From: an uncultured Aquimarina sp.
GTDB lineage: Bacteria > Bacteroidota > Bacteroidia > Flavobacteriales > Flavobacteriaceae
Reading direction: 5' to 3'
Assembly (NCBI RefSeq): GCF_947500065.1
Contig: NZ_CANMQT010000016.1
Location: forward strand, 1-64,000
DNA length: 64,000 nucleotides
Part shown: piece by piece, positions 1-64,000 of the stretch
How the letters are laid out: the number at the start of each line of letters is the position of its first letter
Position numbering within the stretch: position 1 is the first letter of the stretch
Program-made: the position numbers and the translations under genes
Notes under the pieces: generated by a model
Database searches by the model: none
The model's input: only the letters and a program-made list of their open reading frames with translations
What the model was told of the DNA's origin: nothing

Positions 1-74
1 TATCAGAATAAAACTCCATAATTCCAGCGTATCCCTCCGAAAAAATTGTCCGATCAAAATGGACAATTGCACCT

Positions 75-134
75 AACGTTGCTTGTATGTTGCGTTTGCT
101 TCCCGAAGGGAGCATATGCAATATACAACCTGTT
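75..134 (-). repeat. attC-like site, family C (60 bp), copy C3
   Basis: AACGTTGCTTGTATGTTGCG...GCAATATACAACCTGTT; imperfect inverted repeat, 60 bp from AAC to GTT. Confidence 0.75.
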
Positions 135-148
135 ATGTCTTTTTTATT

Positions 149-730
149 TTATTCAAATAGTTGTTTCATCTCTTCATTCGCTGAGTTTTCAGCAAGCTTT
201 TCGCCCAAACTCCGTATTTCATTTTCCCAATTTTTCCATTGTTCACTATTAGGGTTGTTAACGGAAATTTGAGTCTCAATATTTCTTGCAATCACATTAT
301 ATTCATAAGATACTCCGTCAAGAGCTATTCCGTTATTTGCAGTAAACAATTCTAGGTCATTAACCTTCCAAACAGGATCATTAATTCCGTTAATTTGCTC
401 CTCAAAATGAAGCTCTCTCACCTTTCCTTTTGAGTTATAAAGAAAGATACCCTGAATTAGTTTTTCAGGATTTTTAATGCCTCGGAACTCACTTTCGTTA
501 AATTTTATGGTAATTAAACCTCCAAAACCTACAAATGACCTACTTATTTTGGCAATCCAAATGTAATCAACTTCTATTTCGTTATCTCTCCAACCTTTAT
601 CATTTCTTATTGTATGCCCTCCGCTATAAAGTCCGTTTAATCCAAATTTAAGAGCAAGAGATTTTTTTACAGTTTGGTTAAATTGAAAAGTATTTAACTC
701 ATAAGATTGTTTTGTTTCTTCTCTACTCAT
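149..730 (-). CDS. Cassette-borne hypothetical protein
   Basis: 193-aa ORF between attC-like sites C3 and B1. Confidence 0.7.
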   Translation of the reverse strand: MSREETKQSYELNTFQFNQTVKKSLALKFGLNGLYSGGHTIRNDKGWRDNEIEVDYIWIAKISRSFVGFGGLITIKFNESEFRGIKNPEKLIQGIFLYNSKGKVRELHFEEQINGINDPVWKVNDLELFTANNGIALDGVSYEYNVIARNIETQISVNNPNSEQWKNWENEIRSLGEKLAENSANEEMKQLFE

Positions 731-747
731 TTTTTGTAATTAGACAT

Positions 748-910
748 AACGTTTAATATATGTGTCGTAGCAGGGCAAAATGTTACCCAATTATCGACAA
801 AAACTGCGCATTGGTTGCTAACTTTTACATTCTGCAAGCATTGCGCTTTACCAAAAATACAAGAACCATTCGATTGATCACTTAGCTGCTATGACCACAT
901 ATATATTGTT
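748..910 (-). repeat. attC-like site, family B, copy B1
   Basis: AACGTTTAATATATGTGTCGTAGCAG...CTGCTATGACCACATATATATTGTT; outer arms complementary with one bulged base. Confidence 0.75.
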
Positions 911-920
911 GTAACCAGTT

Positions 921-1598
921 TTATATTACTGATTTTCTTGATATGTTCGATAGACTTGTATTTCCTTGCTTTATTAGTCTCTTAGCAACTTCTTTTCTTC
1001 CTTTTCCGTCATGTTCATCTACATATTTTGATTCTTCTATGGTCAATAGTTTTACATTCACAAATAATATTTCTTCAAGGCTCAACTTTAACCTATTTGG
1101 AACGTATTCAGATGGCAGTCCTAACAATAATCCAATTTTTTCCTTTTCTTCATTCATTTCATCTGGAAAAGGAACATTAAAGGCATCTGTAGAAATATAG
1201 GTATGGTCTTTTATTGAATAAAGAACGTTAGGATTATTTGCACAAATTTGGCTGGCTTTGTATAGCAATGAAAATTGCCATGAATTTTTAGCCTCATCTA
1301 TATTATTCCATTTTTCATTGCATTCTACAAATAACTCAAGACCAAGACCATTATATTCGAAATGGTCAGGATTATTATCTCTGTCAGAATAGGGGTCACT
1401 TAATCCATCACTTGCAAATATGGTTCCACTTTCAGTTTTTATCATTAAGAATGATTGTCTCAAACCTGGCCACTGAGGACCACCTAAAAAAGCAGGATTT
1501 ATAACATGCGATATCACATCCGAATTGACATCTCCAAGTTCTGACCAAAATTTTTCTCTTTCATTTAAAGATTTTTCAAAGTGTTCTTCAGTAGTCAT
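921..1598 (-). CDS. Cassette-borne protein, possibly suppressor-of-fused (SUFU)-like
   Basis: ORF 921-1679 trimmed to MTTEEHFEK (1598), because the longer start runs into the attC-like site; SUFU resemblance is by eye only. Confidence 0.5.
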   Translation of the reverse strand: MTTEEHFEKSLNEREKFWSELGDVNSDVISHVINPAFLGGPQWPGLRQSFLMIKTESGTIFASDGLSDPYSDRDNNPDHFEYNGLGLELFVECNEKWNNIDEAKNSWQFSLLYKASQICANNPNVLYSIKDHTYISTDAFNVPFPDEMNEEKEKIGLLLGLPSEYVPNRLKLSLEEILFVNVKLLTIEESKYVDEHDGKGRKEVAKRLIKQGNTSLSNISRKSVI

Positions 1599-1615
1599 AT
1601 TTATAAATTGGTTAC

Positions 1616-1777
1616 AACGTTTAATATATGTGTCGTAGCAGGGCAAAATGTTACCTTGTTTTTTGATATTTCTGCGCATTGGTTGCTAACTTTTCCATTC
1701 TGCAAGCATTGCGCCTTACCAAAAATACAAGAATCATTCGATTCAGCACTTAGTTGCTATGGCACATATATCGTGTT
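1616..1777 (-). repeat. attC-like site, family B, copy B2
   Basis: AACGTTTAATATATGTGTCGTAGCA...TGCTATGGCACATATATCGTGTT. Confidence 0.75.
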
Positions 1778-1803
1778 ATCAGCTTTTCTTTTTTTAAGAT
1801 TTG

Positions 1804-2265
1804 TTAGTCTTCACTTCTAAAACAGGTTATTAGTATATTTTCTTTATTAATAAACACTGTACTTATATCAAAAGTATTTTCCGTTAATGGGTTCCAACTT
1901 GATCCATTCTCATTTGACCTCCATTGATTGTTAAACCAATTTGAATAACAAAAAGAGTCATTATTAAATTTATTAAGCAGTTCCGTATGAAATTTTTTAG
2001 CTATCTCGGTTGGAGTTATTCTAGAAGAAGAATATGCAATGTCAAATTCTATTGAATCTAAAAGCAATTCAGAACATTTTAAGAATTCAATTGAGTTCCA
2101 TTTTTCTCCCAGTTCATTCCAGCCTTCAATTTTGCAAATTTCGTCAAGTTTTGATATTTGATTTTTTTCGATAGATAAATCTATATCAGATATAGAGTAT
2201 AGATATGCATTTCCCCAAATATATTCACTCATATTTAATTCTTCGAATATATCTTTTTTATCCAT
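1804..2265 (-). CDS. Cassette-borne hypothetical protein
   Basis: 153-aa acidic ORF between attC-like sites. Confidence 0.65.
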   Translation of the reverse strand: MDKKDIFEELNMSEYIWGNAYLYSISDIDLSIEKNQISKLDEICKIEGWNELGEKWNSIEFLKCSELLLDSIEFDIAYSSSRITPTEIAKKFHTELLNKFNNDSFCYSNWFNNQWRSNENGSSWNPLTENTFDISTVFINKENILITCFRSED

Positions 2266-2283
2266 ATACTTTTAATTGCTGAT

Positions 2284-2343
2284 AACGTTTCTTGTATGTT
2301 GCGTTTGCCTGCCGAAGGCGACATATGCAATATACAAATTGTT
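2284..2343 (-). repeat. attC-like site, family C (60 bp), copy C1
   Basis: AACGTTTCTTGTATGTTGCGTTTGCCTGCCGAAGGCGACATATGCAATATACAAATTGTT. Confidence 0.78.
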
Positions 2344-2347
2344 GTAC

Positions 2348-3145
2348 TTAGTGATTTTTTAATTTCAGCACGATTTTATTATTTCCAAGTAAAAAATAGT
2401 CAGTTTTATTATCTCGCACAAATTCGGTCAGTATTAATTCCTCGTTTTCAAATTTCCAATTGAATTGTTTACGTTCTTTACTCATGGAGTTTACCAGTGT
2501 CACAACATCCATATTTTTATGAGGATGGCTTGTACCAAAATAATTCCTCACTTCGTACTTGTCGAAGTCTTTAAAGTTTTTCAATTTTCCATTTTTTTCG
2601 AATATCACATTCGTACTACTTTTTAGGTTAGCGTATGTTCCCGCAATTAGATTTTCATTAAAGTAATTTGTTATGCTTGAACTTATTTTATGTACTCTAT
2701 CTTGGTTTTCAAGAAGACTTTTTAAATCATTCCTTTTACCGAAAACATATTTTGTTGAATCAATTCTTTCCTGATTGGGGAACTGAGTTAATAATAGTTT
2801 ATCTTTTTCTTTAAATAATGCATACTTTCCTCCAAAGGAATTAAATACAGCTAGAGTATCAGAGTTGTAATTCAGTTTGTAATTCAATTCTATAATAGAA
2901 CCATAACTTTTTAATGAATCGTTTTTTATTTCCAAAAGAATCGCAAACCAAGTTGGTGGTTGCAATCTATATTTAGCAATTTGTTTATCAGCAAGTATAT
3001 TGTCAAAATAATTGTTTAGCCCCCAAACACCATTTAATTCGGAAACATTCGATTTGGGTGTTTGTAATTCAACCCTTTCTTTTTTTTGTTTTGAATTACA
3101 GTTCAAACAAAGGAAAATTATTAATATGTAAATTGCGTTTCTCAT
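2348..3145 (-). CDS. Cassette-borne putative lipoprotein
   Basis: Start trimmed to MRNAIYILIIFLCLNCNSK (lipobox-like Cys); upstream ORF portion lies in the attC-like site. Confidence 0.65.
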   Translation of the reverse strand: MRNAIYILIIFLCLNCNSKQKKERVELQTPKSNVSELNGVWGLNNYFDNILADKQIAKYRLQPPTWFAILLEIKNDSLKSYGSIIELNYKLNYNSDTLAVFNSFGGKYALFKEKDKLLLTQFPNQERIDSTKYVFGKRNDLKSLLENQDRVHKISSSITNYFNENLIAGTYANLKSSTNVIFEKNGKLKNFKDFDKYEVRNYFGTSHPHKNMDVVTLVNSMSKERKQFNWKFENEELILTEFVRDNKTDYFLLGNNKIVLKLKNH

Positions 3146-3152
3146 TAAGTAC

Positions 3153-3316
3153 AACGCCAAATATATGAATCGGAGCAAGGCAAGCAAGCCTGAACCAATC
3201 GATCTATCTGCGCATTTTTATTTCTTGATTAATTTATAAAAATCTAGCGCCATTGCAAAAAGGAAATGACCATTCGATCTAACACTAAACTTTGCTCTGA
3301 TTTTATATATAATGTT
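3153..3316 (-). repeat. attC-like site, family A, copy A1
   Basis: AACGCCAAATATATGAATCGGAGCAAGGC...TTTGCTCTGATTTTATATATAATGTT. Confidence 0.78.
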
Positions 3317-3325
3317 GTAGGGAGT

Positions 3326-3778
3326 TTATTTTTTCAGGAGATTTTCAAATTTACGTGGACTATTACTTTCAAATTCCCAATCAATAATTGGTTTTGGAAA
3401 TTCTATATACCAATTATCTTTTATTAATTTATGGTTTATAATCCAATCATATTTATGATCTCCAATCATTTCAAATTCCGCATGAATAGTTACGTCAAAC
3501 CAAAACAATTTTGTTAAAAGTTCTTCAAATTTTTCAATCCACAAATGCCATTCATATTCCAGAGTTCTGTAACTCGCTCCAAATGTTATTATCTGATCTC
3601 TAAAAATTCCTTGTTCGTTTGGTACTGAAAACATACTTCGATTTATCCAAGGAAATTCCGAATCATTTTCCGGTAAACTATTTATTATCTCAATATTCAT
3701 TCTATGCAACTTATAATAGTCTTCAGTTTTCCATGTCGCTCCGTTTATTCTTCCGTATATTATAGTATGATGTGCCAT
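3326..3778 (-). CDS. Cassette-borne hypothetical protein
   Basis: 150-aa ORF between attC-like sites A1 and A2. Confidence 0.65.
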   Translation of the reverse strand: MAHHTIIYGRINGATWKTEDYYKLHRMNIEIINSLPENDSEFPWINRSMFSVPNEQGIFRDQIITFGASYRTLEYEWHLWIEKFEELLTKLFWFDVTIHAEFEMIGDHKYDWIINHKLIKDNWYIEFPKPIIDWEFESNSPRKFENLLKK

Positions 3779-3795
3779 TTTGTTTAATTACCTAC

Positions 3796-3957
3796 AACGC
3801 CAAATATATGAATCGGAGCAAGGCAAGTAAGCCAGAACCAATCGATTTATCTGCGCATTTTTGTTTCTTGTTTAATTTATAAAAATCTAGCGCCATTGCA
3901 AAAAGAAAATTACCTTTCGATCTAGCATTAAATTGCTCTGATTTCATATATAATGTT
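3796..3957 (-). repeat. attC-like site, family A, copy A2
   Basis: AACGCCAAATATATGAATCGGAGCA...TGCTCTGATTTCATATATAATGTT. Confidence 0.8.
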
Positions 3958-3981
3958 AGCAATTTTTTATTTAAGACGCCA

Positions 3982-4323
3982 CTATTCAGTCACTTTCATT
4001 TTTAAGAGTCTTATAGTTTGACTAAATTCGGAATTCTGTTTAGGTGAAGTCTTATATGTCCAATTTCCTCGGTTTTTTAGTATTATTTTCAGAACCCAAG
4101 GGTCATTCTTAGAAAATATTTGAGCAGTTAGAGAGGTTAACATATAAAGTTTTGTCCACCAATTGTTATTTGGATCATAATGCTCTATATCTTTAATGTT
4201 TGAATATTTGAAAGTTCTAAATTCCGAATAATCAATTGCTTTAATCTCAACATGATCAGTCCAAATTTTTATTAGAGGGTATCCTTTTTCATCTAATACA
4301 AGTGCTTCATTTTCCATTAGCAA
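3982..4323 (-). CDS. Cassette-borne hypothetical protein (identical copy at 7113-7454)
   Basis: 113-aa translation identical to the second copy. Confidence 0.7.
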   Translation of the reverse strand: MLMENEALVLDEKGYPLIKIWTDHVEIKAIDYSEFRTFKYSNIKDIEHYDPNNNWWTKLYMLTSLTAQIFSKNDPWVLKIILKNRGNWTYKTSPKQNSEFSQTIRLLKMKVTE

Positions 4324-4327
4324 TGTT

Positions 4328-4786
4328 TTATTCCTTTAATTCGTGCCAACCGGATTTCGCATTCATTCCATATCTTTTCAAGGTGATTTCTTTTCTTTTG
4401 AATCTCAATTCAACTAATGCTGCGATATTTTCTTTTCCATTCATCCATACCAATTCATTATCTACTAATTCCTTAATTAGTTCAATTTTTAATTCATCTG
4501 AACTAAGTTTCGTGTTGTTTTCATAACTCAAAAGACAGGATGTTCCATCCATATAAACAATGATTTGAAGTTTAAGTTTACCTCTTAGTTTTTGTTGGGC
4601 ATCATTTGTTATATGTTTAGTTAGCAGCTTTATTAATTCATTTTTATCTTTTTTTGCGGTTTCAATTTCACTCTCTAAAGCAAACCTCTTGGTGTTACAA
4701 CCTTCAAATTTTTCTTCATAAATATTTTGAGAGTATGAGTATAAAGAAACCAAAATAGAGAAGAGTAATAGGTTTTTTTTAATCAT
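4328..4786 (-). CDS. Cassette-borne secreted hypothetical protein (identical copy at 7459-7917)
   Basis: 152 aa; signal peptide-like MIKKNLLLFSILVSLYSYSQ. Confidence 0.72.
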   Translation of the reverse strand: MIKKNLLLFSILVSLYSYSQNIYEEKFEGCNTKRFALESEIETAKKDKNELIKLLTKHITNDAQQKLRGKLKLQIIVYMDGTSCLLSYENNTKLSSDELKIELIKELVDNELVWMNGKENIAALVELRFKRKEITLKRYGMNAKSGWHELKE

Positions 4787-4803
4787 AATATTGAATTATT
4801 GCT

Positions 4804-4968
4804 AACGCCAAATATATGAATCGGAGCAAGGCAAACGAGCCAGGACCAATTGATCTATCTGCGCATTTTTATTTCTTGTTTAATTTATAAAAATCTAGCG
4901 CCATCACAAAAAGGAAATAACCTTTCGATCTAGCACTGAACTTTTGCTCTGATTTCATATATAATGTT
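4804..4968 (-). repeat. attC-like site, family A, copy A3
   Basis: AACGCCAAATATATGAATCGGAGCA...TTGCTCTGATTTCATATATAATGTT. Confidence 0.78.
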
Positions 4969-4983
4969 ACAGGTAGGCATTTT

Positions 4984-5490
4984 TTAACAAGATGTCCAAT
5001 AACTGAATTTTATTAATTTTCCATTATTGATTTCAAGCACTATTCCGTCGTCTCTCTTTTCGTGATGAACACTAAATGAGCCATTTAATTGACCTTTATC
5101 TATCCGATCTTTGATTTGTTTTCCAAATATTTCCGCAAGCGTATTCAATTCCGTTTCACAATTCAATTTATGTTTTCCATAAACTAGTTCAACAGAGTTA
5201 TCATTCTCAAAATCAATCTTTTCAATTAGATATTTTTCTTTTTCATTTCCGGTAAATTTCACCTTTTCATAATCAAGAGTAAAGTATTTGACTCCTTGCC
5301 ATTCAGAAGATAGCCCTCCGCAATCATAGTTCGGTTCAAATTCTCGGTTTGGATTCCCAAATTTTTCGACAATTTTTGATTTCGAAGAAAAGAATTTGAG
5401 TTCATTGAATTCAAACTTATCAAAATCCAAGTTCTGTCCGAAACCTATTTGAGTTGATATTAATAATATTAAGGTATGATATATTTTCAT
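4984..5490 (-). CDS. Cassette-borne secreted hypothetical protein
   Basis: 168 aa; signal peptide-like MKIYHTLILLISTQIGFGQ. Confidence 0.7.
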   Translation of the reverse strand: MKIYHTLILLISTQIGFGQNLDFDKFEFNELKFFSSKSKIVEKFGNPNREFEPNYDCGGLSSEWQGVKYFTLDYEKVKFTGNEKEKYLIEKIDFENDNSVELVYGKHKLNCETELNTLAEIFGKQIKDRIDKGQLNGSFSVHHEKRDDGIVLEINNGKLIKFSYWTSC

Positions 5491-5510
5491 TATTTATTCT
5501 GCTTACCTGT

Positions 5511-5570
5511 AACGTCTCTTGTATGTTGCGTTTGCCTGCCGAAGGCGGCATATGCAATATACAAATTGTT
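5511..5570 (-). repeat. attC-like site, family C (60 bp), copy C2
   Basis: AACGTCTCTTGTATGTTGCG...GCAATATACAAATTGTT, exactly 60 bp. Confidence 0.78.
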
Positions 5571-5580
5571 ACCACCTTTT

Positions 5581-6909
5581 TTATATTTCGTTTTCAAGTA
5601 GGTAAAAATAGTTTTTGAGTCCATAAGAATATTTACTCTGATCAGAACCTAAAGTTTTGAATTCCTTTTTCAATACCTCTATTAAATCAGATTTTATATT
5701 TTTTCCTTCAATTTTTGCGCAGTTTAGTTTTACCCAATGAATTTTTGAAGAATTAGGAAAGTCTATCAATGCTTTTTCCAAATCAGGGTTATCATATTTG
5801 TTTTTATCTGCTAATCCGATAAAATAGCTTATCGCGAATTTCTCACTTTGGTATTCGTTCCATCCTTTTTTGTCTGTTTGTTCAGAAACGTGTCCAGTTG
5901 CAACTGATTCTAGGTATGCATAAATATTTAAAAGCTCTTCATCTTTATATTTGTCAGCTAAATCAATCATTTCTTGTCCTCTCTTTTCAAAGAATTCTTT
6001 TTCATCTAATAATCTATTTATAAATGAAATTCTTAGTAAATCAGAAGCTACTTTTCCATTAACGGGCATTTGGTTATTATCAAGAATCAATTTCGAATTT
6101 AGTAATGCTGTTTTAATAGAATCTTTAGGACTTGATTTTTTAGAGAGGTGTTTGATTTTGTTATATGCAGATAGTTGTAAGTATTCTTTACTGTCAGAAC
6201 CAAAAGTACTTTTAATTGTATTTATATCTTTTTCTAAAAAGTATTCTTGGATATTATTATTCCACCAATCTAATTCCCAATTCATATCTAGGAAAATCAA
6301 CTCGTATGCACTTTTAGAATCCTTAGATTTAGTTTTTACTATTAAATCTGACCGTTTTTTAATTTGATCGACTTGACCGTGAATGATATAAATAGCTTTG
6401 TCAATTCCAGTATGATTTTTGGGATGATTTGCTTTTTTCCAATGTTCAATTGCTTTTAAATAATTATCTATATTTAAATAGCATTCACTTAACCAAACAT
6501 CAACTCTATAATCCGTGTCTTTTGTCTGTTTATAAATTTCATAATGTTTAATAGCCGTTTTATAATCTCCAATTCGATGACTTTCTATTGCATATTCTAA
6601 ATTGAAATTTAATTCATTTGGATATTTCTCATAAGCAGATTTATGTAAATCATAAGAGACTTTTGAATCAATATTGTATAATGCTCCACCAATCAGATAT
6701 TTTTGGTATTCATTTGTGGCTTTAGAAACTAATTCATTTATACACTCGTCACAGTCTTTATTTACTAAACAATTTGAAAAGTACTTTAAAGCAGGAGTTA
6801 TTTCAGTTTGAGCTTTTTTTATTTTTTCTGCATTGTTTTCAGTATCAACTTGAGCATTACAGTTAAAGAACAAAATATTAAGGAATATGAATAATAATTT
6901 TTTTCTCAT
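5581..6909 (-). CDS. Cassette-borne TPR-like lipoprotein
   Basis: Start trimmed to MRKKLLFIFLNILFFNCNAQ; helical TPR-like repeats. Confidence 0.65.
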   Translation of the reverse strand: MRKKLLFIFLNILFFNCNAQVDTENNAEKIKKAQTEITPALKYFSNCLVNKDCDECINELVSKATNEYQKYLIGGALYNIDSKVSYDLHKSAYEKYPNELNFNLEYAIESHRIGDYKTAIKHYEIYKQTKDTDYRVDVWLSECYLNIDNYLKAIEHWKKANHPKNHTGIDKAIYIIHGQVDQIKKRSDLIVKTKSKDSKSAYELIFLDMNWELDWWNNNIQEYFLEKDINTIKSTFGSDSKEYLQLSAYNKIKHLSKKSSPKDSIKTALLNSKLILDNNQMPVNGKVASDLLRISFINRLLDEKEFFEKRGQEMIDLADKYKDEELLNIYAYLESVATGHVSEQTDKKGWNEYQSEKFAISYFIGLADKNKYDNPDLEKALIDFPNSSKIHWVKLNCAKIEGKNIKSDLIEVLKKEFKTLGSDQSKYSYGLKNYFYLLENEI

Positions 6910-6926
6910 TTTTGGTAATTGGTGGT

Positions 6927-7088
6927 AACGCCAAATATATGAATCGGAGCAAGGCAAGTAAGCCAGAACCAATCGATTTATCTGCGCATTTTTGTTTCTT
7001 GTTTAATTTATAAAAATCTAGCGCCATTGCAAAAAGAAAATTACCTTTCGATCTAGCATTAAATTGCTCTGATTTCATATATAATGTT
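6927..7088 (-). repeat. attC-like site, family A, copy A4
   Basis: Second copy of A2, offset 3131. Confidence 0.8.
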
Positions 7089-7112
7089 AGCAATTTTTTA
7101 TTTAAGACGCCA

Positions 7113-7454
7113 CTATTCAGTCACTTTCATTTTTAAGAGTCTTATAGTTTGACTAAATTCGGAATTCTGTTTAGGTGAAGTCTTATATGTCCAATTTCCT
7201 CGGTTTTTTAGTATTATTTTCAGAACCCAAGGGTCATTCTTAGAAAATATTTGAGCAGTTAGAGAGGTTAACATATAAAGTTTTGTCCACCAATTGTTAT
7301 TTGGATCATAATGCTCTATATCTTTAATGTTTGAATATTTGAAAGTTCTAAATTCCGAATAATCAATTGCTTTAATCTCAACATGATCAGTCCAAATTTT
7401 TATTAGAGGGTATCCTTTTTCATCTAATACAAGTGCTTCATTTTCCATTAGCAA
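7113..7454 (-). CDS. Cassette-borne hypothetical protein (copy of 3982-4323)
   Basis: Identical translation. Confidence 0.7.
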   Translation of the reverse strand: MLMENEALVLDEKGYPLIKIWTDHVEIKAIDYSEFRTFKYSNIKDIEHYDPNNNWWTKLYMLTSLTAQIFSKNDPWVLKIILKNRGNWTYKTSPKQNSEFSQTIRLLKMKVTE

Positions 7455-7458
7455 TGTT

Positions 7459-7917
7459 TTATTCCTTTAATTCGTGCCAACCGGATTTCGCATTCATTCC
7501 ATATCTTTTCAAGGTGATTTCTTTTCTTTTGAATCTCAATTCAACTAATGCTGCGATATTTTCTTTTCCATTCATCCATACCAATTCATTATCTACTAAT
7601 TCCTTAATTAGTTCAATTTTTAATTCATCTGAACTAAGTTTCGTGTTGTTTTCATAACTCAAAAGACAGGATGTTCCATCCATATAAACAATGATTTGAA
7701 GTTTAAGTTTACCTCTTAGTTTTTGTTGGGCATCATTTGTTATATGTTTAGTTAGCAGCTTTATTAATTCATTTTTATCTTTTTTTGCGGTTTCAATTTC
7801 ACTCTCTAAAGCAAACCTCTTGGTGTTACAACCTTCAAATTTTTCTTCATAAATATTTTGAGAGTATGAGTATAAAGAAACCAAAATAGAGAAGAGTAAT
7901 AGGTTTTTTTTAATCAT
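7459..7917 (-). CDS. Cassette-borne secreted hypothetical protein (copy of 4328-4786)
   Basis: Identical translation. Confidence 0.72.
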   Translation of the reverse strand: MIKKNLLLFSILVSLYSYSQNIYEEKFEGCNTKRFALESEIETAKKDKNELIKLLTKHITNDAQQKLRGKLKLQIIVYMDGTSCLLSYENNTKLSSDELKIELIKELVDNELVWMNGKENIAALVELRFKRKEITLKRYGMNAKSGWHELKE

Positions 7918-7934
7918 AATATTGAATTATTGCT

Positions 7935-7986
7935 AACAATTGTATATAGTTACAAAAGGTAACTATATATCTATTTTGTGAGGAGG
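7935..7986 (-). other. Candidate attI-like recombination site
   Basis: Perfect 11-bp inverted repeat TATATAGTTAC-AAAAG-GTAACTATATA (7943-7969) between the recombinase stop and the AAC/GTT of the first cassette. Confidence 0.65.
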
Positions 7987-9126
7987 CTAATTTAGTAAAT
8001 CTTTTATGCCTTTGTAGGATTTTATTGCTACATGAGTATATATTTCTGTAGTTTTAGTTGATTTATGACCTAATAATGCTTGGATATATCTCAGGTCAGT
8101 GCCCTCCTCCAAAAGATGTGTAGCAAAACTGTGCCTTAGCATATGAGGAGATACTTTTTTTATAATAGATACTTTCAGAGCAGCTTCTTTTACCACCTTT
8201 AAGATACTCGAAGGACTATATGGACTCCCAGTATTTGCCCCTTCAAATAAATATACTTTCGGCTTATAGGCTTTGTAATAACTTCTTAAAAGAAGCAGTA
8301 CACTCTTGTTAAGTATCGTGTATCTGTCATGATTTCCTTTAGCCTGTTTTACTTTGATTAATAATCGTTTACTATCAATATCCTCTGGTTTTAAATGTAA
8401 TATCTCACTTCTGCGAAGCCCTGAAGAATATAAAAGACTAATAATACATTTATGTTTCAGATTAGTAGTGGCTTCAATCATTTTTATAATATCACCTTTT
8501 GCAAGTATATCAGGCAGTTGAATAGATTTTCTTGGTCGTTCAATACTATAAAATCGATTTGGCATTCCCATAACTACTTCATAATAAAACTTAATACTAT
8601 TAATAGCCTGATTTATATAACTGTCAGATTTGTTTCTATGAACCAAAGATTGTAGATAGTTCCGTACCTCGTCTTCAGATAGCTCGATGATTTCTTTATC
8701 CGGATACGTGTTTATGAATTTTTCGAATTGAGAAATATAAGTTTTACAAGTACTTACCGAGTATCGTTTAAGCTCTAGTTTTAATAAATATGCTTCTGGA
8801 ACATACTTAAAAGAATTTGTCTTAGAACGATTCCGATACCAATTAATATCCGGCAATGCATTTTCTCTAATCACCTTTTCCTTGAAAAAGAAGTTACAGT
8901 TGATGCGGGCTATCCCCCTAAATTTGTTGAAAATCAAATCTAAATTTTTCTTGGTATTCATAATATATACCATTCCGTATTGATTGCTCCACTTGGGATT
9001 AGGTAATTCTTTGATTAAAGCCTGAATTACTTTATCAGGATAGAATTGTAAACCTATCATTTTCTGTTGCTTAATCAATAAGTGCTTAAGAGTAATATGC
9101 TTATTAATAGGATTCATGTGTGTCAA
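7987..9126 (-). CDS. Tyrosine recombinase, integron-integrase-like in context
   Basis: LLYSSGLRRSEI...HMLRHSFATHLLEEGTDLRYIQALLGHKSTKTTEIYTH: catalytic Arg, HxLRH, LGH and TxxxYTH motifs; N-terminal SAM-like domain. Confidence 0.95.
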   Translation of the reverse strand: MTHMNPINKHITLKHLLIKQQKMIGLQFYPDKVIQALIKELPNPKWSNQYGMVYIMNTKKNLDLIFNKFRGIARINCNFFFKEKVIRENALPDINWYRNRSKTNSFKYVPEAYLLKLELKRYSVSTCKTYISQFEKFINTYPDKEIIELSEDEVRNYLQSLVHRNKSDSYINQAINSIKFYYEVVMGMPNRFYSIERPRKSIQLPDILAKGDIIKMIEATTNLKHKCIISLLYSSGLRRSEILHLKPEDIDSKRLLIKVKQAKGNHDRYTILNKSVLLLLRSYYKAYKPKVYLFEGANTGSPYSPSSILKVVKEAALKVSIIKKVSPHMLRHSFATHLLEEGTDLRYIQALLGHKSTKTTEIYTHVAIKSYKGIKDLLN

Positions 9127-9162
9127 AGATGTATCAATACATAATCAATTGCAATCAAAGCC

Positions 9163-9197
9163 GTAGAATTAAACGTTTAATAAACGTTTAATTCTAC
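9163..9197. promoter_or_regulatory. Perfect 17-bp inverted repeat (1-nt spacer), candidate operator or recombinase-binding site
   Basis: GTAGAATTAAACGTTTA-A-TAAACGTTTAATTCTAC between divergent recombinase and Zn-ribbon ORFs. Confidence 0.6.
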
Positions 9198-9245
9198 AGG
9201 TAACATTTATCATATAATAGACACATAACTATAAGATGAAGTAAA

Positions 9246-9620
9246 ATGATAAAATGTTTGTACTGTAAGTCAATAATAACTGGAAGAAAAGATAAAAGAT
9301 TTTGTAACTCTTATTGCAAATCTGCTTATCACAATATTCAGAATCGCGAAAAAGAAGACACATTTTTTAAAAAAGTAGATAAACAACTAAAAAAGAATAG
9401 AAAAATATTAAAAGGTTTTAATAAAGCTGGTTTAGTAACTGTGCGTAAAGAGAAATTAGTAAAGGAAGGTTTTGATCCAAAGTATTTTACACATTACTGG
9501 AAAAATAACAAAGGACAAGTATATCTTTTCTGCTATGAATATGGCTTTCTGGAGTTAAAAGAAAACACCAAAAAGAAATACCTTTTAGTCATTTGGCAAT
9601 CATACATGGATACTACTTAG
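9246..9620 (+). CDS. Small Zn-ribbon protein
   Basis: CLYCKSIITGRKDKRFCNSYCKSAYH: CxxC...CxxxC pattern. Confidence 0.7.
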   Translation: MIKCLYCKSIITGRKDKRFCNSYCKSAYHNIQNREKEDTFFKKVDKQLKKNRKILKGFNKAGLVTVRKEKLVKEGFDPKYFTHYWKNNKGQVYLFCYEYGFLELKENTKKKYLLVIWQSYMDTT

Positions 9621-9660
9621 ATTTTAACATATACTGTTAATAAAAGAGTGTTTTACTACT

Positions 9661-9960
9661 CAGATTCTTTAAAACCCACTACCATAAGTGGGGGAGGGGT
9701 ACTTATACAAGTGGGGGCATACGTGTCAGAATACGGTTAGGGGTACTTGTACTAGTGGGTGTATGAGTGTTAGAACACAGTTAGGGGCACTTCTATAAGT
9801 GGGTACTCCTACCCAAAAGGTTGTCTAGGGGTACTTCAAACAGAGGCATGCCTATACCTAGACACAAGTGGCACCTGTGTTAGAGCTAAGCGTTACTTCT
9901 ATTTGAAGTACCCAGTGGGTACTGTAGAGGTGGGTAGGGGGTACTTATGAAGTACCCTAA
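9661..9960. repeat. G-rich degenerate tandem/palindromic repeat tract
   Basis: Recurrent (T)AGGGGTACTT.....AGTGGG units; hairpins AGTACCC-AGT-GGGTACT (9907-9923) and GGGTACTT-ATG-AAGTACCC (9939-9957). Confidence 0.65.
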
Positions 9961-9983
9961 ACAAATTGACAACTGTTAATTTT

Positions 9984-12086
9984 TTAACTAATATAGTTCC
10001 AGATATTTTTGTGTTTAGCAAGTTGTTGATAGGTAAACAACAATATCTTATTTTTCTCTAGCGCTAGAGAAGGGTCTTCTTTTAGAATTTTCATGGCGTA
10101 GTATCGGGCAGTTTTCAGGATGTCATTATCTCGTACGATATCTGCTATTTTTAGATTTAAAACACCACTTTGTTGAGTACCCATAATATCTCCTGGTCCA
10201 CGTAATTTTAAGTCTACTTCTGCAATTTCGAAGCCATCATTGGTTCGAACCATAGTTTCTAGCCGAGTTTTACTATCAGATGATAGTTTATGACTAGTCA
10301 TTAGGATACAGAAACTCTGTTCTGCTCCACGACCCACGCGACCTCGTAACTGGTGTAACTGCGAGAGCCCGAAACGTTCTGCACTCTCTATGATCATCAC
10401 ACTGGCATTGGGCACATTAACACCCACTTCTATCACCGTTGTGGCTACCATAATATTGGTTTCTCCTTTTACAAAACGCTCCATCTCATAATCCTTATCT
10501 GCTGGTTTCATTTTGCCATGTACTATGGATATTTGATAATCCGGAGTAGGGAAGGAGCGGGCAATACTTTCATATCCATCCATCAAATCTTTATAATCTA
10601 ATGCTTCGGATTCCTGGATTAGAGGATATACAATATAGATTTGTCTTCCTTTTTGGATTTCATCAGCAATAAATTTAAAAACCTTTAGACGATTGCTATC
10701 ATATCGATGTACCGTTTTAATAGATTTTCTTCCTGGTGGTAATTCATCAATCACTGAAATATCCAGATCTCCATACAGACTCATGGCTAATGTTCTAGGT
10801 ATTGGCGTTGCTGTCATGACAAGAATATGGGGTGGATACGTGTTCTTATGCCAGAGTTTAGAGCGTTGTGCTACACCAAATCGATGTTGTTCATCTATAA
10901 TTGCTAGGCCTAGATTTTTAAACTTCACTTTATCTTCTAATACAGCGTGTGTACCAATAAGAATATGTAATGTACCTTCTTCTAATTCCTGATGGATTAT
11001 ACGGCGTTCTTTGGTCTTAGAACTACCCATCAATAGTTTTACATTGATGTCTAGGTCTTTGGTTAATTCTACAATTCCTTGATAATGTTGATTGGCCAAA
11101 ATAGCAGTTGGCGCCATCAAACATGCCTGGAAACCATTATCTAGAGCTAATAACATGGTCATTAATCCTACAATTGTTTTCCCAGATCCTACATCTCCCT
11201 GCAGCAGTCTATTCATTTGCGCACTGCTACCAATATCCTTTCGAATTTCTTTGATTACTCGTTTCTGAGCATTGGTTAACTCAAATGGTAAGTGATGATT
11301 GTAGAAATTGGTAAAATATTCTCCAACCTCGGTAAAAGGAAATCCTTTGATCTTTTGTTTACGAATTAGTTTTTTAGTAATTAATTGTAGTTGAATATAG
11401 AAAAGCTCCTCAAACTTTAATCGATATTGCGCCTTGGCTAGTAATTCTTGATTTTTTGGGAAGTGAATATTAAGAATTGCTTCACTTTTATGAATAAGTT
11501 TTAATTCATTACGTATTTCTTCAGAAAGGGTGTCATAAAACCGTGCTTTGGTATCTAGAAATAATTGCATCATCATTTTGCTAAGTACCCGATTGGTAAT
11601 GCCTTTATTCGATAATTTTTCTGTGGAAGGATATACGGGTTGCATCATCACCTTTAGGTTCTTTTCATGTTCCGTAAGCAATTCCATCTCTGGATGTGGC
11701 ATACTAAACCCATTATAGTATTTAGTCTTACCAAAAATTACATAAGGGGTGTTTAGTTTTATATTTTCCTTAATCCATTTATGACCTCTAAACCATACCA
11801 ATTCCATTTCTCCGGTATCATCCATAAATTTGGCGACTAAACGTTTTCCACGTTTTTGTTCAACCATTTTAAGGTTTACAATTTTGCCAACCATTTGTAC
11901 CTCTGCAGAAGTACGTTGCAATTCATTGATTTTATAGTAATTGGTCTTGTCGATATACCGATTCGGAAACAAATTCACCAAATCCTGATAGGTATGAATA
12001 CCTAATTCTGTGCGTAATAGATCCGCACGAGAAGGCCCAACACCTTTTAGATAATCAATAGGAGTTTGTAAGATATTTGCATTCAT
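9984..12086 (-). CDS. recG: ATP-dependent DNA helicase RecG
   Basis: GDVGSGKTIVGLMTM, DEQHRFGV, MTATPIPRTLAMS, LRGRVGRG motifs; start trimmed to MNANILQTPIDYLKGVGP. Confidence 0.93.
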   Translation of the reverse strand: MNANILQTPIDYLKGVGPSRADLLRTELGIHTYQDLVNLFPNRYIDKTNYYKINELQRTSAEVQMVGKIVNLKMVEQKRGKRLVAKFMDDTGEMELVWFRGHKWIKENIKLNTPYVIFGKTKYYNGFSMPHPEMELLTEHEKNLKVMMQPVYPSTEKLSNKGITNRVLSKMMMQLFLDTKARFYDTLSEEIRNELKLIHKSEAILNIHFPKNQELLAKAQYRLKFEELFYIQLQLITKKLIRKQKIKGFPFTEVGEYFTNFYNHHLPFELTNAQKRVIKEIRKDIGSSAQMNRLLQGDVGSGKTIVGLMTMLLALDNGFQACLMAPTAILANQHYQGIVELTKDLDINVKLLMGSSKTKERRIIHQELEEGTLHILIGTHAVLEDKVKFKNLGLAIIDEQHRFGVAQRSKLWHKNTYPPHILVMTATPIPRTLAMSLYGDLDISVIDELPPGRKSIKTVHRYDSNRLKVFKFIADEIQKGRQIYIVYPLIQESEALDYKDLMDGYESIARSFPTPDYQISIVHGKMKPADKDYEMERFVKGETNIMVATTVIEVGVNVPNASVMIIESAERFGLSQLHQLRGRVGRGAEQSFCILMTSHKLSSDSKTRLETMVRTNDGFEIAEVDLKLRGPGDIMGTQQSGVLNLKIADIVRDNDILKTARYYAMKILKEDPSLALEKNKILLFTYQQLAKHKNIWNYIS

Positions 12087-12188
12087 TAGAGCGAAGATAC
12101 TATTAATCAGAAAAATGTTCAAAGCAAAACGTGTCACATTACCAGACTAAAATCGTTATTTTGGCAGAACATTTGATTATTGATACAT

Positions 12189-14273
12189 ATGCGATTTATT
12201 TTATATCTAATTATACTTTCTATTTCCTTTGGTGGTGTAGCACAGCAAACTAAAGAGGTGGATTTTTTGACAGGAAAAGTGAATGTTTTTTTGGAGGCTA
12301 GTTTCAAAAAAATAGAAGGAAAAGTAACATATACTTTTAAAATTCTTCAACCAACATCATCTATTACTATTGATGCACAGAAGATGCAAATTATGGGTGT
12401 TTCATTAGATGGAACAGCAACAGATGTAGTATATGATGATAAAAAAATACAAGTTACTTCGGATTTTAAAGTGGGAGCTGAGCATACTATAGAAATTCAG
12501 TATATCGCTGTTCCTAAAAAAGCACTGTATTTCCTAAAGGACTATCAAGGGAATGACCAGATCTGGACACAAGGACAAGGAAAATATACTTCTAACTGGT
12601 TGCCGAGTTTTGATGATATGAATGAAAAGGTAGTTTTTGATATGGTTATCAATTATGATGCGGATTATGAAGTAATAACCAATGGAAAGTTAGTTGATAA
12701 ACAAGCTGTAAATGATTCTATCCAGCGATGGGAGTATGATATGCAGCAACCAATGAGTAGCTATTTACTGGCATTGGCAATAGGGAAATACGACAAAGTG
12801 GTTGAAACTTCAGAAAGTGGTATTCCACTAGAAATGTACTATTATCCAGAGGATAAGGACAAGTTCGAATCAACCTATAAGCATAGCAAAAAAATGTTTG
12901 ATTTCCTTGAAAAGGAGATTGGATATGCTTTTCCTTGGCAAAATTATAAACAGATTCCTGTAAAAGATTTTCTATATGCCGGGATGGAAAATACCGGAAC
13001 TACTATTTTTTCTGATGCCTTTGTAGTAGATAACATAGGATTTAATGATCGTAATTATATCAATGTAAATGCTCACGAATTGGCACATCAATGGTTTGGT
13101 GACTTGGTAACAGAAACAGAAGGAAAACATCATTGGTTACAAGAAGGTTTTGCTACCTATTACGCATTGCTGGCAGAGAAAGAAATTTTTGGAGAAGAAT
13201 ATTTTCAGTATAAGTTGTATGAAAGTGCTGAGCAACTCACAGAACAGGCTAAGGCAACTGATGCCACTTCTTTGCTGAATCCTAAAGCAAGTTCTCTTAC
13301 TTTTTATCAACGTGGAGCTTGGGCATTGCACGCACTAAAAAAAATAATCGGAGATGCTAATTTTAAGATTACTGTCAATAACTACTTAGAGAAGCATAAA
13401 TTTGGTAACGTAACTACTTCTGATTTTATTACTGTAGCAGAAGAGGTAAGTGGTCAGGATTTAACCGAGTATCAGAAAATATGGTTAGAAGCCATTGAGT
13501 TTCCATCTCAGGAAGCATTGGATATATTAACAACCTCTTCGTTTATTAAGAAATATTTAAGCCTGGCAGGTGAGCGCACTCAACCCATAGCCGGAAAATG
13601 GGGGACATTAGCTACGGCTTTAGACTTTCCGATCAATGAGTATTTAGGTCAAGAAGTGATCTACCAATTAGAAGGAGATACATCAAAAGAAGCGATTGCA
13701 TTGTTTACTAAAGCTTTTGAGACCAATAATATATATGTACGTCAGGCAATTGCCAATACCATGAGTAGCATACCCAAAGAGCTAAAAAAACAATATGAGT
13801 CTTTGTTAGAAGATGAATCCTATGCTACTATAGAGCCAGCATTATATCATTTATGGGCTAATTTTCCTTCAGAAAGAACTCGATATCTGGATCAAACTAA
13901 GGATGTCATTGGTTTTCATGATAAAAATGTAAGAATACTTTGGTTAGTTTTAGCACTTAGTACACAAGAATACCAGAAAGAAAAACATCAGCAGTTTTAT
14001 ACGGAGTTATCAGGATATTCTTCTTCAATACATCATTTTAGTACGCGAGAGAATGCTTTTACTTATTTAGAGAGTCTTAACGCTTTTTCGGATCAATCTC
14101 TTGTAGATTTGGTGGATGGAGCAGTACATTATAATTGGCGATTTAGGAACTTTTGCAGGAAAGTTTTAGATAACCTTCTGAAGAAGCCTAAATTTCAAAA
14201 GAAATATGTAGATTTAAAGGGTGATTTGCCAAAGAGGCAACAAGATTTTTTAGAAAAGAAATTAACCCCATAA
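12189..14273 (+). CDS. M1 family metallopeptidase
   Basis: GMENTGT and HELAHQWFGD...E motifs; signal peptide. Confidence 0.9.
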   Translation: MRFILYLIILSISFGGVAQQTKEVDFLTGKVNVFLEASFKKIEGKVTYTFKILQPTSSITIDAQKMQIMGVSLDGTATDVVYDDKKIQVTSDFKVGAEHTIEIQYIAVPKKALYFLKDYQGNDQIWTQGQGKYTSNWLPSFDDMNEKVVFDMVINYDADYEVITNGKLVDKQAVNDSIQRWEYDMQQPMSSYLLALAIGKYDKVVETSESGIPLEMYYYPEDKDKFESTYKHSKKMFDFLEKEIGYAFPWQNYKQIPVKDFLYAGMENTGTTIFSDAFVVDNIGFNDRNYINVNAHELAHQWFGDLVTETEGKHHWLQEGFATYYALLAEKEIFGEEYFQYKLYESAEQLTEQAKATDATSLLNPKASSLTFYQRGAWALHALKKIIGDANFKITVNNYLEKHKFGNVTTSDFITVAEEVSGQDLTEYQKIWLEAIEFPSQEALDILTTSSFIKKYLSLAGERTQPIAGKWGTLATALDFPINEYLGQEVIYQLEGDTSKEAIALFTKAFETNNIYVRQAIANTMSSIPKELKKQYESLLEDESYATIEPALYHLWANFPSERTRYLDQTKDVIGFHDKNVRILWLVLALSTQEYQKEKHQQFYTELSGYSSSIHHFSTRENAFTYLESLNAFSDQSLVDLVDGAVHYNWRFRNFCRKVLDNLLKKPKFQKKYVDLKGDLPKRQQDFLEKKLTP

Positions 14274-14281
14274 ATGAGAGT

Positions 14282-15175
14282 ATGCGTGCATTAGTAATTT
14301 CCGGAGGAGGCAGTAAAGGAGCTTTTGCAGGAGGAGTTGCACAATATTTAATTCAGGATTTAGGTAGACATTATGATATGTTTATAGGCACCTCTACAGG
14401 AAGTCTTTTGGTATCTCATCTAGCATTATCTAAAATAGAAGAAATAAAAAGCTTTTATACTTCGGTTAATCAATCTTCAATATTCAGGAATTGTCCCTTT
14501 ATAATAAAAAAAAAGAGAGGCTATAATAGTATTAGTATCAATCATTTTAATGTGTTAAGTAATCTAATTAGAGGCAGAAAATCCTTTGGAGATAGCAGAA
14601 ATCTTAGAGAACTTATCGAAAATGCTGTTTCTAAGAAGTATTTTGAAACCTTACAATCTGGGACTAAAGATGTAATAGTAACGGTAACTAATTTATCAAC
14701 GAATGAAGTAGAGTACAAGTCTATTAAAGAATGTACGTATGAAGATTTTCTGGATTGGATATGGATATCGTGTAATTATCCACCTTTTATGAGTTTAGTT
14801 CGTAAAAACTTTTGTGATTATGTAGATGGAGGCCTTGGATCAATGGTTCCAATAGAAGAGGCGATAAAAAGAGGAGCTAAAGAAATAGATGTGATCGTAT
14901 TAGAAACAGAAGTTAATTATCTCAATCGCATGCCAACAAAGAATCCGTTTACCCTAATTACAAGTATGGTGGATTTTATGATGGATACTATAGAACACCA
15001 AAATATTAGAATTGGTAAATTTGCTGCATCACAAAAAGAGGTAGCCATGGATTTGTATTATACGCCTACAGTGCTAACTACAAATTCATTAATTTTTGAA
15101 AAAGAAAAAATGACACAATGGTGGACTAAAGGTTATGAGTTTGCCAAAAAAAAGAATACATCTAATAGACTATAA
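14282..15175 (+). CDS. Patatin-like phospholipase
   Basis: ALVISGGGSKGAFAGG, GTSTG, DGG. Confidence 0.88.
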   Translation: MRALVISGGGSKGAFAGGVAQYLIQDLGRHYDMFIGTSTGSLLVSHLALSKIEEIKSFYTSVNQSSIFRNCPFIIKKKRGYNSISINHFNVLSNLIRGRKSFGDSRNLRELIENAVSKKYFETLQSGTKDVIVTVTNLSTNEVEYKSIKECTYEDFLDWIWISCNYPPFMSLVRKNFCDYVDGGLGSMVPIEEAIKRGAKEIDVIVLETEVNYLNRMPTKNPFTLITSMVDFMMDTIEHQNIRIGKFAASQKEVAMDLYYTPTVLTTNSLIFEKEKMTQWWTKGYEFAKKKNTSNRL

Positions 15176-15178
15176 TAC

Positions 15179-16102
15179 ATGCGAGCATTAGTAATATCAG
15201 GAGGAGGAAGTAAAGGAGCGTATGCAGGTGGCGTAGCTCAATATTTGATGCAGGAAGAAGGAAGGGAGTATGATCTTTTTCTCGGAACATCTACAGGTAG
15301 TTTGTTGATACCTCAGTTGGCTTTGGGCAATGTAGAGAAGGTATATGATATTTATACAAACGTTAATCAGAATACCATCTTTAGTGTTAATCCTTTTAGA
15401 ACCAGAAAAAAAGGAAACCGTGAGTTCGTATCGATCAATTTTTTTAATACGGTAATGCAATTTCTGAAGCGCAAAAGAACCTTTGGAGAAAGTAAGAACC
15501 TACGGAAAAATATTCGTAGAAATTTTTCTGAAATAGAATTCGAGCTGGCCAAGAAGAAAGTTAAAGATGTAGTAGTAACGGTTTCTAACCTAACCAAAAA
15601 TACTACAGAATATAAATCCATTAATGATTTCTCCTATGAGGATTTTTGTGATTGGATCTGGATTTCCTGTAATTATGTTCCTTTTATGAGTTTAGTGACT
15701 AAAAATGATTGTGAATATGCCGACGGCGGTTTTGGATGTATGGTGCCTATTCGAGAAGCGATCCGAAGAGGAGCTACCGAAGTAGATGCCGTTATTTTAG
15801 AATCCGAAAATATGGAGCATAATAAGGTCTTAGGTAAGAATCCATTTTCTTTAATGGTCAATCTCTTTAGTTATATGTTTGATCAGGTAGAAGGCCATGA
15901 TACAGTGGTAGGTAAATTAGCGGCTAAGAATAAAGATGTGGTGCTCAATTTATATTATACACCTTCTAAATTGACAGAAAACTCCTTGGTTTTTAATAAA
16001 AAATTGATGCGTAGCTGGTGGCAACAAGGTTTCGATTATGCTGCTGACAAGGCAAAACAAGCAGAAGATAATAAGTTGAAGGATATTAATATGGCCGGAT
16101 AA
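15179..16102 (+). CDS. Patatin-like phospholipase (tandem paralog)
   Basis: ALVISGGGSKGAYAGG, GTSTG, DGG. Confidence 0.88.
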   Translation: MRALVISGGGSKGAYAGGVAQYLMQEEGREYDLFLGTSTGSLLIPQLALGNVEKVYDIYTNVNQNTIFSVNPFRTRKKGNREFVSINFFNTVMQFLKRKRTFGESKNLRKNIRRNFSEIEFELAKKKVKDVVVTVSNLTKNTTEYKSINDFSYEDFCDWIWISCNYVPFMSLVTKNDCEYADGGFGCMVPIREAIRRGATEVDAVILESENMEHNKVLGKNPFSLMVNLFSYMFDQVEGHDTVVGKLAAKNKDVVLNLYYTPSKLTENSLVFNKKLMRSWWQQGFDYAADKAKQAEDNKLKDINMAG

Positions 16103-16139
16103 TCTCTGTTTTGATAAGATAGGTTCGGATAACTCTATA

Positions 16140-16754
16140 ATGAAAAATATAGCTTTTTATAACGAAGAATTTGAAATCCATGGAATTTCCATTCCAAAAT
16201 TTGAATTAAAAGAAGGTGAGCTAGTTAGAATTTATAGTTCTAGAATTTACCCTGAAAATGTGCCAGTAAATTTTGATTTGACCCTTGAATTGATTCGTCG
16301 ATTTCAAAATAAAAAAACTGATTTTCCTTGGGCTAGAAACTACAACCAGAATTCGATTATTGAATATATAAAGCCATTAACAATAAAAACTTATTTAATT
16401 AATAAAATGCATATTAATATTCAAAGTGCAGTCAGGATAGTTGATGAAATAGGTATTACATTGCATGAAAAATTTGAATATTTAGGTTTTACAAAGAAAA
16501 AGGCATTAATCATTAAAGCTAATTTTGAAAAGAACAAGTGTATCCTTTTCGATTACTATGGTGTGGATGCGATGGGGATTGATTTTTTAGAAAAAATCAT
16601 TAATGTAGAAATTGAAAGAGGAAAGTCTGCCATTGCATTTGATAATTTATATTATGCGCACCAAACTGAACCTTACTCAAATATTACACCTATAAGAATA
16701 GCTTCAGGATTTAACCCATATCTAATTAAAACTAATCCGCCATTGCATTTTTAA
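16140..16754 (+). CDS. Hypothetical protein
   Basis: 204-aa ORF. Confidence 0.55.
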   Translation: MKNIAFYNEEFEIHGISIPKFELKEGELVRIYSSRIYPENVPVNFDLTLELIRRFQNKKTDFPWARNYNQNSIIEYIKPLTIKTYLINKMHINIQSAVRIVDEIGITLHEKFEYLGFTKKKALIIKANFEKNKCILFDYYGVDAMGIDFLEKIINVEIERGKSAIAFDNLYYAHQTEPYSNITPIRIASGFNPYLIKTNPPLHF

Positions 16755-16756
16755 TG

Positions 16757-16875
16757 GCGTCCTGGCGGGCTATCCACTATATCTTTTTTATAAGTACCCT
16801 TCGATAATCTCAGTGCACTCATAAAATAAGATTAGACCTGTCCTGAGCCTGTCGAAGGGTTCCTATCCCTGACGC
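16757..16875. repeat. 119-bp interspersed repeat R1
   Basis: GCGTCCTGGCGGGCTATCCACTATATC...CCTGTCGAAGGGTTCCTATCCCTGACGC; ends GCGTC/GACGC; matches R2. Confidence 0.75.
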
Positions 16876-16934
16876 AGCTCTTAGTTAGTGTAGCGATTTG
16901 ATAATGATGAATCAATAAATGATTTTTTTTATTT

Positions 16935-16977
16935 CTGAGTCGCCCTAAAATAATTTGATATGTTTAGGACGACTCAG
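16935..16977. terminator. Hairpin / possible terminator
   Basis: CTGAGTCGCCCTAAA...TTTAGGACGACTCAG inverted repeat. Confidence 0.4.
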
Positions 16978-17206
16978 CATATAATTTAACGTGAGTTAAA
17001 CGATATAATAAATTTATGTCAGTTAGAGTGTTCACCTCAGGCGGATGTATCGAAAACAAATGAATTTTCAATCAAAAACCTTTTCATCCTCAGTCTGTAA
17101 AAGGGCCGCACCCTACATAGGCGAGCAAGCTAATTTTTCTTCGATTTACTATGAAAACAATTCAATTTGACGGCTTTTTCTGATTCAAAAGCTGTCAATT
17201 TAAAAA

Positions 17207-20056
17207 TTAAGAAGAGGTTTTCAAGAACTTTTTAGACATTTGGTTGTTAATTACAAGAAAATATAGCCCTTCTTCGAGTGAGGTAGTGTCCAAAGCCGTG
17301 ACCAGGTTGTCATATTTTTTTATGACTTGTCCTAGCATGTTTACGATTTTGATACTATAAATATCCATCGATTCGTCTATTCCATTAATATACAAGATTT
17401 TGTTGGTTGGATTAGGATATACTGAGATAGTATTGATCGATAAAGGAGTATCAGACACAGACAATGTGGATACAGCGATACTCTCAGAAAAAGTACTACA
17501 GTTAGCTGCATTAAATACTTCCAACGTATAAGAGCCTGTTTCTTCTGCTATAAAGCTTTGATCTGTGGCATTTGTAATAGCTTCATTGTTAAGATACCAC
17601 TGGTAGGCATCGTATTCCTGATTTACCGTAATTTGACTGGTTTCTGGGTCAAAGGAAATGACTGGTTGATCAGGAGTATCAGATATTGTTACTGATATTG
17701 CTGTACGTTCTGAAGTTTCACATGCTCCTAAGGTTGTTATTTGCCAATCATACAAATAGTAATAAAACCCTTCAGGGTTACTTTCGGCGGTACTCCTTTT
17801 TATACTTACTATATCTACTATTTCATATGGATAATTGACGTCCTGGTTGTTACGGAATAAGTTCGAATTTTCAGTAAAACCTATTTCCATATTATCACCG
17901 GCAGGAATGTTTATATTAATATCAATGATGTTCTCTCCGTCTGGAATATTTATATCTTTTGATTCTAATATTTCACCAGAAGCATTTTTAAGTTGTAATG
18001 TTCTATTTCCTGAACCTTCGGCGGATACTTTGGCTTTTTTCAGAATAATAGGTTCTTTAACATCAAAAACCAGACTATACCCACCTTGATGAATATTACC
18101 TGAACTCGCACTAATTTCTTGTATTCCAACATCAGCAGAGGTAATCGGTCTTGTCGTTCCTGATACATAGTATATTTGGTTTTCGGTCAATTCTGGTGTT
18201 TCAAAAGTGCTTCCTGTAGCAATAACATTAGTACCATTCTCTTGATCATACCAAATGTATCCGTTACTTCCGGAAAGTGTTATAGATACGGATTCACCAG
18301 GACATACGACTTCATTAGTAGTATCGGGAACAGAGGCAATTTCAATGTCCAGGAAATTATCCTTAGTATTTGTGTCGTTACCAATATCATTTGTAACCGT
18401 AAGCGAAACGGTATAACTACCATTATCAGTGTAGGTATGGGTTGGGTTTTGGGAGGTAGCTGTGTTTCCATCTCCAAAATCCCATAAATAAGAAGTAACA
18501 GTGTTTATAGAAGTACTTCTAAAAGTAACCTGATTACAATCTTCGGTAGCTTCAAAATTTGCTATTGGTGGTTGGTTATTATTTCCAGGAGGGTAGGAGC
18601 CAGATATAGAATACAAACCAACAGATGAATAATCAGAATAGCCTGTTGATAGATTACCTTCTCCAACTCCATCGATTTCTATAAAATATGTGCCTCCGGC
18701 TAAAGTACTGGAGATACTCGCACTAAGATCTCGACTAGGACTGGAAATAGCAACTTCTTCTCCTGTACCTGTTAATATTTTAGCTTCAATATTTAGATTT
18801 GGATAATAGGGATCAGGTTCAAAACTAAACTCCACAGCACCTCCTGATGTAACAAAAGAAAATACATCTTTATCTTCTCTTGTGGAAATTAAACCTGTGT
18901 TTAGGGAAGCATTCACATCACCACTAGCATCTACAATCAATTCACTAGATGCTGTAAGTATATCTCCGTGATCATCTTGTTTATACCCAAACCCGTTACG
19001 ATCTCCTGATATAATCGCCATATCATCCTGATCCTGATTAGCACCGTCATATTCTCCTTTACTCCAATGACCAATAGGTTCACTAGCACTCCAACCCATA
19101 ATAGGGCTCCAATCTCCGTGTCCGGAATAATATACTGTTCCTGAAGTGGTTCCATCATGAGATAACCCTAGCGTATGTCCAACTTCATGTGAACCCGTTT
19201 CTCCAGCAGATCTGGTTCCAGAATTAAAAACCCAACACGGATCATCATTTCTGGTTGAAGAAAAAGAATTTAGATAAGCAACTCCTCCTGATCCTGGAGC
19301 AGCACTATCAGTAGATGTGAAAATAGCCATCATTCTTTTATTGATTGGAGTAGCTTCGTAGATAGATCTATTGGTGGTGATATTAATATCAAAAGGTCTG
19401 AAATCTTCAGCCATAATTCTCCAGATGTTGGTTATTTTTTCATCGTTATAGCCAGACGGTTGAGCGTTGATGGTGCCACCACCAACCCAGCTGGTTCCAC
19501 TAACTGTTTCTCCATCAAAATCTAGATATACTGTAAACTCTGATCCTGGTAAGCTTTGCAGATCAGGAGCTATTGCTGAAGCTCTGCCAGTTTTTTCTTC
19601 TTTAGAGGAGACCTTTTTAAAATCAATACACAAGACCTTGTTAATATCTTCCTCCTGTATCAGAACATCATCACTATCACCAGAATAATAACGATATGCT
19701 TTTTTCTTACCGAATAGTATAATTTTTCCCGTTACAATACCTTTATCTTTAATAATACTAAAGGTCGAACTACTATTATTGTTAATTATTCCTATTACTG
19801 AGTAGTTTTCGGTATTTCCTTTTCTGATGTTTATGATACCTTTTACATGTTCAGTATCCGATAATTTTAGTGTAACAACATTAGATTTATTAGTCATTAT
19901 ACTTTGACTAAAGTTTTCTTCACTTCCTAATTCGTAAGGTTTCTGATTTTGCGCAATACCATTATAAAAAATAAATAAAGCGAATGTCAAAATAAAATAT
20001 GGCTTGATGGCCAAACTTTTTTGTAGGTAATTTGTTGAAATTTGTAAAGGTTTCAT
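17207..20056 (-). CDS. Secreted metzincin-like zinc metalloprotease with PKD domain and T9SS sorting domain
   Basis: GSHEVGHTLGLSHDG (HExxHxxGxxH); PKD YLWDFGDGNTATSQNPTHTY; C-terminal VYPNPTNKILYI. Confidence 0.87.
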   Translation of the reverse strand: MKPLQISTNYLQKSLAIKPYFILTFALFIFYNGIAQNQKPYELGSEENFSQSIMTNKSNVVTLKLSDTEHVKGIINIRKGNTENYSVIGIINNNSSSTFSIIKDKGIVTGKIILFGKKKAYRYYSGDSDDVLIQEEDINKVLCIDFKKVSSKEEKTGRASAIAPDLQSLPGSEFTVYLDFDGETVSGTSWVGGGTINAQPSGYNDEKITNIWRIMAEDFRPFDINITTNRSIYEATPINKRMMAIFTSTDSAAPGSGGVAYLNSFSSTRNDDPCWVFNSGTRSAGETGSHEVGHTLGLSHDGTTSGTVYYSGHGDWSPIMGWSASEPIGHWSKGEYDGANQDQDDMAIISGDRNGFGYKQDDHGDILTASSELIVDASGDVNASLNTGLISTREDKDVFSFVTSGGAVEFSFEPDPYYPNLNIEAKILTGTGEEVAISSPSRDLSASISSTLAGGTYFIEIDGVGEGNLSTGYSDYSSVGLYSISGSYPPGNNNQPPIANFEATEDCNQVTFRSTSINTVTSYLWDFGDGNTATSQNPTHTYTDNGSYTVSLTVTNDIGNDTNTKDNFLDIEIASVPDTTNEVVCPGESVSITLSGSNGYIWYDQENGTNVIATGSTFETPELTENQIYYVSGTTRPITSADVGIQEISASSGNIHQGGYSLVFDVKEPIILKKAKVSAEGSGNRTLQLKNASGEILESKDINIPDGENIIDININIPAGDNMEIGFTENSNLFRNNQDVNYPYEIVDIVSIKRSTAESNPEGFYYYLYDWQITTLGACETSERTAISVTISDTPDQPVISFDPETSQITVNQEYDAYQWYLNNEAITNATDQSFIAEETGSYTLEVFNAANCSTFSESIAVSTLSVSDTPLSINTISVYPNPTNKILYINGIDESMDIYSIKIVNMLGQVIKKYDNLVTALDTTSLEEGLYFLVINNQMSKKFLKTSS

Positions 20057-20601
20057 GAGTTTGTTTGTGTGTGTGTAGGTTTACTTAAAAAATTAAATGC
20101 ATAATTTGAATTATTAGGGTATATCAACTCATGGACATTCATGTCCATAATAGATACACCTTACTTGCTAAAGAAACGGGAGGAAAGATATCACCAATTC
20201 CAATCCAAAGATTGAAATTTAAAATAGACGGTTCTGGAGCGCATCTATTTGTGGCATTGTTTCATTGCATGTTAGGTGGATCAAACTTGTTTAATTCAAG
20301 TTAGTATCCAAGAAGAATAACACAGAATATTCTAATTTATTATCAATTATAAGGAAGCTTATAGACTTTAAGTCATTATTTGTCAGGGTAGAAGATAGCT
20401 TGAAAACAAGGTTTTAAATAATAAAATCAATATTTACAAGGGTTTAAAGGTGTTTTTTGATTGAATTCCTGTACAATGTGATTATATCTACGTAAGAGTA
20501 TATTCACAAAGAAAATTAGTTTTTTAGATGAACTGTATCACAATTTAGAATTAATAAACTGTTTATAATGAGTGTTATAAACAATGTGGATGATTTTAAT
20601 A

Positions 20602-20721
20602 GCGTCCTGGTGGGCTATCCACTATATCTTTTTTATAAGTACCCTTGGAGAGCCTCAGGGTACTTCATAAAATAAGATTAGACCTGTCCAGAGTCTGTCG
20701 AAGGGTTTCTATCCCTGACGC
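20602..20721. repeat. 120-bp interspersed repeat R2
   Basis: GCGTCCTGGTGGGCTATCCACTATATC...CTGTCGAAGGGTTTCTATCCCTGACGC; close match to R1. Confidence 0.75.
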
Positions 20722-20851
20722 AAAATCGATACTATAGGTAGCTAATGTAAACCTAAGATTGTTATGTGTTATACATCGTGTTAGCCTAAGTATTAATAGG
20801 AGTTAGGCGAAATTAGTTTCTTTAATCCCCTTCGGATTAATGTATAGGTTA

Positions 20852-22240
20852 TTACTTTTTCTGCATTGCTTTTTTCAGGTTATCTTGATACACAGAAAGA
20901 TCTGGTGAGTTATCCGCAGTTGCAAGTTTTACTGCTTTTTTATAATTTCTTATAGACTCTTCATAGTTGCCAAGCATCATTAATCCTTCAGCATAACTAT
21001 CAAATCCATTCGCTGATTCAGGATGTAAAACTGTGTTTGCTTTGAATATACATACTGCAATTTTCGTCTTTTTATGTTCCATCATATATTGATATCCTAG
21101 TGCATTAATTTCCCATTCCTGTATAAGCCCCTTTTCGTTACAATCTTTTAGGGTGGCTAAGATATTTTTCTCAGAATTTGTTTCATCATAGGTTTCCAGT
21201 TTTGACAGAAGATTAGTGAAAGTATTGGTGTATAATTCTTTTAATTTTTTCCTGTGTTGATCAGCTGCTTTTTTAGCCAATTCATGCGCTTTACGATACG
21301 ACTCGTCATTCGTTACTTTGATTTCAGGAACTACACCTACGCCTTCCCAATTTGTTTTTGTGATCGGATTAATAGCTTTTCCGGTTGGGATAAAAACACT
21401 TAAGAATTCATTAATTGGACTAGTGCCACCTGGATTCGCTCCTCCTCCTGTAGTTTGCCCTACTAAGGTTGCACGTTTTTGTGTTTGCATATTATATGAA
21501 AATTCTTCAGCACCAGAAAATGTTTTTTCACTTGTTATAACAAATAAAGGAACGTCGATCATTTTTATTCCATCTACTTTATCCAGTGTATAAAAATCAA
21601 TTGTTCTATCACCTTCTCTAAAGTATAGACTGTTTAAGTGAATACCACCTTTAAAAAAATAACTACATAAATATTGAACCATTTCCGGATCTCCACCACC
21701 ATTTTTACTTAGATCTATTATAACTGCATCTGTATTTGCGATAAGTTTCATGTATGCATCTGCAATTGACTTCCCCTCTTTAAAGTAGGTAAATCCTCTT
21801 AAATCTAGATAGCCAACATTTCCTTCTAGTACCTTTATAGTATTAAAACCAGCATTGTATTCTTTTTTTCTTTTGAGATTATAAATTTTCTCTTCAATGA
21901 GTCGTTCTGGTGTCATAGAAGGAGCCTCATACGGAGGTTGGTTCATTATCCTCATATGCTTGTCATTATTGATCGATTGTACAGATTCAGTAAGTGCCGT
22001 AGCAAAACTTTCATTCGTTGTAAACTGATCAAAATGCCCTTTCTTAAACTGTTTCTTTAAATGTTCTTCAGTATCTTTTGCAATATCAGGAAAGACGTAC
22101 CTGTTATTCATCAATTCTGACAAAGTGTTAATTACCTCTTCTTTATATTTCTTACTTAATTCAATATCCTGTGAATAGATAGCAGTATAACATAGAGATA
22201 GCGTGAAAAGAAGAAAAAGATATTTACGAATTACCATCAT
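20852..22240 (-). CDS. S41 family peptidase with C-terminal TPR
   Basis: VGYLDLRGF..., AVIIDLSKNGGG, EKTFSGAEEFSYNMQ. Confidence 0.82.
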   Translation of the reverse strand: MMVIRKYLFLLFTLSLCYTAIYSQDIELSKKYKEEVINTLSELMNNRYVFPDIAKDTEEHLKKQFKKGHFDQFTTNESFATALTESVQSINNDKHMRIMNQPPYEAPSMTPERLIEEKIYNLKRKKEYNAGFNTIKVLEGNVGYLDLRGFTYFKEGKSIADAYMKLIANTDAVIIDLSKNGGGDPEMVQYLCSYFFKGGIHLNSLYFREGDRTIDFYTLDKVDGIKMIDVPLFVITSEKTFSGAEEFSYNMQTQKRATLVGQTTGGGANPGGTSPINEFLSVFIPTGKAINPITKTNWEGVGVVPEIKVTNDESYRKAHELAKKAADQHRKKLKELYTNTFTNLLSKLETYDETNSEKNILATLKDCNEKGLIQEWEINALGYQYMMEHKKTKIAVCIFKANTVLHPESANGFDSYAEGLMMLGNYEESIRNYKKAVKLATADNSPDLSVYQDNLKKAMQKK

Positions 22241-22327
22241 TATTTTAGGTTTTTAAAGCTAATTTAAAATATTGAACTTTCATAAAATTGTAAAAAAGTA
22301 AACGGTAAAGAAATAGTTCCAAATGTA

Positions 22328-23230
22328 CTATGATACGATAGGATCATATTGATTGGTGAATCGTTTAGAAATGTTAAGATTTGTAATTTCGATCAGGCTT
22401 GATTTTTGAGCAAAAAACTTAAAAGGAGTTATTTTAAAAATTGAATTGAAATCTTTAATGAAATGTGCTTGATCATAAAACCCTGCCTCTAAACCAATAG
22501 AAGTGAGACTCATATCAGGAAATTCTTCCTTAAGTTGAAGGATTCTATTCATCCGCCATATTTGCGAAACCTTTTTGGGAGAAAGTCCTACTTTATTTAT
22601 GAAATGTTTATGTAATGTAACTTTACTTACATTAAACTCTTCGAACAACTCGCGTATCCTGATGCTTCCATGTCTAAGCATAATGAAGTTTAACTGAGCT
22701 CTTAAGTTTTCGTCAACAGACATCGCTTTTGACAATAAGATATTTGTAAATTCATTAATAAGTTGTTCTTGTATGATGGCTTTACTTTCCATAGAAATTC
22801 TCTGGATAAGTAAATGTGTTATTTTATCAAGAGAGAAAACCTTTTCAAGGGCTACAATACTGTCATTAAAATCTATTAGTGGATTTTTAATGAGATTGGC
22901 AAATGCAAAAGGCTTAAAACGTACACCTGTAATATTAACGGCACTTTTCGATTTAAAACTTAATGAAGTGTTTGTTTGCCCTATAAAGTAAGCTCCTCGT
23001 TGTAGACGCATCCATTTGGTCTGCGAGTTGCTCCTTACAATACTTGGAGAATCAATAAAGATAATATTAAATGTACAGGTGGGTAGAAACATTTCTAAAG
23101 GATCTTTGGCCAATCGCTCATCCGAAAAGATATGCCAATAGCTTTCCACATGATGCGAAAATAAATGATCCGGTAATGTTTCTTTGTATATCATTTTATA
23201 TATAACGATCTGGTATATGAAAAGTGGCAA
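22328..23230 (-). CDS. AraC family transcriptional regulator
   Basis: C-terminal HTH: IRELFEEFNVSKVTLHKHF...IGLEAGFYDQAHFIKDF. Confidence 0.85.
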   Translation of the reverse strand: MPLFIYQIVIYKMIYKETLPDHLFSHHVESYWHIFSDERLAKDPLEMFLPTCTFNIIFIDSPSIVRSNSQTKWMRLQRGAYFIGQTNTSLSFKSKSAVNITGVRFKPFAFANLIKNPLIDFNDSIVALEKVFSLDKITHLLIQRISMESKAIIQEQLINEFTNILLSKAMSVDENLRAQLNFIMLRHGSIRIRELFEEFNVSKVTLHKHFINKVGLSPKKVSQIWRMNRILQLKEEFPDMSLTSIGLEAGFYDQAHFIKDFNSIFKITPFKFFAQKSSLIEITNLNISKRFTNQYDPIVS

Positions 23231-23271
23231 AATAAACTATACCTGAACCAATTAATTAATACACGCTGCTT

Positions 23272-23874
23272 TTATATTTCTTTTTCAAGTACCGGTATTA
23301 TTTTCTCTTTTATCATATTTGTTGCCTGTTCACCTATTGCTCCACCAGAAAAAGATTTTATAATAACCCCATTTTTATTTACTATATATGTTGTAGGGTA
23401 TCCAAATTGAATTTTGAATTTTTTCTCGATAATTCCATCTTCATTCGCAATATGAGAAAAATCCCATGGATGTTTCTTTAGAAATTTTTCTATTTCTGTT
23501 TTTTTATTCCTTCCTACTGAAATAAAGTTAACTTTTTCTGTTCCATATTTTTTTACAATTTCATTAAAGCCAGGTATTTCCGCTACACAAGGACGGCAAG
23601 TGGTAAACCAAAAATTTATAACGCAAACTTTTCCTTTTAGCATTTGGTCGTCTATTATTTTCCCATCTATTGTTTGCGTTTTAAAATTAGGTAATCTACT
23701 ACCGATCAAACAATTCGTAGTAGCAAAAAAATCCTTAGGGTTATCCTTTTTAACCTTAATACAATTTTGAATTCCTATTTCATATGAATTGCCTAATTCT
23801 TCATTTTTATTTTCTCTTTTTTTGCAACCTATAAGTGCAAAAAACACTGTAATTGTTAAAACGAAACTTTTCAT
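23272..23874 (-). CDS. TlpA-like thioredoxin-fold lipoprotein
   Basis: VINFWFTTCRPCVAEIPGF (CxxC); lipobox-like FALIGCKK. Confidence 0.8.
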   Translation of the reverse strand: MKSFVLTITVFFALIGCKKRENKNEELGNSYEIGIQNCIKVKKDNPKDFFATTNCLIGSRLPNFKTQTIDGKIIDDQMLKGKVCVINFWFTTCRPCVAEIPGFNEIVKKYGTEKVNFISVGRNKKTEIEKFLKKHPWDFSHIANEDGIIEKKFKIQFGYPTTYIVNKNGVIIKSFSGGAIGEQATNMIKEKIIPVLEKEI

Positions 23875-23898
23875 TTAATTATTTTTTTGATGACTTAC

Positions 23899-24091
23899 AA
23901 TGATTAATATATGTGTCGTAGCTGAGTAAAATGTTACCTAGCTTTTCGATTTATCCCTGCCTACCTGTCGGATGGCAGGCAGGTGCGCATTTTTATTTCT
24001 TGTTCAATTTATAAAAATCCAGCGCCAATGCAAAAAGGAAATGACCTTTCGATCTAGCACTAAACTTTACTCTGGTTTCATATATAATGTT
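23899..24091 (-). repeat. attC-like site, chimeric B/A (F1), degenerate
   Basis: Family B left half (AATGATTAATATATGTGTCGTAGC), CCTGCC... hairpin insert, then family A right half ending CATATATAATGTT; AAC changed to AAT. Confidence 0.65.
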
Positions 24092-24112
24092 AGGCATTCG
24101 TTTTTCTACTCA

Positions 24113-24688
24113 TTATGGATTAAATGGGCAACTTGTCCAAGGATATGCGCATTGGTTTTTTCTTTCAATCCAACCAGTATATTTGTTTTTGTTATGTGTA
24201 AAAGAAACTTTTGCCCAAAGTCCATCAGTGTCTATCAATTCTAGTTTTAAAAATTTACCTGATTTACAAACTAATTCAGAATTTAAGTCTGGTTTTTGAT
24301 AAAAAGGAACTCCTAAAGAATCTGGTAAAGACATATCTGCAATGTTAATTTTTAGATTTTTAAGCTTAACCCACATATTAAATGTAGAGGCTAGTTTCTT
24401 ATTAATTGAATCTTCCTTTCCAGGACCAACCATTAAATTTTGAATTTTAGCCCAACCATTTCGCGATTCTTTTATTGCGATTTTATACCATTGAGTCCTT
24501 ATTTTCTTATAATCAATTTTTAAAGACATTATTGATTTTCCTTTAATATTATCATAGATTACCAATGAGTCACTAGAAGTATTGTCAAAATAACATTCCA
24601 CATAATCATCATAAAAAAACTTAGTTTTCGTTTGAGAATTACACACGAATGAATAGAAAATTACTATAACTATTATTATGTTTTTCAT
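24113..24688 (-). CDS. Hypothetical secreted protein, possibly SH3-like
   Basis: Start trimmed to MKNIIIVIVIFYSFVCNSQ; C-terminal LELIDTDGLWAKVSFTHNKNKYTGWI resembles bacterial SH3. Confidence 0.6.
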   Translation of the reverse strand: MKNIIIVIVIFYSFVCNSQTKTKFFYDDYVECYFDNTSSDSLVIYDNIKGKSIMSLKIDYKKIRTQWYKIAIKESRNGWAKIQNLMVGPGKEDSINKKLASTFNMWVKLKNLKINIADMSLPDSLGVPFYQKPDLNSELVCKSGKFLKLELIDTDGLWAKVSFTHNKNKYTGWIERKNQCAYPWTSCPFNP

Positions 24689-24695
24689 GTTCGTT

Positions 24696-24796
24696 AAGAT
24701 ACATAGTTTACACAAGTTAAAGATTAGGTGTTTACACTAAATATACACAGACCTTTAGGTTTAGTACAAACGCCCTATGTTTTTTATACCGTGTTG
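24696..24796 (-). repeat. Degenerate attC-like site (D1)
   Basis: CTAAATATACACAGACCTTTAGGTTTAG...CTATG...CGTGTTG resembles the 3' half of family B copy B3; outer AAC lost. Confidence 0.4.
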
Positions 24797-24803
24797 TTCG
24801 TAG

Positions 24804-25784
24804 TTATTTTTCCATTTGCTTTAGAATCCAATCCATAAGTTCATGTTTATTTATAGCATCCCAAGTTGATTGGGTATTCTTTTTTTGTGATGGATTATCT
24901 TCAGGTTGTAAAACAATTAATTCAGTATTTTTATTTCCTGACAGTTCCAACTCAGCTAAAAAACCAACCATATCTGTCGAATTATTCTCATACAAAGTTC
25001 TTAGTTGCTTTGTTAACTTATATTTTATTGCAGGTTCTATATATGCCCTAACAGCAAAACCTTTGTAAATCTTAACATTTTTATTTTTTTCATCAAAGTA
25101 ACTGTATGATGAGAAATTGTGATAACTCTCTGGATTAGTTTTGGGAGTACCTTTCAAATGTGTTTCCAATAAATAATTTATAAATTTCGGTTCCCAAAGG
25201 TCAATTCGGTTTATTCTGATATCACGTTTATGTTGATACCATTTTCTTGTAAAATCCAATGTGAAATTGCAAATGACAATACCTTTTATGTTGAGTTGAA
25301 ATTCGAGATTACTCTCTTTCATAAATTTAATATATCGCATCGCTCTATGTCCAACTAAACTTGCTCCTAAAAAGAAAATGTTGTCATTTGGTAAATTATG
25401 TTTATCGAAGATTTCTTGAATTAGCTTGTGCGTAGAAATCATAGATGATTTAGAAAAGTAAAAGTCAAGAGGAATTTCGGTTGAAACTGACAATACCGCA
25501 AAGCCTTTTTCCAATGCTTGAGTATACATCTGTTTTGAGCTCCTGTTCTTCTTGTCATACCTTGAATCCTCAAGGAAAATAAGCACACCTTTAAGTTCTT
25601 TATTTTCAGGAAGCATTAGAGTATAACCTTTTTGAATAAAAGGGAAAAAGTCATTTTCTCCCGTTCCAACTCTAAGGCTATCATTTTTTGCTGGTTCGTA
25701 ATATTCAACCATTTTCTGTGAAAAAGAATTTATACTTAAAAGAATAAAAAAGAGCAAAAAAAATAGCTTAAAAGTCAATTTCAT
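24804..25784 (-). CDS. Putative secreted alpha/beta-hydrolase-like protein
   Basis: Signal peptide; FFLGASLVGHRAMRY nucleophile-elbow-like motif. Confidence 0.5.
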   Translation of the reverse strand: MKLTFKLFFLLFFILLSINSFSQKMVEYYEPAKNDSLRVGTGENDFFPFIQKGYTLMLPENKELKGVLIFLEDSRYDKKNRSSKQMYTQALEKGFAVLSVSTEIPLDFYFSKSSMISTHKLIQEIFDKHNLPNDNIFFLGASLVGHRAMRYIKFMKESNLEFQLNIKGIVICNFTLDFTRKWYQHKRDIRINRIDLWEPKFINYLLETHLKGTPKTNPESYHNFSSYSYFDEKNKNVKIYKGFAVRAYIEPAIKYKLTKQLRTLYENNSTDMVGFLAELELSGNKNTELIVLQPEDNPSQKKNTQSTWDAINKHELMDWILKQMEK

Positions 25785-25808
25785 TATTGGTTGTTATTAA
25801 TTACGCAC

Positions 25809-25998
25809 AATGTTTAATATATGTGTCGTAGCCGTGCAAAATGTTACCCAACTCTCGACATTTCCCTGCCTACCTGTCGGATGGCAGGCAGGTGCGCATT
25901 GATTGCTGTTTTTTCATTTTTGCAAGCATTGCGCCTTCATAAATATACAAAGACCTTTCGATTTAGGCTTAATCAACTATGATCACATATATCGTGTT
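25809..25998 (-). repeat. attC-like site, family B, copy B3 with hairpin insertion
   Basis: AATGTTTAATATATGTGTCGTAGC...ATCACATATATCGTGTT; CCTGCCTACCTGTCGGATGGCAGGCAGG insert. Confidence 0.65.
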
Positions 25999-26006
25999 GT
26001 ACACAG

Positions 26007-26762
26007 TTATTTTATAGCTTTAATCAGATTTTCCTTGGCTAACTTTAAAATTTCATGTAATTCTTTTAGAGATATTTCTTCTGCGTTATTAAAGTCAACT
26101 AGAACATGGTCATATTTTTTAGGATATTTTTCTTGTATTGCGTCTCTAACGAAGTTTACCGCAGGTCTTAGATGGCGATACTCTCCATCAACAATAATAG
26201 ATGATTTATAGAGCGCACAGAATAAACTATAAATGTTGTTAGACTCACATATTCGATTATCATTTTTATTCCAGCTTTTCTTAGAATCAATTAGTTTAAT
26301 AGTCTTTTCAATAATTTTCACTTCAATTTCACTAGGTTTGAACCAATTTCCTTGTAATTGTGCGTCTTGAAAGTTAAATTCTTTAATGACCATAGGGAGT
26401 ATTTTTGTCCCGTCTTCAAAGTTTCCAGCATAATAGCCATCTGTATATTGAATAAGTGTTGCTATTCGTTTAGGCATATTAGGCCAAGAAATCTCTACGA
26501 ATCTTTGAACTGTATCGTTTTTGATGATGGTGAATTCCATTGGAGATTTGCCATATGGAGCTAGAATGATAGTAGTTAAAGCCTTCCCATCCTTAATTAT
26601 ATTATACCTTCCCTGATGCACTTTTCCATTCTCATCAGTGTAGGATCCAAACCAAAGAAGTTCTTTCTGTGCGAAAATATTACTAGAAACGAAAAATAGA
26701 AGTAGTAAAAGAAGAAGATTTGTGTAAGACGGTGATTTGATTTTTTTGATTGATGATTGCAT
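26007..26762 (-). CDS. Hypothetical secreted protein
   Basis: 251-aa ORF with hydrophobic N-terminal region. Confidence 0.6.
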   Translation of the reverse strand: MQSSIKKIKSPSYTNLLLLLLLFFVSSNIFAQKELLWFGSYTDENGKVHQGRYNIIKDGKALTTIILAPYGKSPMEFTIIKNDTVQRFVEISWPNMPKRIATLIQYTDGYYAGNFEDGTKILPMVIKEFNFQDAQLQGNWFKPSEIEVKIIEKTIKLIDSKKSWNKNDNRICESNNIYSLFCALYKSSIIVDGEYRHLRPAVNFVRDAIQEKYPKKYDHVLVDFNNAEEISLKELHEILKLAKENLIKAIK

Positions 26763-26855
26763 GATTTTTATATTTAACGGTTAAATATAAGAGTCTAATT
26801 AAATCAAAATGTTACAGTTCTATAGGATAGTAAAGTATGCTCTGTAATTGGTTAC

Positions 26856-27026
26856 AACTTTAAATATATGGTAAGTGGGGTAGAAAACAAGAGATTATTT
26901 TCGATTTAGACACAAGCCAATTTTTTTATCTTTTCAATTTTAAAGCCAAATCAAAAGATTTGGCGACTTCGCAAATAGACAACAACTTTTTGATTAATCA
27001 CTAATCGCCCTATTTGCTATAGTGTT
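26856..27026 (-). repeat. Divergent attC-like site (E1)
   Basis: AACTTTAAATATATGGTAAGTGGGG...CGCCCTATTTGCTATAGTGTT; same AAC-N5 / N3-GTT frame (+ strand). Confidence 0.5.
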
Positions 27027-27036
27027 GTAAAACGTT

Positions 27037-27429
27037 TTAATCTTTTAATTCCAGTTTAGTTTTCTTACGGTCTGGATCAACCCAATTGATAGTCCAAAGA
27101 TTTATGTTATCGATGCTAAATTTAGACAAATCGATCTCAAAAACCTCTTTGAATTCTTTGTTTAATGCTTGGGTAGCTGTCAGATTAATGGCTTTACTTT
27201 CGTTATCAGCTACAGCATTAACTTCGTAAATCAATAATGCAGAATTTTCAGATGAATTCTTTGTTTTGATAATTAGAGACTCATTTACTATATTAAGTTC
27301 AGGCTTTTCACTCATTTCAGAATAAAATACTCCTTTCTCTCCAATAGAACAGGCTCCCAGTAAACCTGCAATTAAAGCAATAAATAATAACGTTTGAAAT
27401 CTGATATTTTTTAATTTTAATAGTTTCAT
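27037..27429 (-). CDS. Hypothetical lipoprotein
   Basis: LLFIALIAGLLGACSIGEK lipobox. Confidence 0.6.
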   Translation of the reverse strand: MKLLKLKNIRFQTLLFIALIAGLLGACSIGEKGVFYSEMSEKPELNIVNESLIIKTKNSSENSALLIYEVNAVADNESKAINLTATQALNKEFKEVFEIDLSKFSIDNINLWTINWVDPDRKKTKLELKD

Positions 27430-27452
27430 TTATTTGATGTTAAATGTTTTAG

Positions 27453-27486
27453 AACAACTATATATAGTTACCTTCTGAACTATATA
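27453..27486 (-). other. Second attI-like site
   Basis: TATATAGTTAC-CTTCT-GAACTATATA; differs from the reverse complement of 7943-7969 by one substitution and one deletion; AAC at 27453-27455. Confidence 0.5.
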
Positions 27487-27519
27487 AAGTATCCTCCTAA
27501 TTAAGAATTGTAAAGGCTA

Positions 27520-28038
27520 TTAAAATAAATCCTCTACTTCACTTTTAATAGCGGATAAAGCAGTATCACTAGGAGAACCTTTTTCTACTATTGCGGTCAG
27601 AATCATTTCCCTCATTTTACTAGCAGAATCTACTTCTTCCTTTAAAACAGTCTGACGAACTAATGCTATAGTCCCATTCTTGGCTGCTTTCACAATATTC
27701 CAACATTCATCAGAGATGTATATCTGTTGCGTAAGATTATGATCAAATTCTTGCTCGATAGTATGCACAAGTAAAGATTCATAATTCTTTTTGTCTTCAT
27801 TAAGAGGAGGAGTTCTAAGTAATAACTTACCTGGAGAAATTCGTTCTAAAAAGAGTACTATACGCTCATAAGCTTGTAGCCTTAATGGAAGTGCTTGCTT
27901 CTGATTTTCTTTGTGTAATAAAAACCTTCGTCTTTTTTCCTCGTTATCCGTATGTGTTTTGAAATAATATAACGCCAATAAGGTTATAAAAAGCGATGGT
28001 ATAAGGGAGATTAATAACGGTACAATTTCTAATTTCAT
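27520..28038 (-). CDS. Conserved hypothetical protein
   Basis: 172 aa, N-terminal TM helix. Confidence 0.65.
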   Translation of the reverse strand: MKLEIVPLLISLIPSLFITLLALYYFKTHTDNEEKRRRFLLHKENQKQALPLRLQAYERIVLFLERISPGKLLLRTPPLNEDKKNYESLLVHTIEQEFDHNLTQQIYISDECWNIVKAAKNGTIALVRQTVLKEEVDSASKMREMILTAIVEKGSPSDTALSAIKSEVEDLF

Positions 28039-28048
28039 TTATTTTGAT

Positions 28049-29623
28049 TTATGTATTGTCTAATTCTTTATATCGTCCTCCTAAATAAGAACAGTCTTTT
28101 AAATCCTGTGCACACGTATAGGCTACAGGTGTTTTACTGTATTTAAAAGAATCTTCGAGTGTCTTAGTTAGTTCACCATCATCGACATTTACATCAATAT
28201 CTTTCATAGTAAATTGAGAAGGATGTTCATATCCAGCAGCATGAGTGATTTCTACAAGTTCTTTTCTGAAAGATTTAAAGTATTGTGCCAATCGATCAGA
28301 TTTAAGAGGAACATTAATTCCCTTTTGTAACCATTTACTTTGCGTAGCAATACCGCTTGGACATCTATTGGTATGGCATATCTGCGCTTGTATACAACCA
28401 ATGCTCATCATTGCTTCACGAGCAACATTGATGCAGTCTACGCCCATTGCAAATGCCATAGCAGCTTTTGCTGGGAACCCTAGCTTTCCACTTCCGATAA
28501 AAACGACTCTATCGGTTAGGTTATGCTTCTGGAATATCTTGTAAATCGCACTGAAACCATAGATCCAAGGTAACGATACATGATCAGCAAAGCTTGGTGG
28601 AGCGGCACCAGTTCCACCTTCACCACCATCGATGGTTATAAAATCAGGACCTCGATTGGATTTCACCATTAATTCTGCAAGTAATTCCCATTGTTCAGTT
28701 TTACCGATAGCAGCTTTAATACCAACTGGTAATCCCGTTTCTGATGCAATATCTTCTATTAATTGTAATAATTCCGGAACATCCTTAAAGGCTTTGTGAC
28801 TAGAAGGAGATAACACATCTTTTCCTACTTCTACACCTCTTATTTTTGCTATTTGGGGAGTAATTTTGGCTCCTGGTAATACGCCTCCTTTCCCCGGTTT
28901 TGCACCTTGAGAAAGTTTAATTTCGATGGCTCTGATGAATGGATTGTTTTCAACTAAAGCTTTCATCTTTTCCATAGAAAAATTACCATCATCAGTACGA
29001 ACACCAAAGTAGCCTGTTCCAAAATGAAAAACTACATCACCACCATTGCTATGATATGGAGATAATCCTCCTTCTCCCGTATTATGGTAAGCATCAGCTT
29101 TTTTTACTCCTACATTTAAGGAATCTACTGCACGAGCAGAAAGTGATCCAAAGCTCATAGCAGAAACATTAATAGCAGATGCAGGTCTATATGGTTTTCT
29201 ACGCTCATTATATGCGCCCATTACTTTAGCACAAGGCAAAAACGTTTTATCAATTTTGTTTGGATGTCCTTTCTCCATTTGGAAAGGAATCATACAGTTT
29301 TTTATGAAAATATGCTGGTGCTGATAGATGTCTCTATCGGTTCCAAAGCCTTCGTAGTTATTTTCATTTTTAGAGGAAGCATATACCCATCCTCTTTCAA
29401 TTCTATTAAATGGAAGTTCTTCTCGATTATTAGCTACGAAATATTGCCTCATTTCTGGCCCGATACTTTCCAAAAGATATCGTAGATGTCCAACAATAGG
29501 AAAATTATGACTTACCGTATGTTTTTTGTTAAAGAACATATCTCTTATCGCAACCAATACAAGTGCGATCAAAACCCACATCCACCAAGATATAGAGCCA
29601 AGGAAATTTAAGATAGCATCCAT
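28049..29623 (-). CDS. FMN-binding glutamate synthase family protein
   Basis: GEGGLSPYH, KPGKGGVLPGAKIT, DGGEGGTGAAP, CHTNRCPSGIATQ. Confidence 0.9.
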   Translation of the reverse strand: MDAILNFLGSISWWMWVLIALVLVAIRDMFFNKKHTVSHNFPIVGHLRYLLESIGPEMRQYFVANNREELPFNRIERGWVYASSKNENNYEGFGTDRDIYQHQHIFIKNCMIPFQMEKGHPNKIDKTFLPCAKVMGAYNERRKPYRPASAINVSAMSFGSLSARAVDSLNVGVKKADAYHNTGEGGLSPYHSNGGDVVFHFGTGYFGVRTDDGNFSMEKMKALVENNPFIRAIEIKLSQGAKPGKGGVLPGAKITPQIAKIRGVEVGKDVLSPSSHKAFKDVPELLQLIEDIASETGLPVGIKAAIGKTEQWELLAELMVKSNRGPDFITIDGGEGGTGAAPPSFADHVSLPWIYGFSAIYKIFQKHNLTDRVVFIGSGKLGFPAKAAMAFAMGVDCINVAREAMMSIGCIQAQICHTNRCPSGIATQSKWLQKGINVPLKSDRLAQYFKSFRKELVEITHAAGYEHPSQFTMKDIDVNVDDGELTKTLEDSFKYSKTPVAYTCAQDLKDCSYLGGRYKELDNT

Positions 29624-29634
29624 TATAAATTAAA

Positions 29635-30918
29635 TTATTGAGCGTTTAAATAGTCTAATGCTAATTGCGACATTACTTTTACTCCTAGTACCAATCCACT
29701 TTCATCAATATAAAAATCAGGTGTATGATGAGAAGCTGCTTTTTCTGTTTTAGGAGATTTTCCTCCTAAAAAGAAATAGAAACCAGGAACTACTTCCTGA
29801 AAATACGAAAAATCCTCGCCTCCTGTAGTTGCTTTTGATAAAACTACATTTTCTTTTCCGGCGATTCCTTCTATAGTAGGTAGCATTTGTTTAACAAGAG
29901 CTGGATCATTATACGTAATGGAGGTGTTATTCTGAAATTCTATCGTTGCGTTTCCACCATAAGCTTTTGCCAATGCAGGAACCATTTCGTTCATACGACG
30001 GATAATCTTTTCACGCATTTTTGGATCAAGGGTTCGTACGGTTCCTATCATTTCTGCACTTTCTGGAATGATATTAAATCGTACACCACTGGTGATTTTA
30101 CCAACAGTAATAACGGCAGCTTCATCTACTAATGGTGATTCTCTACTAATAATAGTTTGTAAACCATCAATTATTTTAGCAGAGATTAAAATAGGATCAA
30201 CACCTGTCCATGGCGCAGATCCGTGAGTTTGCTTTCCTTTTACATTAATTACAAAACGTTCTACCGCGGCCATAGTTCCACCTGGCTTATAACGCACCAT
30301 ACCAACAGGAGTTCCTGAATTGATATGTAATCCAAAAATAGCATCTACATCAGGATTTTTAAGAACACCTTCTTTGATCATCAATTTTGCTCCGCCTTCT
30401 TCACCTGGTGGTGGTCCTTCTTCAGCTGGTTGAAAAATAAATTTAACTGTACCCGTTATTTTTTCTTTATTCTTGCTTAAAACTTCAGCGACTCCCATTA
30501 GAATTGCAATATGAGTATCGTGACCGCAGGCATGACTTACTCCAACTTCGGTGTCTAGAAATGTTGTTTTTACTTTTGATTTAAAAGGTACATCTGCTCG
30601 CTCTGTAACCGGAAGTGCATCAATATCTGCTCTCAGCGCAACTACTTTACCTGGTTTATTACCTTTTAAAATACCTACTACGCCTGTCTTTGCTACGTTT
30701 TCGGTTACTTCAAAACCAAGGCCTTTTAGATGTTTTGCAATTTTCTTTGCAGTTTCGAATTCACGATTAGAGAGTTCCGGATTCTGATGAAAATCTCTTC
30801 GCCATTCGATAACTTTACTCTCAATGTTTTCTGACATTGTATTTACATCAGCGTCTATTGTTTGTGCTTGTATACTACAACATAATAGGAGTAAAGCGAT
30901 TAGTATATTGTTTTTCAT
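29635..30918 (-). CDS. M20 family amidohydrolase
   Basis: RRDFHQNPELSNREFETAK, SHACGHDTHIAILMG, FQPAEEGPPPGEEGGA. Confidence 0.9.
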   Translation of the reverse strand: MKNNILIALLLLCCSIQAQTIDADVNTMSENIESKVIEWRRDFHQNPELSNREFETAKKIAKHLKGLGFEVTENVAKTGVVGILKGNKPGKVVALRADIDALPVTERADVPFKSKVKTTFLDTEVGVSHACGHDTHIAILMGVAEVLSKNKEKITGTVKFIFQPAEEGPPPGEEGGAKLMIKEGVLKNPDVDAIFGLHINSGTPVGMVRYKPGGTMAAVERFVINVKGKQTHGSAPWTGVDPILISAKIIDGLQTIISRESPLVDEAAVITVGKITSGVRFNIIPESAEMIGTVRTLDPKMREKIIRRMNEMVPALAKAYGGNATIEFQNNTSITYNDPALVKQMLPTIEGIAGKENVVLSKATTGGEDFSYFQEVVPGFYFFLGGKSPKTEKAASHHTPDFYIDESGLVLGVKVMSQLALDYLNAQ

Positions 30919-30931
30919 GGAGTTAGTTGAG

Positions 30932-31468
30932 TTAAAAATTAATGAGTTTGTAGTTTTTGTTTTGTAGTTGTACCAAAGCTGTCATTGCTGATAACGCAAT
31001 TTGTATTTTAGGGTGTACATCCGATTTAGAGATCTTTCTATGAGCAGCCGTCTGACCACATAAAATGATTTGAACTCCTTTATCAGTGAGCGCTGATATT
31101 AAAGGGGTATTGGGATTATTTACACTAAACTTTTCGTTGTATTTTTTATTGTTTAAGATATCGTTAGCAGCGTTACCATGGATAACAAGTGCTACTTTTA
31201 GATGAGCTAAAGGTACTCCGGCATCCACATGCATATTAAGATATCTAGCCGCTGTGTGTATTAGGGGATTTACTTTTGTACTATCTCCAAAAGATCGTCC
31301 AACATCAAAAACAGCTTTTAAATGATCAGTTGTATTCGTTTTGAAATCTGGATTCTTTACTTCGTAAGTTTTACCATACTCAGTAATGACAGTTCCTTTT
31401 TTAGATTCTTTTTGACAAAAAAGTATTCCTGGGAGTACAACCAGAATAAATAAAATTGTGTGTTTCAA
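30932..31468 (-). CDS. DsrE family protein
   Basis: LKVALVIHGNAANDIL...ILCGQTAAHRKI. Confidence 0.7.
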   Translation of the reverse strand: MKHTILFILVVLPGILFCQKESKKGTVITEYGKTYEVKNPDFKTNTTDHLKAVFDVGRSFGDSTKVNPLIHTAARYLNMHVDAGVPLAHLKVALVIHGNAANDILNNKKYNEKFSVNNPNTPLISALTDKGVQIILCGQTAAHRKISKSDVHPKIQIALSAMTALVQLQNKNYKLINF

Positions 31469-31554
31469 GTTTTGATTTTTTCGCTTCTAAAGATATTCAA
31501 AAATCTATTAAAGGAAAGTTAAAATATGTTTTTGATCTCTTATAAACAAAAAAA

Positions 31555-31583
31555 AGCATATTTCTGATTTCTCGAAATATGCC
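31555..31583 (-). terminator. Rho-independent terminator
   Basis: GGCATATTTC...GAAATATGC followed by T-run on the minus strand. Confidence 0.65.
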
Positions 31584-31605
31584 TTTTGTTTATGCTGAAG
31601 AGGAA

Positions 31606-33981
31606 CTATAGTTTTACAAACTTACCTACAGATTCATTATTTATGAGAAGTATATAGAGTCCACTTGATAATTTAGTTAAGTCGACTTCGGGTCCTGCAA
31701 TGGACTTAACAACTATTTGCCCAGATGCGTTCACAATTCTTATATCTCTTTCATTAATAGTAAGTCCATCAATTTTAAGTATATCTGTAGTTGGGTTAGG
31801 GTAGAAGTTAAAAATACTAGTACCTTGACTTAAATTAAGTTGAGATAAATCAACTGAAAAGGCTGTAGAAATAGCATTACATCCTGTTTCATTAAATACT
31901 TCTACGCTATAGTTTCCAATTCGATCTGGTGTATATTGTACCTCATTAGCATCAGTAATTATTTCTCCGTTAAAATACCATTGATATTGTGCATAGGTGG
32001 CATCAACGGTAAGGTTTTTAGTATCTGGTATTACAATGGTCGGAGGTGCTGGATTTTCTTCTACTATTATATTAATTGCTGTTCTGGTAGTTGTTGTACA
32101 ATTATCAAAAGAACCAGCTACATAATAGGTTTGACTGGATTGTAAGTTAGGTGCCTCAAAAGTTGCTCCTGTATACAATAAAGCTCCACCTGTAGGAGTG
32201 TCATACCAATTGAACTCACTATTTCCTGTTACTGTTAACGAAGTAGATTCTCCAATACATATACTTTGATCTGTTCCTGCAGGTTGCTGCGGTATGTTAA
32301 TAGTAATAAAATCATCACGTTGTCTGGTATCTTCTCCGGCACTATTAGAAGTAGTAAGAGAAACACTATAAGTACCACTGTTCGCATATGTATGTGTTGG
32401 GTTTTGATCTGTAGAAGTATTTCCGTCTCCAAAATCCCATAAATATGCATTTACATTATTGATGGTTGTATTATTAAAATTCACCGTAGTACAATTGGTA
32501 GTTGCTTCGAAATTTGCTATTGGAGGTTGGTTATTATCACCAGGAGTGTATGCGCCCGAAATGTAATAATTACCTATAGATGAGTAGTCAGAATATCCAT
32601 TACTTAGATTACCTTCTCCTACACCATCAATTTCTATAAAATATGTGCCGAAGGTAAGATCTAAATCTATACTGGCATTGAGACCAGAAGGATTAGAAAC
32701 AGCAATTTCTTCGCCAATTCCATTTAGAATTCTAGCTTGTATATTAAGATTAGGATGATCTGGATTTGGATTAAAATTGAAGGATACATTACCTGTTTCG
32801 ATCACAAATGAAAATACATCTATATCATTACGATTATGTATGAAACCATAATTTTGATTAGCACTAACATTTCCATCGGTATCCACTAGAATTGGAGTAG
32901 CTTCTGTAATAACATCTTTATGATCATCTTCTCTAAAACCAACGCCGTTTTGGGATCCAGCTATAATTTCTATATCATCTTGTTGTTCGGTAGCATTATC
33001 GTATTCACCGATACTCCAATGTCCAATCGGTTTGCTTGCACTCCATCCCATAATTGGTGACCATTGACCGTGTCCGGCATAATATTCTTCTCCAGGTCTG
33101 CCATCGTGACTAAGCCTTAGCGTATGTCCAACCTCATGAGATCCTGTTTCTCCAGCAGCTCTGGTTGATAAATTATAAACCCAACACGGATTATCAGTAC
33201 GGGTCGAAGAAAATGATCCTAAATAGGCAACACCTCCAGATCCGGGAGCAGCATCGTTTGTAGGAGTAAAGATGCACATCATGCGGCGATTTTGAGGAGC
33301 AGCATCATATAGATCTCTTCGTGTAGTTACATTCAGATTAAAAGCGCTAAAATCTTCTGCCATTATTTTCCAAACAGCTATTATTTTTTGATCAGAAAAA
33401 TTTGGAGATTGAGCGTTAATCGTCCCACCACTGACCCAACTGGTTCCGGATACAACTTCGCCATCAAAATCTAAATAGATAATTCCTGGGGCTCCTGGCA
33501 GACTTTCCAGTTGTGGAGCCATTTTAGAAAATCCATTATTGGTGTCTGTGTTATTTTCTTCCTTAGCCGTTTCAAGATCTATACAAACAAGAGAATTAAT
33601 GTCTACTTCTTTGATATATACTTTTCTTTGATCATTCGTAAATATTTTATAACCAGTTTTTTTATCCCTAAGTAGTAAAGTACCTTCTATTTCATTTCCT
33701 GTTTTATGTAAAGTAAAAGAAGATAATTTTTGATTATTTATACTACCAATATATGTGGTTTGACCACTCTCTACTTTTTCTACATTCATAGTTAGTAGAA
33801 GAGGAGTACTTTTCTTAGAGATATTTATGGAAAGTCCTTTTGTTTTGTTTTTTGTTAGATTCTCAATAAAACTAGTTGGATTATCTGCTATTAATTGAGC
33901 TGTATTTTCCTGCGAGAACGTGATCAGAGAGTTGACCAAGAATAGGAGTAAAATGAAATTTTTGTAGTAGGATTTAGTCAT
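31606..33981 (-). CDS. Secreted metzincin-like metalloprotease paralog with PKD and T9SS domains
   Basis: GSHEVGHTLRLSHDG, PKD YLWDFGDGNTSTDQNPTHTY, C-terminal FYPNPTTDILKI. Confidence 0.85.
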   Translation of the reverse strand: MTKSYYKNFILLLFLVNSLITFSQENTAQLIADNPTSFIENLTKNKTKGLSINISKKSTPLLLTMNVEKVESGQTTYIGSINNQKLSSFTLHKTGNEIEGTLLLRDKKTGYKIFTNDQRKVYIKEVDINSLVCIDLETAKEENNTDTNNGFSKMAPQLESLPGAPGIIYLDFDGEVVSGTSWVSGGTINAQSPNFSDQKIIAVWKIMAEDFSAFNLNVTTRRDLYDAAPQNRRMMCIFTPTNDAAPGSGGVAYLGSFSSTRTDNPCWVYNLSTRAAGETGSHEVGHTLRLSHDGRPGEEYYAGHGQWSPIMGWSASKPIGHWSIGEYDNATEQQDDIEIIAGSQNGVGFREDDHKDVITEATPILVDTDGNVSANQNYGFIHNRNDIDVFSFVIETGNVSFNFNPNPDHPNLNIQARILNGIGEEIAVSNPSGLNASIDLDLTFGTYFIEIDGVGEGNLSNGYSDYSSIGNYYISGAYTPGDNNQPPIANFEATTNCTTVNFNNTTINNVNAYLWDFGDGNTSTDQNPTHTYANSGTYSVSLTTSNSAGEDTRQRDDFITINIPQQPAGTDQSICIGESTSLTVTGNSEFNWYDTPTGGALLYTGATFEAPNLQSSQTYYVAGSFDNCTTTTRTAINIIVEENPAPPTIVIPDTKNLTVDATYAQYQWYFNGEIITDANEVQYTPDRIGNYSVEVFNETGCNAISTAFSVDLSQLNLSQGTSIFNFYPNPTTDILKIDGLTINERDIRIVNASGQIVVKSIAGPEVDLTKLSSGLYILLINNESVGKFVKL

Positions 33982-34118
33982 TTTTTTAGATTTTTTTGGG
34001 TAAAATCAGTTTTTGAAAGATTTATTAATTTCGACTAGATAAATTGATTTTAAAAAGTAGTCAATTTATCATAACACGTTAAAAACATGTTTATTGTGTA
34101 AAAATTTCATAAATAAAA

Positions 34119-34153
34119 ACTCTCAATACATCTTTAAGAAAATATTGAGAGCT
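34119..34153. terminator. Hairpin terminator
   Basis: CTCTCAATA...TATTGAGAG with flanking A/T runs. Confidence 0.5.
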
Positions 34154-34177
34154 TTCATGGCATTAACACTTAAATTT

Positions 34178-34465
34178 TTATGAGATACTTATTATTCTTT
34201 CTAAAGGGATAATAGTAGCTTGTTTTAGGATTACTTCCTTATCTGTGATTCCCCAGATAGTGGTTTCTACTTTTTTTAATCCTTTATTATCTACAAATAC
34301 AATTTTTACCTTATGACGTTCTAAATTACCAAGAGATAATGCTCTCTGTAGTTCTAAAGTTCGATCTATTTGATCTTTTCTTTTGTTTAATACATCTTCT
34401 TTTGGAAAGGTTAGAAATTTGATTTGCTCTTTTTCTATAATTTGAACGTTCATGTTTGGGGACAT
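34178..34465 (-). CDS. Conserved hypothetical protein
   Basis: 95-aa ORF. Confidence 0.6.
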   Translation of the reverse strand: MSPNMNVQIIEKEQIKFLTFPKEDVLNKRKDQIDRTLELQRALSLGNLERHKVKIVFVDNKGLKKVETTIWGITDKEVILKQATIIPLERIISIS

Positions 34466-34738
34466 AGTAAAAAAATTAGGTTATTTTGGGGTTAAATAAT
34501 TTCTCTATTATCTGATTGAATGCTAAATATATGTATTTTATCTTAAATTATTGCATTTTAACGATGTTTTTGCTGAAAAAGATATTAACAACGTAAGAAA
34601 TAGGGCTTTGATTATAATTATTCAAATAGGGTGTTTTGCCTTTAAAAAGGTTAATGATTTGTTTATAAGTATCACTAATAATAGTTCAATAAAAAGGATA
34701 GTTTACTTAAATTTCGAAGCTTATAAAATACTGAAGAA

Positions 34739-37069
34739 TTGGAAGAATATTTAGCTGGATTAAATGATGCACAACGAGCTCCTGTACTACAGAAAGATGG
34801 TCCTATGATTGTGATTGCAGGTGCAGGTTCTGGAAAGACAAGAGTACTTACTTATAGGATTGCTTACTTAATGAGTCTTGGGATTGATTCTTTTAATATA
34901 TTATCCCTGACATTTACAAATAAAGCAGCGCGAGAAATGAAAAAGCGTATTGCTGATATTGTAGGTTCAACGGAAGCAAAGAACTTATGGATGGGAACGT
35001 TTCATTCGATTTTTGCTAAAATCTTGAGAATAGAAGCCGATAAATTAGGGTATCCTTCTAATTTTACAATATACGACACACAAGATTCTCAGCGATTAAT
35101 TGCTTCGGTAATTAAAGAAATGAGTTTAGATAAGGACATATATAAATATAAACAGGTTCAGTCTCGCATTTCTTCTTTTAAGAACAATTTGGTTACAGTC
35201 AAAGCCTATCTTCAAAACCCTGAGTTGATGGAGGCTGATGCAATGGCAAAAAAACCACGTATGGGAGAAATCTATCAACATTATGTAGATCGTTGTTTTA
35301 AAGCAGGAGCTATGGATTTTGATGATTTATTACTTAAAACGAATGAATTACTAAATCGTTTCCCTGATGTTTTGGCAAAATATCAAAATCGTTTTAGATA
35401 CATCCTAGTAGATGAGTACCAAGATACAAATCACTCTCAGTATCTAATTGTAAAGGCATTATCAGATAAGTTTCAGAATATATGTGTGGTAGGAGACGAT
35501 GCACAAAGTATTTATGCTTTTCGTGGAGCAAATATCAATAACATTCTTAATTTTCAAAAGGATTATGAAAATGTACAACAATATAGGTTAGAACAAAATT
35601 ACAGATCTACTAAAAACATTGTAGAAGCTGCTAACTCTATTATAGATAAGAACAAAACAAAACTTGATAAGGTCGTTTGGACTGCTAATGATCCTGGTCC
35701 TAAAATCTTTGTAAATCGATTACTGACAGATGGAGATGAAGGTCGTTATGTAGCAAGCTCGATTTTTGAGAATCAAATGCAACATCAGTTGACTAATGGT
35801 CAGTTTGCTATTTTATACAGGACAAATGCACAGTCTCGGGCAATGGAAGATGCGCTGCGAAAAAGGGATATTAAATATCGAATTTATGGTGGGTTATCTT
35901 TTTACCAAAGAAAAGAGATTAAAGATGTTTTAAGTTATTTACGACTCATCATTAACCCAAAAGATGAGGAAGCGCTAAAAAGAGTTATTAATTATCCAGC
36001 CCGTGGAATTGGAAGTACAACAGTGGATAAATTAGTAGTGGCTGCTAATCATTATGATAGATCTATTTTCGAAATTATAGAAAATCTGGATCGTATTAAC
36101 CTTAAAATCAATAGTGGGACAAAGACTAGGCTTGAGAACTTTATGAATATGATCAAGAGTTTTCAGGTTACTAACCAAACTTCTGATGCATTTGTATTAG
36201 CAGAAATGGTTGCCAAGAATACTGGTTTATTACAGGAGCTTAAAAAAGATGGAACACCCGAAGGGATTGCTCGTATAGAGAATATAGAAGAACTACTGAA
36301 TGGTATTCGCGATTTTGTAGAAGAACAAAAGGAATTGGCTGATGAGACAGGATCTCTTGCGGAGTTTTTAGAAGATGTAGCATTGGCAACAGATTTGGAT
36401 CAGGATACCGGTGATGATGATAGAGTAGCGTTAATGACCATTCATTTGGCAAAAGGACTAGAATTTCCTTACGTATATATTGTAGGTATGGAGGAAGACT
36501 TGTTTCCTTCTGGTATGAGTATGAATACGAGATCGGAGCTAGAAGAGGAGCGTAGGCTGTTTTATGTAGCGCTGACCAGAGCAGAGAAACAAGCATATCT
36601 AACATATACACAATCTCGCTATCGATGGGGAAAACTAGTAGATGCAGAAGTTAGTCGTTTTATCGAAGAAATTGATGATCAATACTTAGAATATATTACT
36701 CCAGTCGATACGTATCGTTACAAACCTTTGGTAGATACTGATATTTTTGGAGATGTAGATAAAAGTAAATTGAGACTTAAAAAACCCATTTCAGGATCAC
36801 CACCGGTATCTCATAAACCTTCTGAAGAACAATTACGTAAACTTCGCAAATTGAGACCTATAACTGATGGTACGGCAAGTACTCCAAAAACAAATCTTTT
36901 TGATGGAGATCTGGTACCAGGAACTATTGTTGAACATATGCGTTTTGGAAAAGGAAAAATTCTTCAGATAGAAGGTGTGGGGCAAGACAAGAAAGCAGAG
37001 ATTAACTTCGAAAATGGAGGAATCAAAAAACTTTTATTAAGATTTGCTAAGTTGAAAGTAATCGGGTAA
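34739..37069 (+). CDS. UvrD/PcrA-type ATP-dependent helicase
   Basis: GAGSGKTRVLTYRIAYL, VDEYQDTN, VGDDAQSIYAFRGA, TIHLAKGLEFPYV; TTG start. Confidence 0.92.
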   Translation: MEEYLAGLNDAQRAPVLQKDGPMIVIAGAGSGKTRVLTYRIAYLMSLGIDSFNILSLTFTNKAAREMKKRIADIVGSTEAKNLWMGTFHSIFAKILRIEADKLGYPSNFTIYDTQDSQRLIASVIKEMSLDKDIYKYKQVQSRISSFKNNLVTVKAYLQNPELMEADAMAKKPRMGEIYQHYVDRCFKAGAMDFDDLLLKTNELLNRFPDVLAKYQNRFRYILVDEYQDTNHSQYLIVKALSDKFQNICVVGDDAQSIYAFRGANINNILNFQKDYENVQQYRLEQNYRSTKNIVEAANSIIDKNKTKLDKVVWTANDPGPKIFVNRLLTDGDEGRYVASSIFENQMQHQLTNGQFAILYRTNAQSRAMEDALRKRDIKYRIYGGLSFYQRKEIKDVLSYLRLIINPKDEEALKRVINYPARGIGSTTVDKLVVAANHYDRSIFEIIENLDRINLKINSGTKTRLENFMNMIKSFQVTNQTSDAFVLAEMVAKNTGLLQELKKDGTPEGIARIENIEELLNGIRDFVEEQKELADETGSLAEFLEDVALATDLDQDTGDDDRVALMTIHLAKGLEFPYVYIVGMEEDLFPSGMSMNTRSELEEERRLFYVALTRAEKQAYLTYTQSRYRWGKLVDAEVSRFIEEIDDQYLEYITPVDTYRYKPLVDTDIFGDVDKSKLRLKKPISGSPPVSHKPSEEQLRKLRKLRPITDGTASTPKTNLFDGDLVPGTIVEHMRFGKGKILQIEGVGQDKKAEINFENGGIKKLLLRFAKLKVIG

Positions 37070-37511
37070 GATTTTATTCAAGCTTTTTTTGGTAATTATT
37101 ATACTTAGTAAGGGGGGCTTTTGTAGTTTGATTACACACTGTTTTTCTAGAGTATGGTAGTGTATTTTCTTTTAATAAAGATGGTTTTTAAAATAAACTA
37201 ATTATCTGCCTCATTGATTAAATAACTATTAGAAAAATTTGATTTTTTTTGATAAATATTGAATACAGCTTTTCTAAATCTAGAAATAGATAATACACCA
37301 AATTATACGCTAATTTTTTAATTATTCTTCAGGTTTTTAACTTTTTTAGAGTTAAATATCAACACTCAAACGTTTTCGTATAAAATCGATTCTTCGAATA
37401 TTATATTTTCCCGTTTTTTTTTAGAAATATTTATTACAACGTTTGAGGGATTTCTATAACCAAGGATATTTTCCCTCTTCGTTTTTTATTAACACACAAA
37501 CAAACTTAATT

Positions 37512-40500
37512 ATGAAAAAATTACTCTATTTAGGGTTATTATTGTGCTTATGTATGCCTAGAGTAGGTATTGCACAATCCGAACGAAATCTCCCATTTTC
37601 CTGGGATAACCTCACGGTTTATTTTCTTATTACTGACCGTTTTAATAATGGGGATACTACTAATGATTCAAACTTTGATCGTTTTCAGGATAGTGGAAAC
37701 AATGAACTAGACTTTCACGGAGGAGATATTGCTGGCGTTACACAGAAACTTGAAGAAGGATATTTTGATGAATTAGGAGTTAGTGCTATTTGGGTGACAC
37801 CTGTTGTAGAAAATAGGCATGGATTCAATAATCCTCCTGCAGGTGATCCTGCTTTTAGAGATTATCCTTATCATGGATATCATACAAATGATTGGACTGC
37901 TTTTGACCCTAATTTTACTAGTGCGGAAGATTTTGAAACCTTCATTGATACTGCACATGATCATGGTATACGCGTACTAGTAGATATCGTAATGAACCAT
38001 TCTGGATATAGAACTTTCAAGAATGTAAATGGTCAATTAGAATTTGTTGATGAAGATTATCCTTCTGATTGGGTACGATTACAATGTGGAACTGAGAATG
38101 GAGAACTTCCTTGTGACGACTTGACAACGCCACTTTTTGGTTTACCGGATATAAGAACTGAATCTTTCAATTCTGTAAACCTTCCACAATGGTTATTAGA
38201 TAAGTGGGATGCAGAAGGAAGAAAGCAACAAGAATTAGATGAATTAGATGCATATTTTGCAAGAACGGGAAAACCGAGAGCGCCAAGATACTACCTAATT
38301 AAATGGTTGACTGATTGGGTTAGAGAATATGGAATCGATGGATTTAGAGTGGATACAGAAAGACACGTTGGTGTTGATGCTTGGGCAGAGCTTAAAGATG
38401 AGGCTGTTTCAGCTCTAAAAGAATGGAAACAGAATAATCCAACAAAAAAATTGGATGACCTTGATTTTTACATGACAGGAGAACATTCTGGAGTAAATAT
38501 TATTGGTAATGTTGGAGATCAATTACCTGATGATTTTACTGTAGGAAAGTTTAATAGTATGATCAATTTCCGATCACCAAAAGAAGCTTATACAGATTTA
38601 GGACAAGAAGAAATATTTAGTTCTTTTGCCGCAAAGCTGAATAATAACGATGGAGGTTTTGGTACTCCAGGAGAATACAATATGATTAGTTACCTGAGAT
38701 CTCATGATTTCAGTGAATTCTATACAGGTAATATGTTTGAAGGAGCAGTAAAGTTATTACTATCTCCTGGTGGGGCACAGATATATTATGGAGACGAATC
38801 CGGACGTCAGTTTTTTGACGCTACTACATATGTAGATGCTGGATATCGCTCTGATATGAACTGGGATTCAATAGATGATGCCATGTTACTGCATTGGAGA
38901 AAACTTGGAAAATATAGAAGAGAACATATTTCAATCGGTGGAGGTTCACATCAAAAACTAAGTGATGCTCCATACATATTTAAACGAGAATATAATCGTA
39001 ATGGGCAAAATGATAAAGCATTGGTGTTTCAAGGTCAGGATAATGATTTTGTTGGAGCATTAGATGTTTTTGGAATGTGGCCTGATGGAACCGTACTTAA
39101 AGATTACTTTTCTGATACTTCGGCAACAGTTTCTGGAGGAACAGTAACTTTTGGAACTACTTTCGGAATTGTTTTAGTAGGAGAGCCTTTTGATCTTTCG
39201 GATTCCGTAACCTTATCTGTAAATCCAGTTTCAGGATTTTATACAGACGCAGTCACTGTAGAAATGAATGCATCCACAACGGCAGATGGAGCTTCTGTGG
39301 ATATTTTTTATACTACAGATGGTTCTAATCCTTCAGTTTCTAGTACACCTTATACGAATTCTTTTAGTGTAACTACAACTACTTCAATAAAATCAATAGC
39401 AATCGATGCTAATGGTAACGAATCTAATATAGTTTCTAGAGATTATGTAATAGGTGATGGATCTCCATTTGATGTGTATTTTAAAAAACCATCTACTTGG
39501 TCATCGGCGAATATCTATTTATTTAATCAAAATACTGGCGATGCATTACCTGGATTTCCAGCTTGGCCTGGAGCGGTTATGGATAGTGTAGAAGGGACTC
39601 CTTGGTTTACATATAATATAGATCAGGATGTACAAGTTGGTATTGTTTTTAATGATAATGGCGGAGCTCAAAGTGACGATTTAACAAGAATTACGGATGG
39701 TTGGTATGATAATCAATGGTTTGATAGCTGTCCAAGTGACTGTCCAACGGGCCCACAACCACCAGTATTGACAGTTTCTCCTGATTCTGGAACGTTTAAC
39801 AGTAGTGTAAATGTGACAATGAGTGCTACCAATTCTGGAGCTATATATTATACGATAGATGGATCTGTTCCAGATGCTACAAGTACTTTGTATTCTGGAT
39901 CTTTTACAATTTCTTCTATAGGAGCTACAGAATTAAATGCGGTTTCTATTAATAGTGCAGGAACTTCTGCTGTAATTAATAGAATATATACTATCCAAGA
40001 TACATTAGGGTATACGGTTAATTTCAGAAAACCTGATAACTGGAGTTCAGCATATATTTATCTGTATGATAAAAATTCAAATACTGCAATTTCAGGATTT
40101 CCTGCTTGGCCAGGAGTACAAATGACGCAACTGAGCAGCTCTCCTTGGTATTCTTATGTAATAGAAGAAACTGTTGAGGTAGGAATCGTTTTTAATGATA
40201 ACGGAGGAGCACAGAGCGATGATTTATTTAGAACGACAGAAGGTTGGTATAACAACAGTTGGACGAATACTTGTCCTGGAGAATGTCCGGGAGTCATTCC
40301 AGATACTTCTTTTGATGTATACTTTAAAAAACCTTCTTCCTGGAATACTGCATTCATTTATCTGTATGATAAAAATTCAAATGCGGCAATCCCTGGAGCT
40401 CCGGCTTGGCCTGGTGTACAGATGAATGCAATCACTGGTTCTCCTTGGTATTCTTACGAAATAGATGAATCCGTTGAGGTGGGAATCGTTTTTAATGATA

Positions 40501-40892
40501 ATGGAGGATCACAAAGTGATGATGTATTCAGAACGACAGATGGATGGTATGATAACCAATGGTTTGATACCTGCCCAAGTGATTGCCCATCATTAAATGA
40601 TATTAGAGGATCTTTTTCTAATAAAGTTCCTGAAAATGATGCATTGCAACTAGTAAAGGCATGGCCGAATCCTTTTGGTGAATCATTGTCATTATCTTTT
40701 ACAGGAAACCTGAAAGATAATTATGTCAGAATAGAAATATTCGACCTTGCAGGCAAGAGTACTAATACAACTTTTGTAAAGGATACTAGAACAAATACAG
40801 TAACCATGAATACTGCAAACCTTCCAAAAGGAATTTATCTTCTAAAGGTCGTTTCTAATAAAAATGTGAAGGTGATGAAAATGGTTAAGTAA
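37512..40892 (+). CDS. GH13 alpha-amylase with three starch-binding-like repeats and T9SS sorting domain
   Basis: DIVMNHSG, GFRVDTERHV, TGEHSG, YLRSHDFSEF; three FDVYFKKPSxW...GWYDNQW repeats; start trimmed to MKKLLYLG. Confidence 0.88.
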   Translation: MKKLLYLGLLLCLCMPRVGIAQSERNLPFSWDNLTVYFLITDRFNNGDTTNDSNFDRFQDSGNNELDFHGGDIAGVTQKLEEGYFDELGVSAIWVTPVVENRHGFNNPPAGDPAFRDYPYHGYHTNDWTAFDPNFTSAEDFETFIDTAHDHGIRVLVDIVMNHSGYRTFKNVNGQLEFVDEDYPSDWVRLQCGTENGELPCDDLTTPLFGLPDIRTESFNSVNLPQWLLDKWDAEGRKQQELDELDAYFARTGKPRAPRYYLIKWLTDWVREYGIDGFRVDTERHVGVDAWAELKDEAVSALKEWKQNNPTKKLDDLDFYMTGEHSGVNIIGNVGDQLPDDFTVGKFNSMINFRSPKEAYTDLGQEEIFSSFAAKLNNNDGGFGTPGEYNMISYLRSHDFSEFYTGNMFEGAVKLLLSPGGAQIYYGDESGRQFFDATTYVDAGYRSDMNWDSIDDAMLLHWRKLGKYRREHISIGGGSHQKLSDAPYIFKREYNRNGQNDKALVFQGQDNDFVGALDVFGMWPDGTVLKDYFSDTSATVSGGTVTFGTTFGIVLVGEPFDLSDSVTLSVNPVSGFYTDAVTVEMNASTTADGASVDIFYTTDGSNPSVSSTPYTNSFSVTTTTSIKSIAIDANGNESNIVSRDYVIGDGSPFDVYFKKPSTWSSANIYLFNQNTGDALPGFPAWPGAVMDSVEGTPWFTYNIDQDVQVGIVFNDNGGAQSDDLTRITDGWYDNQWFDSCPSDCPTGPQPPVLTVSPDSGTFNSSVNVTMSATNSGAIYYTIDGSVPDATSTLYSGSFTISSIGATELNAVSINSAGTSAVINRIYTIQDTLGYTVNFRKPDNWSSAYIYLYDKNSNTAISGFPAWPGVQMTQLSSSPWYSYVIEETVEVGIVFNDNGGAQSDDLFRTTEGWYNNSWTNTCPGECPGVIPDTSFDVYFKKPSSWNTAFIYLYDKNSNAAIPGAPAWPGVQMNAITGSPWYSYEIDESVEVGIVFNDNGGSQSDDVFRTTDGWYDNQWFDTCPSDCPSLNDIRGSFSNKVPENDALQLVKAWPNPFGESLSLSFTGNLKDNYVRIEIFDLAGKSTNTTFVKDTRTNTVTMNTANLPKGIYLLKVVSNKNVKVMKMVK

Positions 40893-40915
40893 ACCATTAT
40901 TTTGCTGAAGTAAGA

Positions 40916-40953
40916 AACCTGTTGAGGAAGTGATTATCCTTGGCAGGTTTTTT
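40916..40953 (+). terminator. Rho-independent terminator
   Basis: AACCTG...CAGGTTTTTTTT. Confidence 0.7.
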
Positions 40954-41162
40954 TTAATTTATATTAAGAATGTTTTTAGAGAAGATCGTTTTTTTAAGTG
41001 TAGGATTTTTTTTTAAGATTTAAATACTTTGTTTTAAGGTGGTTAGTGTTCTGTTGCTTTTGTTTGTAAAAGTTTGGCACGCGTTTTGAAAATTACTAGG
41101 CAACTGATAGGGCAATAAAAAATATCAGTTAGAAAATGTTTATTAATTTAAAAAAGGAAATC

Positions 41163-41258
41163 ATGACAAATTTTATTTCATTTAAGATCAACTGGAGTGT
41201 TTTAAGAAAGTTTTTACAAGAATTACCAGCGGCAAGTAGCCATGCAATTCACAGATAA
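41163..41258 (+). CDS. Short ORF, MTNFISFKINWSVLRKFLQELPAASSHAIHR
   Basis: Upstream AAAAAAGGAAATC; sits in an otherwise unannotated ~750-bp gap. Confidence 0.3.
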   Translation: MTNFISFKINWSVLRKFLQELPAASSHAIHR

Positions 41259-41643
41259 ACTTCTATAAACCTAAACCCCAACAAAATGCATACTAAATAC
41301 TTTTAGTGACTGGATATGAATTTTATTTTATGTCCAGTTTTTTCTTTCCATGAAAAATGTATCTAGGTAATTCTTATCTAATTTATTTTAAGCTAATTCA
41401 AGTGTTTTACGGCTAACCCTTAATTTATATAGTAATGAACCATTGTTAATTGTAGTGGTTTTCAGGGGTGAGTTTCCACTGAATATCTGGTTGATTTGAC
41501 ACCATTAATTTTCTAAATTTGAAACAACCAATGCAGAATTATTGTTTATTCTTAGAGTCTATTTTTTTGTCATAAAATATTTAGTTAAGGAGTAACAGTT
41601 TGTTTTTGTAAATGGGTACACAAATTAATCTTAAAACTCAACA

Positions 41644-43434
41644 ATGGCACTTCAATCTAATATTCAATTATTTATTGGTGGAGTTTCTATAAAAGCATTT
41701 AAGGAACTATCACTACAGCAAGAAATTGATGATCACCATACTTTGGAAATATTATGTCGGAGAGATGTACTAGAAAAAGTTTCAGATCTAAGCCAAGACG
41801 AAAGTAATGACTTCCTAGGACAGACTATTATTCTATCTGTTTCGTCTATAGATACTATTGATGTTTATAAAGAATTGAAATTTAATGGAGTGGTTACTGA
41901 GATCAAAGTGACTAATGGTTTTCATCAATCAATGGGAGATTCTATCTTGATTAAAGCTAAAAGTAATTCAATACTAACCGATGATGGACCACACTATGCA
42001 TCATTTAATGATGAAAACTTAGAATCAATTCTCACGAATGTTTTTCAAAAATACGACCGTTCAAAACTAAATACTACGATAACTACTAGAACCAAGAATA
42101 ATTTACATTATTGTGTGCAACACGAGGAAAGTAGTTTTGAATTTGCCAGTAGATTATCAGCTCAATATGGTGAGTGGTTTTATTACGATGGTGAAAATTT
42201 AGTATTTGGAAAACCATCTGAATCAGAAGAAGTTATGCTTACGTATGGAATGGATTTACAGGAGTTTTCTAGAAGCCTCAATCCGAGATCTAATAGTTAT
42301 TCCTTTTTTACAAATGATTATCTAAATGGTGAGAAACATGAAGTTACGACTTCAGATATTACTAGTTCAATAAATGGACATAATGGATACGCTTCAAATA
42401 AAAGTAAAGAAATGTTTCCTCATAAAACAAACATTTTCTTAAACACTTATAATGACTCGCAAACAAAACAAAGACTCGGTAACCTAGTAAAAGAGCAGAA
42501 AAAAGCAGAGGAAATTAAACAAGTAATTATTAGTGGTAAAAGTGATAATCCGGGAGTGAGTCTAGGAAGAACTGTAAGAATAAAGGAAGATGCTAATAGT
42601 CAGGGTGTTTATAGAATTATTAAGGTAATCCATAAAGCCAATGAAAATGGAAAATATATCAATCACTTTGAAGGAATTGCAATAGATCAAGATGTGTATC
42701 CTAACACAAATATTTTTAAAACTCCTAAAAGTGAAACACAGGTAGCAACTGTTACCGCTAATGATGATCCCGATGGAATTGGGAGAATCAAAGTTCAATT
42801 GGAGTGGCAAAAGCCATTAGGAGTATATACACCTTGGCTTCGAGTAATGACGCCACATTCTGGAGGAGATAAAGGTTTCCATTTTATTCCAGAAGTAGGA
42901 GAGGAAGTACTAATAGGTTTTGAAGGAGGAAATGCAGAAAGACCTTTTGTTATGGGAGCACTTTATAATGGTTCTGCAAATCCAGCTAGTTGGAAAACGG
43001 ATAAAAATAATGTAAAAGCTATTAGAACACGAAGCGGTCATACCATTGAATTAAATGATACTGATAAAGCAGAATTTATTACTATAACAGATAAGAATGA
43101 GAATATCATCCATATCGATACAGCCAATAATAATATTACAATTACGGCATTGGAGAAAATGACATTGAATGCAAAGAATTTTGAATTGAACGTTCAGGAA
43201 GATGCTAATTTTAACATAGGTAGAGATACTACGATTTATACCGAAAAGAATTTTAATACCTCTTCTTCTGACCATACAAATACTGTAGAGAATAAAATGA
43301 AGACTACTATTGGAGGAGATTTAATACAAAATAGTGGTAATGCCGAAATCCAAAGTAAGAGAAATATGAAGATTGCCTGCGGTGCCACTGCTTCTTTTCA
43401 AGGAGGCGGAAATGTAAAAATCAGTAAAGGATAA
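41644..43434 (+). CDS. VgrG-like spike protein
   Basis: RIKVQLEWQKPLGVYTPWLRVMTPHSGGDKGFHFIPEVGEEVLIGFEGGNAERPFVMGALYNG, typical gp5/VgrG OB-fold signature. Confidence 0.88.
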   Translation: MALQSNIQLFIGGVSIKAFKELSLQQEIDDHHTLEILCRRDVLEKVSDLSQDESNDFLGQTIILSVSSIDTIDVYKELKFNGVVTEIKVTNGFHQSMGDSILIKAKSNSILTDDGPHYASFNDENLESILTNVFQKYDRSKLNTTITTRTKNNLHYCVQHEESSFEFASRLSAQYGEWFYYDGENLVFGKPSESEEVMLTYGMDLQEFSRSLNPRSNSYSFFTNDYLNGEKHEVTTSDITSSINGHNGYASNKSKEMFPHKTNIFLNTYNDSQTKQRLGNLVKEQKKAEEIKQVIISGKSDNPGVSLGRTVRIKEDANSQGVYRIIKVIHKANENGKYINHFEGIAIDQDVYPNTNIFKTPKSETQVATVTANDDPDGIGRIKVQLEWQKPLGVYTPWLRVMTPHSGGDKGFHFIPEVGEEVLIGFEGGNAERPFVMGALYNGSANPASWKTDKNNVKAIRTRSGHTIELNDTDKAEFITITDKNENIIHIDTANNNITITALEKMTLNAKNFELNVQEDANFNIGRDTTIYTEKNFNTSSSDHTNTVENKMKTTIGGDLIQNSGNAEIQSKRNMKIACGATASFQGGGNVKISKG

Positions 43435-43458
43435 CTTATTTTTTTAACACACAAGTCA

Positions 43459-44253
43459 ATGATCCCAAGTAAATATACATTTAGAACACAAGAGATACAA
43501 TTACATATCCCTAAAGAAGGGACACAAAGGTATTCGATAGAAAGTTCAAATTTTATTAATTATTCCAGTGCGATACGTTGTACACATAAGAAAGAAGTTT
43601 CTTTTTCTATTCAATACGATGAAGATCAGCCTTATATACGATTTGCGAATATTAATATAGAAAATGAAAAATTTGAATTTTCTGATGGGTCATTAGCGAT
43701 GCAAGATATTATAAAAAGAACAGCTTCTGTTTATGATAAACTTTGTCTGAAACTTTCCTATACGGGCAATGTTGTAGCCATTGATAACATATGCGAACTA
43801 CAGGATATCTGGAATAAAGTAAAAGTATATTTAAAAAGTAAATATAAAGGAAATCAAATACAGCGTTTTATTCTAAAAACTGATGCGATATTAGATTCTG
43901 AAGAAGAAATCATTAAAGATATTTTATTATATCACAACTTTGGTGGATTGGTAAAGTCAATATATCAGAAATATAGTTCAGATTCGTGCAGTAAAACATC
44001 ACAATATTTAGCTACAAAATACGGTAAGATTATAGCAAAGGAAGAAGTTTTATTACAATCAGCTAAAGAAACAGAAGATATTCAATTACAGTTACAAGCA
44101 CATTATCCAGAAAGTAAGGAGTATGTGTCTGTTAATGGAACTTATAATTTTAAAGGTATAGAAGCATCTTGGTTACAACGAGCTTTAATCTCTTACATAG
44201 AAAAATATGGAAGACAAGAATATCACAATATGCTAAGTATAAATCAATTGTAA
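43459..44253 (+). CDS. Hypothetical protein of the spike module (possible adaptor)
   Basis: Position between VgrG-like and PAAR-like genes. Confidence 0.5.
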   Translation: MIPSKYTFRTQEIQLHIPKEGTQRYSIESSNFINYSSAIRCTHKKEVSFSIQYDEDQPYIRFANINIENEKFEFSDGSLAMQDIIKRTASVYDKLCLKLSYTGNVVAIDNICELQDIWNKVKVYLKSKYKGNQIQRFILKTDAILDSEEEIIKDILLYHNFGGLVKSIYQKYSSDSCSKTSQYLATKYGKIIAKEEVLLQSAKETEDIQLQLQAHYPESKEYVSVNGTYNFKGIEASWLQRALISYIEKYGRQEYHNMLSINQL

Positions 44254-44257
44254 AATC

Positions 44258-45925
44258 ATGGCTGGACAATTTGTGAAAAATGGAGCTACTTTAAGTTGTC
44301 CGCTATGCTCTAGCAGCGGAACATTGGTAGTATCACACACCCAAGTGCAATTACAAGATACACCTTGTGCTACTAATGGAGATAGAAGTAAATCTAATCT
44401 TGTTTTTGGTGGAGTTTGCAAAAAATGGAGAAAAAGCCCACCACCATGCGCTAGTGTAATAGCACCTACTCAATGGAACGAAGTAGCCACCGATGTAGAA
44501 ATCGATGGCGAGTTTATGTTGTTAGAAGATTCTACGATTACTTGTAGTACGGGAGGTGTAGATATTGCTATTGATGATACTGTCCAGATAGATGTTCCTA
44601 CAGATTTACCAGATACAGAAAATGCGGTATTAAAAAAGTTTTTAGTTAATATAAGAAGGTCAGACGATTACAAAGGAGAATACGGATTTGATTGGTTACG
44701 TGATGAATATATATATCCAATTAATGCGCCTTTTCCTGTATGCCTTGATGTGGAGGCTCTAAAATTAGAATATAGGACAAAAGATATAGTAAACCCTATT
44801 ACACCATACGGTGAAGATTATTACCCTGCTTGGCTTTCTATTTTTCCTAGTACAACTGATGAAGAATTTGCGCAGGGTTCCAGAATGCATAAAGATGGTG
44901 TAAATTTAGATTTAGAAATAGAAGAATTAGAACCATTGATCAATGATGCTACGGAAATTATTTTTGAATCTAATAATGAATATTTAACGATTACTCCTAA
45001 TAGAATGGATTTAGCAGGACTTATAGGAGGTAAGGAGACGAAAAATTTAGGTAGTACTATACGAGAATACCATGTAGCTGCTAAAGCGATAAACATAAAA
45101 TGCGAAGGAGGAGCTTTGTCTAATCACGAGGAGATCAAAATATTTGCTCAATTAGAAGGAGAAAAAGAAGAAGTAGGCAAATTAATGGTATATAAAAATG
45201 ATGTTATCCCTAAAGCTGAAGTAGTAGTAGTTAATGTAATTACAGGAAGTCCAGCTGCATTAAGCGGAGATTACCAATATGCATTTAAATATCAGTCTTT
45301 TAATCAAGCATTGATAAGAGCAGAGGTTAAAGTAGATATTCGTTTTGATATCAATAGTTTACCATCAAACGATTTCGATGTAGTTCAATTTAAACTTAAT
45401 TATATTAACTCTTCAGGTAATATTGGTGTACATGCAGGAGAAGCCTTTTTAAGAGATTTGCAAATGTTATATGAAAAGTATGGATCACATTCTCCAAGAA
45501 ATAATGCTGCCATTGATTCAAATTTAAATAATCGAACGTATTTATTTTATACTTCTATTATCGCACAAACTAATTATGCCGATGGCACTTACCAGAGAAC
45601 GGAAGGTATAGCTTCTGCTGATTTAAGTAATTTCTCAAATTGTTCATGTGTGGTTTGGGGTAATGCTTATACTATGTTCGGAACGGCACTCATTGATAAT
45701 TATGTAGTAGTTCATGAAGCTGGTCACTCTCTTTCTTTACCCCACTCTTTTGATGAAGGTTTTCCAAAACCTCATGTGTTTCATATAGGTTTTACAGATA
45801 ATTATATGGATTATATTCAACAAGCAGACGGAACTGCCAATCCATTTACAGGAAAGATGACTTCTTTTTTTAAATGGCAATGGGATATTATGAGGGCGGA
45901 CAGAAGTTTAATTTTTAACTATTAA
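44258..45925 (+). CDS. PAAR-like (DUF4280-type) N-terminus fused to a metzincin metallopeptidase
   Basis: N-terminal AGQFVKNGATLSCPLCSSSGTLVVSHTQVQLQ...ITCSTGGVDIAI; C-terminal VVHEAGHSLSLPHSFDEG (HExxHxxxxxH). Confidence 0.75.
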   Translation: MAGQFVKNGATLSCPLCSSSGTLVVSHTQVQLQDTPCATNGDRSKSNLVFGGVCKKWRKSPPPCASVIAPTQWNEVATDVEIDGEFMLLEDSTITCSTGGVDIAIDDTVQIDVPTDLPDTENAVLKKFLVNIRRSDDYKGEYGFDWLRDEYIYPINAPFPVCLDVEALKLEYRTKDIVNPITPYGEDYYPAWLSIFPSTTDEEFAQGSRMHKDGVNLDLEIEELEPLINDATEIIFESNNEYLTITPNRMDLAGLIGGKETKNLGSTIREYHVAAKAINIKCEGGALSNHEEIKIFAQLEGEKEEVGKLMVYKNDVIPKAEVVVVNVITGSPAALSGDYQYAFKYQSFNQALIRAEVKVDIRFDINSLPSNDFDVVQFKLNYINSSGNIGVHAGEAFLRDLQMLYEKYGSHSPRNNAAIDSNLNNRTYLFYTSIIAQTNYADGTYQRTEGIASADLSNFSNCSCVVWGNAYTMFGTALIDNYVVVHEAGHSLSLPHSFDEGFPKPHVFHIGFTDNYMDYIQQADGTANPFTGKMTSFFKWQWDIMRADRSLIFNY

Positions 45926-45927
45926 AG

Positions 45928-46377
45928 ATGAATAACATGATTCATAGAACTATAATTTTAATAACATTGTTATTCCTCAATTCATGCTCAAGTCAGAAAA
46001 GTAAGAAAGCTGATAGTCAGAGTGTTCAAGATGAAAATGAACTTGAAATTATTTGTTTCCATAAAACATTGAAAGGAGAAAAAGAAATATATAAAATCTC
46101 TGAAGATATACTTTATTCATTTGGAAAAGAAGAAAAAATAAAATCAAAACAATACAATAATGTTCGAAATATACCTGAACAAATACTAGAAAAAAATCAA
46201 AAATTAGGTTGTGGTACTTGTGTTGATGGAATGGATTATAAATTCGTTTTTAAGAATAGAAATGCAGAAGTTATATGGGAAATTCAGGCGGGATATGATA
46301 TTCCCGAGCAGTATGAGCAGTATTTCAATTTGTTAATTAGTATTTCTGATACACAAGTAGGATCTAATAGGGATTGA
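45928..46377 (+). CDS. Putative lipoprotein, candidate cognate immunity protein
   Basis: LLFLNSCSSQ lipobox; directly downstream of the effector. Confidence 0.5.
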   Translation: MNNMIHRTIILITLLFLNSCSSQKSKKADSQSVQDENELEIICFHKTLKGEKEIYKISEDILYSFGKEEKIKSKQYNNVRNIPEQILEKNQKLGCGTCVDGMDYKFVFKNRNAEVIWEIQAGYDIPEQYEQYFNLLISISDTQVGSNRD

Positions 46378-46488
46378 TGTGAATTTATAATATCAATACA
46401 TAAACTTAAAATAAATACAATTAGATTTTGACAATACGATAATCACCAGTTCCTAAATAACCAAGATATATATTAAAAAAAATATTAT

Positions 46489-47979
46489 ATGAGTGGACAT
46501 AATCAGGAAGTAACTAATGTTGCAAGACAATTAATGGAGGCTCGTTCTAAAAGAATTGAGGAAGTTAATAGAAATTGGGCGGATAATGCAAATCAAACAA
46601 CTTTTGCTACCAATGAAGCAGAGGAAGGGCTACTTGATTCATATTTTGCAGAACAAATAAAAAGACAATTCGGAATACCAGATGGAACTTATACATATTC
46701 ATTCGGAGGAGCTAATAATACCGATACTATAGCTCGTAAAAAAAGTACAGCTCAGATAATTTTTGATAGAGTTTCTCCAGAATTATCTGAGAGTAAGCAA
46801 CACACGGCTATTGAATTGATTGTTGCTGCATTGGTAAACGATAGTTATGATGGAGCTAATGGAGATACTGTGACGTTTGAGATTTTTAAAACAGAAGAAA
46901 GGATTTCTTATCAAAAAATAAATAATGGTGTTCTAGGCGGAGAAGCTTATATCGTAGTAAAGGGTTTTGCATTAAAAGATAAAGAAGCAGTCATAGAAAT
47001 TTTCGAGAAGAGTCCATTCTTACTTATGGAAAGCGAAACAGCTCTTACAGTTATCCAATATGATTCTTTAGATGCAGAAGAACCGAATGAAAAAGTAAAT
47101 AAAACACAGTTAAAAGCTAAGTTTAATGATAATGGAGAAGCAGTGACTAAAATCAAGTTTCGTCCAAAAGTAGAAGATCCTGATACAGTCTATCAAAATT
47201 GGCAAGAAAAATTCAAACCTACCGTTGAAAGAACTGAAAACGAATCTGGTTTAGTTGAAACTAGCATTCGTCCTGTGCCAAGGCCTGATGATCTTAATAC
47301 TGCGGTAACACCAACCAATTACCAGCCAATTCAAATTGTGGATTTACTATATTTAAAGGTTAATGTGCAAGGACAAAAAATGTATGATGAGGAGTTTTTA
47401 AATGAGAATTCTAATTCGTATTTTAAACTAACAAAGAATACCTCTTGGGCACATAGTGCGTTTGGTAATTTAATTGCACAATTTGAATCAGGAGATGATT
47501 ATAACATATGTAATAGAACTTTCCCACCACCGTTAAGAGTTGTGCGCAGTTTAAATGTAGTTGAAACCCCTATCAGTGAAATTCAAAGACAACAGAGCAG
47601 GGAATTCCGTACAATATTTGCCGTTGGACGATATCAAGTAATTCCAATAACAATGAATGAAGCTGTAGCTGCCTTAAATCTTGATGTAAGTGGAAATTTT
47701 GATGAAGAAACACAAGATAGAGTATTTGATGAATACTTAATAGATATTAAAAGACCTCCAATTATTGCTTATCTTGAAGGAGATGGTGATCTTGGAGATG
47801 CAATGTGGGAAGCTGCGAGAGAATGGGCAAGTATTGGTGTGGAGAGAGGAAGACCAATTAGTAGAGGAAGAATTGCAACTGGAGGAGAATCGTATTATGC
47901 GGGAGATGGTTTTAATCGTGCGCACATAACTCCAGAAGAAATTAGAGAAGCACTAATAAATTCAAAAAATGGGCAATAG
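46489..47979 (+). CDS. Putative secreted effector with lysozyme-like C-terminal region
   Basis: FAVGRYQVIPITMNEAVAALNLD...DAMWEAAREWASIGV resembles lysozyme-like folds; module context. Confidence 0.5.
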   Translation: MSGHNQEVTNVARQLMEARSKRIEEVNRNWADNANQTTFATNEAEEGLLDSYFAEQIKRQFGIPDGTYTYSFGGANNTDTIARKKSTAQIIFDRVSPELSESKQHTAIELIVAALVNDSYDGANGDTVTFEIFKTEERISYQKINNGVLGGEAYIVVKGFALKDKEAVIEIFEKSPFLLMESETALTVIQYDSLDAEEPNEKVNKTQLKAKFNDNGEAVTKIKFRPKVEDPDTVYQNWQEKFKPTVERTENESGLVETSIRPVPRPDDLNTAVTPTNYQPIQIVDLLYLKVNVQGQKMYDEEFLNENSNSYFKLTKNTSWAHSAFGNLIAQFESGDDYNICNRTFPPPLRVVRSLNVVETPISEIQRQQSREFRTIFAVGRYQVIPITMNEAVAALNLDVSGNFDEETQDRVFDEYLIDIKRPPIIAYLEGDGDLGDAMWEAAREWASIGVERGRPISRGRIATGGESYYAGDGFNRAHITPEEIREALINSKNGQ

Positions 47980-48406
47980 TATTTTTCCAACTCAGTATAA
48001 ATTAATGTTCATAACCGTTTTATGGTTTACTATAGTAGGTTGTAGTAATATAGTTATACAGGAGAATCCGAACTCTCAAATAAGTGAAATAAGACAAACT
48101 AACAAAAAGAAAACCAATTCTTTTACCCATAGTTGTGGCTCTGGGTGTGCTATGACTTATGAAGAAATTGAAGTGATTACAAAAGGAACATTTCATAAAG
48201 CGAAATTTAAAGTTACTACGTATATAAATGAAAAAATAGTAGAAGAGGATACATTAAATTATAATATTAATTGCAAAAGTGATTTGGCCATATCAATAAT
48301 ATATGAAAACGATAAGGAAAATATTCTTAACAGCTCTAATGTCTTGGAACAAGTGAAATATGTTTTTAAGAGATATGCAGATCAAATTTGTTCGAATACA
48401 AAGTAA
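47969..48406 (+). CDS. Putative lipoprotein, candidate immunity protein
   Basis: WFTIVGCSNIVIQ lipobox; overlaps the upstream effector ORF. Confidence 0.5.
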   Translation: MGNSIFPTQYKLMFITVLWFTIVGCSNIVIQENPNSQISEIRQTNKKKTNSFTHSCGSGCAMTYEEIEVITKGTFHKAKFKVTTYINEKIVEEDTLNYNINCKSDLAISIIYENDKENILNSSNVLEQVKYVFKRYADQICSNTK

Positions 48407-48577
48407 ACTTAAAAGTTTTGATCTAGCATAGAATAATATTATCACAATACTAATTACTATTCAAGGTCTGTACATTTAGATTCAGAAATTTTAATAAATG
48501 AAAGCGATGCCTATCAATCAAGGACTGAATTGCTTTGACCAGCAATTTCTTGAACTTTAAAAAAATCTAATAATTCT

Positions 48578-49231
48578 TTAGTCTACTAACCCTAACCTGA
48601 TCGCATGTTTTGCTAAACCTACTACATTTTTTACATTGAGTTTAGAAATCAAACTAGTCCGATATCCTTCTATGGTGTATTTGCTTAAAAAAAGCTTGTC
48701 TGCGATCTCCTGCGTAGTATATTCTTTCGCGATTAATTGTAATATTTCTTTTTCTCGTTTACTTAAGTTTACTTCATTATTTTGCTTCCGCTCAAAAATA
48801 CTTTTTGTGTATACTTCTTTGATACTATCAGAAAAATAATTAGAACCATTTAGGATTGTTTCGATGGCTTCTAAAAGCTCTTCTTTTTTAGCATTTTTTG
48901 GGATGTACCCGTTTACATTAGCTTGTGTTAACTCATATATCTTTTGTGGATCTGATAACATGCTGACTATAAGTGTTTTTATGGTTGGGTGATGCTCTTT
49001 AATATGTTGGTTAAGAGCAACTCCATCCATTTTGGGCATATTAATATCTAATATTGCCAGATCAATTTGATCAGATATATTAATGTCCAAGTATTTTTTA
49101 AGTTCCATACCATTGCTCGCTGTGTAAACAATTTCATAATCGGATTCGTGCGATATGATACTTAGGAGACCATCTAAAAACATTTTATGATCATCGGCAA
49201 CAACTAACTTATATTTGTTTTTTTTTGTCAT
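48578..49231 (-). CDS. LuxR/NarL-family response regulator
   Basis: REC domain LAILDINMPKMDG; HTH LSKREKEILQLIAKEYTTQEIADKLFLSKYTIEGYRTSL. Confidence 0.92.
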   Translation of the reverse strand: MTKKNKYKLVVADDHKMFLDGLLSIISHESDYEIVYTASNGMELKKYLDINISDQIDLAILDINMPKMDGVALNQHIKEHHPTIKTLIVSMLSDPQKIYELTQANVNGYIPKNAKKEELLEAIETILNGSNYFSDSIKEVYTKSIFERKQNNEVNLSKREKEILQLIAKEYTTQEIADKLFLSKYTIEGYRTSLISKLNVKNVVGLAKHAIRLGLVD

Positions 49232-51131
49232 TTAGTATTGTAGGTATTTCAATCCGTATAGCTGTTCCTCTGTTAATTGCAGAATCAATATCAATTTTTG
49301 CTTTTAATAACGTTAGACGTTTTTTAATATTTTGTAATCCAATACCATTCGTTTCTTTTTTCGCATCAAAGCCAATACCATCATCTTCAAAAATAATTTC
49401 TATTGAATCACTATAAGCGTTAAGACAAACCTCGATTACTTTTGCTTTGGCGTGCTTTAAGGCATTTGTCATTAATTCCTGAATAATTTTAAAAATTTCT
49501 ACTTTCTGGTTATCATCAATGATATTAATTTTTTCTACAGGATGAGGTATGAATGTGATTTCGGGATCTGTAACTTTTTCTATAGTATTAATATAATCAG
49601 TTATGTAGTTTGTAAAAGCTGTTTGATTAATCTTTTTTGGAATAAGGTTGTGAGATATCTCACGTACTTGTTCATAGGTGTCATCAAGCTGATTGATGAT
49701 AGTATCCTGAATACCCTTGTCTTTCTGTATATCTATCATTTGCAACTTTATCGCAGCTAGATTCCCACCAATGCTATCGTGTAATTCTCTAGCAATTCTA
49801 TTTCGCTCTTCGTTTTGAGCAATTACATAAGTGTTAGCTAGTTTTAGTTCTTGCTCTTTTAAAAAAGATGTGATTTTCTGTTTATTAATTTCTTCTTTTT
49901 GAGCATTGTATTTGTTTTTTACTTGTAATTTCTGGTAGTAAACTAATAACAAACCAATAATTGGTATAAGTACAATGATAAAACCAATAATGTAAAACCG
50001 TTTTAATAAACGCTGGCGTTTAATTTCAGCTTCTTTTAATAACTGATCTTCTTTTAGGACTAGAATTTCTTTCTCTTTCGTTGCCGTTTCATATTTTACT
50101 TCTAATTCGGTAATTTCTTTTCGTTGTTTTCTATTATTTAAAGAATCTCTAAGTATGTGGAACTGAACAAGGGCATCATTTGCAGATTCATGATTATCAG
50201 CATCTTTATAAACTGTTACCAGGTTTTCATAAATATTGGTCTGTATTTCTAGATTAGAAATATCCTTGGCTTTTATCATGGCATTAGTAAGCATTTGTAC
50301 AGCTTCAGAATGATCACCAAGAATCCCTATTATTACTGCTTTATGTATAATTGCATTTAAGCTTTTATCTACAAAACCGTGAGCATCTGCAATCTGTTTA
50401 CTTTTTTCATAATATTCAATTGCCTGATTGTATTTTTTATTCTCATAAAGAACCGATCCTAGGTTAAGAGCTATTGTAGCGGAAACCTTTGGATCTTTAT
50501 CGGGAGGCATCATTTCAAATGCTCTTAAAAAATATTTTTCGGCATTTTTAAAATCTTTTTTAAAAAAATATATAGTACCGATATTCACGTAGTTACCATA
50601 GACCGCTTGGTCACTTACTGCACTATCGATACTTTCTTGTAAAAATCGTATAGCTTTATCAAATTCCTTTTTATTCGCATATAAAAGTCCTAGATCAGAT
50701 TTTACTTTAGAAATCATATCTTGATAGCTTATTTCTTCAGAAATTTTAAGACTTTTATACAAAAGCTCTATGGCATTGTCAATTTGCCCTTTTCTGCGGT
50801 GACTCGAACCCAACAAGCGATATGCTTTAGCCTTATATTTTTTATCCCTAAGATGGATTAAGGAGGCTCTGGTATAGTACATTGATGAATCTACAACACC
50901 AATAGAATTGAAATAGCTTCCTAAATAAAGTTTAGCCTTTGCTTTTATGGAATCTAGGTGTTTTTTATTCTTAGAAATTTGAGACAAAACCATATAAGAG
51001 TAGGCAGGATTTGTGTCTAACGAATCAATTGCGCTATCTAGTTTTATGGTAACTGATTTTTGCCCAAAACAAAGAAAAGAACCGCAAAACGATATAAGTA
51101 TGAATATTTTTCTAATATATACTATATTCAT
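49209..51131 (-). CDS. TPR-containing sensor histidine kinase (NarL-type partner)
   Basis: ERNRIARELHDSIGGNLAAIKLQM; ATPase DGIGFD; TPRs. Confidence 0.9.
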   Translation of the reverse strand: MNIVYIRKIFILISFCGSFLCFGQKSVTIKLDSAIDSLDTNPAYSYMVLSQISKNKKHLDSIKAKAKLYLGSYFNSIGVVDSSMYYTRASLIHLRDKKYKAKAYRLLGSSHRRKGQIDNAIELLYKSLKISEEISYQDMISKVKSDLGLLYANKKEFDKAIRFLQESIDSAVSDQAVYGNYVNIGTIYFFKKDFKNAEKYFLRAFEMMPPDKDPKVSATIALNLGSVLYENKKYNQAIEYYEKSKQIADAHGFVDKSLNAIIHKAVIIGILGDHSEAVQMLTNAMIKAKDISNLEIQTNIYENLVTVYKDADNHESANDALVQFHILRDSLNNRKQRKEITELEVKYETATKEKEILVLKEDQLLKEAEIKRQRLLKRFYIIGFIIVLIPIIGLLLVYYQKLQVKNKYNAQKEEINKQKITSFLKEQELKLANTYVIAQNEERNRIARELHDSIGGNLAAIKLQMIDIQKDKGIQDTIINQLDDTYEQVREISHNLIPKKINQTAFTNYITDYINTIEKVTDPEITFIPHPVEKINIIDDNQKVEIFKIIQELMTNALKHAKAKVIEVCLNAYSDSIEIIFEDDGIGFDAKKETNGIGLQNIKKRLTLLKAKIDIDSAINRGTAIRIEIPTILNDKKKQI

Positions 51132-51471
51132 TAAGCTTGTGTAAAATAATAAATTGGTCTATGTACGAAGGTAAAGATTCCGAAGTAAAGAGTTATTAAA
51201 GTTATGAGTATTTAATAAAACTTAACAGAATTAATCAAAATTTAGTATTTTTCTTTCTTTCTTAAGAGCCTGTATTATAGATAAATAAATCAAATATTTG
51301 TTTTTGGAATTATTATTTTGTGTTTTTTTATTGACGTTTTTATTGACGTTTTTTGGCAAAAAAATAACAGTAAAAAAAAGTAAAAGACTAGTTGTTTTTC
51401 TTCTTAAAATCAGCTTTGCATCGTATCTTTATAGAGTAATTAGAATAACTCTCTTTCTCTAAATTTTTTCT

Positions 51472-52770
51472 ATGGAAAACCTTGATGCGGCAAGACTCCA
51501 GATGGCATTCACTTTAATATTTCATATTGTTTTTGCTTGTATTGGTATGGTGATGCCTTTTTTTATGGTAGTATCACATTATAAGTGGCTTAAAACTAAA
51601 GATCAACTCTATTTAACCTTAACTAAAGCCTGGCAAAAAGGGGTTGCAATTTTCTTTGTAACTGGTGCTGTTTCTGGTACTGCTTTATCTTTTGAATTGG
51701 GATTATTATGGCCTGAATTCATGAAACACGCAGGCCCTATTATCGGAATGCCTTTTTCATTAGAGGGAGCAGCATTTTTTGTAGAAGCAATAGCATTAGG
51801 GTTTTATCTATATGGATGGAATAAATTACCGGAAAAATTTCATTGGTTTACAGGAGTCATTATCGGATTATCCGGAGTAGCTTCAGGGATTTTGGTGGTA
51901 GCGGCTAATGGATGGATGAATTCTCCTAGTGGATTCGATTACATTGATGGGCAGTTTCTCAATATTGATCCAGTGCAAGCTATGTTAAATCCAGCATGGT
52001 TTACACAAGCACTACATATGACCTTAGCAGCTTTTACTGCTACTGGATTTGCCGTTGCAGGAATTCATGCGTATCAAGTGTATAAAGGTAGAAGAGTAGC
52101 ACTGCATACAAAAGCATTTAAAATAGCAATAACCTTTGGAGCGATAGCAGCAATACTACAGCCTATTAGTGGAGATATATCAGCAAAAGATATCGCAGAG
52201 CGACAACCTGTTAAACTTGCTGCAATGGAAGCTCATTATAATACAGAGAAAGGGGCGCCTTTATATATTGGAGGTATAGTAAACCCTGAAACCCAGGAAG
52301 TGAAATATAAAATTGCCATTCCAGGGATGCTATCTTTTCTTGCGTTTGGAGACTTTAATGCTGAGGTCAAAGGATTAAATGATTTTCCTGAAGATGAACG
52401 ACCAAATGTACCTATAGTACATTATGCCTTTCAAACAATGATCGGTATTGGAAGTTTATTGATGTTAGCAGGTTTGTTATATTTTATCTCTTTAAAAAAG
52501 AAAAAATGGTTAACAAAGAATAAGTATTGGTTGTTTTTTGTGTTGTTAGCACCTCTTGGATTCATAGCATTAGAGGCAGGTTGGATTGTTACAGAAGTAG
52601 GAAGGCAACCTTGGATTATTCATAAAATAATGAGGACTAAAGATGCAGTTACACCAATGCCAGGAATTGTCTTTAGTTTCTATACGTATATTGTAGTGTA
52701 TCTAACCTTATCTGTAGCAGTTACCTGGTTAATGATACGTCAAATCAGAGTTCTTAATGCTAATAAATAA
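51472..52770 (+). CDS. cydA: Cytochrome bd ubiquinol oxidase subunit I
   Basis: Multi-TM; FFVTGAVSGTALSFELGLLWPEFM; GWIVTEVGRQPW. Confidence 0.93.
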   Translation: MENLDAARLQMAFTLIFHIVFACIGMVMPFFMVVSHYKWLKTKDQLYLTLTKAWQKGVAIFFVTGAVSGTALSFELGLLWPEFMKHAGPIIGMPFSLEGAAFFVEAIALGFYLYGWNKLPEKFHWFTGVIIGLSGVASGILVVAANGWMNSPSGFDYIDGQFLNIDPVQAMLNPAWFTQALHMTLAAFTATGFAVAGIHAYQVYKGRRVALHTKAFKIAITFGAIAAILQPISGDISAKDIAERQPVKLAAMEAHYNTEKGAPLYIGGIVNPETQEVKYKIAIPGMLSFLAFGDFNAEVKGLNDFPEDERPNVPIVHYAFQTMIGIGSLLMLAGLLYFISLKKKKWLTKNKYWLFFVLLAPLGFIALEAGWIVTEVGRQPWIIHKIMRTKDAVTPMPGIVFSFYTYIVVYLTLSVAVTWLMIRQIRVLNANK

Positions 52771-52777
52771 TTAATTT

Positions 52778-53815
52778 ATGCTATATGTTGTTTTATTCTT
52801 TTTGATATTCTCTCTGTACCTATATGTGGTTTTAGGAGGCGCAGACTATGGAGCTGGAATTGTAGAACTATTCTCATCAGAAGAGAATCAGAAAATCACT
52901 AAAAAAACAATTTATCGAGTAATGGGGCCTGTATGGGAAGCAAATCATATTTGGATTATTATTTTAATCGTGATTTTATGGATCGCTTTTCCAGCCTATT
53001 ACAACATATTGGTGGTTAACTTACATATTCCGCTTACTATAGTATTATTGGGAGTTACACTTAGAGGAGTCGCTTTCGTTTTTAGACACTACGATGCAGT
53101 GATTGATAATTCCCAAAAATTGTATGATGCGATGTTTAAAATATCAAGCTTGATTACACCGATATTTTTAGGTATGGTTTTCGGAGGATTGATTAGTGGG
53201 GAAATTAAACTTACTGAAGATGTAAGTAGTTTAACATTTTATGAAGTTTTTGTACAACCTTGGTTTAATATTTTTAGCATATTGGTAGGATTGTTTTTTG
53301 CAGCATTATGTGCATTTTTATCTTCTGTTTTATTAATAGGTGAGTCTGAAGAAGGAAAAGAAAACATTTATATTAGAAAAGCTGCTATTGCAACTATTGT
53401 AGTTTTTGTAACTGGTTTGATCACCTTTATTTATGGGTATAGTAATGATTATATTTTTGTAGAAGATTTTATAAAAGATGCTTATGCTATTGTAGCGATG
53501 TTAATTTCCGGGTTATTATTAATCCCTCTTTGGTTAGCTATAAAAAAGGGAAGGAGAGTGTTGAGTAGATTTTTTGCAGGATTACAGGTGTTTTTAATTT
53601 TACTAGCAGCCTTAATATCTCATTTTCCCAATATTATTATTACAGAAACTCATAGCGTTAGTTTATTGGAGAATATAGCACCAGATAGTGTCATTAATGC
53701 TTTAGGAATATCCTTGATTATTGGAGGTGCTGTTATTCTTCCCGGATTATTTCATTTATTGAAATCTTTTAAGATGATCAAGATTTTGGATCGGAACAAC
53801 AACCCTTCAACATAA
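52778..53815 (+). CDS. cydB: Cytochrome bd ubiquinol oxidase subunit II
   Basis: VLGGADYGAGIVEL; VMGPVWEANHIWIIILIVILWIAFP. Confidence 0.93.
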   Translation: MLYVVLFFLIFSLYLYVVLGGADYGAGIVELFSSEENQKITKKTIYRVMGPVWEANHIWIIILIVILWIAFPAYYNILVVNLHIPLTIVLLGVTLRGVAFVFRHYDAVIDNSQKLYDAMFKISSLITPIFLGMVFGGLISGEIKLTEDVSSLTFYEVFVQPWFNIFSILVGLFFAALCAFLSSVLLIGESEEGKENIYIRKAAIATIVVFVTGLITFIYGYSNDYIFVEDFIKDAYAIVAMLISGLLLIPLWLAIKKGRRVLSRFFAGLQVFLILLAALISHFPNIIITETHSVSLLENIAPDSVINALGISLIIGGAVILPGLFHLLKSFKMIKILDRNNNPST

Positions 53816-53951
53816 CAAAAGTATTTTTATATTTGTTTGTCAAATTCAGGATGTGGCTCTTCGTCTCCGCTCAGGAAAGACTGCCCACTTAACTTTTTTT
53901 ATAAGAGTAATTTAAGTGAAAAATAACGTATTGAGCATAAAATAATATTTT

Positions 53952-54025
53952 CGGGATGTGGCGCAGTCCGGTTAGCGTACACGGCTGGGGGCCGTGTGGT
54001 CGCAGGTTCAAATCCTGTCATCCCG
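53952..54025 (+). tRNA. tRNA-Pro(GGG)
   Basis: CGGGATGTGGCGCAGTCCGG...CTGGGGG...GGTTCAAATCCTGTCATCCCG cloverleaf; anticodon GGG. Confidence 0.93.
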
Positions 54026-54031
54026 ACAAGC

Positions 54032-54060
54032 AGAAAGCCTGAAAATCGTAAGATTTTCAG
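54032..54060 (+). terminator. Hairpin terminator after tRNA
   Basis: AAGCCTGAAAATC-GTAA-GATTTTCAGGTTT. Confidence 0.6.
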
Positions 54061-54183
54061 GTTTGTTTGTTTTTGAATGTTGGCAGCCACAAGCTGCCAT
54101 AAATTATAAAAGCAAATAAGACATAGAAAGGTGAAACCTTTTTGGCTTTCTATTTCCAGCGGAAAGTGTAATTAGGATTCTTT

Positions 54184-54199
54184 AAATCCTGTCATCCCG
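54184..54199 (+). repeat. Partial duplicate of tRNA-Pro 3' end
   Basis: AAATCCTGTCATCCCG, 16-nt exact match to 54010-54025. Confidence 0.7.
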
Positions 54200-54261
54200 G
54201 CCAAGAAAATCCAATTGTGAAAACAGTTGGATTTTCTATTCTACATAAAGTATATAAAACT

Positions 54262-54630
54262 TTATTTATAACTCATAAAAAAATTGATCCAAATATTTCT
54301 TGATATCCTAAGAATAATCGGAAGAGAAAAGAGCATAACTACAACAATTATACAATATGTAGCTATAAGACCGATACCTAATATAAGGTTAGATATAATG
54401 AATGCAGCACCGGCGAACATTATACCTACTGGATAACTTACATACATGGCTCCATAAAAAAAAGAAGGTTCAATCTTATATTTTGTTTGGCAAGAACTAC
54501 ATCGTTCCTTCATTTTTAATGTTTCTTTTAATCGGTATGGGTTTTTCTTAGAGTACATACTTTCATTCTGACAAACTGGGCAACTCCCCTCTAGAATACT
54601 GTTGATTTTTGTTCCTTTTAGAAATCTCAT
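54262..54630 (-). CDS. DUF983-like membrane protein
   Basis: CPVCQNES...CSSCQTKYKIEPSFFYGAMYVSY then TM helices. Confidence 0.8.
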   Translation of the reverse strand: MRFLKGTKINSILEGSCPVCQNESMYSKKNPYRLKETLKMKERCSSCQTKYKIEPSFFYGAMYVSYPVGIMFAGAAFIISNLILGIGLIATYCIIVVVMLFSLPIILRISRNIWINFFMSYK

Positions 54631-54804
54631 ATGATTTTTTATTTGTAAATTAAAGACTTTGGTTTTTCAAGTAAACATTATGTATGTGTATGTATGAAAT
54701 ATGTAGTAACATTGTTTTAAATACAAAATTAGTTATACTTAGGTTTAGAATGTTCAGAAAATTATCGCCTTTTTTTGTACTTTTAGGACATATTTTATTT
54801 ATTC

Positions 54805-55680
54805 TTGAAAACAATACCAATATTAAATATAACTCAGTTTGAAAGAGAGGAATCGCTTGTAGATTTTTATAGTAATGATTTGAAAAATCATTTAATAAAA
54901 AATGAACATATCTTTGATAAACCACATAAACATGATTTTTTTCTATGTGTTTTTTTTTCAAAAGGTTCAGGGATACACGAGGTTGATTTTAACTCTTATG
55001 ATGTAGCACCAGGAAGCGTGTTTTTTCTAATGCCTGGTCAGACCCATTATTGGAAGTTTGAGGAACAACCAGAAGGTTATATATTTTTTCATTCCCAAGA
55101 TTTTTACGAATTTCATTTTTCAAATAAAAAACTTCAGCAATTTCCATTTTATTATTCATATAAGAACCCTCCATATATAAATTTGACAATAGATAGGGTT
55201 TCTGTATTAGAATCTTATTTTAAAGAGATAAATTCAGAATTTCGTAAAAGTTTACCTTTTAATAAACAAAAGATTATCAGTTTAGTTGACCTTATTTATA
55301 TTGATTTATCTCGTTTATATGTTGAAGAAGAAACTATACAATTGTCTTCAACTCCGGTTTATTTAAAAACGCTATCCTCCATAGAAGCAACAATACAACA
55401 GTTTTATAAAACTGAAAAATCAGCAAAATTTTATGCAGATAAACTCAGTATTACCCCGAAGCATTTAAATAGAATCACTAAAACGACGTTGAATAAAACT
55501 ACTACTGATCTGATAACTGAACGTGTGATATTGGAGGCAAAACGTCTAATTGTACATTCGGATAATCCTTTATCTATAATTGGACAAAGTTTAGGTTATG
55601 AGGATTACGCTTATTTCTCTAGAGTATTTAAGTTGAAAACAAATAAAACGCCTTTGGAATTTAGAAAAGAATACGAGTAA
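54805..55680 (+). CDS. AraC family transcriptional regulator
   Basis: Cupin-like N-terminus and C-terminal AraC HTH (YFSRVFKLKTNKTPLEFRKE). Confidence 0.87.
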   Translation: MKTIPILNITQFEREESLVDFYSNDLKNHLIKNEHIFDKPHKHDFFLCVFFSKGSGIHEVDFNSYDVAPGSVFFLMPGQTHYWKFEEQPEGYIFFHSQDFYEFHFSNKKLQQFPFYYSYKNPPYINLTIDRVSVLESYFKEINSEFRKSLPFNKQKIISLVDLIYIDLSRLYVEEETIQLSSTPVYLKTLSSIEATIQQFYKTEKSAKFYADKLSITPKHLNRITKTTLNKTTTDLITERVILEAKRLIVHSDNPLSIIGQSLGYEDYAYFSRVFKLKTNKTPLEFRKEYE

Positions 55681-55700
55681 TACTCTTAGAATAAATAATA

Positions 55701-55742
55701 TAATAAAACCCGAATACTTAATGTACTCGGGTTTTATTATAT
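55701..55742. terminator. Bidirectional terminator
   Basis: TAATAAAACCCGA...TCGGGTTTTATTA. Confidence 0.75.
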
Positions 55743-55763
55743 TATTTCGGAGATGATGTACTA

Positions 55764-56120
55764 CTATCCGTGATAATAACGCTCTCTAAAAATTTTTCCA
55801 TCTTTCCATTCTGTAGCTACCGTTTGTTCAGAAAGCATTGTACTTCCATCTTTAAGTTTTAATTCCATTACTGCATCATAAAAAGAATGATTCCCGTTAA
55901 CGGCATAATTTTTTACTTCATATCTAATAAATTCTGCAAGTTGATTGTCAATAAAATCCTGCTCAAATTTCAGATTAAATGCTTTCCCTTTTTTAGGTTC
56001 GTCATTACTTTCTCTAAGTTCTACATCTTCGTGTAAATAAGTGTCCATAGCTTCAATAAAAGCTCCTTTAGATAATAATTCGTGAACGTGTTTCAAGTTG
56101 TTTTCGATTGTAGTTTCCAT
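55764..56120 (-). CDS. SnoaL-like/NTF2-like protein
   Basis: 118 aa; ENNLKHVHELLSKGAFIEAMDTYLHEDVELRE pattern. Confidence 0.7.
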   Translation of the reverse strand: METTIENNLKHVHELLSKGAFIEAMDTYLHEDVELRESNDEPKKGKAFNLKFEQDFIDNQLAEFIRYEVKNYAVNGNHSFYDAVMELKLKDGSTMLSEQTVATEWKDGKIFRERYYHG

Positions 56121-56240
56121 ATGTGTTTTGTTTTAGATTAATTATATGTGCAAATTTAGATCAGAAGTAAGGGCTGTGAAATGTAAATTATTCCTTAAGA
56201 CTGATAGATTTTTCTTATTTGATAAAATTTATTTGTTTAT

Positions 56241-57092
56241 TTGGGTATGAGATTAGACTATTCAAGTATAAAAGATGAGAGTTCATTTATTCTTACTGAT
56301 TTTAATTGTTCCCCAGCATTAGATTTACTAAGAAATAAAGGACTTTACAAGATCATATGGAGTAAAGATCATGGAGTAAGTTTTCGTGTAGATGGATCTC
56401 TTATAGAGTTAGAAAAAGATCAAATTATTTTTTGTACTCCTATTAATGTACTGGAGATTGAAAAAAATACAGATGGTATTATTTCATTAGTCTTTAATAG
56501 AGAGTTTTATTGTATTCGAGATCATGATCAGGAGGTTTCTTGTAATGGGTTTTTGTTTTTTGGATCTTCTGTTCCGCAGATATTAACACTCAATGAAAAA
56601 GAAAAAATAAGCTTCTCGGCGATGTTTGATTCTTTTAGAGAAGAATTTGAAAACAAGGATCAAATACAAGGAGAAATGCTTCAGACACTTCTAAAAAGAT
56701 TTCTTATTAAATCGAGAAGACTTATAAAAGAAGATTTGCCAGAACCTGGTTTACCCAATAATCAATTAGATATCATAAGAAGATTTAATGTGTTAATTGA
56801 ACAGCATTTTCGTGAGAAACATCAGGTAGCGGATTATGCCGAACTATTGTTTAAATCACCAAAGACATTATCAAATCTTTTTCATAAGTATAGTGATAAG
56901 TCTCCTTTGGCTACAATAAATGAACGTATTATATTAGAAGCAAAACGATTATTATTATATTCTGATAAGACCTCAGAAGAAATAGCCTATGAGCTAGGAT
57001 ATAAAGAAGCAGGACATTTTTCTAAGTTTTTTAAGAAGCATACAGGTCTGAACCCTACAGAATTTAAAAGTAAAAAACTTACGAATTCTTAG
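56241..57092 (+). CDS. AraC family transcriptional regulator
   Basis: C-terminal HTH: EEIAYELGYKEAGHFSKFFKKHTGLNPTEFK. Confidence 0.88.
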   Translation: MGMRLDYSSIKDESSFILTDFNCSPALDLLRNKGLYKIIWSKDHGVSFRVDGSLIELEKDQIIFCTPINVLEIEKNTDGIISLVFNREFYCIRDHDQEVSCNGFLFFGSSVPQILTLNEKEKISFSAMFDSFREEFENKDQIQGEMLQTLLKRFLIKSRRLIKEDLPEPGLPNNQLDIIRRFNVLIEQHFREKHQVADYAELLFKSPKTLSNLFHKYSDKSPLATINERIILEAKRLLLYSDKTSEEIAYELGYKEAGHFSKFFKKHTGLNPTEFKSKKLTNS

Positions 57093-57139
57093 ATAAGATA
57101 TTCTGAGACAATATGAAAGATTGAATTTGTAATATAAAA

Positions 57140-57168
57140 AAAGACCAACTATTTATAGTCGGTCTTTT
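57140..57168. terminator. Bidirectional terminator
   Basis: AAAGACCAACTATTTATAGTCGGTCTTT. Confidence 0.65.
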
Positions 57169-57203
57169 AAGTATAAAATATGTTCTATTAAATCCTTTTA
57201 TGA

Positions 57204-58052
57204 TTAGTTCTTCATATTGTCTTTTACCAAATTGTAAAATTTATCAAACTTCGGATCAATTATAATTCTTGTTACTGTTTCAATACCTTCTGTAGCATAT
57301 TCACTTTTTCCTAAAGCTTCCATTCTTTTAGGATCTACCTTGTAATCCAATTGAAGTACTCTCACAACAGAAGCAGCCTGTCTAGAACTTAAATCCCAAT
57401 TATCAATAAGCTTCTTTCCATCTAGTTTCAGAGCATTACTATTTCCTTCTACCAATATAGTAAGATTTGGATTGGCGTTCAATGCAGAAGCAATCTTTTC
57501 TAAAGTAGGTTTTGCTTTTTCATCTACCACATAATTTTTGTCGCTTTCTCCGAAAAGGGTAGTGTTTGGTAAAACTATATATATAGTATTGTTACTGATT
57601 TTTATATTATCGCCACCAATAGCATTTTTAAACTGACTGAATATAGCAAGATTGGTAGAGTCATTAGCAGTAATCGCATCATTAATAGCGTTAAGCTGTA
57701 TATCTTTTGATTTTATAATCTCTTGAGATGTCTGTAGATTAGTAGCTTTTTTGTTAGAAAGTTCTGTAAAGCTGCTCATATTAGTTAATAGGGTAGCATT
57801 CGTTTCTTTCAGGTCAGCTACTTGAGTCTCCATTGTTTTTACTTTGGACTGACTTACTCTTTCATTTTTACGAGCTTCAGTTAGTTCTCCTTCTGTAGTC
57901 TTTAGCTCTTGTCTAAGTTTGTCAATTTCTGCTAGTAGGTCTTTCTTTTTTTGTGCGTGTACAAATGAACTGGTCAGTAGGAGTACAGAGGCAAATAAAA
58001 TAATTTTTCTCATTGGTTTAAGCGATTTGTTGCAGCAGCAAAAATAATACAA
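57204..58052 (-). CDS. OmpA family protein with coiled coil
   Basis: NPNLTILVEGNSNALK...WDLSSRQAASVVRVL. Confidence 0.75.
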   Translation of the reverse strand: MYYFCCCNKSLKPMRKIILFASVLLLTSSFVHAQKKKDLLAEIDKLRQELKTTEGELTEARKNERVSQSKVKTMETQVADLKETNATLLTNMSSFTELSNKKATNLQTSQEIIKSKDIQLNAINDAITANDSTNLAIFSQFKNAIGGDNIKISNNTIYIVLPNTTLFGESDKNYVVDEKAKPTLEKIASALNANPNLTILVEGNSNALKLDGKKLIDNWDLSSRQAASVVRVLQLDYKVDPKRMEALGKSEYATEGIETVTRIIIDPKFDKFYNLVKDNMKN

Positions 58053-58081
58053 TTTTGCAAACTATATATAAAAACGAGGGC

Positions 58082-58522
58082 TTATGACTTTTCTAATAGT
58101 TTTTTAGCATTATCAATACTAGAATTGATTTGATCCTTTAATTTATTAACTTCAATTTCTTCTTCCTGAAGCATTTTCATTTTAGCAGTGAATTTTTCTA
58201 TATCCTCTGCTGTATTTTCTTCTCCGTGAGGAAATTTAGTGCTAAAATCGTTCATCCAATCCATCATAAAATCATACGAATCTTTAAGGTTTTTTTGTGC
58301 TTTAGCATGAGACTTACCAACTTCAGTTGTATCAATCTTTGGTTCCAAATCCTTTATTAAAGAACTCATAGTTCCCATTTTAGGCATTACTTCATCATGT
58401 ACATCGATTACTTTTTGCATTAATCCATCAAATTCTTGTTCTTCTTTGGATAGTTGATTACAGGAAACATGGAATAAAAGTCCTGTTATTATTAGGAAAA
58501 AATATAACTTATTAGTTTTCAT
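58082..58522 (-). CDS. Putative lipoprotein
   Basis: LIITGLLFHVSCNQLSKEE lipobox. Confidence 0.65.
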   Translation of the reverse strand: MKTNKLYFFLIITGLLFHVSCNQLSKEEQEFDGLMQKVIDVHDEVMPKMGTMSSLIKDLEPKIDTTEVGKSHAKAQKNLKDSYDFMMDWMNDFSTKFPHGEENTAEDIEKFTAKMKMLQEEEIEVNKLKDQINSSIDNAKKLLEKS

Positions 58523-58576
58523 GAGTATTGTTTTTTTTGATTTTCAAATGTATTAATTTTTTAGGTATGTTGTTGA

Positions 58577-59827
58577 CTAAGAAGTTTTAGTGAGTTTGTA
58601 CTTTTTTCTTCCGTATTCGATTCCTAAAATTAATAAAAGACTTATTCCGAATAAAGGGAATATTACTGAAAGTACAACAAGAATTGCAATAATACCATAT
58701 CCAACTTTAAATGAAACGGGAACTTTGGGTACATCCCAACTTTTTCTTCGTTTTCTTAGTACATAAGATACAATCGCAGATGCACTCATTATTGTTAATA
58801 TAATGGCAGTACTTAACATCAACCACCAATTCCATACTCCGAATTCCCCTTGATGAAAGGCCATAAACCACATTCTTCCTCGCATTAGAATTCCTACGTC
58901 CTTCCAGGTATGTTTTAGAATCGGTTCTCCAGAATATTGATCGAAGTGAATTTTTTGCTGTGATGATAGATCGGATGGATTGAAATTGGATACACTAAAT
59001 ACACCTTTAGGACCTTTTGGGAAACTCAGCGTTACCGTACCCGGAAGTTGCCTTGTTTTTGCTTTAGCTACAATTTGATCCAAAGTTAAAGGATTTCTAG
59101 AAGGGTTAGACTGTATTTGATTTGTTTGCCATGTAGTTGGATATCCGGTATTTGTCAATTTTTGAATTTGTTTAAAATTATTACCAAAAACATCTGTCCA
59201 AGGAAAACCTCCAGCTAAGATCATAAGTAATAAGATAGATATCCAAAAGCCCGAAATAGCGTGAATATCTCTATAAAAAGTTCTTTTATCTAGATGAGTT
59301 CGTGGAACGAAATATCCTTTTAATTTCCACCCTTTAGAAGGCCACCATACGTATAAACCTGTTACGATTAATACGATCATCCAACTTGCTATCAGTTCTA
59401 TGATCTTGGTGCCAAATTTACCCATTAGCAGCTCTCCATGTAACTTTCTTATCGTATGCATGCCTGTTTTCTTACTAATAATTTCTCCAGAAACTTTGCC
59501 AGTATAGGGATTAATAAACAAACTACTTTTACTTCCAAATCTACCAGAAATAAATTCAGTAGCTTGATTAGGAGATGTAGGTATAATCAGAGAATTTGGT
59601 TTTTTAATAGCATTGGAATTCGCGGTTAACCATTGTTCTTGTAAGGAAATAGGAGTGCCAATTACGGTTACCTCCTTTATATGTTTTTGTCTAGGAGCTT
59701 CATAATCAGATTTAAATAAATAAATCATTCCTGTAATAGAAAGTATAAGAACAAAAGGAAGTGAGATTATTCCGGCTATAAAATGCCATTTCCACAGCCA
59801 TTTATTAAGTTTTGATTTTTTTTTCAT
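58577..59827 (-). CDS. PepSY-associated TM domain protein
   Basis: KWHFIAGIISLPFVLILSITGMIYLF; KLHGELLMG; YVWWPSKG; IHAISGFW. Confidence 0.87.
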   Translation of the reverse strand: MKKKSKLNKWLWKWHFIAGIISLPFVLILSITGMIYLFKSDYEAPRQKHIKEVTVIGTPISLQEQWLTANSNAIKKPNSLIIPTSPNQATEFISGRFGSKSSLFINPYTGKVSGEIISKKTGMHTIRKLHGELLMGKFGTKIIELIASWMIVLIVTGLYVWWPSKGWKLKGYFVPRTHLDKRTFYRDIHAISGFWISILLLMILAGGFPWTDVFGNNFKQIQKLTNTGYPTTWQTNQIQSNPSRNPLTLDQIVAKAKTRQLPGTVTLSFPKGPKGVFSVSNFNPSDLSSQQKIHFDQYSGEPILKHTWKDVGILMRGRMWFMAFHQGEFGVWNWWLMLSTAIILTIMSASAIVSYVLRKRRKSWDVPKVPVSFKVGYGIIAILVVLSVIFPLFGISLLLILGIEYGRKKYKLTKTS

Positions 59828-59990
59828 TATGTATTGTTTTATAAAAGCTTATAAAAAGATCTACTGTCGGCATTATCTATTACCCCATAATAGAGAAGTA
59901 GTGTTTAGAAACAAATAGCAGAGATGTCAACTCTTTAAACACATACTCAATGCGACAGCAGACCATAATTATATTTAAAAACTTCTTTTT

Positions 59991-62339
59991 TTAAAAATTA
60001 TACCTCACTCCAAGATGAAAAGCTCTTGGGTTTCCAATAGTGAAACTATTTTCACTTCTAAACCTATTGTATGAAGCTCTTGCTGCATATAATTCGTCAA
60101 AGATATTTAAGGCATGTCCCCATATTTCAAACCCTTTGCAACGTATCGAAGCTCTAAGATTAAAAACATTGTGACCATCATACGTTGCTGTACTAAATGT
60201 TCCATCATCATTTTCTACTTGATTTTCGAAACTGGTATTATAACTTCCTACCAATTCATGTTCTCCAGTGATGCTAAAACCGATATTTCTAAAATCGTTA
60301 CGATAGGTTATTGTAGAAGTGCCCAATAGGTTAGGAGCGGTCTCTCTTTCTGTATCTGAATAATCTACACCACTGTCAAAAAAATCTATGTATTGATGCT
60401 TAGCATAACTACCATTGTGTGAAACTGTCAATTCTTTAAATAGATTCCAGGTAATACCATATTCAATTCCATATGATCTGGTTTTACCAGCGTTGGTGTT
60501 AAAAAAGTTGTCATCTTCATCACGTAAAGTGATCAATGTGTTTTTTCCTTCTAGCACATATATGGCTGCATCTAGCGTAAGTTTCGAAGGAGTTGAATAA
60601 TATCCTCCAATTTCATAATTGTTATACCTGCTTGGTTTGATACCTTGTACTTCGTTTCGGTTACGATATAAAGTAGAAACTTGTGGAGGAGCAAATCCTT
60701 GTGAATAATTGGCATAGACCCCTGCTTTATTGGAAAAATTATAATTGATCCCTAGTTTTGGAGTTAGATTATTGAAGTTATCTACGGCATCTTCGACACC
60801 TACAATCTCATCTACCTGATTGTCATAATCATATTCGAATCCATCATATCGTATGGCAGCGGTAACTTTTAATTGCTCAATAGGAGATATTTCATATTGC
60901 AGAAACCCAGCATAGTTAAAGATATCTGCTCCGTAATTCAATATAAAATCTCCAGAATTAATATTGAATCCTATATTTCTTCCTGTTGCAGGATCAACAA
61001 TAACATTAGTAGTTTCTGCTATATATTTTTGTGGAGAAAAATCACCAGTAGCTCCTAGAATCAATGATGAATTATCAAAATTGAAATTTAATTTATGCTG
61101 AATCAATCCAACAAAACTTTTAAATTGGTTAGAATTTATTTCTCCAGATCCAAATCCGGTTAATTGTCCTTGATCTCTAAACTGACGAACTCTATACGAT
61201 GGATTCTGATCCATTGTGTTATCTCTGAAAATAAAATTAAAAGAAGTTTTATTGCGATCATTCCAGAACTTATCTAATGTTGTTCTGAATCTAAAAGCTA
61301 AAGCTTCTCTATCAGTAAATGTCTGGTCGCTTTCAAAATTTCCTCCCAAATAATCTGATTCACTTAGAGAACCTGTCATATCTGATCTATAATCAACAAT
61401 ATCTATAACTGTTGTCCATTTTGTGGTGTCAGAAAAGTCATAGACAGTTTTAAAAGTGGCTGCTAATTTTTCATAATTACTATGTTCAATTGGTCCATTA
61501 TTACGTTGTACATAGTGTCCACCAAAATAGAAACCGAATGTATCATTGGTTTTATCTGATACTTCTAATTCATATCGAGTTAAACCCATATCATTGGTTT
61601 GGAAACCAATACTTCCACTCAGGTTCTCTGTTGGTTTTTTGGTAATAAAATTAAAGCTACCACCAATAGATTCACTACCATAGATACTAGAGGCTGGACC
61701 TTTTAGTACTTCTATACGATCATAAGAAACATCGTTCATTTCTAGTAAAGCGTTGTGATTAAAAACTGAAGTAGGACGTATCTGTAATCCATCTTCTAGG
61801 TATAAAAAGAGAGCTTTTGTGGAAATAGGAGAACGAACAGCCATAAAATGCTGTTCATTACTAGCCGCTCTAGAAGTAGACATAAAAACTCCTGGAGCTT
61901 GATTCACCAATTGATCGATACCAAATGCCTTTGTTTCTTCAATGGTTTTTGCTGAGATTGTGGTGATTGATCCTGGTACTTCAGAACGTTTCTGAATTTC
62001 TCTACTTGCTGAAGTAACAAATACTTCTTCCAGAGCTACATTGTCTTTAGTCAATTGAATGGTATTAATACCTCCAGTAAGCATTACTTTTTTAGTACTA
62101 TATCCAAGAAAGCTAACGCTAACCTGATTAGAATTTTTGAGAATTATAGTAAATGAACCTTTATCATCGCTCATTACACCATTATCAGGTGTACTTGATT
62201 CAATTATTGTTGCTCCTGATAATGGATTATTAGAATTATCCACAACTTTTCCTTGAAAAGATTGCGCATAGCTGCTAATTCCTAAAATTAGGAATGCAAC
62301 TATCATTAATATGTTTTTCATTATATAAAATAGATGCAC
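59991..62339 (-). CDS. TonB-dependent receptor with carboxypeptidase-like domain
   Basis: FQGKVVDNSNNPLSGATIIE; plug VNQAPGVFMST; IEVLKGPASSIYGSESIGG; C-terminal aromatic residue. Confidence 0.92.
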   Translation of the reverse strand: MHLFYIMKNILMIVAFLILGISSYAQSFQGKVVDNSNNPLSGATIIESSTPDNGVMSDDKGSFTIILKNSNQVSVSFLGYSTKKVMLTGGINTIQLTKDNVALEEVFVTSASREIQKRSEVPGSITTISAKTIEETKAFGIDQLVNQAPGVFMSTSRAASNEQHFMAVRSPISTKALFLYLEDGLQIRPTSVFNHNALLEMNDVSYDRIEVLKGPASSIYGSESIGGSFNFITKKPTENLSGSIGFQTNDMGLTRYELEVSDKTNDTFGFYFGGHYVQRNNGPIEHSNYEKLAATFKTVYDFSDTTKWTTVIDIVDYRSDMTGSLSESDYLGGNFESDQTFTDREALAFRFRTTLDKFWNDRNKTSFNFIFRDNTMDQNPSYRVRQFRDQGQLTGFGSGEINSNQFKSFVGLIQHKLNFNFDNSSLILGATGDFSPQKYIAETTNVIVDPATGRNIGFNINSGDFILNYGADIFNYAGFLQYEISPIEQLKVTAAIRYDGFEYDYDNQVDEIVGVEDAVDNFNNLTPKLGINYNFSNKAGVYANYSQGFAPPQVSTLYRNRNEVQGIKPSRYNNYEIGGYYSTPSKLTLDAAIYVLEGKNTLITLRDEDDNFFNTNAGKTRSYGIEYGITWNLFKELTVSHNGSYAKHQYIDFFDSGVDYSDTERETAPNLLGTSTITYRNDFRNIGFSITGEHELVGSYNTSFENQVENDDGTFSTATYDGHNVFNLRASIRCKGFEIWGHALNIFDELYAARASYNRFRSENSFTIGNPRAFHLGVRYNF

Positions 62340-62482
62340 TATTTTTAGTCATAAATGATCACATGTGAACATGCGTTATGATACTTTAATAGTTATTTGA
62401 TTTGTAAAAATTGATATAGGAATTAGACGACTAGGAGTAATTCGTAGTCATTTTCTATATCCCAATTTCACTGTTTGAGTGA

Positions 62483-62875
62483 TTAAGAGAAATAAATTTC
62501 AGGAGGGTGATCTATATTTTTGGAAACATTTTCTATAAGTAGATGTACCGGTTTCCAATTAAGTTGGTATTCTTTAGAAAAATTGTGGTTATTTTTTATT
62601 CGGATAGTATTGTCTTCAAAAAATAAGGGGATAAACGCCTCTGCAATTATAGTCAATGAATCTTTTTTATTCGTATCAGAAGTAGTTTTACTCATTTTCA
62701 TTTGAGTCATCAGATAGCACTTCCCATTACAATTTAGCTTTGGCCTTTCTTTATTAACACAATACTTTTCTATAATAGTATCAATATTTAGCTGGTAGTA
62801 AAGCACATTACTAATCTCTATTGCTGGTTTAATGGCAAAAGCTGTGAATATTAATATAGAAAAAAATAACCTCAA
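62483..62875 (-). CDS. Hypothetical protein
   Basis: 130 aa; CNGKCYLMTQM motif. Confidence 0.6.
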   Translation of the reverse strand: MRLFFSILIFTAFAIKPAIEISNVLYYQLNIDTIIEKYCVNKERPKLNCNGKCYLMTQMKMSKTTSDTNKKDSLTIIAEAFIPLFFEDNTIRIKNNHNFSKEYQLNWKPVHLLIENVSKNIDHPPEIYFS

Positions 62876-62962
62876 TTATTCGTGTTTCAAAATGCGCTGC
62901 AAATATACAATTATGGGTACAAGTAATGAAGGGAGTTAATCTTAAAATATTATAAAATCTAG

Positions 62963-63895
62963 TTATAATTTTATTCTCGTACTGTAAATTTTACTTAATC
63001 CATTTTCATAAGAATTCATAAGTTTTAAAAGTTGTTCTAAAGTTTTCAATGTAGAGAAATCATCTTTTATAATTGTTCTTTTACTTGTGAAATATAAGGT
63101 CATTGTTTTTATATCATAATAAGGGCAATAGTCCATTTTATCCGAGTTTATTTGTCCTGATAAGTTTTTAGCTTTTGACCAATTACCATCCTTTGCTTTA
63201 CGAGAAATATACAAATCTCCACTGCCTAAACCATCTTCTCGCTGATATCCTCCAAAGATTAAAAAAGATTCGTCTGGAGCGATATATGCATTATATTCAT
63301 ACCCTTCAGAGTTTATTGCTTCAGGTAATGATATAGGATTTGTATAAGTATTGTTTTTCCATTGACTCATAAAAATATCATCTTTTCCTTTTGTTCCACT
63401 ACCAGTACTTGTAAAATATAGATTACCATTTTCAGATATTGAAGGATAAAATTCATTACCATCTGTATTGATTGGAGCACCAATATTTATGGGTTTAGAC
63501 CAATCTGATGCGGCGTCAGATCTTTTGATATACCAAATATCCTGATCCTTTTGATCTTTTTTGGAATTTTCTTTAGGGCGATTAGAAACGAAAAATAATC
63601 TAAGACCATCCGGTGAAAACATTGCTTCCAGATCACTATATTGACCGGAAAAAGGAGCAACCGTAGGGTTAGACCATTTATCTCCAGTCTTTTTTACTTT
63701 TATAATTGTGGAGAGTTCTCCAGAATATCCTTGAGCAGTAAAATATATTTCATCCTGAGTAGGGGAGATAGTAAAATCTCTTACAGTAGGAAATTGTGAA
63801 ATTATTTCCTGAAGAACTGGTTGAGTTTTAAAAACTTCTTGACTAAATGCGTGCTGGGTTATTGCTAAAAGAAAAAAGAGCATTAAGCTTCTCAT
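62963..63895 (-). CDS. PD40 (WD40-like) beta-propeller protein
   Basis: Repeated FSPDGLRLFFVSNRP / PSISENGNLYFTSTG / APDESFLIFGG motifs. Confidence 0.8.
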   Translation of the reverse strand: MRSLMLFFLLAITQHAFSQEVFKTQPVLQEIISQFPTVRDFTISPTQDEIYFTAQGYSGELSTIIKVKKTGDKWSNPTVAPFSGQYSDLEAMFSPDGLRLFFVSNRPKENSKKDQKDQDIWYIKRSDAASDWSKPINIGAPINTDGNEFYPSISENGNLYFTSTGSGTKGKDDIFMSQWKNNTYTNPISLPEAINSEGYEYNAYIAPDESFLIFGGYQREDGLGSGDLYISRKAKDGNWSKAKNLSGQINSDKMDYCPYYDIKTMTLYFTSKRTIIKDDFSTLKTLEQLLKLMNSYENGLSKIYSTRIKL

Positions 63896-64000
63896 AAAAG
63901 TATTATTTGATTGATCAAATAGAAATATAGAAATTATGTAGGTAATTGTATATTAAATATTCTATAAAACTATATTATTAACTTCATGCTCCTACTAAAT

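Follow-up and report, generated by a model that had tools for sequence, protein, structure and literature searches.

A candidate class of chromosomal integron in Bacteroidota, with a recombinase that lacks I2 and a folded strand marked by wobble pairs

We analysed a stretch of 64,000 nucleotides from an uncultured Aquimarina sp. (hereafter the window) and found nine co-directional gene cassettes, separated by attC-like folding sites, directly downstream of a tyrosine recombinase gene (7987-9126). Judged from its sequence features and those of its relatives, this arrangement very probably represents a distinct Bacteroidota class of chromosomal integron, in which the recombinase lacks the I2 insertion and the folded strand is marked by wobble pairs. 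The original prediction, which treated the sites as folded recombination sites of the integron type, was supported by the complementarity of cassettes to their own ends, by an exact GTT-to-GTT cassette copy, and by arrays of such sites downstream of recombinases in many genomes.

The cassette array and its attI-like site

The recombinase gene, the putative attI site and the cassettes are arranged as follows.

7987-9126, minus strand: 379-aa tyrosine recombinase with a SAM-like and a catalytic domain, reading towards the array
7935-7969, minus strand: putative attI; 11-bp inverted repeat 7943-7953 / 7959-7969, 5-nt spacer 7938-7942, GTT 7935-7937 (AAC on the plus strand)
6927-7937, minus strand: first cassette, with site A4 and the ORFs 7459-7917 and 7113-7454; identical in sequence to 3796-4806
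5581-6909, minus strand: 442-aa cassette ORF; TPR-like match weak and under cut-off
4984-5490, minus strand: 168-aa cassette ORF without Pfam match
3796-4806, minus strand: fourth cassette, with site A2 and the ORFs 4328-4786 and 3982-4323; same sequence as 6927-7937
3326-3778, minus strand: 150-aa cassette ORF without Pfam match
2348-3145, minus strand: 265-aa cassette ORF without Pfam match
1804-2265, minus strand: 153-aa cassette ORF without Pfam match
921-1604, minus strand: cassette ORF with a SUFU-family domain (PF05076, 27.1 bits, cut-off 25)
149-730, minus strand: 193-aa cassette ORF without Pfam match

In 9/9 window cassettes, the cassette's own start (GTT plus 5-7 nt) was complementary to its own end and not to that of its neighbour, and the GTT triplet appears to form the cassette boundary. 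The duplicated cassette was identical over 1011 nt from GTT to GTT, with unrelated flanks and one copy at the attI position. Another origin of the duplicate is conceivable, but its GTT-to-GTT ends make that unlikely.

Similarity to relatives spanned the recombinase up to the GTT of the attI-like site and ended there, and in most relatives the recombinase stop was followed by a palindrome, about 5 nt and GTT. Lying beside the recombinase gene, this site would be the entry point for cassettes. When the nine cassette proteins were searched against Pfam, only the SUFU domain exceeded its cut-off, the others having no match or a sub-threshold one, and PADLOC returned nothing for the cassette proteins and the recombinase.

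Geometry of the folding sites

Nine attC-like sites between positions 75 and 7088 were confirmed at the places given in the original prediction.

75-134, minus strand: attC-like site C1
748-910, minus strand: attC-like site B1
1616-1777, minus strand: attC-like site B2, bulge absent
2284-2343, minus strand: attC-like site C2
3153-3316, minus strand: attC-like site A1
3796-3957, minus strand: attC-like site A2
4804-4968, minus strand: attC-like site A3
5511-5570, minus strand: attC-like site C3
6927-7088, minus strand: attC-like site A4

The predicted geometry, AAC-N3-stem...stem-N5-GTT with the cassette sense on the minus strand, was present in 9/9 sites. When the spacers were left free, a 3/5 spacer scored highest in six of them; in B2, C2 and C3, a 2/4 spacer outscored it by 0.3 (one extra marginal pair at the base of the stem) and 3/5 came second. 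As had been described, the 5' stem arm carried one extra base in A1-A4 and B1 and none in B2. Stable outer stems were found and, as shown below, the asymmetry holds in other genomes, the two points on which the original prediction could have failed. The nine sites scored 13.7-18.5 on the better-folding strand, and as a chance control dinucleotide-shuffled 64-kb windows yielded 1-3 hits even at a threshold of 12. An Rfam scan of positions 1-8000 gave no match. Site-like sequences were also observed at 36 places on other contigs of the genome, and some site-like sequences were truncated or solitary (23897-24091).

The sites had been read as three unrelated families, their common geometry due to convergence or to common descent. 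C indeed resembled neither A nor B (z = -0.8 and 0.2). Full-length alignment related A to B (z = 7.2 against shuffles), and on this alignment the two are distant relatives that share descent. Common descent was thus retained for A and B, but the N3/N5 asymmetry as a convergent peculiarity of three families was not, because canonical attC sites of IntI arrays from the same phylum, measured with the same code, have spacers of 2-3/5-6. For the same reason, we dropped N3/N5 as a feature special to this system.

Strand asymmetry and A.C/G.T pairs

An A.C mismatch at stem pair 12, missed in the original prediction, was common to all nine window sites; on the other strand it is a G.T pair. Among 93 non-redundant sites, 84 had a top-strand A.C (bottom-strand G.T wobble) at this position, compared with 0/17 canonical attC sites, and an A.C/G.T pair often occurred at stem pair 7 as well. 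Since a top-strand A.C is a bottom-strand G.T, the bottom strand folds better: with orientation taken from the recombinase, the better-folding strand was the bottom one in 125 non-redundant sites and the top one in 10. This count is independent evidence, unlike the strand bias of the chained set, which was selected by bottom-strand score. Scanning the top strand only produced many false hits, and the bottom-strand scan separated sites well.

Extrahelical bases and spacer asymmetry had together been credited with controlling strand choice. Work on VCR sites assigns strand choice to the extrahelical bases and efficiency to the unpaired spacer (Bouvier 2009, PMC2727003), so that the first half of that statement stands and the second does not. 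As a strand marker in the present sites, however, extrahelical bases were uncommon: two or more were found in 3/93 sites and one or more in 25/93, compared with 14/17 and 17/17 in canonical attC. The constant strand-distinguishing feature was instead the A.C/G.T pair at fixed positions, although such pairs might be there for contacts with protein on duplex DNA and not for strand choice.

The recombinase

The recombinase carries all of the RKHRHY residues (R238, K263, H328, R331, H354 and Y363) and an extra N-terminal domain of ~100 aa. The I2 insertion was absent from the recombinase and its relatives, in which the corresponding interval was 56-58 residues, compared with 98 in all 16 IntI and 56-64 in Xer-type enzymes. 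A profile of the N-terminal domain found nothing among PDB sequences; one relative matched HARP weakly (E 0.032) and Foldseek pointed to the SMARCAL1 HARP domain (E 0.44), which makes a likeness to HARP suggestive only. The same genome also holds separate Xer-like genes.

These features bear on whether the array belongs to an ordinary integron in which IntI has lost I2 and ordinary attC sites recombine as in class 1 integrons, a reading that we consider unlikely. It would agree with a spacer asymmetry equal to that of canonical attC, with the CGTT and AAC boundaries, with a score of 184 bits against the integron integrase model TIGR02249 (cut-off 265), and with the Foldseek result, in which VchIntIA came close behind XerA, the PDB entry that matched best in both sequence and fold. 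However, the I2-less recombinases formed their own clade (97/87) and were not nested in the IntI clade (100/100), in a tree whose deep branches were without resolution. The sites also lack the extrahelical pair, the array is co-directional with the recombinase whereas the canonical array that we checked (L232) is divergent from intI, and deletion of I2 abolishes IntI1 activity (PMC7790495).

Considerably less probable is an Xer-style action on double-stranded sites, with the hairpins serving another role, for example in termination or in shielding the ends of transcripts. The catalytic core is as XerA-like as it is IntI-like, and the attI palindrome could bind two subunits as a duplex, but the complementarity of own ends over 6-7 cassette-specific bases would have no evident use in such a scheme. 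An RNA role would moreover favour the opposite arrangement: the sense transcript carries the A.C mismatches of the top strand, and its hairpin is therefore the weaker one.

Occurrence in other Bacteroidota

A strong match to the recombinase was found in 77 of 396 Bacteroidota genomes, and thus not in every genome, and the same layout with recombinases 39-50% identical occurred in other families of the phylum. Sites scoring 14 or more numbered 95 downstream of recombinases (207 kb) and 2 upstream (467 kb). The spacer asymmetry was kept in these other genomes, being 3/5 or 3/6 in 43/54 non-redundant sites, and L-stem pairs 1-6 were Watson-Crick in 43/43, with covariation. Complementarity of at least 6 nt to the cassette's own end was found at 100 of 188 tested ends when all arrays were taken together, compared with 2/188 for the start of the next cassette. 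Chaining by complementarity linked only about half of the neighbouring sites tested, probably because the scanner missed intervening sites. The 115 unique cassettes had a median length of 717 nt; the longest ORF lay in the cassette sense in 104 and in the reverse sense in 3, and 8 had no ORF of 60 aa. Taken from sequence comparison, this recurrence across Bacteroidota looks like a widespread and overlooked kind of integron.

That the sites are dispersed hairpin repeats of the REP/MITE type beside an unrelated recombinase, as the scattered copies on other contigs might suggest, is highly improbable given the cassette-precise complementarity, the exact cassette copy, the roughly 100-fold enrichment downstream of recombinases with almost uniform orientation, and the many contigs that stop no more than a few hundred bases from the recombinase, as expected of repeat arrays.

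Proposed mechanism and significance

In the integron that we propose, the recombinase would bind a hairpin folded from the bottom strand of the site at each cassette end, and we infer that this folded strand is the substrate. Two binding helices, parted by the unpaired 3/5-nt spacer, would be formed by the L stem and by the cassette-specific R box, in which GTT plus 6-7 nt pair with the opposite end of the cassette. Strand exchange would take place at GTT with attI (palindrome-N5-GTT) just downstream of the recombinase gene, so that new cassettes would enter beside the recombinase. The wobbles at pairs 12 and 7 presumably play the part that extrahelical bases have in canonical attC: they would mark the strand and, through it, the orientation of the cassette. 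The job of I2 would fall to another part of the recombinase.

The I2 helix has been seen as the innovation through which an Xer-like enzyme became able to recombine hairpins of single-stranded DNA (PMC7790495), and the I2 domain was part of what identified archaeal integrons (PMC9668308). IntegronFinder 2.0 reported one complete integron in Bacteroidetes proper, in Salinibacter (PMC9024848), and in our sample of class Bacteroidia, IntI was above cut-off in 1/295 genomes. A broader and more tentative proposal, to which we give slightly less than even chances, is that of a second solution to folded-strand cassette recombination, in which an I2-less recombinase reads two G.T wobbles at fixed positions and not extrahelical bases; it would have evolved independently or preserve a state before I2, and would replace canonical IntI in class Bacteroidia.

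If the proposed class is real, capture of cassettes through a folded strand does not need I2, nature offers a test of how strand choice works, and the almost integron-free appearance of Bacteroidetes proper is in part explained. With the pair-12 mark as a simple signature, many further arrays of uncharacterised genes could also be found. The open-access literature on integrons in Aquimarina, Flavobacterium and Bacteroidota, and on Xer-like or integron-like cassette systems, gave no description of this arrangement, and an earlier one elsewhere is possible.

Comparison with known systems

XerA, XerCD and XerH share the catalytic fold and a similar length between patches with the recombinase. Xer enzymes act at a single double-stranded dif site, whereas many foldable sites bound cassettes here; the recombinase is thus paired with arrays and not with a single chromosomal dif-type site, and it does not occur in every genome as a conserved housekeeping copy would. 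The 'integron-like' subgroup of tyrosine recombinases, in which the IntI insertion is not fully conserved (Smyshlyaev 2021, PMC8138268), may already include I2-less relatives of the recombinase; in the portion of that study considered here, I2-less members were not tied to cassette arrays or to a class of sites.

The IntI integrons (class 1, the Vibrio superintegron and sedentary chromosomal integrons) resemble the present system in several respects. Both have cassette arrays whose ORFs share an orientation, R boxes around GTT/AAC that are complementary and specific to the cassette, C before GTT, an unpaired asymmetric spacer (2-3/5-6 measured), attI beside the integrase, and sites of about 60-190 nt. 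Unlike in IntI integrons, the recombinase here is without I2 and has an extra N-terminal domain, recombinase and cassettes read the same way, attI lies at the gene's 3' end, and at pairs 12 and 7 of the stem the sites carry G.T wobbles in place of two extrahelical bases.

A gene cassette array downstream of a tyrosine recombinase

Positions 1–7937 of the window form an array of nine minus-strand gene cassettes, truncated by the contig's left end. The sites and the recombinase gene are as follows:

75–134, 2284–2343 and 5511–5570, minus strand: attC-like sites of family C
748–910 and 1616–1777, minus strand: attC-like sites of family B
3153–3316, 3796–3957, 4804–4968 and 6927–7088, minus strand: attC-like sites of family A
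7987–9126, minus strand: tyrosine recombinase gene, immediately upstream of the array in cassette sense and directed into it

In all nine cassettes, the bases after GTT paired with the bases before AAC of the same cassette over 5–7 nt, while only 2 of 81 mismatched start/end pairings reached at least 5 nt, the number expected from the duplicated cassette, whose ends are identical. Such complementarity corresponds to R'/R'' in integron cassettes. Positions 3796–4806 and 6927–7937 were identical over 1011 nt, bounded precisely by GTT at each end, and their flanking sequences were unrelated; the copy at 6927–7937 is the first cassette and adjoins the recombinase, the position where integrons insert new cassettes. 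One cassette ORF (921–1604, minus strand) had a SUFU-family domain (PF05076) barely above the cut-off. At cassette starts (e.g. 7925–7937, minus strand), GTT and a 6–7-nt R box were followed by a conserved A (98%) and then mostly T (GTT-N6-7-AAT), and this A faced mostly C at the cassette end, giving A.C on the top strand (cassette sense) and G.T on the bottom strand.

The gap separating the recombinase stop from the first cassette contains a palindrome and, ~5 nt further on, GTT. In relatives, its sequence varied with the symmetry kept (40 distinct arms with at least 8 pairs), the distance to GTT was mostly 4–6, and inter-genome similarity stopped at the GTT behind the palindrome. This arrangement is a candidate attI.

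Site geometry and the better-folding strand

The geometry AAC-N3-stem...stem-N5-GTT of the original prediction was present in every window site in cassette sense. With free spacers, six sites had 3/5 as their best-scoring pair; for B2, C2 and C3, 2/4 scored 0.3 above 3/5, the next best, through one additional marginal pair. The nine sites scored 13.7–18.5 on their better strand, and dinucleotide-shuffled windows gave 1–3 matches per 64 kb at a threshold of 12. Of the three families thought to be unrelated, C was indeed unrelated to the others, but A and B were distant relatives (z 7.2). The asymmetry also held in other genomes, with 3/5 or 3/6 spacers in 43 of 54 non-redundant sites chained by complementarity. 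Canonical IntI arrays, mostly from other classes of the Bacteroidota phylum, had 2/6, 2/5 or 3/6 spacers in 16 of 17 sites by the same code; spacer asymmetry is therefore a general attC property and nothing particular to this system. Site lengths over all arrays clustered at ~60, 123, 163 and 186 nt, and the 63-nt steps from 60 to 123 to 186 may reflect stepwise loop growth.

Stem pairs 1–6 (cassette sense) were Watson-Crick with covariation (43/43). Pair 12 was A.C in 9/9 window sites, 50/54 chained sites and 84/93 non-redundant sites, and pairs 7 and 8 were A.C in 54 and 13 of the 93, respectively. These mismatches become T.G wobbles on the bottom strand. Canonical attC had A.C at those positions in 0/17 sites and carried 5'-arm bulges (one or more in 17/17, two or more in 14/17), compared to two or more in 3/93 of the new sites. 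At position 18 from AAC, the A.C mark was also present in sites accompanying recombinases of greater divergence. In an orientation-blind scan, the bottom strand folded better in 125 non-redundant sites and the top strand in 10; an RNA role would predict the opposite bias, since sense transcripts correspond to the top strand. With the outer stem alone, the bottom strand was better in 51/54 sites vs 2/17 canonical attC, although the 54 were chosen on bottom-strand score and are hence not independent.

In the VCR, an extrahelical G decides strand choice and the spacer alters efficiency only (PMC2727003), which agrees with the original prediction on extrahelical bases and contradicts it on spacer asymmetry. 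The first mark lies at stem position 7 in both new and canonical sites, and the second at 12 and ~14, respectively. Placed about like extrahelical bases, the fixed wobbles are thus the natural candidate for the strand mark.

The recombinase

The 379-aa recombinase had all six catalytic residues. Its match to the integron-integrase model was below the cut-off and split in two pieces. The interval that holds I2, the IntI-specific insertion near patch III, was 98 residues in sixteen IntI, compared to 56–58 in the window protein and twenty relatives and 56–64 in Xer-type proteins. Maximum-likelihood analysis placed the window family and IntI in separate clades (support 97/87 and 100/100, respectively), neither nested in the other, with the deep branches lacking resolution. 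The AlphaFold model (pLDDT 81.6) matched XerA about as well as VchIntIA. The N-terminal domain (residues 1–108; 8803–9126, minus strand) had a predicted order of beta-beta-alpha-beta-beta-alpha-beta, was faintly HARP/DUF5710-like, and was longer or shorter in distant relatives. Upstream of the gene, a 44-nt unit is present as a tandem pair at 9695–9782, with 80% similarity between the copies.

Distribution across genomes

Site A occurred at 36 places across a dozen contigs of this 6.57-Mb, 69-contig genome. More arrays were found on contigs C5, C26, C20 and C28 (loci L026, L027, L031, L034, L039), in stretches that yielded no such recombinase. C5 had 17 sites within its first 20 kb, and the 10-kb C26 had 11; these are probably pieces broken from the same array or from others. 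A lone degenerate site at 23897–24091, with a B-like 3' arm, an A-like 5' arm and an inserted hairpin (CCTGCCT...GGCAGGCAGG), looks like a chimeric relic.

The closest recombinase relatives (86% and 70–73% identical) were in named Aquimarina, which places the genome in this genus, and the layout was common to Aquimarina, Gillisia, Arenibacter, Saonia, Acidiluteibacter and other Bacteroidota, with recombinase identity down to 39–50%. Sites scoring at least 14 numbered 95 downstream of recombinases in 207 kb vs 2 upstream in 467 kb. Many contigs stopped soon past the recombinase, as repeat arrays are expected to break assembly. Across the arrays of many genomes, own-end complementarity reached at least 6 nt in 100/188 tested ends vs 2/188 for the next cassette's start. 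The 115 unique cassettes had a median length of 717 nt, with the longest ORF forward in 104 and reverse in 3.

A strong recombinase relative was present in 77 of 396 sampled Bacteroidota genomes. Canonical IntI was almost absent from class Bacteroidia (above the cut-off in 1 of 295 genomes) and common in other Bacteroidota classes, with 84 of 297 genomes in the phylum sample; its loci (L191–L220, L223–L242) came mostly from those other classes. Some canonical-IntI genomes (G061, G318, G349) also carried a relative of the window's recombinase.

Proposed mechanism and comparison with IntI integrons

In every sequence test made, the system behaves like an integron. The simplest account is integron recombination, in which the bottom strand of the cassette end would fold, the recombinase would grip the R and L helices flanking the unpaired spacer, and strand exchange would take place at GTT with a duplex attI. 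The fixed wobbles would stand in for extrahelical bases as the strand mark, and the recombinase presumably has a substitute for I2.

We found no description of such a system in the open-access literature; a classification paper notes an integron-like subgroup in which the IntI insertion is incompletely conserved (PMC8138268). Neither of two defining features of IntI integrons, I2 by protein comparison and extrahelical bases over 93 sites, characterized the system, and we therefore do not class it as an IntI integron. IntI also lack the N-terminal domain of ~100 residues that the window recombinase carries. I2 is regarded as the innovation enabling single-strand use, and its deletion abolishes IntI1 activity (PMC7790495). 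A natural system that does without I2 thus opens the question of I2 and strand choice to testing.

Follow-up and report, generated by a model that had tools for sequence, protein, structure and literature searches.

A cassette array built like an integron and apparently run by an I2-free tyrosine recombinase in Bacteroidota

The cassette array and the adjacent recombinase gene

We analyzed a 64,000-nucleotide (nt) stretch of DNA from an uncultured Aquimarina sp. (Flavobacteriaceae; GCF_947500065.1, contig NZ_CANMQT010000016.1, positions 1 to 64,000 of the forward strand), referred to here as the window. An array of nine cassettes (positions 75 to 7934) is located 3' of a tyrosine recombinase gene, and two of these cassettes, one of which adjoins the recombinase gene, are identical (Table 1). 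The array runs off the contig beyond the outermost cassette (base 1 of the window is the start of the contig), and several contigs of the same genome end within array repeats.

Table 1. Features of the cassette array and its surroundings (window coordinates)
Feature	Position	Strand	Description
Cassette	75..747	-	ORF 149-730; short attC-like site 75-134; own-end match after GTT, 6 nt
Cassette	748..1615	-	ORF 921-1601 (SUFU domain, E 4.5e-6); attC-like site 748-910; own-end match, 7 nt
Cassette	1616..2283	-	ORF 1804-2265; attC-like site 1616-1777; own-end match, 6 nt
Cassette	2284..3152	-	ORF 2348-3142; short attC-like site 2284-2343; own-end match, 7 nt
Cassette	3153..3795	-	ORF 3326-3778; attC-like site 3153-3316; own-end match, 5 nt
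Cassette copy 2	3796..4803	-	Lies three units beyond copy 1; encodes 152 aa (ORF 4328-4786) and 113 aa (ORF 3982-4323)
attC-like site of copy 2	3796..3957	-	Same sequence as 6927-7088
Cassette	4804..5510	-	ORF 4984-5490; attC-like site 4804-4968; own-end match, 7 nt
Cassette	5511..6926	-	ORF 5581-6909, TPR-like (TPR matches); short attC-like site 5511-5570; own-end match, 6 nt
Cassette copy 1	6927..7934	-	First in array, adjoins recombinase; ORFs 7459-7917 and 7113-7454; 100% identical to 3796-4803
Ends of copy 1		-	Start GTTAGCAAT; end ATTGCTAAC
attC-like site of copy 1	6927..7088	-	AAC...GTT hairpin site
attI-like site	7935..7969	-	AAC/GTT 7935-7937, then inverted repeat TATATAGTTAC (7943-7953) / GTAACTATATA (7959-7969)
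Tyrosine recombinase	7987..9117	-	376 aa when begun at ATG 9117; 379 aa for the longer ORF, which has a TTG start and reaches 9126

The recombinase contains the Pfam domains Phage_integrase and SAM_4 and scores 215 bits with NF040815 (XerA-type), XerA being its nearest family by sequence. With TIGR02249, the IntI model, it scores 184 bits and misses the cut-off of 265; scores with this model were 182 to 210 bits overall, while true IntI proteins score 385 to 459 bits. In an alignment to IntI4, it has 26 residues where IntI4 has 68 (the I2 segment), and an insert at this position was present in no row of two alignments of its relatives, in which the catalytic residues (R235, K260, H325, R328, H351, and Y360) are invariant. 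Judged by its sequence, the enzyme is not an IntI, given that it lacks the I2 segment, falls below the cut-off of the IntI model, and lies outside the IntI clade. The original prediction had tacitly taken it for an integron integrase, a step that the missing IntI-specific insert and the separate lineage do not allow.

The predicted structure (pLDDT, 89) has an integron integrase (2a3v) as its best PDB match. The recombinase of this clade also carries an extra N-terminal domain of ~100 aa, for which we found no significant structural match; the HARP domain of SMARCAL1 resembles it weakly, and no relationship is claimed. I2 has been reported as necessary for cassette capture by IntI and as found in no other protein (PMC7790495). 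Given its absence here, either another part of the protein would do its work or the reaction would differ.

Cassette ends and folded sites

Each cassette opens with GTT plus 6 nt and closes with its own reverse complement ahead of AAC (9/9). After GTT, the starts of the nine cassettes match their own ends over a mean of 6.2 nt, compared with 0.86 nt in other pairings; the start and end of integron cassettes are likewise self-complementary. Across 143 distinct pairs, the ends pair over GTT plus 7 nt, an invariant A at start position 8 stands opposite mostly G, and pairing resumes at positions 9 to 11.

The cassette sites, 60 to 195 nt in length, have in common with attC sites the AAC/GTT limits, R''/R' complementarity, and a hairpin with an unpaired spacer. 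An initial AAC-anchored scan without an unpaired spacer recovered almost nothing and was replaced by a scan that allowed one. Mismatches in 191 sites favored bottom-strand G·T pairs (376:21), and the bottom strand folded better in 169 of 189 sites. The bottom-strand base after AAC was G in 184 of 191 sites, matching the published description of most attC sites (PMC2727003). Extra stem bases lie more often on the 3' arm, whereas in classical attC sites they lie on the 5' arm (PMC2727003). Folding z-scores were weak for single long sites and clear for short sites and for the whole set; Rfam gave no match in positions 1 to 9300.

The attI-like site forms a palindrome that is perfect or nearly so. 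In relatives, an inverted repeat followed by GTT is kept 3' of the recombinase gene, though the sequences vary, and the first cassette starts at this kept palindrome and GTT. By position and conservation, the site thus appears to correspond to the attI of an integron.

A recombinase without I2, which in IntI is tied to single-strand recombination, and with XerA as its nearest family might instead act in the ordinary Xer manner on double-stranded cores, as in pdif modules; the hairpin-like sites would then be only paired inverted binding boxes, and the palindromic attI-like site would suit such a reaction. However, outside GTT, the box half is different in each cassette and finds its match only at the opposite end of that cassette, which fits a folded circle rather than a common double-strand core. 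The bias of mismatches and stability toward one strand would be needless for a double-stranded site, and the observed site lengths contrast with the about 28 bp expected for an Xer-type core. The array sites are not short dif-like double-strand cores flanking modules, as in Xer/pdif systems, but long hairpins at the cassette ends, the outer boxes of which are specific to each cassette. The recombinase resembles XerC, XerD, and XerA in its general family and in a catalytic domain without I2; it differs from them and from pdif modules in that its gene heads a gene array. We consider a purely Xer-type reaction unlikely.

Distribution of the arrays among recombinase relatives

Arrays of such cassettes were present in about 21 of 22 informative close relatives and also in deeper Bacteroidota relatives. 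Of ~100 recombinase loci, 30 together had 144 cassettes on the 3' side of the recombinase gene, with 0 on the 5' side and 0 in shuffled sequences. Many deeper relatives among these ~100 loci, some with little downstream sequence, had no detectable array; the alphaproteobacterial relatives had no such arrays, and viral contigs had distant recombinases only.

The AAC/GTT limits, the R-box complementarity, and the G after AAC are common to these sites and classical attC, as would be expected if a classical IntI acted, or had acted, in trans, with the neighboring recombinase a bystander and the array a CALIN. However, no IntI above the cut-off was found in the Aquimarina genome or in 301 genomes of the family, a search that had no positive control, though the model separates true IntI by the scores given above. 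Moreover, in the 30 loci, the arrays lie 3' of the recombinase gene and never 5', with a kept attI-like site between, which makes a classical IntI in trans very unlikely.

Among the open-access papers that we searched, none described such a system. Complete integrons have been reported in very few Bacteroidota (PMC9024848), and standard integron software requires an IntI-specific domain (PMC9668308). Because I2 has been deemed necessary and this domain is demanded, systems such as this I2-free one would go unseen.

The duplicated unit, cassette mobility, and a proposed mechanism

Base-by-base alignment of the two 1,008-bp copies (offset, 3,131) gave identity at 1,008 of 1,008 positions, with the same 152-aa and 113-aa translations, as the original prediction had it. 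The AAC after each copy also matches, extending the common block (AACGCC...GCTAAC) to 1,011 bp with AAC at both ends. To the left, the copies already mismatch (C/T) at the base immediately preceding AAC; to the right, identity is at chance level from the first base past AAC. Identity neither runs well past the AAC triplets nor starts inside the unit, which agrees with the limits first proposed. The copies are not adjacent (two other cassettes lie between them), and their flanks differ in sequence on both sides; the repeat is more than chance. The Aquimarina genome contains two copies only, with no third, and the two encoded proteins gave no convincing family.

The earlier proposals that one copy occupies the attI-like position immediately following the recombinase gene and that the cassette is a discrete recombination unit are both upheld, the latter by the exact AAC/GTT limits together with the self-complementary ends. 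On sequence grounds, the crossover is placed somewhere inside the common GTT/AAC triplet and no finer. Integron integrases cut within this triplet; since the recombinase here lacks the IntI-specific insert and belongs to a separate lineage, the rule applies by analogy, and the enzyme would presumably cut within GTT.

Similar limits were seen elsewhere: a 1,330-bp tet(X2) cassette occurred at 100% identity in seven contexts, each time beside different neighbors, and diverged exactly at GTT. Together, the duplicate in the window and the tet(X2) cassette indicate that cassettes move as units between contexts.

The 1-kb exact repeat was read from an assembled contig, not from reads, and the assembly is a draft of 69 contigs, several of which end inside array repeats; the second copy could in principle be an assembly artefact. 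However, exact repeats are usually collapsed rather than duplicated by assemblers, and each copy has distinct, well-formed boundaries, so that an artefact is most improbable. Copying of the stretch by homologous recombination or segmental duplication, for which repeated sites in arrays could serve as homology, is scarcely credible given that the junctions already contradict it (at either end of the nonadjacent copies, identity goes no further than the triplet), that the right-hand flanks (attI-like versus attC-like) have nothing in common past AAC, and that tet(X) is bounded in the same way in many unrelated settings.

We therefore regard the duplicated unit as a mobile gene cassette belonging to an integron-like platform (probability, roughly 0.85). 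The best reading of the sequences is an integron-like system with an I2-less recombinase, widespread in Bacteroidota, that is built like an integron, apparently works like one, and would depend on a different recombinase. It shares with integrons (class 1 and the Vibrio superintegron) an array of single-gene cassettes, AAC/GTT-bounded hairpin sites with own-end R-box complementarity of ~10 nt, an unpaired spacer, G after the bottom-strand AAC, a favored bottom strand, and a platform site beside a tyrosine recombinase with the newest cassette at the platform. Unlike in integrons, the recombinase lacks I2, scores below the IntI cut-off, is not nested in the IntI clade, and has an extra N-terminal domain; its gene lies upstream of the array in the same direction, and the attI-like site is a palindrome. 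In the Treponema denticola type of integron, the integrase and the cassettes also point the same way, but the integrase is a classical IntI.

In the proposed mechanism, the platform would consist of the recombinase gene, the attI-like site, and the same-direction array downstream, each cassette comprising one or two genes and one attC-like site. Because the start of a cassette (GTT plus ~7 nt) is complementary to its own end (~7 nt plus AAC), the two halves would pair as an R box in the closed circle. The single-stranded site, preferably the bottom strand, would fold into an R-box stem, an unpaired spacer, and an L-box stem; this folded bottom strand is the probable substrate, and the neighboring recombinase is the probable catalyst. 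The enzyme would join the GTT of the circle to the GTT at attI or of another cassette, thereby adding a cassette at the front, removing one, or copying one. A recent event of this kind may have left the identical copies, of which one sits at attI and the other three units away from it.

We lean toward a broader view in which a second, I2-free class of integrons occurs throughout Bacteroidota, with a recombinase lineage separate from IntI (a pre-I2 state or an independent origin) that captures folded single strands; this class, rather than classical integrons, would have built the tet(X)/estT/catB/aadS/blaOXA arrays of Riemerella, Empedobacter, and relatives. The combination of attC-like sites with an I2-free recombinase would open the question of how single-strand cassette recombination arose to direct testing, and it supplies a specific mechanism by which tet(X) and other resistance genes could spread in Bacteroidota.

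For the tigecycline resistance gene tet(X), we found no explanation of its mobility in the open-access papers that we searched: these describe xerD and tet(X) only as neighbors and assign no meaning to the arrangement (PMC7473080, PMC7494873), and the mechanism of spread was left open (PMC7473080). In the cassette scan, tet(X) homologues at ~60% identity (L265-L279) were not in cassettes. The "xerD" upstream of tet(X3), as described in Acinetobacter and Flavobacteria, is an N-truncated member of the recombinase family found in the window, and tet(X3) begins at the attI-like GTT of that "xerD." In Acinetobacter, unlike in the window, the tet(X3) unit has lost the match between its 3' end and its start, and we therefore term it a former cassette there rather than an intact one.

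Structure and boundaries of the duplicated cassette

The two copies of the duplicated cassette, copy 1 adjoining the recombinase gene and copy 2 three units farther out, were equal at 1008/1008 bases in a base-by-base comparison. The AAC that follows each copy is also common to both, giving a joint block of 1011 bp with AAC at either end; the left flanks mismatch already at the first outside base, and the right flanks agree at chance level immediately past AAC. The original prediction of exact 1008-bp units bounded at AAC/GTT triplets is thus borne out, as is that of identical translations: 152-aa and 113-aa open reading frames (ORFs) lie on the minus strand and are the same in both copies. 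Ordinary homologous duplication of the 1-kb unit, for which identity running well past the AAC triplets had been named as the mark, is excluded by these junctions. The genome (6.57 Mb; 69 contigs), in which the window starts at base 1 of contig C16, has two copies of the unit and no third. Copy 1 had also been placed at the attI position, and because the GTT of the first cassette stands at the attI-like palindrome of the window, copy 1 is indeed located at the attI-like site.

Positions of the cassette system and other features in the window
Feature	Position	Strand	Remarks
Cassette array	75-7934	minus	nine units
SUFU-domain cassette	748-1615
Copy 2	3796-4803
Copy 1	6927-7934
attI-like inverted repeat	7943-7969		GTT 7937-7935; between recombinase and copy 1
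Tyrosine recombinase	7987-9117	minus	adjoins copy 1; every catalytic residue present
Additional N-terminal domain	8818-9117		recombinase residues 1-100
Intergenic repeat	16749-16876 and 20594-20722		~130 bp
Relic array	23897-26008	minus

An integron-like cassette system

The array units measure 643 to 1416 bp, and their main genes share one direction. Every unit terminates in a hairpin site (~60 or ~163 nt; first AAC, last GTT), and on the minus strand each starts with GTT and about six bases whose reverse complement precedes its own terminal AAC (e.g., GTTAGCAAT...ATTGCTAAC and GTTACAGGTA...TACCTGTAAC). This own-end match after GTT was 5 to 7 nt in all nine units (mean, 6.2), while ends paired across different cassettes gave a mean of 0.86, with high values only for the duplicate pair. 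Classical integron cassettes show the same complementarity (R''/R'), there of 9 to 11 nt (PMC2727003). Other contigs of the genome carry ~35 to 40 more units, and several of these contigs start or stop within an array.

Two further features were observed in the window. The sites of a small relic array closely resemble those of the main array (in part 92% to 3209-3316); it has AAT where the main array has AAC, no own-end match was found in it, and it looks as if decayed and immobile, making it a possible natural negative control. The copies of the intergenic repeat (89 to 95% identical) have no relation to the array.

A recombinase relative (E ≤ 1e-60) was present in 112 of 301 same-family genomes, ~55 of these at 53 to 68% identity. 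The surroundings of 20 relatives and of 80 named loci were taken, and a cassette was counted if at least 6 nt matched after GTT. This yielded 144 cassettes in 30 loci, every one 3' of the recombinase; the same scan found none 5' of the recombinase and none in shuffled sequence. Of the 22 close relatives whose downstream sequence measured 2 kb or more, 21 had cassettes. Arrays also occur in deeper relatives, among them Arundinibacter, Rufibacter, Aquiflexum, Algoriphagus, Algibacter, Carboxylicivirga, and a Chryseobacterium plasmid. In 27 of 37 close relatives, the stretch from the recombinase stop codon to the first cassette has an inverted repeat, a few nucleotides, and then GTT (mean arm length, 9.2 versus 5.2 in shuffles); this attI-like palindrome is kept across relatives although its sequence varies.

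Stem mismatches in 191 distinct sites favored bottom-strand G.T pairs by 376 to 21. Of 189 sites, 169 had the bottom strand as the more stable one, and G follows the bottom-strand AAC in 184 of 191, as in most classical attC sites (PMC2727003). None of these counts is independent, since sites within one array are related; averaged per locus, the bottom strand was more stable in 29 of 30. Own-end complementarity reaches about seven bases past GTT (143 pairs); start position 8 is A in all 143, mostly opposite G, and positions 9 to 11 pair again. Extra stem bases are frequent, more often in the 3' arm, and in this differ from the extrahelical bases of classical attC sites.

Together, own-end complementarity, strand bias, the attI-like site, the recombinase position, and whole-unit mobility show that the array and recombinase form a cassette system working like an integron in anatomy.

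A recombinase lacking the IntI-specific domain

The XerA-type model NF040815 gave the recombinase 215 bits. The integron-integrase model TIGR02249, with a cutoff of 265 bits, gave it 184, against 385, 446, and 459 for three true integron integrases (IntI) found among distant relatives. Its alignment to Vibrio cholerae IntI4 breaks at the IntI-specific segment (26 residues versus 68 in IntI4), and no row of two alignments of its relatives has an insert there. The top match of its structure model (pLDDT, 89) was integron integrase 2a3v, followed by XerA. In the tree, in which deep supports are moderate and the array-bearing rows L129 and L138 have no placement, the Bacteroidota enzymes cluster separately from the three IntI and the Xer proteins of the same genome. 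Because the recombinase lacks the domain that defines integrons, and this domain is reported to be necessary for cassette capture (PMC7790495), we call the system integron-like. Most likely, this recombinase would act as the catalyst, on a folded bottom strand.

The additional N-terminal domain (~100 residues; strand-strand-helix-strand-strand-helix-strand) has only a weak HARP-like resemblance and no significant structural match. It could be a stand-in for the IntI-specific domain (I2); the existence of array-bearing relatives without a matched domain (L104, L112, and L116, whose match spans the catalytic part alone) argues against this.

Integrons are reported to be rare in Bacteroidota (PMC9024848), and their detection relies on an IntI-specific profile (PMC9668308). 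Searches covering open-access papers yielded no prior description of this system.

Resistance genes and other cassette contents

A tblastn search of plasmids with the recombinase led to the "xerD" found on tet(X3) plasmids of Acinetobacter; it is N-truncated, shares 52% identity, and is placed by the tree inside the array-bearing Bacteroidota group. On these plasmids, tet(X3) starts with GTTATGTGCC, directly behind an attI-like palindrome. Five Flavobacteriales genomes, as well as plasmids of Riemerella, Empedobacter, Myroides, and Sphingobacterium, carry tet(X) as a unit of 1330 bp that runs from GTTATGTGCC to ...GGCACATAAC-site-GTT. Seven of the copies share 100% identity and have several differing neighbors, upstream as well as downstream, that start at the GTT; adjoining units carry aadS, lnu, estT, catB, blaOXA, and others. 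Loci L260 to L264 and L280 to L285, on Bacteroidota plasmids and chromosomes, have tet(X), estT, catB, aadS, lnu, and blaOXA in units that share these boundaries. The adjacency of xerD and tet(X) is on record with no mechanism given (PMC7494873, PMC7473080), and a Chryseobacterium survey names XerD near tetX and catB (PMC11194056).

On another contig of the genome (C26), a cassette at L032:2439-4345 encodes a GmrSD_N protein (NsnA-like in PADLOC) adjoined by a HEPN-like gene, a candidate defense pair within a cassette. SUFU-domain proteins are encoded by two distinct cassettes, one in the window and one at L030:14411-15109; the SUFU family occurs among immunity proteins.
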